From assembly GCA_030751095.1 (NCBI GenBank), contig JASMGX010000018.1, positions 1 to 33,999 on the forward strand: a stretch of 33,999 nt of DNA, given 5' to 3'. This DNA comes from Pirellulales bacterium. Lineage in GTDB: Bacteria; Planctomycetota; Planctomycetia; Pirellulales; UBA7805. The notes under the pieces were generated by a model that was given only the letters and a program-made list of their open reading frames with translations, had not been told where the DNA came from and did no database searches. The stretch's first letter is position 1. The number at the start of each line of letters is the position of its first letter. The position numbers and the translations under genes were made by a program. This document shows, piece by piece, positions 1 to 33,999 of the stretch.

Positions 1-1
1 G

Positions 2-1177
2 GATAATTATCTCTACTGGAGCAAAATGGATGCGGGGGGAAAATTCGATACGTATCGCGCAGAAATTAAGAGTCCGCTCAATGCCCAGAATATTAACAAC
101 ACTCCCAACGAAAGTGAAGCTCTGGGTATTGCAGCAGGTGAGGGAATCTCGTGGGTGACAGAGGCCCACACATTCCAGCTCTGGCACAACGGCCAGACCA
201 TTGATCTACCCAACAGCGATGGCGGATTTATGGGAAACTACGACAGAAATAATTCTGATTCCTATGTGCTCTATCGGCAGGGACCTCTTGATAATGAAAA
301 ACTGTGGGCTTATGACATCCAGGCACAGCAATCGACATTGGTCAGCGATCCAACCTATACATGGAGGCTTGCGGGCGGACCAAGCATCGATGGATCGAAA
401 GTCATGTGGTCGGCATCCTATTCCGAAAATGGCCCACAACATGACGACTATGAAATCTACAGTTATGATCTCATTCAGGGTGCAGCGAGCTACCAGCAGA
501 TTACCCACGATGACTTCGACAATTTATATCCCAAGATGGTAGACGATCGAGTTCTATATATCCAACATCAAAGCAATCAAAATGCTTCGATGATTCTCGA
601 AGATGGGTCCGGCACGAGCGTGCTTAGCCAAACGGCAGGTAATGGTCATGATCTCTCGAAAAGTACGGCGGCGTGGAAAGAAATTGATGGTAGCATCAAG
701 GCGTTGACCAATGGGGTGCTGTTTTCGATCGCCCCGGCGACCACGGGATCCAGCAGTTTTTCATTATCGGGGGCCAATATTGCCTGGGATGCGAAGGATG
801 CCCAGAACGATTACCAGGTCTATGCCGCCTACTACATCGGTCCGGGTGCCGTCCTGACCGGGCTGGACCTCACGCTCGAGGAACTCAGCGAGTTTTCACT
901 CTTCAACGCCAACTTGCAGTATACCGATCTCCGCTCGGCACTGATCGAGGAGACCGATTTTCGCGGCGCCGATTTTACCGGCGCAACAAATCTCCAGTAC
1001 GCGATCGGTCAGGCGATCTACTCGCATCAGACGATCCTGCCCGAAGGCTTCAACCCGGTATCGGCCGGCTGGAGCTACGTGACGCCTGAACCGGGGGCGC
1101 TGCTGCTCGTCGTACTGGGCCTCCTTGTCCTGGGCAGTTGCCGTCGCCGTAGGCGGGCTACACATGGCAATGCGTGA
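2..1177 (+). CDS. PEP-CTERM exported protein with pentapeptide-like segment (5' partial)
   Basis: The reading frame is open to the first base of the window, so the N-terminus lies outside it; the first ATG inside (26) is probably internal. The visible part has repeated Trp/Tyr/Asp-rich blocks (YLYWSKMDAGGKFDTYRAEI near the start, LWAYDIQ, YEIYSYDL) that resemble TolB/WD40-like beta-propeller blades. Near residues 285-325 there is a short run with pentapeptide-repeat spacing (FNANL, YTDLR, ETDFR, GADFT). The C-terminus is a textbook PEP-CTERM tail: a TPEPGA motif, a hydrophobic helix and an RRRRR cluster. Such tails are recognised by an exosortase (EpsH/XrtA family), and the protein would be moved across the membrane and processed there. 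The function of the mature protein is unknown. The following gene is convergent, 55 bases away. Confidence 0.85.
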   Translation, partial: DNYLYWSKMDAGGKFDTYRAEIKSPLNAQNINNTPNESEALGIAAGEGISWVTEAHTFQLWHNGQTIDLPNSDGGFMGNYDRNNSDSYVLYRQGPLDNEKLWAYDIQAQQSTLVSDPTYTWRLAGGPSIDGSKVMWSASYSENGPQHDDYEIYSYDLIQGAASYQQITHDDFDNLYPKMVDDRVLYIQHQSNQNASMILEDGSGTSVLSQTAGNGHDLSKSTAAWKEIDGSIKALTNGVLFSIAPATTGSSSFSLSGANIAWDAKDAQNDYQVYAAYYIGPGAVLTGLDLTLEELSEFSLFNANLQYTDLRSALIEETDFRGADFTGATNLQYAIGQAIYSHQTILPEGFNPVSAGWSYVTPEPGALLLVVLGLLVLGSCRRRRRATHGNA

Positions 1178-1232
1178 AAAAGCGCGCTGCGGCACTCAAT
1201 CGCAGCACCGCTCAAAAGAACGTAACGGTACT

Positions 1233-1649
1233 TCAGCCCACGGCCGCCTGCCTCTGCCTGCGGACCGAGGCGATCCGCCGCAAGATCAACCAGAACGGCG
1301 GCAGGTAGATGATGTCCGCAAAAAACAAAAAGGCGAGAAAAAACCACGGTAGCGGACCAAACACCACATAATAGATTCCGAGCAGCGAACCGCAGAATTT
1401 GCTCAAAAAACCGAGCTCTAAAAGGTCGTAATTCTCCAGCGGCCGTGAAGCGACCCGGTGGTAGCCGACACCGAAGAGCATGACCAGAGCCCCGGTCAGC
1501 TGGATCGGCATCACAAACTGCGGCTTCTCGATTCCGAAAAGCCGAAAACCCTCGTGGTAGAGGACCATCATTGCCAGGCCGGCCAGCAGGTTAAACGTGC
1601 CGGCAAATCGCAACAGCCTCCGCATCCAGCGGTCCAAAGGTGCATCCAT
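1233..1649 (-). CDS. Small four-helix membrane protein, function unknown
   Basis: I chose the ATG at 1649 (138 residues, beginning MDAPLDRWMRR) because TTGAGGA lies just upstream. The reading frame stays open for another 60 codons upstream, but that stretch has no membrane-protein character and looks like read-through of the intergenic region. The product has about four hydrophobic segments, short charged loops and an Arg-rich C-terminus (RRIASVRRQRQ). The region is reminiscent of small integral membrane proteins with no assigned role in planctomycete genomes, but I cannot name a family. It is convergent with the PEP-CTERM gene and divergent from the lipoprotein gene at 1933. Confidence 0.65.
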   Translation of the reverse strand: MDAPLDRWMRRLLRFAGTFNLLAGLAMMVLYHEGFRLFGIEKPQFVMPIQLTGALVMLFGVGYHRVASRPLENYDLLELGFLSKFCGSLLGIYYVVFGPLPWFFLAFLFFADIIYLPPFWLILRRIASVRRQRQAAVG

Positions 1650-1871
1650 CCTCGGTTCCTCAAGAAATTGTGCAGGACTCAAGCAGGCCGGAACCGGCCG
1701 AAAAACCACAACTCCAGCCAGCGAAGAATAGCCGATTCGCGGCGCGACGTCACTGCCGAAACCACCGGGCACTGGTAGAACCGGCCAAAATCGCAGACCG
1801 CTCGCCGCAAAGACCCTGCCCAACTGCACCGGCTTGCGTTAGGCTACTGGTCGCATAGGAAAAAACGAACG

Positions 1872-1898
1872 GCCCGCCCGCAGGGGGGCCATTTTTTA
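1872..1898. terminator. GC-rich hairpin with T tract, possibly bidirectional
   Basis: GGCCCGCC and GGGGGGCC (1872-1891) can pair with one mismatch around a four-base loop. They are followed on the plus strand by ATTTTTT (1892-1898). On the other side AAAAAA (1861-1866) would give a T tract on the minus strand. It sits inside the gap between two divergent genes (1649 and 1933), where a terminator for either gene is not expected. It may end an unseen short transcript or act as an attenuator of the lipoprotein gene. Confidence 0.5.
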
Positions 1899-1932
1899 TC
1901 GACAGGCCCAAAACCAACCAAGGAGAAATGCA

Positions 1933-2184
1933 ATGCCATCGATCCGCCTCTTAGCGACCGGATTGGCCCTCTGCGCCGTTGCCGGTTGTAACTCCCAAAG
2001 CCCCACGGAGGTACAAGAAAAAGATTCCGGATTGCACATCAATGCCCCCGGCGTGAATATCGATATCGGTGGCGGCAAGGGTGTTCAGGTCGAAGCTCCA
2101 GGCACGGATGTCGACGTGAAACCGGGCGAGGGAACCACCGTCACCGCACCCGGCACCGAAGTAAGCACCGAAAAAGAAAACTAA
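1933..2184 (+). CDS. Small lipoprotein with 17-residue repeats
   Basis: The protein has 83 residues. The start is supported by AAGGAG at 1919-1924. Residues 1-19 form a lipoprotein signal (hydrophobic core, lipobox AVAGC, lipidated Cys19). The mature part is hydrophilic and consists of a 17-residue repeat: residues 36-52 (INAPGVNIDIGGGKGVQ), 53-69 (VEAPGTDVDVKPGEGTT) and a partial third copy from 70 (VTAPGTEVSTE). Alternating hydrophobic positions and conserved APG turns suggest a small beta-solenoid or beta-sandwich-like strand pattern, which is my inference. No family recognised. It is followed 75 bases later by the thioesterase gene on the same strand. Confidence 0.75.
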   Translation: MPSIRLLATGLALCAVAGCNSQSPTEVQEKDSGLHINAPGVNIDIGGGKGVQVEAPGTDVDVKPGEGTTVTAPGTEVSTEKEN

Positions 2185-2233
2185 ACACGACCGCACATCA
2201 TTTGTCGTTGCGGATCGATCGAATACAAGACAC

Positions 2234-2250
2234 CCTGCCGGCGGCAGGAG
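2234..2250 (+). promoter_or_regulatory. Hairpin overlapping the thioesterase ribosome binding site
   Basis: CCTGCC (2234-2239) and GGCAGG (2243-2248) form a perfect six-pair stem around a three-base loop. The Shine-Dalgarno AGGAG (2246-2250) shares its first three bases with the right arm. Folding of the leader would hide the ribosome binding site of the next gene. Whether this regulates translation is inference. Confidence 0.4.
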
Positions 2251-2259
2251 CCGATGCCG

Positions 2260-2661
2260 ATGATCACTGTGCCGACCGAACCCCATCTGGCCCTTAAGGC
2301 ATTAATGATGCCGCGGGATACCAACCAGCACGGCACTATTTTTGGCGGGGTGGTGCTCAGCTATATCGATCAGGCCGGTGCGGTCGGTGCCCTCTACGCC
2401 CTGCAATTGGCCGGACACAACGAAAAACCGCTCGTCAGCGTCGCGATGGACCGCGTTGAGTTTCTCAAACCGATCCACGTCGGCGATGTTGTCAGTTTTA
2501 TGACCCGCGTCATGGCTGTCGGCAGAACATCGATCACGGTCGAAGTGATCGTGCAGAGTGTTCGAAAAGGCAAACCGGAGGAGCTTACGCGGGCGATGGT
2601 CACCTACGTGGCCGTCACACGCAACGAAGCGGAACAAACGCCTGTGAAACTCTATGATTGA
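2260..2661 (+). CDS. Acyl-CoA thioesterase, hotdog fold (YciA-like)
   Basis: Hydrolyses acyl-CoA thioesters to free acid and CoA in the cytosol. The N-terminal block LMMPRDTNQHGTIFGG is the signature of the YciA/acyl-CoA hydrolase hotdog family (MPxDTNxxGxIFGG), followed by SYIDQAG, which contains the catalytic Asp region. The later VGDVVSF block is also typical. At about 134 residues it is a complete single-hotdog protein of usual length. Two ATGs are in frame: 2254 has only three bases between AGGAG and the start, while 2260 has nine, so I prefer 2260. The SD lies in a hairpin. The substrate chain length cannot be read from the sequence. Confidence 0.88.
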   Translation: MITVPTEPHLALKALMMPRDTNQHGTIFGGVVLSYIDQAGAVGALYALQLAGHNEKPLVSVAMDRVEFLKPIHVGDVVSFMTRVMAVGRTSITVEVIVQSVRKGKPEELTRAMVTYVAVTRNEAEQTPVKLYD

Positions 2662-2694
2662 TCGCGCAGAAGAATCGTTGAAGAGTGTTGGCTG

Positions 2695-4050
2695 ATGCAA
2701 GACGCCATCGCGCAAACCGAATCCGCTTTTCTCTCGCTCGAAACCGCCGCGGCGATTGTCGTGGTTCTCACCGCCCTGGCCGCCTGGATCAACGAACGTT
2801 TCATCCATTTGCCGCGGGCAATCGGGACCATGCTCGCCGGACTCTTAGTCGCAGCCATCGCCATGGTGATCGACTGGGCCGATATCGGCCAATTCGACAT
2901 CGCTACCTACGGCGCACACCACTACAACTTCAGCCAGATTGTGCTCAATCTGCTGCTCCCCTTCATCCTCTTCGCAGCAGCCATGCAGATCGACCTGAGC
3001 GGTCTGGCCAAAAGCGGCCCGGGCATCGCCTACCTCTCCACCATCGGCGTGGTCATTTTTGTCGGCATCTGGGGAACGTTGATCTGGCTGGTAATGAACA
3101 TGATCGACCGGCATATCGGCCCCGATATCGGAATCTCCTTTCCGGCAGCTATCCTGTTTGCCACGATGATGGCATCCACCGATGCCGCTGCCGTCCTGAG
3201 CACCATGCGGCACACGGTCCTGCCACGACAGGTGCGAACCCTGATCGCCGGGGAGTCGCTCTTTAACGATGCGGTGAGCATCGTTCTTTTTCTCACTGTG
3301 CTGACCTTTATCGCCAGCGGGCATGAAGTCAACGCAGCGGACGCAGCCTGGGTCCTCGGCAAAGAGATCATCGGAGGCCTTCTGATCGGGTTCGGTGGCG
3401 GCCTGATCGGCAGCTACATGCTCAATACCTGTAAAGGCTACAGCACCCAGGTTCTCGTCACCGTGGGCGTGGTACTCGGTGGCTCCGTCCTTGCAAACGC
3501 CCCCATGATCAATGCCTCCTCTCCGCTGGCAATGGTCGTGGCCGGAATCGTGATAGCGCGCTGCCGCGTCTATGTGGAAGCGGGCGAGCAACACCCCTTG
3601 GTCATGTTCTGGCGATTTACCGACAATGCCATGAACGGCATCCTCTTCTTGTTGATCGGCCTGGAACTGCTCGTCATTGCCGACAAATTCCACTGGAGCA
3701 TGGTCTGCACCGCGGTGATCTGTTTTCCTCTGCTCCTGATTGCCCGCTACCTGAGCCTGTTTCTTCCCTGGACCTTCTTTTCCAAAACCATTTTTCGCCG
3801 GAGACTCACGCATGTCGATCTCGGGCTGCTCACCTGGTGCGGCCTGCGCGGGGGCATCGCCATCGCCCTGGCCTTTCGGATTCCCGAGAACCTCGAGAAC
3901 GGGGATCTTCGCGATACCTTCATTGTAGGCGCATTTGTGATCGTGTTGCTCTCGATGCTCGTGCAGGGTCTTTCGACCTCCGCAATCGCCCGCCGTCTGA
4001 GCCGCACGGTGGTCGCAGCAGAAAAAGCGGCCGGTCAGGATGCCATTTGA
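2695..4050 (+). CDS. Na+/H+ antiporter, CPA1 (NhaP-like) family
   Basis: A 451-residue inner-membrane protein with about 12 hydrophobic segments. It exchanges cytoplasmic Na+ (or K+) for protons and helps pH and salt homeostasis. Family marks are ASTDAAAVLS in the middle (the CPA1 TDP-type motif, here TDA) and LIAGESLFNDAVSIVLF, which holds the conserved Asp of the ion site. A later block, LGLLTWCGLRGGIAIALA, matches the CPA1 WxGxRG region. The start is the first ATG; its ribosome binding site is weak, with no clear AGGAG, as is common in this phylum. It lies 33 bases after the thioesterase gene. Cation specificity is unknown. Confidence 0.9.
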   Translation: MQDAIAQTESAFLSLETAAAIVVVLTALAAWINERFIHLPRAIGTMLAGLLVAAIAMVIDWADIGQFDIATYGAHHYNFSQIVLNLLLPFILFAAAMQIDLSGLAKSGPGIAYLSTIGVVIFVGIWGTLIWLVMNMIDRHIGPDIGISFPAAILFATMMASTDAAAVLSTMRHTVLPRQVRTLIAGESLFNDAVSIVLFLTVLTFIASGHEVNAADAAWVLGKEIIGGLLIGFGGGLIGSYMLNTCKGYSTQVLVTVGVVLGGSVLANAPMINASSPLAMVVAGIVIARCRVYVEAGEQHPLVMFWRFTDNAMNGILFLLIGLELLVIADKFHWSMVCTAVICFPLLLIARYLSLFLPWTFFSKTIFRRRLTHVDLGLLTWCGLRGGIAIALAFRIPENLENGDLRDTFIVGAFVIVLLSMLVQGLSTSAIARRLSRTVVAAEKAAGQDAI

Positions 4051-4194
4051 GAAACATCGGGTCGAAAGCTGTCGCCCGCTCACCCTTACCGATTGTCCGT
4101 GGATCGACTATAAAATTGCAGGAACGAGAGAATCCGGAACCGTACAATAGAGTATAGAGGACCCACCTCGAAGCCAATCTTTGGGAAAAACGGA

Positions 4195-4950
4195 ATGAAG
4201 CGGCTGACGGCACTCTACAGCACAACAGTCGGCAAGAAGGCGGTGGTCGCAATCACCGGTATCCTGCTCTACGGCTTTGTGCTGCTGCACATGCTCGGCA
4301 ACCTCAAGGTATTTACCGGAAATGTCGCCGCAGGCGAACATGCCGGTGAGCCCCACATCGACATCTATGCCGAGTTCCTCCGGACGATGGGCGAACCCCT
4401 TTTTCCGTACAGCTTCATCCTCTGGACGGTGCGGATCGTCATGCTTCTGGCCCTCATCCTCCACATCTACACGGTGATCCAACTCGCAGTCCGCAACCGC
4501 AAAGCGAGGCAGACCCGTTACGCAGAGTACAAGCAGATCGAGGCGAGTACCCCCGCCCGCTTGATGCTCGTGAGCGGTTTTCTGCTTCTCGCCTTTCTCC
4601 TGTTCCACCTGCTGCAATTTACATTTGGCGTGGTCGGCGGCTCCCCCTTCGTCGAGGGCAAGGTGTACGCAAACCTCTACTACGCCTTCGGGAAGTGGTA
4701 TTTTGTCCTGCTCTATGTGATCGTGATGGCGGCCCTGGCGCAACATGTCAGCCACGGCGTCTGGAGCCTGTTTCAGACCCTCGGTCTGGACAACCCCGAT
4801 CGGAATCGGGCGTTGCGACTGCTGGCAACGCTCAGCGCGGTCGCCCTGTTTGTCGGTTTTGCTTCGGTGCCGGTGCTGTTCTATCTCGGAGTGATGCCGC
4901 AGCCACCCGAACAGGGCCTCGAGCAAATCATTCATGGAGGAGGAAACTGA
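4195..4950 (+). CDS. sdhC: Succinate dehydrogenase cytochrome b subunit (type B)
   Basis: A membrane anchor of 251 residues with five predicted helices. In single-anchor (type B) succinate:quinone oxidoreductases this subunit carries two b haems and the quinone site. The N-terminus (LYSTTVGKKAVVAITG, then LLHMLGNLKVFTG) matches the family found in Bacillus, Bacteroidota and planctomycetes, with His in the first helices as probable haem ligand. It begins the sdhCAB operon. The stop is three bases before the sdhA start. There is no sdhD, as expected for type B. Direction (succinate oxidation or fumarate reduction) cannot be told from sequence, but the nearby oxidase suggests aerobic use. Confidence 0.93.
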   Translation: MKRLTALYSTTVGKKAVVAITGILLYGFVLLHMLGNLKVFTGNVAAGEHAGEPHIDIYAEFLRTMGEPLFPYSFILWTVRIVMLLALILHIYTVIQLAVRNRKARQTRYAEYKQIEASTPARLMLVSGFLLLAFLLFHLLQFTFGVVGGSPFVEGKVYANLYYAFGKWYFVLLYVIVMAALAQHVSHGVWSLFQTLGLDNPDRNRALRLLATLSAVALFVGFASVPVLFYLGVMPQPPEQGLEQIIHGGGN

Positions 4951-4953
4951 AAC

Positions 4954-6870
4954 ATGCAACTCGATGCGAAAATCCCGGAAGGTCCCATCGAGGAAAAATG
5001 GTCCTCGCACCTCGAGCAGATCCGACTCGTCGGCCCGCGCAACCGTCCCCACTACCGGATCATTGTGGTCGGCAGCGGACTTGCCGGTGCCTCGGCTGCC
5101 TCGTCGCTCGCCGCCCTCGGCTACAACGTCGACTGCTACTGTTTTCAGGATAGCCCGCGACGGGCACACAGCATCGCCGCCCAGGGGGGAATCAACGCCG
5201 CCAAAAATTACCGGAATGACGACGACTCGGTGTTCCGCCTCTTTTACGACACCCAGAAAGGGGGCGACTACCGATCACGCGAGGCAAACGTCTACCGCCT
5301 GGCCGAACTGAGTACCGCCATCATCGATCAGGCGGTCGCCCAGGGTGTCCCCTTTGCCCGCGAATACTCTGGCATGCTGGCCAACCGCTCCTTCGGCGGC
5401 GTACTGGTGCAACGGACCTTTTACTGCCGCGGGGAAACCGGCCAGCAGTTGCTGCTCGGTGCCAATGCGTCGCTCGCCCAACAGATCCACGAAGGCCAGG
5501 TCCGGATGCACACCCGCAGCGAGGTGATGGATTTTGTCGTGGTCGATGGCCGCACGCGGGGAGTCGTGCTCCGCGATCTGGTCAGCGGCGAGATCGGCTC
5601 GGTGGCGGCCGACGCGGTGGTGATTGCGACCGGCGGATACGCCAACATCTATTACCTCTCCACCAACGCCAAAGGCTGCAATGTCACCGCCCTCTGGCGG
5701 GCCTACCGGCGCGGGGCGGCAATCGCCAACCCCTGCTTCGTCCAGATCCACCCCACCTGCATCCCGGCGTCGGGCGCGCATCAGGCCAAGCTCACGCTCA
5801 TGAGCGAATCGCTGCGGAACGACGGGCGGATCTGGGTTCCCCGCAACGCGGGCGAAAAGAGAATCCCCACGAACATTCCCGAAGAGGATCGATATTACTA
5901 CCTGGAAGAACGCTATCCCCGCTTCGGGAACCTCGTCCCCCGAGACGTCGCTTCGCGGAATGCCAAAGAGGTCTGTGACGAGGGTCTCGGTGTCGGGGGC
6001 ACCGGCTATGGCGTGTATCTCGAATTCCGCGATGCGATCAAAGCGCACGGAATGAGCGTGATCGATGGTCGCTACGAAAATCTGTTTGAGATGTACGAAA
6101 AGATTACCGACGACGATCCCCGCCAGACCCCGATGCGAATCTACCCTGCCCCGCACTACACGATGGGCGGGCTTTGGGTCGACTACAACCTGATGACCAC
6201 GATCCCCGGTCTCTTTGCGATTGGCGAGGCCAATTTTTCCGATCATGGGGCCAACCGTCTCGGCGCCAGCTCCCTGATGCAGTGCCTAGCGGATGGCTAT
6301 TTTGTCCTGCCCGCCACGATCGGCGATTACCTGAGCAGTCATCCCTACGGCGAAATCTCAACCAATCACGAACAATTCAAAGTGGTCGAAAACGAGGTCC
6401 GCGCGCGGATCGGCAAATTGCTCGACACCCACGGCAAGCGACCGGTCGCCTCGCTCCACCGGGAACTGGGCAAACTGATGAGCGACCAGTGTGGTATCTC
6501 TCGCAACCGGGAAGAGCTGTCCGATGCCATCAGGCGCATTCCGCAAATGCGCGAGGCGTTCTGGAACGAGGTGGGCGTTCCGGGAGAAGGAGCGGAGTTG
6601 AACCAATCGCTCGAACATGCCGGACGACTGAGTGACTTTTATGAGTTCGCCGAACTGATGTGCCAAGACGCACTCAACCGGGACGAATCGTGCGGCTGCC
6701 ACTTCCGCGAAGAACATCAAACCGCAGAGGGCGAGGCGTTGCGCAACGACGAACAATTCGCCAACGTTTCGGTGTGGGAATATCAGGGAGAGGACAAACC
6801 GGCCCAGCTGCACTCCGAACCCCTCTCGTTTGATGCGATCCCCTTGGCGCAAAGGAACTACAAAACATGA
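4954..6870 (+). CDS. sdhA: Succinate dehydrogenase flavoprotein subunit
   Basis: The 638-residue catalytic subunit oxidises succinate to fumarate using covalent FAD. The dinucleotide-binding motif [20 protein letters not shown] is at about residues 31-50. [11 protein letters not shown] follows, its His being the FAD attachment residue. QIHPTCIP and [16 protein letters not shown] hold substrate-binding and active-site residues. A near-consensus GGAGGAGG lies at 4936-4943, inside the end of sdhC, so translation is probably coupled. The last bases overlap sdhB by four. The length is normal for the type B family. Confidence 0.96.
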
Positions 6871-7643
6871 ATATCACATTGCGCATCTGGCGACAAAAGA
6901 ATGCCGACGAGGAAGGACAACTGGTCCGTTACCCAATCGACGACATCGAGCCGGACATGTCCTTTTTGGAAATGTTAGACGTTCTCAATGAGCGGTTGAC
7001 GAGCGAAGGCGAAGATCCGGTCGCGTTCGACTCCGATTGTCGCGAAGGGGTCTGCGGGATGTGCTCGCTGGTGATTGTCGGACAGGCACATGGACCGATG
7101 CAGGGCACCACAACCTGCCAACTCTACATGCGACACTTTCCGGACGGGAGCGAGATCACGATCGAACCGTGGCGCTCGGCCGCCTTTCCGGTCGTTCGTG
7201 ATTTGATCGTCGACCGTTCGGCGCTCGATCGCGTGATGCAGGCGGGCGGTTACGTGAGTGTCCACTCCGGCCCCAAACCGGAACCGAACTCGATGCCGAT
7301 CGCGCCCGAGGTGGCTGAACTAGCACTCGATGCGGCAACCTGCATCGGTTGCGGCGCATGTGTGGCGGCCTGCCCCAACGGAGCGGCGATGCTCTACACT
7401 GCCGCAAAAACCTCGCACCTCGGCCTGCTGCCTCAGGGCGCGCCCGAACGATACACCCGCGTGACCGACATGGTCGAGCAGATGGATAAAGAGGGCTTCG
7501 GTGCCTGCCGCAACTATGCCGAGTGCGAAGCGCAGTGTCCGAAAGAAATCAGCATCCAGTTTATCTCGCAGATGAACCGCGACTATCTCAACGCCACCCT
7601 CGCCAAGCCGGTCGATCGCCGGAGCAAGATGAGCGCCCAATAG
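6867..7643 (+). CDS. sdhB: Succinate dehydrogenase iron-sulfur subunit
   Basis: A 258-residue electron-transfer subunit that links FAD in SdhA to the haems and quinone in SdhC. Cys58, Cys63, Cys66 and Cys84 ([12 protein letters not shown]) are the [2Fe-2S] ligands. Cys159, Cys162 and Cys165, in [12 protein letters not shown], together with the later cysteines, form the [4Fe-4S] and [3Fe-4S] sites ([12 protein letters not shown], Cys214, Cys220, Cys224). The start overlaps the sdhA stop in an ATGA. It is the last gene of the operon; 284 bases separate it from the next gene. Confidence 0.96.
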
Positions 7644-7760
7644 GGGGCCGTTTTGCGCCTGGCCGTTACTGCGGAATATCGATCGACAAAGATGCAACGC
7701 TCTGATCGGAAAAACAGACTTTTTCCCTTGCGAATCGTGGCCCGGAGCGACCTTAAATCC

Positions 7761-7790
7761 TTGACGCGACAAACGCGATCAGGGTACACT
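7761..7790 (+). promoter_or_regulatory. Predicted sigma70-like promoter for the DUF1553/DUF1501 pair
   Basis: TTGACG (7761-7766) and TACACT (7785-7790) are separated by 18 bases. This lies in the 284-base gap after sdhB and would give a leader of about 130 bases before the ATG at 7928. It also argues against the upstream in-frame ATG at 7790. Prediction from consensus only. Confidence 0.45.
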
Positions 7791-7927
7791 TGGGGTGGAG
7801 CCGGCATGCGAAAACTCCCACCTGGAAACCGGCTCGCCCCCGCCACACACCCAATCATAAGAAGCCACCTCTTTGCGGAAGTTGGTTCAAACTTGCAAGC
7901 TTCGCGCAACAGCACCGTGAGTGCGAT

Positions 7928-10900
7928 ATGAAGGATGTACCACACGCTCAAGCGATACCAACCACCCTGGTGTTTCTCGCTCTCGTGAGTTTTCCTTTCG
8001 TCGTGCACGCAGAGAGCTCCCCACAGATCGACTTTCAACGCGACATCGGTCCGCTGCTCGCAAGTCGCTGTTACAACTGCCACGGCCCGAACGATACCAC
8101 CCGCGAGGCCGAACTGAACCTGAGTGACAGGAAACAGGTCTTTTCGCAACAGGCTGAGAATGGCCAACCGCTGCTCACCCCCGGTGACCCGGCCCAAACC
8201 GAAATCTATCTGCGTATCGTTTCGGATGATCCGGATCTGCAGATGCCGCCGCCCGACGCGGAGGCGGACCTCGACCCCGAAGAGATCAAATTGATCCGCC
8301 GCTGGATCAGCTCGGGAGCAATGTGGGAGCCCCACTGGTCGCTGCAGGCGCTCCCGCCGGCGAACGAGGCGATCGACCGCACCGGACGGCATCCGATCGA
8401 CCAGTTCGTGCAGGACCGGCTCAAAAAGGAGCACCTCGCGCCCGCATCCCCGGCGAAACGCGAGAGAATCATCCATCGGCTCAGCCTCGACCTGACCGGC
8501 CTGCCCCCCACACCGGCCGAGACCGACGCATTCCTCTCCGATGCCACCCCCGAAGCGTACGAACGGCTCGTCGACCGGTTGCTCGACTCACCCCGCTACG
8601 GTGTCCGCATGGCGAGCTCCTGGCTCGATCTGGCCCGCTACGCCGATACCTCGGGATATCAAATCGACCGCTACCGGGATGTCTGGCCCTGGCGCGACTG
8701 GGTGGTGCGGGCCATGAACGAAAACATGCCCTTCGACGAATTTGTCACCTGGCAACTTGCCGGCGATCTGCTTCCAGATGCGACGCACGAGCAACGGCTG
8801 GCAACCGCCTTTAACCGCTTGCATCGCCAGAACGAAGAGAGCGGCGCGGTCCCCGAAGAATTTCGTGCCGAATATGTTGCCGACCGCGTCATCACGGTAG
8901 GCACCGCTCTGCTCGGGTTGACCCTCGAGTGCGCCCGCTGCCACACCCACAAGTACGATCCGGTAACCCAGAAAGAGTTTTTTCAGCTCTGTAGTTTTTT
9001 CGACAATATTGACGAAGCGGGCGTCAACTCGTCGGAAACCGACGCCATGCCGGTACCGACCCTGCTGCTCGGCACCGCCGCAGAGCGGCAGGAACTCCTC
9101 GAACGGGGCCGCAACATTGAGGCGGCCGAAGCGGAACTGGCCGCCTACACCGCCTCGCCCACTGCCCGCAACAGCTTCAACGCATGGCGGCAAAACATTG
9201 GTCCTGCTCGAATCCCCCAGCCAACAGCCGACTACCCGCTCGAGAGTTTTGAGGAAGGCAAACTCGAAAACAGTGCCGATCCGGCCAAACCCGGGCTTGC
9301 TAAAACCGGGCCCAAACAGGTCGAGGGCGCCCGAGGCAAGGGAATCCTTTTGAACGGCGACACCCAGCTCTCGTTCAAAGAGGTAGGCGCCTTTTCCCGC
9401 ACCGATCCATTCTCGTTGAGCCTCTATCTCTGGACACCGGATGTCAAAAAACGGGCGGTGATCGTGCATCGCTCCCGCGCCGCGCTCGATGCGGCAAGCC
9501 GTGGCTACGAGCTGCTGATCGAAGATGGCCATCTCCATTTTGGTCTCGCCCACATGTGGCCCGGCAACGCGCTGCGGATCCGAGACCGCAAGCAACTCCC
9601 TCAGAACCGTTGGGTGCACGTGCTTGTCACCTACGACGGCTCGAGCCATGCCGAGGGAGCAAAGCTCTACATCGACGGAGAAAGAGCCGACGTCGACATT
9701 GTTCGCGATGTGTTGACCAAAGATATTCTCTACGACCGCAAGGACATCCACCTGACCATCGGTGAGCGTTGGCGGGATGCCGGATTCAAAGATGGTCGCG
9801 TCGATGAGTTCCAGGTTTTTGACCAGGCGCTCAGTCCGCTTGAAGTAGCGCACAATTACGATGGAGAATCACTCATCCGAGCCCTCGAGAGTGCTGCCAT
9901 AAGCGATGCCTCGCAGCAACCCGATTTGTTTGAGTATTATCTGAGCCACCACGACAGTGAGTACCGCCAGCGGCGCGACCAGCTCCAGCAACTGCGCAAA
10001 GAACAGTCGGCCCTGATCGAGCCGATTGCGGAACTGATGGTGATGGATGAAATGGCAGAGCCGCGGCCGACCTACCGTCTCGAGCAGGGCCAATACAATC
10101 AGCAGCGAGAACAGGTGTTTCCCTCGGCACCGGCGAGCATTCTGCCTTTCGATGAAACACTCCCTCCCAATCGCCTCGGACTGGCCCGATGGTTCTGTGA
10201 TCCCAAACACCCACTGACCGCCCGCGTGGCGGTCAATCGCTACTGGGAATTGTTCTTCGGCCGGGGGCTTGTCGATCCACCCAACGACTTCGGCACGCAG
10301 GGCAATCCACCCACGCACCCCAAACTCCTCGACTATCTGGCCGCCCGTTACATCGAATCGGGCTGGAATACCAAAGACCTCATCCGCCACATCGTCACCT
10401 CGGCAACATATCGACAGTCCTCGATTGCCGATCTGGCGACACTCGAGAAAGATCCCAATAATCTTCTTCTCTCCCGCGGTCCCCGGTATCGCCTCAACTC
10501 GGAAATGATCCGCGACAGCGCGCTGCACGCCGGAGGCATCCTGGCTGAGACCATGGGAGGTCCGCCCGTGCGGCCCTACCAGCCACCCGGCCTCTGGGTG
10601 GAAAAAGAGGCCCGCGTTCGCTACGAACCAAGCACCGGAGAGGATCTCTACCGGCGAAGCCTGTACACCATCTGGAAGCGGACCAGCCCTCCGCCCGCCA
10701 TGGTCGCCTTCGATGCCCCGACCCGGAGTGTCTGCACCGCCAATCGGCAACGGACCGGAACGCCGCTGCAGGCGCTGGTCCTGCTCAACGACGTTCAGTT
10801 TGTCGAAGCGGCTCGCTGCTTTGCCGAACGCATTTTGCGCGAGGGGGGAGAGACCGTTGGCGAACAGCTCGACTTTGCCTTTCGTGTGGCCACCGGACGC

Positions 10901-11107
10901 TGTCCGGAAAAAGCGGAAGCGGCCCTGCTCCGGGAGTTGTACCAACAACAGCAGCAGTTCTACGCCGGTCACAGCGATCAGGCCAAGCTACTGATTCAGA
11001 TCGGCGAGAAACCGCTCGATGATGCACTCCATCCGGTCGATGTGGCGACGCTGACCACCATTGCCAGCACACTGCTGAACCACGATGAATTTGTAACCAA
11101 ACGGTAA
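7928..11107 (+). CDS. Planctomycete cytochrome c / DUF1549 / LamG / DUF1553 exported protein
   Basis: I start at 7928 because this gives a clean signal peptide (MKDVPHAQ, then hydrophobic residues to about 28, cut near VHAES). The open frame reaches back to 7790, into the predicted promoter. The product is 1059 residues. Domains in order: PSCyt1 haem domain with CYNCH at 48-52; PSCyt2/DUF1549 at about 155-365, including a second CARCH motif; a LamG-like concanavalin domain at about 486-644 (FSLSLYLWTP, WVHVLVTYDG, KLYIDGE); and PSD1/DUF1553 from about 747 to 1000 (VNRYWELFFGRGLV, HPKLLDYLA). This architecture is widespread in planctomycetes. Its role is not proven; carbohydrate or polymer processing has been suggested. 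It is 10 bases from the DUF1501 gene, so the two are one unit. Confidence 0.92.
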   Translation: MKDVPHAQAIPTTLVFLALVSFPFVVHAESSPQIDFQRDIGPLLASRCYNCHGPNDTTREAELNLSDRKQVFSQQAENGQPLLTPGDPAQTEIYLRIVSDDPDLQMPPPDAEADLDPEEIKLIRRWISSGAMWEPHWSLQALPPANEAIDRTGRHPIDQFVQDRLKKEHLAPASPAKRERIIHRLSLDLTGLPPTPAETDAFLSDATPEAYERLVDRLLDSPRYGVRMASSWLDLARYADTSGYQIDRYRDVWPWRDWVVRAMNENMPFDEFVTWQLAGDLLPDATHEQRLATAFNRLHRQNEESGAVPEEFRAEYVADRVITVGTALLGLTLECARCHTHKYDPVTQKEFFQLCSFFDNIDEAGVNSSETDAMPVPTLLLGTAAERQELLERGRNIEAAEAELAAYTASPTARNSFNAWRQNIGPARIPQPTADYPLESFEEGKLENSADPAKPGLAKTGPKQVEGARGKGILLNGDTQLSFKEVGAFSRTDPFSLSLYLWTPDVKKRAVIVHRSRAALDAASRGYELLIEDGHLHFGLAHMWPGNALRIRDRKQLPQNRWVHVLVTYDGSSHAEGAKLYIDGERADVDIVRDVLTKDILYDRKDIHLTIGERWRDAGFKDGRVDEFQVFDQALSPLEVAHNYDGESLIRALESAAISDASQQPDLFEYYLSHHDSEYRQRRDQLQQLRKEQSALIEPIAELMVMDEMAEPRPTYRLEQGQYNQQREQVFPSAPASILPFDETLPPNRLGLARWFCDPKHPLTARVAVNRYWELFFGRGLVDPPNDFGTQGNPPTHPKLLDYLAARYIESGWNTKDLIRHIVTSATYRQSSIADLATLEKDPNNLLLSRGPRYRLNSEMIRDSALHAGGILAETMGGPPVRPYQPPGLWVEKEARVRYEPSTGEDLYRRSLYTIWKRTSPPPAMVAFDAPTRSVCTANRQRTGTPLQALVLLNDVQFVEAARCFAERILREGGETVGEQLDFAFRVATGRCPEKAEAALLRELYQQQQQFYAGHSDQAKLLIQIGEKPLDDALHPVDVATLTTIASTLLNHDEFVTKR

Positions 11108-11117
11108 TCGTATTCCC

Positions 11118-12554
11118 ATGGACCATCCGCTAACGACCAACCGCCGTGTTTTTCTCTCGCGCACAAGTGCCGGCCTCGGCACGATGGCGCTGGCCCAACT
11201 GCTCTCCGGCGATACCCACGGGGCGAGTGCCGGGGCGACTAAGCACCACCAGCTTGCCGAACCGCATTTCGCGCCCCGCGCCAAGCGGGTGATCTATCTG
11301 TTCCAGAGTGGCGGCCCCTCCCAGATCGATCTATTCGACCACAAACCCCTGCTCGCTGCGCAGCATGGTCAGGAGTTGCCTCCGGAGGTGCGGGGCAACC
11401 AACGGCTCACCACAATGTCCGCCAACCAACCGCGGTTGTCGCTGGCTCATTCGTTCTTCAAATTCAGCCGTCACGGACAATCGGGAGCAACCGTCAGCGA
11501 ACTGTTGCCCCATACCGCGAAGGTGGTCGACGACCTCTGTTTCATCCGCTCGGTCCATACCGAGGCGATCAACCACGACCCTGCGATCACTTTTTTTCAA
11601 ACCGGTTCGCAGATCGCCGGACGGCCCTCGATCGGGGCCTGGCTAAGTTATGGGCTCGGAACGGCCAATGAAAATCTACCCAACTTCTGTGTGATGATTA
11701 CCAAAGGTCAGGGAGGCCAGCCGCTCTACTCCCGACTCTGGGGCAACGGATTTCTGCCATCCACCCACCAGGGTGTCCAGTTCCGGTCGGGCCGTGACCC
11801 GGTGCTCTTTTTGAGCAACCCGAAGGGGATGCCGCCCAATGTCCGCCGGGCGATGCTCGATAAACTCGCCCAACTGCATACCCTCGAATACAAACGGGAA
11901 CTCGATCCGGAGATCCACGCACGGATCGAGCAGTACGAAATGGCCTACCGGATGCAGACCTCGATCCCTGAAGTGGCGGATGTTTCCGATGAACCGGAAC
12001 ACATTTTTGATCTCTACGGGCCGGACGCCAAAACACCGGGAACCTTTGCGGCCAACTGCCTGCTCGCACGGCGCCTGGCCGAACGCAACGTCCGCTTCAT
12101 CCAACTCTACCACCAGGGCTGGGACCACCATGGATCGCTTCCGCGTGTGATTCCCTCGCTCTGTAAACAGACCGACCAGCCCTGCGCCGCTCTGATCACC
12201 GATCTGAAACAACGCGGCATGCTCGATGACACACTGGTGATCTGGGGCGGAGAATTCGGCCGCACCTCCTACTGCCAGGGTGTGCTTCTGAACGACAACT
12301 ATGGCCGCGACCACCATCCCCGCTGCTTTACAATGTGGATGGCCGGCGGCGGGATCAAGCCGGGAATCCAATACGGCAAGACGGACGAGTACGGCTACAA
12401 CGTGGTCGAAAATCCGGTCCACGTACACGACATCCAGACCACCCTTTTGCACCTGCTCGGCATCGACCACAAACGACTGACCTACAAATATCTCGGTCGC
12501 GAATTCCGCCTGACCGACATTTACGGGAATCTCGTGCCTGACATTCTTGCCTGA
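11118..12554 (+). CDS. DUF1501 protein, TAT-exported
   Basis: A 478-residue protein beginning with a twin-arginine signal (NRRVFLSRTSAGLGTMALA), so it is exported folded. Family blocks seen: RVIYLFQSGGPSQIDLFD near residue 60, SIGAWLSYGLG, LLARRLAERNVRFIQLYHQG, and IWGGEFGRT with NYGRDHHPRCFTMWMAGG toward the end. DUF1501 proteins are related to the sulfatase/alkaline phosphatase superfamily, and the Asp and His residues in these blocks may bind metal. They are almost always encoded beside a DUF1549/DUF1553 gene, as here. The substrate is unknown. Two small inverted repeats lie just after the stop. Confidence 0.93.
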   Translation: MDHPLTTNRRVFLSRTSAGLGTMALAQLLSGDTHGASAGATKHHQLAEPHFAPRAKRVIYLFQSGGPSQIDLFDHKPLLAAQHGQELPPEVRGNQRLTTMSANQPRLSLAHSFFKFSRHGQSGATVSELLPHTAKVVDDLCFIRSVHTEAINHDPAITFFQTGSQIAGRPSIGAWLSYGLGTANENLPNFCVMITKGQGGQPLYSRLWGNGFLPSTHQGVQFRSGRDPVLFLSNPKGMPPNVRRAMLDKLAQLHTLEYKRELDPEIHARIEQYEMAYRMQTSIPEVADVSDEPEHIFDLYGPDAKTPGTFAANCLLARRLAERNVRFIQLYHQGWDHHGSLPRVIPSLCKQTDQPCAALITDLKQRGMLDDTLVIWGGEFGRTSYCQGVLLNDNYGRDHHPRCFTMWMAGGGIKPGIQYGKTDEYGYNVVENPVHVHDIQTTLLHLLGIDHKRLTYKYLGREFRLTDIYGNLVPDILA

Positions 12555-12561
12555 GCCGCGG

Positions 12562-12650
12562 ACAGATGCGATCTGTACAACCCGATGCACCCCTGGTGAG
12601 GCGCTTGCCAGATCGACTTGAATTTGCCCGGCCGCGCTGATACACCAGGG
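12562..12650. repeat. Inverted repeats between the DUF1501 and MFS genes
   Basis: ACAGAT (12562-12567) and ATCTGT (12571-12576) form a tight hairpin eight bases after the DUF1501 stop. CCCTGGTG (12591-12598) and CACCAGGG (12643-12650) form a longer stem with a 44-base loop. Neither has a T tract. GATCGACTT occurs twice (12611-12619 and 12654-12662). They could slow transcription or bind a regulator; nothing firmer can be said. Confidence 0.3.
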
Positions 12651-12685
12651 CCTGATCGACTTCAAAACAGGCAGGAGGAAATCGG

Positions 12686-13954
12686 ATGCCGCGACTGAGT
12701 CGTGCCGCGATCGGTTGGGCGCTCTACGACTGGGCGGCGAGCGGCTATGCCCTCTGTATTCTCGCCGGTTTCTTTCCCATCCTTTTTCAAAGTTATTGGG
12801 CGAGCGACCTTCCCGCGGACCGCGAAACATTCTGGTACGGGCTGTTCGTCTCGGCGGCGAGCCTCCTCGGGGCGATCGCTGCGCCCTTTCTCGGCACGCT
12901 GGCCGACACCGGCGGTAGCCGCAAGCGGTGGCTTATCCGCTTTGCGCTGCTCGGCATGGCCGCTACGCTCTCGCTGGTCTTTGTCGGGCGGGGCAACTGG
13001 CCGCTGGCCGGTTCGATTTTTGTCATCGGCACCCTCGGCTATTACGGCGCGTCGATTTGCTACAACGCACTGCTGCCGGTGGTGAGCAGCACAAAGAATC
13101 GGCACTTCATTTCCGGGCTCGGTTTTGCAGTGGGCTATCTCGGCGGAGTGCTGCTGTTTCTCGGCTGCATTGCCCTGGTCAAGTGGCACCGTTTTTTCGG
13201 TTTGGCCAATGAGATTTCCGCGCTGCATCTTGCCTTTCTGGTAACGGTACTCTGGTGGGGATTCTTTACCCTGCCGCTCCTGAGGATGGTCCACGATACG
13301 GTCCCAGACCGGCAGCGGCTTTCGATCCGCAAGAGCCTTGCCCACCTCTGGGAGACTCTGCTGGAAATCCGGCAAAACAAGTCGATCCTCTGGTTCCTGA
13401 TCGCCTACTGGTTTTACATCGACGGCGTGAACACCGTGATCTCGATGGCGAGCAATTATGGCAAGGTCCTCGGTTTCGAAACAGAGACGATGCTCGCGAC
13501 ACTGGTCCTGGTACAGATTGTGGGGTTCCCGAGCACACTGCTCGTCAGTTGGCTCTCGGCGCGATACCGCGGGCGGCCATTTCTCTATCTCGGAATTGCG
13601 CTCTATCTGGTGATCGTCCTCTACGGCGCGCTGATGTCGAAGACTCCCGTCGACATCGCCGGTTACAAGATTCCGAGCCTTTACATCCTCGGCTTTCTGG
13701 TCGGACTCGGTCAGGGTGGCATCCAGGCAATCAGCCGCTCGACGTTCACGCTGCTGATCCCGAAAGACCGCACGGCATCGTTCTTCGGAATTTACAACAT
13801 GCTCGGCCAGTATGCCGCGCTGCTCGGTCCGCTCCTGATGGGACTCGTCGCCCGGCTGACCGGTAGCCCGCGATATGGCGTTGCGGCGTTGGCCTTCCTG
13901 TTCCTCTGTGGTGCTGCGGCACTATTGCGAGTAGGACCCGAAAAAACGGCATAG
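12686..13954 (+). CDS. MFS transporter, UMF1 / Atg22-like family
   Basis: A 422-residue inner-membrane protein with about 12 helices. The opening AAIGWALYDWAASGYA is the hallmark of the UMF1 family (related to the yeast vacuolar effluxer Atg22), and LGAIAAPFLGTLADTGGSRK is the MFS loop 2-3 motif. The second half has GLGQGGIQAISRSTF and the family-typical FFGIYNMLGQYAALLGP. A good ribosome binding site, AGGAGG, lies at 12672-12677. The substrate in bacteria is not established; amino acid export is known only for the yeast relative. It stands alone, 131 bases after the DUF1501 gene and 96 before the next. Confidence 0.88.
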   Translation: MPRLSRAAIGWALYDWAASGYALCILAGFFPILFQSYWASDLPADRETFWYGLFVSAASLLGAIAAPFLGTLADTGGSRKRWLIRFALLGMAATLSLVFVGRGNWPLAGSIFVIGTLGYYGASICYNALLPVVSSTKNRHFISGLGFAVGYLGGVLLFLGCIALVKWHRFFGLANEISALHLAFLVTVLWWGFFTLPLLRMVHDTVPDRQRLSIRKSLAHLWETLLEIRQNKSILWFLIAYWFYIDGVNTVISMASNYGKVLGFETETMLATLVLVQIVGFPSTLLVSWLSARYRGRPFLYLGIALYLVIVLYGALMSKTPVDIAGYKIPSLYILGFLVGLGQGGIQAISRSTFTLLIPKDRTASFFGIYNMLGQYAALLGPLLMGLVARLTGSPRYGVAALAFLFLCGAAALLRVGPEKTA

Positions 13955-14050
13955 GCATACCATCGTAGCCACCGTAGAATGGCGTCCTAAATCCTGCGCC
14001 GGTACGGAAGCTGGGGCACCAACGCACCCGAAATTGACAGGTAGAGTACC

Positions 14051-14596
14051 ATGCCAGAAATGGTCGCGATGTGGGTTGAGTCGTGGGAGGATCCGGCGAT
14101 GCGGCACGCCATCCTGGTCCATTTTCCGATCGTGATCGCCGTGATGCTCATCCCCCTTTCCTTCGGTGCCATGGTCTGGCGGGGCAGCGGACGGACCGCA
14201 CTGACTGTACTCTCGCTGATCGGTTGCCTGCTGCTGATCGGTACGGCGTACGTTGCCAAAGAATCGGGCAGCGAAGCGCACCACGCACTTGGAACCATCA
14301 TCGATACGCAGGACTCCGAAGCCATTGGCCAGCACGCCCAGGACGCCGTCCGCATCTGGTGGCTCGGCTGCGTCGCTGCAGGGCTGCTGCTGCTCTCCTG
14401 TATCGGAAAACCGGCCTGGCGCCAAATATTCCGCTTCGCCTTTTTTTTAGGCTGCATCGCCCTGGCAGGCTATGTTGCACTCGTCGCCGATCTCGGCGGC
14501 CGCCTGGTCTACAAACGCGGGGTGGGAGTGCCCCGTCCTGCGGCCGTGCCGTTGACTCCTGCCGGCAGTCCTGATCTGCCACCAGCCAAACTCTAG
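14051..14596 (+). CDS. DUF2231-like four-helix membrane protein
   Basis: A 181-residue protein with four hydrophobic segments. The HAILVHFPIVIAV block near residue 19, a second His-rich element (EAHHALG) and third (GQHAQDA), and the final GGRLVYKRGVGV agree with the DUF2231 family, whose histidines may bind haem or metal. The role of the family is not known. In planctomycetes such proteins often accompany cytochrome-like genes; here the convergent neighbour is a haem-containing isomerase 50 bases away. A Pro-rich tail (VPRPAAVPLTPAG) follows the last helix. Confidence 0.7.
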   Translation: MPEMVAMWVESWEDPAMRHAILVHFPIVIAVMLIPLSFGAMVWRGSGRTALTVLSLIGCLLLIGTAYVAKESGSEAHHALGTIIDTQDSEAIGQHAQDAVRIWWLGCVAAGLLLLSCIGKPAWRQIFRFAFFLGCIALAGYVALVADLGGRLVYKRGVGVPRPAAVPLTPAGSPDLPPAKL

Positions 14597-14615
14597 AAAA
14601 CCTCCTCGGCGGAGG
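14597..14615 (-). terminator. Short hairpin after the fatty acid isomerase gene
   Basis: On the minus strand CCTCC and GGAGG (14601-14615) form a five-pair stem, followed by TTTT (14597-14600), 31 bases after the cti stop. The stem is short, so this may be weak. It sits in the convergent gap, close to the stop of the plus-strand gene. Confidence 0.35.
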
Positions 14616-14646
14616 GCTGCAAGAGGTATTGGCAAATCGCTGGCGG

Positions 14647-17025
14647 CTAGTTGTTCGAGTCGAGCAGGTTGTAATACCGCAGGTCGTAATAGCCCGCCTC
14701 GGGAGATTGGTGGGCAAAGTTCCAATCGGTAAACCAGTCGAGCAGCGGCCAGAACCCGCGATCGTTGCGTAGCGTGCCGTACTTCTCTTTCCAGCGGCGC
14801 CACGTGTCGAGGCTCTCTACCCGCTTGAGGCTACTGAGAAATTCCGCCGCATCGTCGACCGAGAGACTGACGAGCAGGTTGGGAAAATCTCCCACCAACC
14901 CCTCGTAGACGCTCAGCGTATCGAGCTTCGGCTGCCGCGCCCCATTTTCGTCGAAGATCACATTGTTAAAAGCATAACTGCGGTTGGCGATCAGCGTGTA
15001 GACCTCCCAGCGATCCTCGACGTTGAGGCGAAGAAACGTCACGCTCGGAAGGTATTGCGTGAAAGACTGGCCTGTTTTCATCGAGAGGGAACGGACGCTT
15101 CGCACCCAATCGGCAGTATTCTGAATCGGTTCGGCCAGAGAGACCTCGTGCGGTGGCGGGCTGTTGAGCAAATCTTTCGCGCCGCTCACCTTCGCGGTCA
15201 GATGCTTCTGGATGAGGCCAAGTACATTTGAGATCGGATCGCGATTTATGATCTCTACGGCGTTTTTTGAACCTTCGTCCGGAAACGGCATCGTGAAAAG
15301 CAGGTCGCGGCCCAAGCCGCTGGTCCATTTGTCACGGTAGAGAGACCGCTCACTGAGCGGCAGAAGGCGGAGAAAATTATCTTCGAACTCCTGCCTGAGA
15401 AAGCCCATGAATTCCCACGTTGCGATTTTCTTTTCTTCGCCGCCCCAGTATTGGTAATTGGCAACCAGCGAGTAGTAGAGTCGCTCGTAACCGCTGTAAT
15501 CGATGAGCCAGAATGTGGGAGGGATCCCTCCCTTGCGGCCCTGCATCACCGTCGCGTTGGTTTCGTTGCGCAAGATCGTCAGCCACGCGTTCGGATTCGT
15601 CCCGCCACCGTTCCAGATATCCTCAATCGTGTAACCGTCCGGTTTGTAGCTATTGAGCGTATTTGCATAGGCCTTTTCATAGCTGGCATTTTCTACCAGA
15701 TCAAAACTCGTAAAGTCGTGCCACGATTTGAGCCCGAGTTTCGGGCTCTTCACCGAAGGGTCGGAATCGGGATCGACAAAAAAGACCCAGAAATAATCCT
15801 TGATCGCATAGGTCGCGATATTTCCGACACAGACCGGCCCGCGGATCATCCCGTTGGCGATCAGCTCGGAATTTTCCAGCAGGAACAGAGAACGGCTCTT
15901 GGCCGGAATCGCTGCAAAGACTTCGAACGGATTGTGGCTCCTATATCCGGGCGTAAGATCGCCGCCCTGCGGCCACCGACTCTGATAGAACAGTTCCTCA
16001 AGCCGCCCCCTCGATGCGTCGGAGAGTTTGAAGACAAAAAACGATTTCTGCACGTAGGAAGAAGTTACCTTTTGCAGGCGATAGTAAACCTTTTGCACCC
16101 CCGGCAGATACGGGGAGTCGAAGGGCCGGGCGGTCACGATGCGGCGGATCGGGGTCACTCCCGGCGGGCTGGTCGATCGGATCAGCTTGTAGAACTCACC
16201 CGGCGCTTCGGCAAAGATCAACGTTGCCAAAAAAGAATGTTCGTAGAGGTACCGGCTCACGAGCGGAGCGCGCGGATCGTCCCGGTTGAAAAACGCCTCC
16301 CAGCGGCGGACCACCTCGGGATAGGCGGACGCGAGCTTTTTTTTCATCTCGGCGTCCGTCGGTCCCGGAGCTCCGGCGACAATCCACCTGGAAAAAATGC
16401 CGAGTTGCTGCTGCGTGAGTCCCGGCAGGCCGAAAGGCATCCCCGCCGTCGGTCGCTTCAGGAGGTAGGCATCCATCCGGTCACCGCAGGGACAGAGGTG
16501 GTCATCGCTATTTTTGTAGATCGGCTCGAGCGGTTTTAAGTCAAAACCGGGCCCGTTGTGTTCGATGCCGGTCGTAATCAACCGGTAGAGGACCGAGCGC
16601 GAGGGCCGCTGGAGCGGCGGTGAAGTCTGGTCGATGACGGTACAAAAACCGCGTTCTCGCCAGGCAGCGAGCGAGGGAGCATCGTGGAGACGGATCGGCT
16701 GCTCGGCAAAGAGGTGTGGCTGATTTGGATTTTTTGCGATGCCGCCTCGCAGGAGGCCCTCGTAGCTGGTCATCTTCAATCCGCAGGGCGAGTCGAGGCA
16801 GCCGTGGCAGGCGATGCAGCGACGATTGAAGATCGGCTGCACCCGATCAAGATAGAAACCTTCCTCGAGACTGTTCGTAGCGGGATAGCTGGGCGGATCG
16901 AAAATGAACGGTCTCCACGCCGTCTCCACCGTCCCCGAGAACCAGATGAACAGACCGACCGCCGAAATGGCAAAAAACACCATCAGGGCAAAAATAAAAA
17001 CAATCCATTCCAGCTTGGATTTCAT
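14647..17025 (-). CDS. cti: Fatty acid cis/trans isomerase, haem c-containing
   Basis: Converts cis to trans double bonds in membrane phospholipid acyl chains, a rapid response to solvents or heat in Pseudomonas and Vibrio. I start at 17025 (792 residues): it gives an N-terminal membrane/export helix at residues 5-30; the frame is open 27 codons further upstream. VQPIFNRRCIACHGCLDSPC (residues 62-81) holds the CxxCH haem site of Cti and two extra cysteines conserved in the family. LKMTSYEGLLRGG, WRERGF and GMPFGLPGLTQQQL also match. The length is usual for Cti. An extended -10-like TGATACAAT lies about 70 bases upstream (17097-17105). A 62-residue membrane protein precedes it. Confidence 0.85.
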   Translation of the reverse strand: MKSKLEWIVFIFALMVFFAISAVGLFIWFSGTVETAWRPFIFDPPSYPATNSLEEGFYLDRVQPIFNRRCIACHGCLDSPCGLKMTSYEGLLRGGIAKNPNQPHLFAEQPIRLHDAPSLAAWRERGFCTVIDQTSPPLQRPSRSVLYRLITTGIEHNGPGFDLKPLEPIYKNSDDHLCPCGDRMDAYLLKRPTAGMPFGLPGLTQQQLGIFSRWIVAGAPGPTDAEMKKKLASAYPEVVRRWEAFFNRDDPRAPLVSRYLYEHSFLATLIFAEAPGEFYKLIRSTSPPGVTPIRRIVTARPFDSPYLPGVQKVYYRLQKVTSSYVQKSFFVFKLSDASRGRLEELFYQSRWPQGGDLTPGYRSHNPFEVFAAIPAKSRSLFLLENSELIANGMIRGPVCVGNIATYAIKDYFWVFFVDPDSDPSVKSPKLGLKSWHDFTSFDLVENASYEKAYANTLNSYKPDGYTIEDIWNGGGTNPNAWLTILRNETNATVMQGRKGGIPPTFWLIDYSGYERLYYSLVANYQYWGGEEKKIATWEFMGFLRQEFEDNFLRLLPLSERSLYRDKWTSGLGRDLLFTMPFPDEGSKNAVEIINRDPISNVLGLIQKHLTAKVSGAKDLLNSPPPHEVSLAEPIQNTADWVRSVRSLSMKTGQSFTQYLPSVTFLRLNVEDRWEVYTLIANRSYAFNNVIFDENGARQPKLDTLSVYEGLVGDFPNLLVSLSVDDAAEFLSSLKRVESLDTWRRWKEKYGTLRNDRGFWPLLDWFTDWNFAHQSPEAGYYDLRYYNLLDSNN

Positions 17026-17145
17026 TCTATTGGTCTCAGTGGTAAACGAGCCGTCCGCATCGGAACGCAAATGATGCGTCCCACCCAACGTGGGCCATTG
17101 TATCAAAGCTCCGAAAGAGCCGGTCCCCCGTTTCGCGCCATCAGG

Positions 17146-17334
17146 TTAAACTTTATCGACAAAAAACCAATAGAGAACGAAACCGATCAGCAAGGCCAGC
17201 GGGCCTTTCCAGAGGATGGCATCCCCGGCGAGAATCGCCTCGTGAAACCACGAGAGAAAAGCAAACACGATGCCATAGGCGGAAATAAAAATCCACAACC
17301 GCCGGGCCCTGGACATTCCTTTTTCATCTTTCAT
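17146..17334 (-). CDS. Two-helix small membrane protein
   Basis: 62 residues: a charged N-terminus (MKDEKGMSRARR), a hydrophobic segment, a short loop and a second helix ending FFVDKV. AGGA lies 12 bases before the ATG, a long spacing. An internal ATG (17316) has GGA too close to be used. It lies 120 bases upstream of the cti start on the same strand, so the two could share a transcript. No family recognised. Confidence 0.55.
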   Translation of the reverse strand: MKDEKGMSRARRLWIFISAYGIVFAFLSWFHEAILAGDAILWKGPLALLIGFVLYWFFVDKV

Positions 17335-17446
17335 GACAGGCAGATCCTACTTGAATGTATCCGGTATTCCCAGGAACACTTAGCGGCTAACATAATATCG
17401 AGTTGGGCTCAGCTCAAGACTCAACTCCAACGAATTCCGCTAAGAA

Positions 17447-18172
17447 ATGACCGAAACCGAAATCTATCTTTTTTGCCTGCTTCTACCCGCTACGGCGGCC
17501 CTCTGCGGGGGCCTTTCGGTCCGACTCTGGCGTCCGTCGACGAGTACCCTTGCTGCGGTCGGGCACTTTACGGCCGGCCTCGTGCTCGGTGCGGTGGCGA
17601 TAGAACTCTGTCCCACGCTCGTTGAGGGCGACTCGTTCATCGCCGTCGTTCTCGGATTTTCGCTCGGTGCCCTGTTCATGCTCGCCATCGGACACATCAC
17701 GCGCCATGCCGAGTCGTCCTCAGACTCGAGCGACTCCTCGGCGGGATTGCTCTTTGCGGTGGCCGTCGACCTGTTTGTCGATGGACTGCTCCTCGGCACC
17801 GCACTGATCGTCGGCTTAAAGCAGGGGATGTTGATTGCCATTGCGCTCACCATCGAGGCCTTCTTTCTCTGCCTTGCCACCAGCGAATCGCTACGCGCGC
17901 GAAAAGCAACTCCGGGAAAAATATTTGCGGCCGCGTTCATGCTCGCAACACTCTTGGCGGTCGGCGTCGTGAGCGGACACTTCTTCTCGGCCCAGCTAAC
18001 CGGAGCGACGCAGGCAGCAACCCTCGCCTTTGCCACCGCAGCACTCCTCTACTTGGTAGTGGAAGAGTTGCTGGTAGAAGCCCACAGGGAAAAAGACCGC
18101 CGTCTCACACCCGCACTCTTCTTTGCCGGTTTTTTACTTATTTTTATTATGCAACGCGTTCTGGGCGACTAA
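17447..18172 (+). CDS. ZIP-like membrane transporter with altered metal motifs
   Basis: A 241-residue protein with about eight hydrophobic segments in the ZIP arrangement: HFTAGLVLGAVAIELCP (helix 2 region), an Asp/Ser-rich central loop (AESSSDSSDSSAG), AVDLFVDGLLLGTAL (helix 4), LTIEAFFLCLATSESL (helix 5) and a C-terminal block (LLYLVVEELLVEAH). In true ZIP importers helix 4 has HNxxDG and helix 5 HExPEG. Here the histidines of both are gone, while Asp, Gly and Glu remain in part. It may carry another substrate. A hairpin-prone GAGTTG...CAACTC pair lies in the leader (17400-17427). It is convergent with the SYLF gene, 12 bases away. Confidence 0.7.
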   Translation: MTETEIYLFCLLLPATAALCGGLSVRLWRPSTSTLAAVGHFTAGLVLGAVAIELCPTLVEGDSFIAVVLGFSLGALFMLAIGHITRHAESSSDSSDSSAGLLFAVAVDLFVDGLLLGTALIVGLKQGMLIAIALTIEAFFLCLATSESLRARKATPGKIFAAAFMLATLLAVGVVSGHFFSAQLTGATQAATLAFATAALLYLVVEELLVEAHREKDRRLTPALFFAGFLLIFIMQRVLGD

Positions 18173-18184
18173 ACCGTTGCCGCA

Positions 18185-19438
18185 TCAACGGGCGGGTTGC
18201 GGACGCGGAGCGGTGGCCGCAGCCGTTGGGGGCTTGGTCGACCCCGGCAACGTCGTACTCGGAGGAGGCGGCAGGGCAAGCCCGGACGCTGTTGCACTGG
18301 CGGTATATCGCTTCAAAAGCCCATACACTTTCTGGAAGACCGGCTCGGTTGCCAACAGATGGTAATCGGGGGCGCGGGCAACGGCATCAAAGTGGGCTAT
18401 CGAACTTTGCAGGCCCGCTGTATCGACAGGTTGGTTTTCGTAGTACACCGACTTGGGCAGCGCCAGGTAATTACGCCATTTTGTGTCCGGAAGTGCGGCA
18501 TACAGGTGGGGCGCTGTGGCGGCCAGCTGTCCTCTGAGCGATTCCTGGGTCGAAACGCTTGCCGGAGCTGCACTCGCAGCGGTGGGCGTCACTGCCGTGG
18601 TACCGACCGTCGCTTCGGGCAGATTCAGGTAGCCGTCGAGCAATCTCACCAATTGATGGGCCGAGGGGGGCCAGCTCGCGCCCGCAGCGCCTGTGGGGGT
18701 GTGGTAATAGAGTTGGTCGGCATAGGAGTCGATTTGGAGTGCCGAGCCGTCGAGCGAAACACCTACAAACGCGCCGCGACTGCGGGAGTAGGACCAGACT
18801 TCGGCGTTCAACTGTGCGTTGGTGGCCGCTGAGGCCTGTCGACCGACCGGGCCTGCCGCTGCAGCCGCATCGACGCCCAAGGTAAATGTCCCCTGCATCA
18901 GACTCTGCACGCTCCGCGCGGTGCGGAAAACAAGGATCACATCGGTCGACTGCACCCCCGCCTGAAATCCAACACTCCCGCCCGTGAGCGAGACAAATCG
19001 GGGAGGGCCGAAGCCGCCGGCAGGGGTCCTGGCCAGAAGAACGCCCGTTCCATGCCGGACACCGATGATAAATCCGCCCTTAATCACACGCGGAATGATC
19101 GCAACTGCTTGAGCGCGGCTGAGCAAACGCTCGGGAATGCGTTTTGCCGGCAACGCCATAAAGTTTTCCAGTACCATGCTCGCATTGTTGACGACAAAGT
19201 CCTCACGACTCTGGCCCGGGGCCACCTGAAACGGGGCTTGTTGTGCCGGTGCTTGTACGCTCCCTGCGGGCACCGGCTGCAACTGACCCTCCGGCCGTGC
19301 GGGAACCGCTTTGATCGACGGCGTGTCAAACGTGGGCGAGACGATCTGTGCCAAAAGGACCGGAGCTCGGAAGAGAAACGCCGCCAGCATGTTCAAGGCG
19401 ACCACGATCAGGATCTTCTTGCGGGCTGTTGCGATCAT
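18185..19438 (-). CDS. SYLF-domain (Ysc84-like) exported lipid-binding protein
   Basis: A 417-residue protein with a signal peptide (MIATARKKILIVVALNMLAA, cut near residue 30). AAGGAG lies nine bases or so before the start. The middle, about residues 80-250, is a SYLF domain: VLENFMALPAKRIPERLLSR, AVAIIPRVIKGGFIIGVRHG, FVSLTGGSVGFQAGVQSTDV and FTLGVDAAAAAGPVGR are all recognisable. SYLF proteins bind phosphoinositides in eukaryotes; the bacterial role is unclear. A Pro/Ala-rich linker precedes the domain, and the C-terminus is low-complexity Pro/Ala/Thr. It is followed on the same strand (upstream) by an esterase gene. Confidence 0.88.
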   Translation of the reverse strand: MIATARKKILIVVALNMLAAFLFRAPVLLAQIVSPTFDTPSIKAVPARPEGQLQPVPAGSVQAPAQQAPFQVAPGQSREDFVVNNASMVLENFMALPAKRIPERLLSRAQAVAIIPRVIKGGFIIGVRHGTGVLLARTPAGGFGPPRFVSLTGGSVGFQAGVQSTDVILVFRTARSVQSLMQGTFTLGVDAAAAAGPVGRQASAATNAQLNAEVWSYSRSRGAFVGVSLDGSALQIDSYADQLYYHTPTGAAGASWPPSAHQLVRLLDGYLNLPEATVGTTAVTPTAASAAPASVSTQESLRGQLAATAPHLYAALPDTKWRNYLALPKSVYYENQPVDTAGLQSSIAHFDAVARAPDYHLLATEPVFQKVYGLLKRYTASATASGLALPPPPSTTLPGSTKPPTAAATAPRPQPAR

Positions 19439-19509
19439 GGTGGTAAAACTCCTTTTCTAGGCTAGGGGCAATTCTGTGCGTGCTCTGCAAATCATTTGCT
19501 TCGCGCACA

Positions 19510-19607
19510 TGCCGCGTTGCGGCACAAGGGATGATTAGAAAACAAAGCGGGAAATCGACCAATAGCGATTTTTGCCCTGGCAGGTCGATTGCAAAAAACG
19601 CGCAATC
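19510..19607. repeat. Three inverted repeats upstream of the SYLF gene
   Basis: TGCCGC/GCGGCA (19510-19524, three-base loop), AATCGACC/GGTCGATT (19553-19590, 22-base loop) and GATTGC/GCAATC (19587-19607) lie in the 196-base gap between the SYLF start and the esterase stop. The last two share GATT, so they are mutually exclusive. The third has a T run in its loop on the minus strand. They may end esterase transcription or structure the SYLF leader. Confidence 0.3.
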
Positions 19608-19634
19608 CACTTCGCAAAAGGCCACTTGGCCCAT

Positions 19635-20591
19635 TCAGATCGGCGGACAAAGCTCACCGGCGAGTGCCTCCGCTACCAGGGAAAGTTCCCGGTCGGCCAG
19701 CTCGCAGAGTTGCCAAAAACCAATAAATCCATGGATCGCAGCCGGGACCACGCGGCAGATGGTTGCAACCCCGGCCACCTCGAGCCGCTCGGCATAGGCC
19801 AGACCCTCATCGAGCAGCGGATCAAATTCAGCCAGCAAAAGGTAGGCTGGCGGTAGACCGGCCGCATCAGCCACCCGTAACGGTGAGGCCCGCACGTCTG
19901 CCTCGCGAAGGCTCCGATCCGGACAGTAATGGTCCCAGAACCAGAGCATGTCCTCTTTCTCAAGCAAAAGCCCTTTGCCGAACCGATCCATCGACGCGGT
20001 CTGACACGCCGCATCGGTCGCCGGGTAGAGGAGCAGTTGAAAGGCGATTTTTACCCCACCGCGATCTCGGGCCAGGATCGTGGTCGCTGCCGCCAGATTT
20101 CCACCCGCACTATCACCGGCAACACAGATCTTTGCGCGGTCGATCTGGAGAACATCCGCCGATTCGCTCGCCCACAGAAGTGCCGCGTAGGCATCCTCGA
20201 CGGCCGCCGGAAAGGGATGTTCGGGGGCCAAGCGGTAATCGACCGAGAGGACCGCGCAACCGGACCGCGCGGCGAGGGCAACTGTCTGGCTGTGGACCTC
20301 CTCGAGGCCCCCCAGGACCCAGCCGCCACCATGATAATAGATCAACAGCGGTAGCCGCCGCTCCGGGTCCGGGTGGTAAAGCCGACAACGAAGCGGGCCC
20401 GCCGCCGTTGGAACGAATAGATCCTGCTCCCTGGCCACGGTGATGTTGACGGGAATCGTGAACATCCGCCCCACCTGTTCCCGGGCTTCTTCGGGAGAGA
20501 GCTGGTGGAAAGGGACAAAAGCAGGGCTGTTGACCAGCTTGAGCACCTTGCGGAGTTGCGGATCGACACGATCGATGGGGGAGTCGGTCAT
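19635..20591 (-). CDS. Alpha/beta hydrolase, hormone-sensitive-lipase-type esterase
   Basis: 318 residues, hydrolysing short-chain esters. HGGGW (87-91) supplies the oxyanion hole of the HSL family, and GDSAGG gives the nucleophile Ser161. LLAEFDPLLDEG provides the acid Asp257 and AIHGFI the His287. YRLAPEHPFPAAVEDAYAAL is another strong family block. No signal peptide, so cytosolic. The ribosome binding site is weak (GAGAAG next to the ATG). Preceded upstream on the same strand by a 65-residue membrane protein gene; the gap to that gene is 73 bases. Confidence 0.93.
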   Translation of the reverse strand: MTDSPIDRVDPQLRKVLKLVNSPAFVPFHQLSPEEAREQVGRMFTIPVNITVAREQDLFVPTAAGPLRCRLYHPDPERRLPLLIYYHGGGWVLGGLEEVHSQTVALAARSGCAVLSVDYRLAPEHPFPAAVEDAYAALLWASESADVLQIDRAKICVAGDSAGGNLAAATTILARDRGGVKIAFQLLLYPATDAACQTASMDRFGKGLLLEKEDMLWFWDHYCPDRSLREADVRASPLRVADAAGLPPAYLLLAEFDPLLDEGLAYAERLEVAGVATICRVVPAAIHGFIGFWQLCELADRELSLVAEALAGELCPPI

Positions 20592-20664
20592 CTTCTCGGA
20601 GGTGCCGCTTTTAACGGCTATCGGTACGAGCGGGGAAATCTCGCGACAAAAAACAGACGGTCCC

Positions 20665-20862
20665 TTACTTCTTGGTCGAGCTATCGCCTTCGCCTTTGTT
20701 TAGCAGACTTTCCCCCTTCTGCTCCAGCATTTGGAGTTTTTCCTTAGGCTTCGTTTCGTCGATGCTGATACTTGATTGGCCTCCCTGACGATCCACCTTG
20801 ACCGCACCCCAGAGCAGCCAAACAAGACCGACAATAATAATTAGCAAGATGAGCTTCTTCAT
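20665..20862 (-). CDS. Small membrane-anchored protein with charged tail
   Basis: 65 residues: a single hydrophobic N-terminal helix (MKKLILLIIIVGLVWLLWG) followed by a polar Lys/Glu/Ser-rich tail (KLQMLEQKGESLLNKGEG). AAGGGG lies eight bases before the ATG at 20862. The helix could be an anchor or an uncleaved signal; the tail would face outside. Function unknown. It belongs to a set of tiny membrane proteins scattered through this window. Confidence 0.65.
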   Translation of the reverse strand: MKKLILLIIIVGLVWLLWGAVKVDRQGGQSSISIDETKPKEKLQMLEQKGESLLNKGEGDSSTKK

Positions 20863-20978
20863 AATATCCCCTTTTCAAGAATGATGGCGCTACGCTCAAT
20901 GGCAGGGTGGAATCCTGACCAACTCTCTAGAGCATAGCCCATCGCGCAGCTTCTGCGAAAGACGAATCTCTCAGCATC

Positions 20979-21010
20979 AAAAACCGGCACCGCCGGGCAG
21001 GCCGTTTTTT
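20979..21010 (-). terminator. Possible bidirectional terminator after the porin gene
   Basis: CGGC (20985-20988) pairs with GCCG (21001-21004) around a GC-rich imperfect centre. It is flanked by AAAAA (20979-20983) on one side and TTTTTT (21005-21010) on the other, so a T tract follows on either strand. It lies about 90 bases downstream of the porin stop. The stem is imperfect. The 233-base gap holds nothing else I can support. Confidence 0.35.
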
Positions 21011-21095
21011 GCCGCATCTCTGCAGTGCAATCGCACCAGCGGTCGGGAAGATTTGCCTTTTGTCGCACACCTTTTGAGGTGGGCCGGAGCGGCAA

Positions 21096-22718
21096 TTATT
21101 TGTTGAAGCGGGTCGTGTGGTCGTAATTCCACTGGACCATCAATTGGAACCGATTGGCCTGACCTTTGTCGGAGGTTGCATCCGGTGGAGTCGTATTTCC
21201 GGTGATATACCGGTGGCCGTAGAGGTATTCCATTCCCACGGTAAATGTCGGATTCGGCGACCAGACCAGATTGACACTCGTGTAGCGGGCCTGCTTGAGT
21301 CGCCCGTAGAGGGTGCTGTTTGAAGATTCATCCCGGTTCACTGAAGCCGTTAAATTGCTGGGAATCCAAGCATCTTTGAGCGAGAGGACGCTGAAGGTCC
21401 CGGTCGAACGGAGGGTTTCGGTCCAAAAGTGCTGGTAAGCGATCCAGGCGCCAAACAGTGGGATTGCCCTGAGTGGCCCGAGAATCGGTCTGCCCGGGAC
21501 TCCGGAGGGAGTAACAAACTTAGGTGCCGCATCGAGCCCCATTCCGGCCGCGTCCTGGGCGTACTCGCCGATGCCTTTACCGGCTTGCCCGGCCACGATT
21601 AGGTTATTCTGACCCCAGGTGGCGATTTTGCCACTGAGTGCCATTCCGTAGCCATACGCACTGGAAGAATAACCGGGACCGCCGGCGGCGAGCCGTCTAA
21701 AAAGGCCCGCCAATTCGATATGGGCCCACTCGGGCGTGTAGACCCACTTTGCAATGCACGAAGGAACAAAGTCGACCGCACCCCATTGTTCGTCGTGCAT
21801 TTGGGGGATGGAACTATCTAATAAAGTCAACGATCCCGGAGCGTGTTCGAAGCCGAGGACAAGGCCCTCATGCAGCCCGCCACCAAACTCTACGAGTGGG
21901 ATGTTGAGTTGGAGTTGAGCAAATCGACAATAGGGAATGGCATTGGGCCCTTCAAAGTCGATGCAGTCCGGTGCGGCGGCCTGGTTAAAAAAGACACTGT
22001 AGTCGTGGCCTACTTTAAACCAACCGTAGTTGGCGTAGACCTTGTAGACCTGAAAGTGCGGATGCTGGTCGTAGCTAGGGGATTTAAAGAGGTTCATCAG
22101 CGCGTACGCACGAAATCTCGCCAGATCGGTAGGCTGCTCGAACCAGACCCCCAACGAAGTTTGATTGGGACTAATCGTAGATCTTGGATATCGCTGCGCG
22201 CTTTGCGTTCCAGTCACGGGAATCAAGCTTGTTTGAAAGACCCGCTGAACACCTTGGTTGGGCACCAGACCGACGCCGTTTGTATCGTAAATACCGCAGG
22301 CTTCGAGTATGCCCTTAAAGCCGACTCCCTCGCGATCGCCCGTCAACACATACGGTGCCATTTCACCGAGCCAGGATGGGCCCGTACCGATGGTCGCACC
22401 ATAACCGCGGGTTCCAGGATTCCCGACCGAGGGCGAACTGTAGTAGGACGCGCCACTCTGGGAGGCCCGATTTGAATCCGTTGGCTGGGCCGCATAGAGA
22501 CTCGCGGCGGTAAACTGGTCCTTCGGCACGTGCCCTTCGAGCAGGGCCTCGGCCTCCTTCTGCCAGTCGATGTTATCGACCGCAGGCAACCTGCACAACT
22601 GGCGTGTACCGCTCGGCGAGGCGGGAGGATCGACTGAAAAACTCTGCGCCTCCACAAAGGTGCCTGACGCAAGCAACAGAAAGGCCAACAGCGCGCGGCA
22701 GCCAAAGGACCAACGCAT
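21096..22718 (-). CDS. DcaP-like outer-membrane porin
   Basis: I start at 22718 (540 residues), which gives a signal peptide MRWSFGCRALLAFLLLASG ending near VEAQS. The open frame reaches 22874, but those 52 residues look like leader sequence. The block VGHDYSVFFNQAAAPDCIDF (then EGPNAIPYC) matches the DcaP-like channel family (GQxWS...PDxxDFEGP). The rest alternates short aromatic strands (LGVWFEQP, FQVYKVYANYGW, FTVGMEYLYGH, FQLMVQWNYDHTTRFNK), typical of a beta barrel, with an aromatic near the C-terminus. It would let small solutes cross the outer membrane. The substrate is unknown. Cys residues in the mature chain are unusual for a porin. Confidence 0.75.
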   Translation of the reverse strand: MRWSFGCRALLAFLLLASGTFVEAQSFSVDPPASPSGTRQLCRLPAVDNIDWQKEAEALLEGHVPKDQFTAASLYAAQPTDSNRASQSGASYYSSPSVGNPGTRGYGATIGTGPSWLGEMAPYVLTGDREGVGFKGILEACGIYDTNGVGLVPNQGVQRVFQTSLIPVTGTQSAQRYPRSTISPNQTSLGVWFEQPTDLARFRAYALMNLFKSPSYDQHPHFQVYKVYANYGWFKVGHDYSVFFNQAAAPDCIDFEGPNAIPYCRFAQLQLNIPLVEFGGGLHEGLVLGFEHAPGSLTLLDSSIPQMHDEQWGAVDFVPSCIAKWVYTPEWAHIELAGLFRRLAAGGPGYSSSAYGYGMALSGKIATWGQNNLIVAGQAGKGIGEYAQDAAGMGLDAAPKFVTPSGVPGRPILGPLRAIPLFGAWIAYQHFWTETLRSTGTFSVLSLKDAWIPSNLTASVNRDESSNSTLYGRLKQARYTSVNLVWSPNPTFTVGMEYLYGHRYITGNTTPPDATSDKGQANRFQLMVQWNYDHTTRFNK

Positions 22719-23083
22719 CGGGGTGCTCGGGGCACATTCTTTTTGTGGTCGCAAAAACAACAAGACTTTTTCCGTTTTCTGTTTGTTCGATGGCGGGCTG
22801 AACACGCCGCCTCGTGCTAGCAACACCCGCAGAGAGTGCGTAGTTTTCCTATGCCGCACTCTCACTATCGGCATACACTACCTAACCGATACAGCCAAAC
22901 TCCCTATTCTGGAGGTATTCTGCGGGGTCCAACGCTTATTGGATTTTCGCGTCTAATTCATGGTTTGCCTGTCGGCTGCCATATCCAAGAATATATTTTT
23001 AAAAAAATGTTTTCACCGCGCCGGTGAATCACGGCAGCAGCAATGCCAGCAGAGAGTGCCGACCTGGGTGGGCAGAAAACGGT
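22719..23083. other. 365-base intergenic region upstream of the porin gene
   Basis: Holds the leader of the porin gene and the terminator of the NDH-2 gene (annotated apart). GAGAGTGCG (22832-22840) and CGCACTCTC (22855-22863) form a perfect nine-pair inverted repeat with a 14-base loop, about 115 bases before the porin ATG. GCAGAGAGTGC is repeated further away near 23050. I found no convincing -35/-10 pair. The open frame continuing to 22874 shows no coding character. Confidence 0.4.
23001..23028 (-). terminator. Rho-independent terminator of the NDH-2 gene
   Basis: On the minus strand TTCACCG (23028-23022) pairs perfectly with CGGTGAA (23018-23012) around a three-base loop, followed within a few bases by seven T (23007-23001). 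It lies 56 bases after the NDH-2 stop at 23084. Confidence 0.7.
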
Positions 23084-24400
23084 TCAGTCCTCTTCGTGCC
23101 GCGAAGCCTCTTTTCGAGAGGCCACCTCATCGCGCGAAAGACCTATTTGCACATTGTCCTGCGCGGAGAGCAAATCGAGTGTCCAGTCGATGGCCACCCG
23201 GAGCCTGCGACGCCAGCCTGGCATTTTTAGAAGGTAGACCGTCCGCCAGAGAAACCAGGCGGGCCAACCGGAAATATTGAAACCAAAAATCCGCGCCACT
23301 CCCTTGTAGGAACCGAGTGCGGTCAACGAACCGAGCATCTTAAAATCAAAAGGTTTAGTCGACTCCTTCCGCAGGCAGAAGACCAGGTTGCGCGCCAAGT
23401 GCGGCCCCATCCGTACAGCGTTCTGTGCCGTTGCCGTGTAGGGGTTGCCATCAGCATCCCGATTCACCGCACAGTCGCCGATCGCCCAGATATTGGAGTG
23501 GCCCTCGACGCGAAAGTCCCGCTCGCAACGCACCCAGCCGTCCGAGTCTTGCGCAAGATGGGTGGTCGCCACGAGCGGCGGAGGTGCGATTCCCGCACAC
23601 CAGATCACCGTTCGGCAGCCGATCCGCTCTCCGGAATCCGAAACCACATAATCGGCCCCGATCTCGAGGACCGACTGATTCAGATGGATGACCATTCCAT
23701 GTTTGATGAGTTGTTTGGCGGCATAGTTGGCTAGGTGCGCACCGACGGCGGGAAGAATCCGCTCGGCGCGCTCAAAGAGCGTCACGCAGCAGTCGCCCGG
23801 ATTGATATTTTTATATTTTCTCGCCGCGCTCTGCATAAACGCCAGAAATTCGCCCGCCACCTCCACGCCTGTGAAGTTGCCCCCCACGACAACGAAATGC
23901 AGAAGGGTTCGTTGCTTTTCGCGGTCGGTGATCGCATCGGCCCACTCGAGAAGCTGGATCACACGGTCGCGCAAAAGCAGCGCGTCGGGGAGCGACTTGA
24001 TTTGGTAAGCATATTCTACAAGACCGGGTAGCGGCGGCAGACGATTCACGCTCCCGAGCGCCAAGACCAGATGGTCGTAATGCAATGTCCGCAACTCACT
24101 GTCGCCAACGATCCGATAGCGTACCATCTGCGAATCCGAATCGAGACCGGTCACCTCGGCCATGCGAAACGTCGTGTGGCGCAAAAATGCCCGGATCGAG
24201 ACGACTGCATGCCGCGGCTCGAGTTTGCCGATCCCCGCTTCGATTAGGAGCGGGAAAAAAACAAAATAATTATGTCGGTCGAGAAGAACGACCTCCACCT
24301 CATCGGGATCGAGCCGTTTCTCCAGTTCTTGAGCGCAGTAGGCACCCCCAAAACCGCCCCCCACGATCACAATCCGCACCTTCGATTGTTCGTCCTGCAT
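23084..24400 (-). CDS. ndh: Type II NADH dehydrogenase (NDH-2), FAD-dependent
   Basis: Transfers electrons from NADH to quinone without pumping protons. I start at 24400 (438 residues), where MQDEQSKVRIVIVGGGFGG begins; the 46-residue upstream extension of the frame looks non-coding. The first Rossmann motif VIVGGGFGGAYCAQELEKRL binds FAD, and LLHFVVVGGNFTGVEVAGEF binds NADH; the middle residue is Asn-Phe instead of the usual Gly-Pro. NIWAIGDCA is the second FAD block. The C-terminus has an aromatic stretch and a basic segment (WPAWFLWRTVYLLKMPGWRR) that would dock on the membrane. It ends with a rho-independent terminator and is divergent from the DsbB pair. Confidence 0.93.
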   Translation of the reverse strand: MQDEQSKVRIVIVGGGFGGAYCAQELEKRLDPDEVEVVLLDRHNYFVFFPLLIEAGIGKLEPRHAVVSIRAFLRHTTFRMAEVTGLDSDSQMVRYRIVGDSELRTLHYDHLVLALGSVNRLPPLPGLVEYAYQIKSLPDALLLRDRVIQLLEWADAITDREKQRTLLHFVVVGGNFTGVEVAGEFLAFMQSAARKYKNINPGDCCVTLFERAERILPAVGAHLANYAAKQLIKHGMVIHLNQSVLEIGADYVVSDSGERIGCRTVIWCAGIAPPPLVATTHLAQDSDGWVRCERDFRVEGHSNIWAIGDCAVNRDADGNPYTATAQNAVRMGPHLARNLVFCLRKESTKPFDFKMLGSLTALGSYKGVARIFGFNISGWPAWFLWRTVYLLKMPGWRRRLRVAIDWTLDLLSAQDNVQIGLSRDEVASRKEASRHEED

Positions 24401-24671
24401 GGGATTTTTCCGTCTGCTCGGAATAACAAAAAGAGCCATGGCGATTTTAATAACCCAAGGGGGCGATGGCAAGTTTACGCGACGAGCATACGCGTTTCGG
24501 TCCTCTGCCGGGTACGGCATCATTGCTACACCCACCACCGTCGGCGGCCGCTGGCCACCGGTTTTTAAGAAAGCACCTTCGCGTTAGGATTGATAAGAGC
24601 CTGACCATGGGAATTTGGGAGGCATTTCAAATCCGATCGCTTCTCACATCAAACACCGGAGAGAACAACCA

Positions 24672-24830
24672 ATGATCGAGTGCGGTATTTTTATTCTTCT
24701 GCTTTTGCTTTTTCTCGCGATCGTGCGTCAGTTTTCCATGTTTTCAATCGGCCTCTTTATTCTTTGCCTCGGCTTCATCGCGCTACGATTTATTGCTTCC
24801 ATCGATAGTGTGCCGCCGATCAGTCTCTGA
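24672..24830 (+). CDS. Very small hydrophobic membrane protein
   Basis: 52 residues from the ATG at 24672, with GGAGAG eight bases upstream. Two hydrophobic stretches (ECGIFILLLLLFLAIVRQF and FSIGLFILCLGFIALRFI) are separated by a short turn. It ends 11 bases before the dsbB-like start and probably shares its transcript. No family recognised. An in-frame ATG farther upstream (24615) lacks support. A possible 22-codon leader frame, 24608-24675, ends in a TGA overlapping this ATG. Confidence 0.6.
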   Translation: MIECGIFILLLLLFLAIVRQFSMFSIGLFILCLGFIALRFIASIDSVPPISL

Positions 24831-24841
24831 ACGCCAACGAT

Positions 24842-25426
24842 ATGAACATATCCGAGCGAGAACCGACACTCGACTCCCTGCCCGTGCGACTGCAGTGGTG
24901 TTTGCTGCACCTTTATATTCTGGGAATCTGCGGCATTCTGTTGGCCGCGTTTTTCGTCCAGTTCGGCTTGGGAGATGCGCCTTGTACGCTCTGCCTGCTC
25001 CAGCGCTGCTGCATGATCCTGGCCGCACTCGGCCCGACTTGGATCATCGCAACCGCGACGGGCACTTCGGCCAGCCCGCTGGAAAACCTGAGCCGCGGTT
25101 TCGGCATATCGGTCATCGCGTCGGTCCTAGGTCTGACCATCTCCGCCCGCCAGATTCTCATGCACATCGCACCTGGCGATCCGGGCTTTGGCATACCAAT
25201 ATTCGGATACCACCTCACCACATGGTCCTTTATCATCTTTTGGGTCATTCTGCTCATCAGTGGAACGACACTTCTTTTTTCCCGGTCCCTCGCCCCCACG
25301 GCCAAAAGCCAGTTGGGGCGCTACAGCAAAGCAACGCTCGCTCTCCTGGGGAGTCTCATTTTCGCCAACGTCGTGGTGGTCTTCTTCACGCACGGAGCGT
25401 TTGCCCCGCTGGTGCAAACGCCCTGA
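24842..25426 (+). CDS. dsbB: DsbB-like quinone-dependent disulfide bond protein
   Basis: A 194-residue membrane protein with about five hydrophobic segments. DsbB reoxidises the periplasmic thiol oxidase DsbA and passes electrons to quinone. Cys48 and Cys51 (DAPCTLCLLQR) form the quinone-proximal CxxC; ISARQILMHIAPGDPGFGIP is a block shared with a DsbB subfamily. The second periplasmic Cys pair of E. coli DsbB (104/130) is missing: no Cys occurs after about residue 57. Disulfide exchange must therefore differ. No dsbA is seen in the window. The gene converges on the gamma-glutamyltransferase gene with 10 bases between them. Confidence 0.85.
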   Translation: MNISEREPTLDSLPVRLQWCLLHLYILGICGILLAAFFVQFGLGDAPCTLCLLQRCCMILAALGPTWIIATATGTSASPLENLSRGFGISVIASVLGLTISARQILMHIAPGDPGFGIPIFGYHLTTWSFIIFWVILLISGTTLLFSRSLAPTAKSQLGRYSKATLALLGSLIFANVVVVFFTHGAFAPLVQTP

Positions 25427-25436
25427 GCGTACCGCT

Positions 25437-27146
25437 TCAGTAGGCCATCGCCACCCGGCCCGTCGCGGCGTCGCCCGCGACTTGGATGCGGCCTGTCTGC
25501 GGATCGAGCGCGAGCATGCAGGGTGCGCCGATCGGTCCGCCCGTCACTTCAATCACGTGCCCGCGAGCTGCCAGCGACTCGGCAACCTTGGGGGCAAGTC
25601 GCGGATCGAGCGTAAGATTTGCAAGCTGTGGCGCCGGCTGCCGAAAAGAGCCGATCAAGTGCCGCGTGCCATACCGCGCCGCGGCGGTCGCCTCGCGCGG
25701 TCCGATGCCCTCGACGAGATGCGTAAGAAGCAACTGGAGCGCCACCTGATCCTGCCAGTCGCCCCCGGCGACGCTAATCCCCGCGACCGGAACTCGATCG
25801 CGCATGATGAGCGTTGGGGTGAGCGTAATCCGCGGCCGCTTGCCCGGCGCAATGCAGTTGGGATGATTTGGCCAGAGATTAAAACTCTGTAACCGCGAAC
25901 CGAGACGCACTCCGGTCTCGCCCGCCAGTTCCCCGGCCCATCCGCTCGGGGTCGCGACAACCACCTGCCCTTCTTTGTCGGCCACGATGCAATTGGTCGT
26001 ATCGTGGACCGGTCCACCTGCCGCTGCATCCCAACGGTAACCGGCCAGCAGCGGCCGCATGTCGCCCGGGTCGCCCGGTTGCAACTCTCGGGACGCCTGC
26101 TCCGGATCGATCAACGGTCGGCGGAGGGCCACATAGGCACTGGAAAACAGTTCGCGGAGCGGAACGGTTGCGTAGAGGGGATCTGCGTAATAGGCATCGC
26201 GATCGGCGAGGGCCAGCTTCATCGCTTCAACGACATAATGGATGCTGACCGGATCGGTCTGGCGATAATCAAATTCTTCAATCGCCTCTAAAAGTTGTAG
26301 GGTCTGTAGCAAATAAGGTCCCTGCGTCCACGGCCCGCATTTATATATGGTGTGGCCGAGAAAATCTGCCGCGAGCGGTTGCTCGATGCGGGTCCGGTGC
26401 GCGGCGAGGTCCTCATAGCGAAGCAGGGCCCCGTTTTTTCGCGACCAGGAGTCGATCTGTTTTGCGATCGAACCGCGGTAAAACAGATCCGACACCGCAG
26501 AGAGCCGCTCGGCACGACCACCACGTGCACCGGATTCCGCGGCACACAATGCCTTAAAAGTTTTTAATAGATTTTGCTGCCACTCTCCATCGCCCGCCTC
26601 AAGCAACTGCATCGTCGGTGCGGCAGATTCCGCAAAACTCCTGGTGCCGTATCTGGCAAGGAGTGTCACACAGGCATCGAGCACCGCCGGAACGGCCGCC
26701 GCCTCCGCGCCCCGCCCCGGGATTCCGCCCCGCTCGGCGAAATAAGCCCGCGTCGCCAGACGTGGGGCCGCCCCCTGTCCGGCGAGCACCTCTACTTTTT
26801 TCACTGCCGGATCGTAGACGAGGATCGGCACCTCGCCACCGAAGCAAAACAGTTCGCGGCCGGCCGGATCGATCACCGAAAGGACCAGTAGCGACGCGAC
26901 AGCGGCATCCGCAGCGCCACCGCCCGTCTTGAGCATTGCCAATCCTGCCTCGGTTGCTTTGGCGTTGCCTGTGGCCACACCGCCCCGATAGCCTTCATCC
27001 GCAGCACGTTCTAGCGGCCCATCTGCCAGCAAAAGCCTACTTGCACCCGCTGCCCACGGCAGCGCGAGACCGACCGCCGCAGAGCGAAAAAGCGTTCGAC
27101 GATTCACCCGCAGGGGAGTTTGACGACCTGTCAATGGATTCTCCAC
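25437..27146 (-). CDS. Divergent gamma-glutamyltransferase, TAT signal
   Basis: Ntn hydrolase that normally cleaves glutathione gamma-glutamyl bonds in the periplasm. With the GTG at 27146 it has 569 residues, and RRTLFRSAAVGLALPWAAG is a twin-arginine signal. A TTG at 27134 has a better SD (GGAG) and may be the true start. GGGAADAAVASLLVLSVIDP is the family N-terminal block, and CIAPGKRPRITLTPTLI a C-terminal one. The autocleavage site is HDTTNCIVAD: Thr383 would be the nucleophile, followed by Thr-Asn instead of the usual Thr-His. The later catalytic loops are also altered. The substrate may not be glutathione. It lies convergent with dsbB. Confidence 0.85.
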   Translation of the reverse strand: MENPLTGRQTPLRVNRRTLFRSAAVGLALPWAAGASRLLLADGPLERAADEGYRGGVATGNAKATEAGLAMLKTGGGAADAAVASLLVLSVIDPAGRELFCFGGEVPILVYDPAVKKVEVLAGQGAAPRLATRAYFAERGGIPGRGAEAAAVPAVLDACVTLLARYGTRSFAESAAPTMQLLEAGDGEWQQNLLKTFKALCAAESGARGGRAERLSAVSDLFYRGSIAKQIDSWSRKNGALLRYEDLAAHRTRIEQPLAADFLGHTIYKCGPWTQGPYLLQTLQLLEAIEEFDYRQTDPVSIHYVVEAMKLALADRDAYYADPLYATVPLRELFSSAYVALRRPLIDPEQASRELQPGDPGDMRPLLAGYRWDAAAGGPVHDTTNCIVADKEGQVVVATPSGWAGELAGETGVRLGSRLQSFNLWPNHPNCIAPGKRPRITLTPTLIMRDRVPVAGISVAGGDWQDQVALQLLLTHLVEGIGPREATAAARYGTRHLIGSFRQPAPQLANLTLDPRLAPKVAESLAARGHVIEVTGGPIGAPCMLALDPQTGRIQVAGDAATGRVAMAY

Positions 27147-27253
27147 TCAAAAAAACAATTGTGAAACGACAGACACCGGTCTTTAGTGAGTGTATCAGCC
27201 CGGCACCATTCTCACACATGATCCGTCGGTTTTCCACGGCCGGTGCAGACGAT

Positions 27254-27421
27254 TTATCGCGCCTTGAAGAGCCCGAAAACGATCGCGAGAACGACTGTGA
27301 GCACCAGGCTTCCGATGATTGAAATATGAATCGGAATACCGATCCGTGGGAGGATAAAGTTCAGCGCGATTAAGATCACCACGAACAAGAGAAGTTGGCC
27401 AAATACATTTCCCCGCATCAT
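27254..27421 (-). CDS. 55-residue hydrophobic membrane protein
   Basis: Start at 27421 (ATG-ATG) with the SD-like AGGGGGTGG just upstream, stop TAA at 27254. The product begins MMRGNVFGQLLLFVVILIAL and ends GLFKAR, with two hydrophobic helices separated by a Pro/Gly turn (PRIGIPI) and a basic end. It is shorter than common cut-offs for gene calling and is easy to miss; an overlapping frame on the same strand (27195-27425) has no membrane character. It sits 107 bases upstream of the GGT gene on the same strand. Resembles small membrane proteins of unknown role. Confidence 0.6.
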   Translation of the reverse strand: MMRGNVFGQLLLFVVILIALNFILPRIGIPIHISIIGSLVLTVVLAIVFGLFKAR

Positions 27422-27511
27422 CCACCCCCTAGCGCTAATTAAAAAGTATTTACCGGTGCGACAAACCGCATCTTAATCGGCCCGAGATCCCGTGGCGAGC
27501 GGCACCGGGCC

Positions 27512-27546
27512 AAAAAAACCCCCAGCCAGTTGGCACTGGCCGGGGG
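27512..27546 (-). terminator. Strong rho-independent terminator of the Cys-rich gene
   Basis: On the minus strand CCCCC-G-GCCAGT (27546-27535) pairs with ACTGGC-T-GGGGG (27530-27519) around a four-base loop, followed by seven T (27518-27512). It lies about 60 bases after the stop at 27608, so it ends transcription of the cysteine-rich gene. Confidence 0.8.
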
Positions 27547-27607
27547 CGGTAGAAAACATCAAATTTTGAACTGCGTTTCCTGCAAAGAAACATCAGCTCG
27601 TTTCATC

Positions 27608-28027
27608 TCAACACGACTTTCTTTTCTTGCAGCAATCGCCATCATCGTCGCCGCAGTCCAAGATCGTCGTGCAGCCATCACCCCTGCCGCAGCAATCATC
27701 ATCGTCGCTACCGCAGTCTAAGCTCATCGTGCAGCCATCACCCCTGCCGCAGCAATCATCATCATCGCTACCGCAGTCTAAGGCCGATGTGCCGAAAACG
27801 GCGCTGCCACAATCGCCACCACACTCACAACCTTTGCAGTTGCAACCTGCGCAATTGCAGTTGGTGCACTTGCCATCAGCACAACCACACTCTTTGCAAT
27901 CACAATCATCGCCACAGCAACAGGCTGCAACATTGGTCGGCAGTTCAGAAGCCGAGATCGCCGAGGGTCCAAAAATCGCCGCAACTGCAATAGCCATGGC
28001 GCCAAAAATTGAGATACATTGAGACAT
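27608..28027 (-). CDS. Exported cysteine-rich tandem-repeat protein (possible metal binder)
   Basis: 139 residues, with AAGGAG eight bases before the ATG. A signal peptide (SIFGAMAIAVAAIFGPSAIS) is probably cut near residue 26. The mature chain of about 113 residues has 27 cysteines. Residues 36-73 are a metallothionein-like stretch of CxC and CxxC (CDCKECGC, CTNCNCAGCNCKGCEC). After a short spacer come 20-residue repeats at 83-102 and 103-122 (LDCGSDDDDCCGRGDGCT), and a shortened third at 123-139 ending KKRKSC. The Asp-rich repeats could also bind metal ions. No family recognised; a metal-binding or disulfide-cross-linked envelope protein are both possible. It has its own terminator and lies in the region divergent from the copper-dependent caa3 oxidase. 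Confidence 0.75.
   Translation of the reverse strand: MSQCISIFGAMAIAVAAIFGPSAISASELPTNVAACCCGDDCDCKECGCADGKCTNCNCAGCNCKGCECGGDCGSAVFGTSALDCGSDDDDCCGRGDGCTMSLDCGSDDDDCCGRGDGCTTILDCGDDDGDCCKKRKSC
27611..27781 (-). repeat. 60-base coding tandem repeat in the Cys-rich gene
   Basis: Two nearly identical 60-base units (27722-27781 and 27662-27721) and a divergent third (27611-27661) encode the Cys/Asp repeats. The first two differ by only a few bases, which implies recent duplication or homogenisation. The length is a multiple of three, so copy number can change without frameshift. Confidence 0.85.
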
Positions 28028-28142
28028 TGTAAACTCCTTCTGCGGATATTCTCCGCTTCATTGTTGAAAAAAGAATCGATAAAAAGAAAACTTCGGATCG
28101 CAATTCAATCTGCAATAACAAAAAGATTGCGAAGTCGACTCT

Positions 28143-28559
28143 TTAATTCAACCAGACGCCAAACATGGCGTGCAGGCGTAAAGGAGTGCTGTGGGAAGAG
28201 TCCGTACCGGTCCACCGACAGAGATTCAGCCTGTCGTCCTCCAGTGGAAGCAGACCGTTTTGGTAAGCGGGACTCTCTTGGGTCGGTTGATTTTTTTCGC
28301 CAGCGAGAACGACAGTTTGCGGCTCCACTTTTTCACAGCCGCCACAACAGCGACTCTGCCTGAGAGTACGCTCCATCTGGCCACAGACTGCCGTTGCCCT
28401 CTCTTGGCAGCAAGTGCCAGAGACTTGCGAGTCGCTATCGGCTCGGATACCGGCAAGACACCGACAGGCCGAAAACAGACTACCCGGCAACGCAAGCGCA
28501 GCGACCAACAGGAGCGCCGTCGACTTTTTGCGGGTGAAGTTCAGGGGGCGAGATTTCAT
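28143..28559 (-). CDS. Exported protein with clustered cysteines, function unknown
   Basis: 138 residues, with GGA 12 bases before the ATG. A signal peptide (KKSTALLLVAALALPGSLFS) is followed directly by CRCLAG; a lipoprotein is possible (LFSAC), but the -3 residue is not ideal. Nine cysteines lie mainly in CRC, TCC and RCCGGC. The C-terminal half is polar with no clear domain. It lies 115 bases upstream of the Cys-rich repeat gene on the same strand and divergent from coxB. The shared position and cysteines suggest linked roles with the neighbour. No family recognised. Confidence 0.6.
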   Translation of the reverse strand: MKSRPLNFTRKKSTALLLVAALALPGSLFSACRCLAGIRADSDSQVSGTCCQERATAVCGQMERTLRQSRCCGGCEKVEPQTVVLAGEKNQPTQESPAYQNGLLPLEDDRLNLCRWTGTDSSHSTPLRLHAMFGVWLN

Positions 28560-28911
28560 ACTATTTTTTCCAATGACGATCCATCGATTTCACCAGATTC
28601 CGTGCCGACCACCGGACGGACGATACGCCCCGTCCGCTTTGGCGAGCCACTGGAGTTTGTACGCACCCCGCTGCCCGATGGTTTGGCAGAAAATATCTCT
28701 GCGCCAGAAAAGAAATGCGATTGGCAGGGTGATTTTTCCCGAAAATCGGCCAAATAATAATTTTTTTTTCGTCCGGAAAGATAATTTTCTCACCCTCAGA
28801 AAACTCCGCCTCCATTGGCTCGATTGCCTGCTTTGCATGCGGTGCGACTTTGCTATAATCCGGCCAACAAGTTGCCAGCCAAAGATAGGGAGGTCCGGTT
28901 TTCGGTTCAGA
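28560..28911. other. 352-base divergent regulatory region between the Cys gene and coxB
   Basis: Holds the caa3 promoter (annotated apart) and presumably one for the minus-strand gene, which I could not place. It includes an A/T-rich tract (AAATAATAATTTTTTTTT, 28752-28769) that could bend DNA or be an UP-like element. The coxB frame stays open through this region back to 28414, but it overlaps the minus gene and lacks coding character before 28912. Confidence 0.5.
28832..28859 (+). promoter_or_regulatory. Extended -10 promoter of the caa3 oxidase operon
   Basis: A perfect TATAAT (28854-28859) is preceded by TGC, giving the extended -10 form TGnTATAAT. A TTTGCA -35-like element starts at 28832 with a 16-base spacer. 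Transcription would begin near 28866, leaving a leader of about 46 bases that carries AGGGAGG (28887-28893) before the ATG at 28912. Confidence 0.65.
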
Positions 28912-30081
28912 ATGATTGGCACCGCAAACACCTGGGGCATCATCGGCAAATCAAGCATGCTTCGGCTTGTGCTCGCTAGATTCTTTGCCATCGGGTCCTT
29001 CCTGATCGGGATCTTTGCAATCGGGCTCTTTGCAATTGGATGGTCGTTCGCCACACCGCTTCATGCTGCGGATTCAGACCCCGTCGAAACTCTCGAGAGT
29101 CTCGAGACCGACCGTAACATGCGGGTCTTCGAACCGGAATCACCAAACTCAACCACCATTGCCGAGGTGACCTACCTGCTCATCGGAATCCAGGCGGTTA
29201 TCTTTTTACTCGTCGGTATTCCTCTATGTATCATCCTCTGTCGTTATCGTCACCGCAAAGCGGATGATGGAATTGAACCGCCCCAGGTGTATGGGAGCAA
29301 TCCGATCGAAGTGGCCTGGACTGTGGGACCTGCAATCACCGTCTTTGTGATCTTTCTCGTAACGACCCGCAGCATTTATGAAATTCGGGCAGCGCCCGCC
29401 CCTCCCGAGGCGGTCCATGTCCGCGTGGTCGGACATCAGTGGTGGTGGGAGTATGAATACCTCGAGAAAAACGAGTCGGGCTACACCTCCCTGTTTACGA
29501 CGGCCAACGAGATGCGCGTTCCGCTCTCAGAAGAGGGAACGCCACGACCGGTTTACCTCGACCTGGAGTCGGCCGATGTGATGCATAGCTTCTGGGTACC
29601 ACAACTCGCCGGCAAGACTGATTTGATACCGGGACGCGTCAACCACATGTGGTTTCAGCCCGAGCATGCCGGTTGGTATACAGGCCAATGCGCAGAATAT
29701 TGTGGCACACAACACGCCCATATGTGGCTTCGAGTTAAGGCAGAAAACAAAGAGGATTTTGACAAGTGGGTCGCGAACGAGCGAAAAGACGCAGTCACAG
29801 ACCCCACCGTTGCCGCCGGGCGCACACTGTTCCTGACCAACGCCTGTGTCAATTGCCACACCATCAAAGGCACCCCCGCTCGGGGGCAGGTTGGTCCCGA
29901 CCTGACGCACCTGATGACCCGCAAGACTCTTGCCTCGGGCATTATTCCCAACACAAAAAAATACCTGTTACAGTGGCTGCGTGATCCAGACAGCATCAAA
30001 CCGGGGTGCAACATGCCGCAAATGAAACTCACGGATGACGATTACAACAAAATCCTGGACTACCTTCTAACATTAAAATAA
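28912..30081 (+). CDS. coxB: Cytochrome c oxidase subunit II with fused cytochrome c (caa3 type)
   Basis: I chose ATG 28912 (389 residues) because it follows the predicted transcription start; ATG 28957 is an alternative with a neater signal peptide. The leader helix has a repeated FAIG motif (FFAIGSFLIGIFAIGLFAIG). Two membrane helices follow (about 88-110 and 136-152). The CuA site is complete: His225, Cys260, Glu262, Cys264, His268, Met271 (CAEYCGTQHAHM). VVGHQWWWEYEY is the aromatic electron-entry patch. A C-terminal cytochrome c domain has CVNCH (312-316) and Met368. It accepts electrons and passes them to subunit I. First gene of the cox operon. Confidence 0.95.
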   Translation: MIGTANTWGIIGKSSMLRLVLARFFAIGSFLIGIFAIGLFAIGWSFATPLHAADSDPVETLESLETDRNMRVFEPESPNSTTIAEVTYLLIGIQAVIFLLVGIPLCIILCRYRHRKADDGIEPPQVYGSNPIEVAWTVGPAITVFVIFLVTTRSIYEIRAAPAPPEAVHVRVVGHQWWWEYEYLEKNESGYTSLFTTANEMRVPLSEEGTPRPVYLDLESADVMHSFWVPQLAGKTDLIPGRVNHMWFQPEHAGWYTGQCAEYCGTQHAHMWLRVKAENKEDFDKWVANERKDAVTDPTVAAGRTLFLTNACVNCHTIKGTPARGQVGPDLTHLMTRKTLASGIIPNTKKYLLQWLRDPDSIKPGCNMPQMKLTDDDYNKILDYLLTLK

Positions 30082-30106
30082 CAAGACGCAATCAACCGCT
30101 AAGAAC

Positions 30107-31777
30107 ATGGCAAGCATCGATACCCCCTCGACACCAAAAGATTCCACCACCGTACCGCTGATAACGCGGCTGCACGGCTGGGTGATATCGGTCGATCACA
30201 AACGCATCGGCATCATGTATCTGCTGATGAGCTTCCTGTTTCTGATTCTCGGTGGCGTGCAAGGGCTCTTCATCCGGATGCAACTCTGGGGCCCCAACGG
30301 AACCGTGGTCGATGCCGATACCTACAATCAGTTGTTTACGATGCATGGCACGACGATGATTTTCTTCGTGCTCATGCCGATGCTCGGCGGTTTTGCAAAT
30401 TTCGTGGTGCCGCTGATGATCGGCGCCCGAGACGTCGCCTTCCCGCGTCTCAACGCGATGGGATTCTGGCTCTCCTTTTTCGGCGGCTGCGTGCTTTACT
30501 ACAGTCACCTCGGTGCCGAGGGTCTCTACGGCGCGGCGAGTGCTCCGGATATCGGCTGGTTCGCCTACGCACCACTCACCTCACCCGCATTTTCCCGCGG
30601 CAATGCAACCGACTACTGGATCCTCGGCACGACCCTAACCGGGGTGGGGGCGATCTCCCTGGCGGTCAACATGGTCGCCACGATCTTCACCATGCGGGCA
30701 CCCGGGATGCGTCTGACAAAGATGCCCCTCTATGTGCTTCTTTTCCTGGTAGACGCCATTTTGATTCTTCTCGTTTTTCCACCGTTTGCGGCGGCCCAGT
30801 TTATGTTGCTGCTGGATCGTTTCCTCGGGGCCCATTTTTTCGATCCCCAGGTGGGAGGCTCCGCCCTGCTCTGGCAGCATCTCTTCTGGTTTTTCGGTCA
30901 TCCGGAGGTCTATATCCTTGCGCTGCCTGCCTTTGCCGTGATCTCGGAGGTGATCCCCGTTTTTTCCCGTAAGGTGATCTTCGGGTATCTCTCGATGGCC
31001 GCTGCGACCATCGCAATCGGATTTATCAGCTGCGGGGTCTGGGCGCACCACATGTTTACGGTCGGCTTGAGCGATACCCTCGATACGTTTTTTGCAGGAG
31101 CGACCATGCTGGTCGCAATCCCGACCGGAATCAAAATATTCAATTGGGTAGCAACCATGTACGGTGGCCGCCTGCGATTGCAGACCCCGATGCTCTATGC
31201 CCTGGGATTTCTCACTCTGTTTTTGTTTGGCGGACTCACCGGCATTATGCTGGCGTCACCCCCGTTTGACTGGCAGGCCTCAGACAGCGCCTTTTTGGTC
31301 GGCCATTTCCATTACACCTTGGTCGGCGGGATCCTGTTCGCATTTCTTGCCGGATTCTACTACTGGTATCCCAAGATGTTCGGCCGGATGATGAGTGAGC
31401 GACTTGGCATCATCCAGTTTGCGTTCACCTACATCGGCTTCAACGCCTTATTTATTCCGATGCACATCGTGGGCATGCTGGGAATGCCACGGCGGATCTA
31501 TACCTACACCGATCCGAGCTGGACCATCTGGAACCAGATTTCCACCATCGGGGCCTTCATGATGGCCATCGGTCTTCTGCTCTTCCTCTACAATTTCTTC
31601 TCCTCGCTTCGCCACGGCAAAATTGCCGGAGACGATCCATGGGACGCCTGGACACTCGAGTGGAACACCACGTCCCCACCCCCCTGTTACAACTTCAAAG
31701 AAATACCGACGGTCCGCAGTCGACGGCCGTTGTGGGATTTAAAACATCCCGACGATCCGGACTGGAAGCATGAGTAA
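30107..31777 (+). CDS. coxA: Cytochrome c oxidase subunit I
   Basis: 556 residues with about 12 to 14 membrane helices, containing low-spin haem a and the haem a3-CuB centre that reduces O2. MHGTTMIFFVLMPMLGG holds a haem His. FGHPEVYILALPAF has the CuB His, the proton-pathway Glu and the cross-linked Tyr, marking an A1-type enzyme. HHMFTVG gives two CuB His, and GHFHYTLVGG two haem ligands. GARDVAFPRLNA carries the D-channel Asp, and PTGIKIFNW the K-channel Lys. It lies 25 bases after coxB. The ribosome binding site is weak. Confidence 0.97.
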   Translation: MASIDTPSTPKDSTTVPLITRLHGWVISVDHKRIGIMYLLMSFLFLILGGVQGLFIRMQLWGPNGTVVDADTYNQLFTMHGTTMIFFVLMPMLGGFANFVVPLMIGARDVAFPRLNAMGFWLSFFGGCVLYYSHLGAEGLYGAASAPDIGWFAYAPLTSPAFSRGNATDYWILGTTLTGVGAISLAVNMVATIFTMRAPGMRLTKMPLYVLLFLVDAILILLVFPPFAAAQFMLLLDRFLGAHFFDPQVGGSALLWQHLFWFFGHPEVYILALPAFAVISEVIPVFSRKVIFGYLSMAAATIAIGFISCGVWAHHMFTVGLSDTLDTFFAGATMLVAIPTGIKIFNWVATMYGGRLRLQTPMLYALGFLTLFLFGGLTGIMLASPPFDWQASDSAFLVGHFHYTLVGGILFAFLAGFYYWYPKMFGRMMSERLGIIQFAFTYIGFNALFIPMHIVGMLGMPRRIYTYTDPSWTIWNQISTIGAFMMAIGLLLFLYNFFSSLRHGKIAGDDPWDAWTLEWNTTSPPPCYNFKEIPTVRSRRPLWDLKHPDDPDWKHE

Positions 31778-31822
31778 CCCAACCCGAAACCACGAATCAA
31801 TACGAACTGGAAAGAGTCGACC

Positions 31823-32446
31823 TTGAGCACCGCCGCCCTAGCCTCTGACGCAAACCACGCACCCACTGAACCGTCGCGGTTCACCACGCGGGAGACGGGC
31901 TTGTTGGCATTCCTCTGCACGGAGGGGTCCCTGTTCACGACGCTGATTATCACCTACATCATTTTTCTCGGCGAGAAGATGCCTGGTGAAATCCCGGGGG
32001 AAATGCCAACACCGTCAAATTCACTTGACCTGGGACTGGTGATCATCAACTCCATCTGCTTGTTGAGCAGCAGTCTCACAATCTATTTCGCGCTCTCTGC
32101 GAGGAAGCGCGGCGCCCACGGTCTCTACCTCGTCTGGTTTGGCCTGACCATCCTGCTCGGCTTGGAATTTGTCGTGGGAACCGGGTACGAGTGGTACGAC
32201 CTGATGACCAAGTACCACCTGTTCCCGAGTACGAACACGTTCGGAAGCACTTTTTATCTGCTGATCGGATTCCATTGCCTGCACGTACTCATTGGAGTCG
32301 TGACCATGTCCATCATTTGGGCCTTCGATGCGTTGCGATGGCTGACGCCAAAGTGCGAAGCACCGGAAATTGTCTCCTGGTACTGGCATTTTGTGGATGG
32401 AGTCTGGGTGGTTATTTTTACCCTCGTTTACATTGTCGGCCGCTGA
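31823..32446 (+). CDS. coxC: Cytochrome c oxidase subunit III
   Basis: 207 residues, five or six membrane helices, stabilising subunit I. FLCTEGSLFTTLIITYIIF and FHCLHVLIGVVTM, and the final WYWHFVDGVWVVIFTLVYIV, are conserved in the family. The only plausible start is TTG at 31823, with GGAAAGAG upstream; the short N-terminal tail ahead of the first helix (FTTRETGLLAF) is normal. It is 45 bases after coxA. Confidence 0.94.
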   Translation: MSTAALASDANHAPTEPSRFTTRETGLLAFLCTEGSLFTTLIITYIIFLGEKMPGEIPGEMPTPSNSLDLGLVIINSICLLSSSLTIYFALSARKRGAHGLYLVWFGLTILLGLEFVVGTGYEWYDLMTKYHLFPSTNTFGSTFYLLIGFHCLHVLIGVVTMSIIWAFDALRWLTPKCEAPEIVSWYWHFVDGVWVVIFTLVYIVGR

Positions 32447-32471
32447 GCAAATTTTTCACACAAGATAACCC

Positions 32472-33269
32472 ATGAACGAACAATACCAACACGACCAACA
32501 ACCGAGTACACCGCAGCAAGGCATCTTGATGCCGCGGCCGACTGCCGCCCCGCTTGTGCTCGCCTTCGGGGTCATGCTGATTGCGTGTGGTCTGGTACTC
32601 AATTACGCCTTTTCGGCCGTTGGTCTGGTGCTGGTACTCGGTGGCCTGGCTCGCTGGATTTACATTCTGGCCAGTGGCACCGGCGAAGAGCTGGTACCGC
32701 TCGAACGAGAACCGGCCCCGGTCAAAATTTCGCGTGTTCAGGTTGAGCCGTTGCGGCCCGGCATGGCAGGACACCGGATGAAAATTCCCCTCGAAGTGCA
32801 TCCCTACTCGGCCGGCCTGAAGGGAGGCATCATTGGCGGGATTGCAATGGCGGTGACCGCGCTGGCCTACGGGCTCATCTCCGGCCGCGGGCTCTGGTAT
32901 CCGGTCAACCTACTCGGGGGCATGGTCGTGCCGAGCGTTGTTCATTGGACACCTGCCGAACTGGCACAATTCCATTTCATGGAATTCGCCATCGGCACCG
33001 TGATTTTTGGCTTTACGGCGATTGCAGTCGGTTTGATGTTCGGAATCCTGCTGCCAACCATGCCCCGCTGGCCGATACTCTGGGGCGGTATCGTCGCCCC
33101 GGTACTCTGGACCGGCGCAATCTACAGCTTTATGGGAATCCTCAATCCGGCGCTCGGTGAGCATATCGACTGGGAATGGTTTTTCGTCTCTCAGTTCGCG
33201 TACGGCATCACTGTGGGAATTGTCGTTGTCCGCACTGAAAAGATACCTGTTTCCGGCATAAAAAAATGA
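32472..33269 (+). CDS. Multi-helix membrane protein of the caa3 operon, subunit IV-like N-terminus
   Basis: 265 residues. An N-terminal pair of helices (APLVLAFGVMLIACGLVL, VGLVLVLGGLARWIYIL) resembles the small subunit IV of bacterial caa3 oxidases, though this is tentative. A hydrophilic stretch of about 50 residues follows, then a four-helix part (GGIIGGIAMAVTALAYGLIS, HFMEFAIGTVIFGFTAIAVG, PILWGGIVAPVLWTGAIYSF, FAYGITVGIVVV). It lies 25 bases after coxC, and its stop overlaps the next start in an ATGA, so it belongs to the operon. The role may be oxidase assembly or a structural subunit; I do not recognise a family. Confidence 0.7.
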   Translation: MNEQYQHDQQPSTPQQGILMPRPTAAPLVLAFGVMLIACGLVLNYAFSAVGLVLVLGGLARWIYILASGTGEELVPLEREPAPVKISRVQVEPLRPGMAGHRMKIPLEVHPYSAGLKGGIIGGIAMAVTALAYGLISGRGLWYPVNLLGGMVVPSVVHWTPAELAQFHFMEFAIGTVIFGFTAIAVGLMFGILLPTMPRWPILWGGIVAPVLWTGAIYSFMGILNPALGEHIDWEWFFVSQFAYGITVGIVVVRTEKIPVSGIKK

Positions 33270-33999
33270 CGCACACCCTATCGCAAACACGATCGGCAAT
33301 GGTTCTCTCGGGGGTTCTCTCAGGGTTCCTCCTTGCCTGCCTGATCACAGGTGGCTGCTCAAAACGGGCGCACCATTCCGATCAAGCAGACCGTGTCGAT
33401 ACCTCGCTTGTAAAGTTCGATCAGTGGATGCCGGGAAAACCGATCCGGAGTGATCGCGTACCAGCCTTTGACAAAATGATGGATCCTGTGTCACTTTTTG
33501 ATATAAGCTGCGTCGGCTGCCATGGCGCCGATGGACAATTCGGACCCGCCCCACCCCTGAACGATCCGCTCTTTCTGTCCATCTTTTCTCAGGAAGAGAT
33601 GCGCTCGCTACTGCGACAGGGACGCCCCGGCGCGCTGATGCCCTCCTTTGGCAGAGAACATCGCGGGGGACTCTCCGGTGAACAGCGGGACGCACTCGTT
33701 GCAGGGGTCTATCACCGATGGGCTGTGAGCGAAGGCCTACCAGCCGGAACGCCAACCTACCAGGCAGCCACCAAGGGGGATGCGGCTGCCGGTCGAGAAA
33801 AGTTTGCCATCTACTGCGCCGAATGCCACGGCCCACAGGGCGCGGGTGGAGAGGGTGGCCGGCTCAACGAACCTGCATTCCTGTCTCTCGTAAGCGATCA
33901 GTTGTTGCGGCGGATTATGATCACCGGACGGCATGACCTGGGGATGCCCAACTTTGTCGGTATCGGCAAGCAGAGTAGCACGGGCGAGGTGCTCACCGG
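33266..33999 (+). CDS. Dihaem cytochrome c lipoprotein (3' partial)
   Basis: Begins with ATG at 33266 in an ATGA overlap with the previous gene; no stop appears before the window end, so it is truncated after about 244 residues. The N-terminus is a lipoprotein signal with lipobox ITGGC (Cys31). Two class I cytochrome c domains follow: CVGCH at 82-86 with Met ligand candidates near residue 125 (ALMPSF), and CAECH at 184-188 with GMPNF later. It is likely a membrane-anchored electron carrier that supplies the oxidase, an inference from operon position. Confidence 0.85.
   Translation, partial: MTHTLSQTRSAMVLSGVLSGFLLACLITGGCSKRAHHSDQADRVDTSLVKFDQWMPGKPIRSDRVPAFDKMMDPVSLFDISCVGCHGADGQFGPAPPLNDPLFLSIFSQEEMRSLLRQGRPGALMPSFGREHRGGLSGEQRDALVAGVYHRWAVSEGLPAGTPTYQAATKGDAAAGREKFAIYCAECHGPQGAGGEGGRLNEPAFLSLVSDQLLRRIMITGRHDLGMPNFVGIGKQSSTGEVLT

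Follow-up and report, generated by a model that had tools for sequence, protein, structure and literature searches.

A putative exported metallothionein-like protein and a conserved Cys-rich partner in a likely two-gene unit of Pirellulales

The stretch of DNA analyzed here (the window) comprises 33,999 nucleotides of a Pirellulales bacterium (GenBank assembly GCA_030751095.1, contig JASMGX010000018.1, positions 1 to 33,999). On its reverse strand lie two adjacent genes for small Cys-rich proteins (Table 1), of which the second had been described in a first-pass annotation as encoding an exported protein with about a quarter of its mature chain in Cys, arranged first as dense CxC/CxxC and then as 20-residue Asp/Cys repeats. 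This description agrees with what we find. From the N-terminus onwards, the 139-residue protein consists of a clear hydrophobic stretch with a cleavage-like A-I-S-A, a Cys-dense region of CCC, CxC and CxxC motifs (residues 36 to 73), and a 20-residue Asp/Cys repeat, which TRF resolves into 60-bp units with 89% matches. Its Cys residues number 28 in total, 27 of them among the 112 residues past residue 27 (24%). The protein begins with MSQC, in which no residue is basic, whereas most relatives have Lys or Arg ahead of the hydrophobic stretch. The ribosome-binding site, AGAAGGAGTTTACA-ATG, is as good as had been claimed; the sequence ahead of the ATG reads AGAAGGAG. The gene is present as a single copy in the assembly, which is listed as 82% complete.

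Table 1. Features of the Cys-rich gene pair, in window coordinates
Feature	Position	Strand	Evidence
Partner gene: Cys-rich protein of exported type (138 aa), hydrophobic stretch followed by CxC, ends RLHAMFGVWLN	28143..28559	-	Directly upstream of second gene in relatives
Gap from partner stop to second-gene start, 115 nt, RBS AAGGAG	28028..28142	-	Sequence
Second gene: metallothionein-like, exported-type, 139 aa, ATG start	27608..28027	-	ORF and relatives; no Pfam/NCBIfam/PDB family
Probable export signal (residues 1-27), hydrophobic stretch not preceded by a basic residue	27947..28027	-	Sequence
Conserved Cys core, residues 34-77, AACCCGDDCDCKECGCADGKCTNCNCAGCNCKGCECGGDCGSAV	27797..27928	-	Profile match
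Asp/Cys tandem repeat, 60 bp / 20 aa, 2.6 copies	27629..27782	-	TRF
Intrinsic terminator after the metallothionein-like gene	27518..27547	-	13-pair stem, then T run; equivalents in relatives

The pair is flanked by genes for a type II NADH dehydrogenase (23084-24538, reverse strand), DsbB (24842-25426, forward strand) and gamma-glutamyltranspeptidase (25437-27146, reverse strand), all three of which also adjoin it in G003 and G005, two genomes of the same genus. On the other side lies a cytochrome oxidase cluster (28414-33997, forward strand): a coxB with a fused cytochrome c, coxA, coxC and a gene for a cytochrome c in which two cytochrome matches were found. As listed, coxB begins at 28414 and overlaps the partner gene; this start is probably too early.

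The second protein was compared with Pfam, NCBIfam and PDB at permissive thresholds and matched no sequence in any of them, in keeping with the first-pass view that it belongs to no recognised family. By the broad, functional definition of a metallothionein, the protein is small, has a Cys-rich mature chain in CxC/CxxC arrangement, and contains few aromatic residues; the term metallothionein-like is thus apt, outside the recognised families. The SmtA-type family PF02069 has no match in the protein at E up to 1 or 10 and none genome-wide, and, unlike the SmtA type, which has no signal peptide, the window protein has a hydrophobic N-terminus with a cleavage-like site. As regards Csp1, DUF326 (PF03860) is matched nowhere in the window genome, and the N-terminus of the window protein contains no RR of the kind found in Tat signals. 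The plant type 2 metallothionein family PF01439 is weakly matched (E = 0.005) by one of 12 relatives, a lone match that is probably due to composition.

When the genome contigs were scanned with the window protein as a single sequence, no match was obtained, which we attribute to the shortness of the core and the local nature of the repeat. With the core alignment as query, five loci were found, and whole-genome searches recovered the core from Lacipirellulaceae as well as from two genomes of the window genus. The 41-residue core is present in nine other Pirellulales genomes, and the named records that carry it include Lacipirellula limnantheis, Adhaeretor mobilis, a Pirellula MAG, and the MAGs UBA7805 and TMED10. 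It was not found in viral contigs or plasmids, and in a phylum-wide draw of 392 genomes it matched the window genome only. Hence, within what was searched, the close form appears to be confined to Pirellulales.

Over the 41 aligned core positions, the 15 Cys columns are 99% conserved, compared with 67% for the other columns. Between the window and G538, 8 of the 15 Cys codons differ, yet all still encode Cys; more generally, all 15 core Cys are retained while up to 8 of their codons change synonymously between species. Because other genomes preserve the reading frame, and because the core Cys are kept despite such codon changes, the ORF is more than a chance one. Synonymous divergence (dS) is saturated for most pairs, and therefore only this Cys-codon argument, and not dN/dS, was used. 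Some relatives have one core, and two (G091 and G487) have two. The Asp/Cys repeat, in contrast, was found in the window genome only; in its place, relatives of the same genus have a short CC-containing tail. The repeat noted in the first-pass annotation is therefore real, but it is a local elaboration and not a defining part of the family.

The partner gene, which the first-pass annotation passed over, lies directly upstream on the same strand. In every relative for which upstream sequence is available, a same-strand partner precedes the metallothionein-like gene at a distance of 79-230 nt (G005 is outside this comparison, as its contig ends before the partner's place). The partners of the relatives have 132-174 residues, a hydrophobic N-terminus, further CC/CxC motifs and a C-terminal RLHxxxxxWLN or close variant, and most have a CxC just after the hydrophobic N-terminus; the window's own partner has both the CxC behind the hydrophobic stretch and a C-terminus of the RLHxxxxxWLN type. 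The second gene, for its part, is of the export type, with at least 12 Cys in 45 aa and an intrinsic terminator closing it. No terminator was found on the minus strand within the 115-nt gap, terminators stand 3' of the second gene at the relatives' loci too, and sigma-70-like sites occur upstream of the partner in G487 and G091. From the adjacency, the closing terminator and these promoter-like sites we infer that the partner and the metallothionein-like gene are co-transcribed as a two-gene unit. The terminator, which had been assigned to the metallothionein-like gene as its own, is indeed strong, but it closes what is likely a unit of two genes. Export of both proteins is suggested by their hydrophobic N-terminal segments. 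AlphaFold gave no confident structure for either protein (mean pLDDT 46 and 50), as is expected of an apo metallothionein, but also of a shallow alignment; the second protein is predicted, with low confidence, to be disordered.

The association was also approached from the side of the partner. A DNA pattern for the partner C-terminus was used first; as its final TRR also accepts TGG, which is not a stop, it gave many noise matches, and a match was retained only where a true stop ended a Cys-rich frame. These led to second genes in G507 and G522 that the core profile had missed. A partner profile then added G602, G499, G558 and G733, in each of which the partner adjoins a Cys-dense gene of the export type, and an extended profile gave more matches in the family of G711. 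Across both profile searches, 33 genomes have a partner match at E ≤ 1e-6, and in 30 of them a Cys-dense second gene (at least 12 Cys in 45 aa) lies immediately downstream, although the first profile was built mostly from loci picked for their second gene. For matches outside the alignments at the same threshold, which constitute an independent test, a second gene is present in 3 of 4 cases with the first profile and in 15 of 17 with the second. None of 53 control loci (171 kb, both strands) has such a gene. Of the three remaining strong-partner genomes, two have the partner in RND heavy-metal efflux operons, and one (G823) has neither arrangement. Weaker partner matches are mixed, several being without a Cys-dense neighbor.

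The second genes so collected share a hydrophobic N-terminus (31/31), in further accord with the claim of export, and a Cys content of 22-33%; 30 of the 31 have no His. Their Cys spacing differs between families, so that common descent of them all is not proven and convergence is possible.

Other Cys-rich neighbors were seen beside partner-like genes. In G781 (L132), G819 (L137) and G789 (L133), such genes adjoin small proteins with motifs of the type CPVxGxxL...CCxxCxxxL, one of which is a sub-threshold YHS match; they are possibly another metal-handling neighbor. In G509 (L136), a borderline partner match adjoins a Cys-rich protein of the exported type (1949-2542) made up of CC-containing repeats of another kind.

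The efflux operons bear on the function of the partner. In G711, the gene order is OEP (outer-membrane efflux protein), partner, HlyD_D23/HMBD adaptor and RND pump, and the pump scores above the TIGR00914 (CusA/CzcA) cut-off. Among solved relatives it is closest to E. coli CusA (666 bits, versus 435 for ZneA), and the three Met residues of the CusA Cu/Ag site (M573, M623 and M672) align with Met in the G711 pump. In G900 the gene order is identical up to the adaptor (OEP, partner, HMBD-containing adaptor), and a borderline partner match in G819 (E = 1e-3) also stands ahead of a heavy-metal adaptor of this type. Thus, the partner appears to have a heavy-metal role, probably in Cu/Ag handling, and by association so does the unit. 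The same operons strengthen the case that the second protein may bind metal, which its sequence had suggested. In the window genome itself, RND pumps matching TIGR00914 are found on contigs C17, C153 and C166, one of them above the cut-off.

Taken together, we lean towards the view that the second protein is a metallothionein-like buffer that acts on soft metals, probably Cu(I), outside the cytoplasm and is served by a dedicated partner. It would be exported, and its disordered Cys core (CCC, CxC and CxxC, without His) would form thiolate clusters around soft metal ions, of which Cu(I) is the likeliest; the Asp/Cys repeat would add metal capacity in the window species; and the partner, perhaps held at the membrane, might help to load, protect or position the second protein, such that the unit would buffer or detoxify metal outside the cytoplasm. 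In favor of such a buffer are (I) the retention of the Cys columns while codons and other residues vary; (II) the Cys-rich composition and export-type N-termini of both proteins; (III) their same-strand adjacency in many Pirellulales; (IV) the recovery, by way of the partner, of second genes outside the set that had defined the family; and (V) the location of some partner relatives that have no metallothionein-like neighbor within RND heavy-metal efflux operons. Against it, an oxidising extracytoplasmic space would favor disulfides. The argument for copper draws mainly on the two partner loci and the absence of His. A bolder version, which we put forward only tentatively, is that of an undescribed and widespread copper module of Pirellulales, in which an exported Cu(I) metallothionein and a Cys-rich partner common to CusCBA-type pumps would pass extracytoplasmic copper to, or keep it from, efflux and cuproenzymes.

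The protein could instead be exported and metallothionein-like but act on Zn/Cd, or in soft-metal and oxidative stress generally, with no particular tie to copper. Its Cys density would suit any thiolate metal, and the adaptors linked to the partner match CzcB models too; nevertheless, we consider this rather unlikely, since the sole complete efflux operon with a partner is nearest to CusA and, unlike the well-studied bacterial Zn metallothioneins, which use His, the 31 second genes encode almost none. A His-rich metallothionein of Pseudomonas provides an example (PMC7387436).

We give still less weight to a disulfide-rich structural or redox protein outside the cytoplasm, serving in cell-wall or matrix cross-linking or as a thiol buffer. 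The compartment is oxidising, and in the window genus a gene of the DsbB family is located at a distance of 2.2 kb; however, the CCC/CxC packing and variable Cys spacing make for poor disulfide patterns, no Pfam family is matched, and the partner occurs in metal-efflux operons too.

The first-pass annotation had also drawn attention to a nearby copper enzyme. The divergent coxB, whose subunit II retains the CxxxCxxxHxxM CuA motif, does adjoin the unit in both the window and G003, but in the other Pirellulales examined no metallothionein-like gene of this kind stands beside coxB. We therefore reject a general link to cytochrome oxidase and treat the adjacency as one at the level of the genus. 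In Lacipirellulaceae, purD precedes the unit, and a divergent Rieske/cytochrome b cluster lies beyond. That the protein stores copper for, or donates it to, assembly of the neighboring oxidase, in the role of the exported Csp1, is very improbable, for all the complete CuA motif next door and the complex III genes near the Lacipirellulaceae units, as the other families examined lack the gene at coxB and the neighbors of most relatives are unrelated to respiration.

In the open-access literature on metallothioneins of Planctomycetes/Planctomycetota, on periplasmic metallothioneins and on Cys-rich copper proteins of Pirellula, we found no description of such a unit. If our reading is true, this conserved family of exported, metallothionein-like proteins and its partner would extend metal buffering beyond the inner membrane, and the survival of thiolate clusters in an oxidising compartment would become testable. 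The partner would also serve as a genomic beacon for fast-evolving Cys-rich proteins that are missed by sequence similarity alone.

Several known systems invite comparison. SmtA/BmtA, PmtA and other Pseudomonas metallothioneins are likewise small and Cys-rich, with CxC/CxxC motifs and predicted metal-thiolate binding; the window protein differs from SmtA, BmtA and PmtA in matching no PF02069, having an export-type signal, lacking His and being paired with a conserved partner. Export would be unusual among bacterial metallothioneins, which the cited literature treats as cytoplasmic or, in the case of PmtA, as without a signal peptide even though it is found at the P. aeruginosa cell surface (PMC11237414). 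The likeness to the plant type 2 family is restricted to the single relative mentioned above. Operons of the CusCBA/CzcCBA kind contain partner relatives in G711 and G900, whereas the window unit is without a pump, the CusA/CzcA-family pump of the window genome being on another contig. MymT, a small Cys-rich Cu(I) metallothionein of mycobacterial copper defence, is much smaller than the window protein, shows no relation to it in the family searches and is not described as exported (PMC7558416). Csp1, which is exported, rich in Cys and proposed to be an extracytoplasmic Cu(I) store (PMC7558416), would resemble the window protein in these first two respects; Csp, however, folds into a four-helix bundle and carries a Tat signal, whereas the window protein is predicted, with low confidence, to be disordered.
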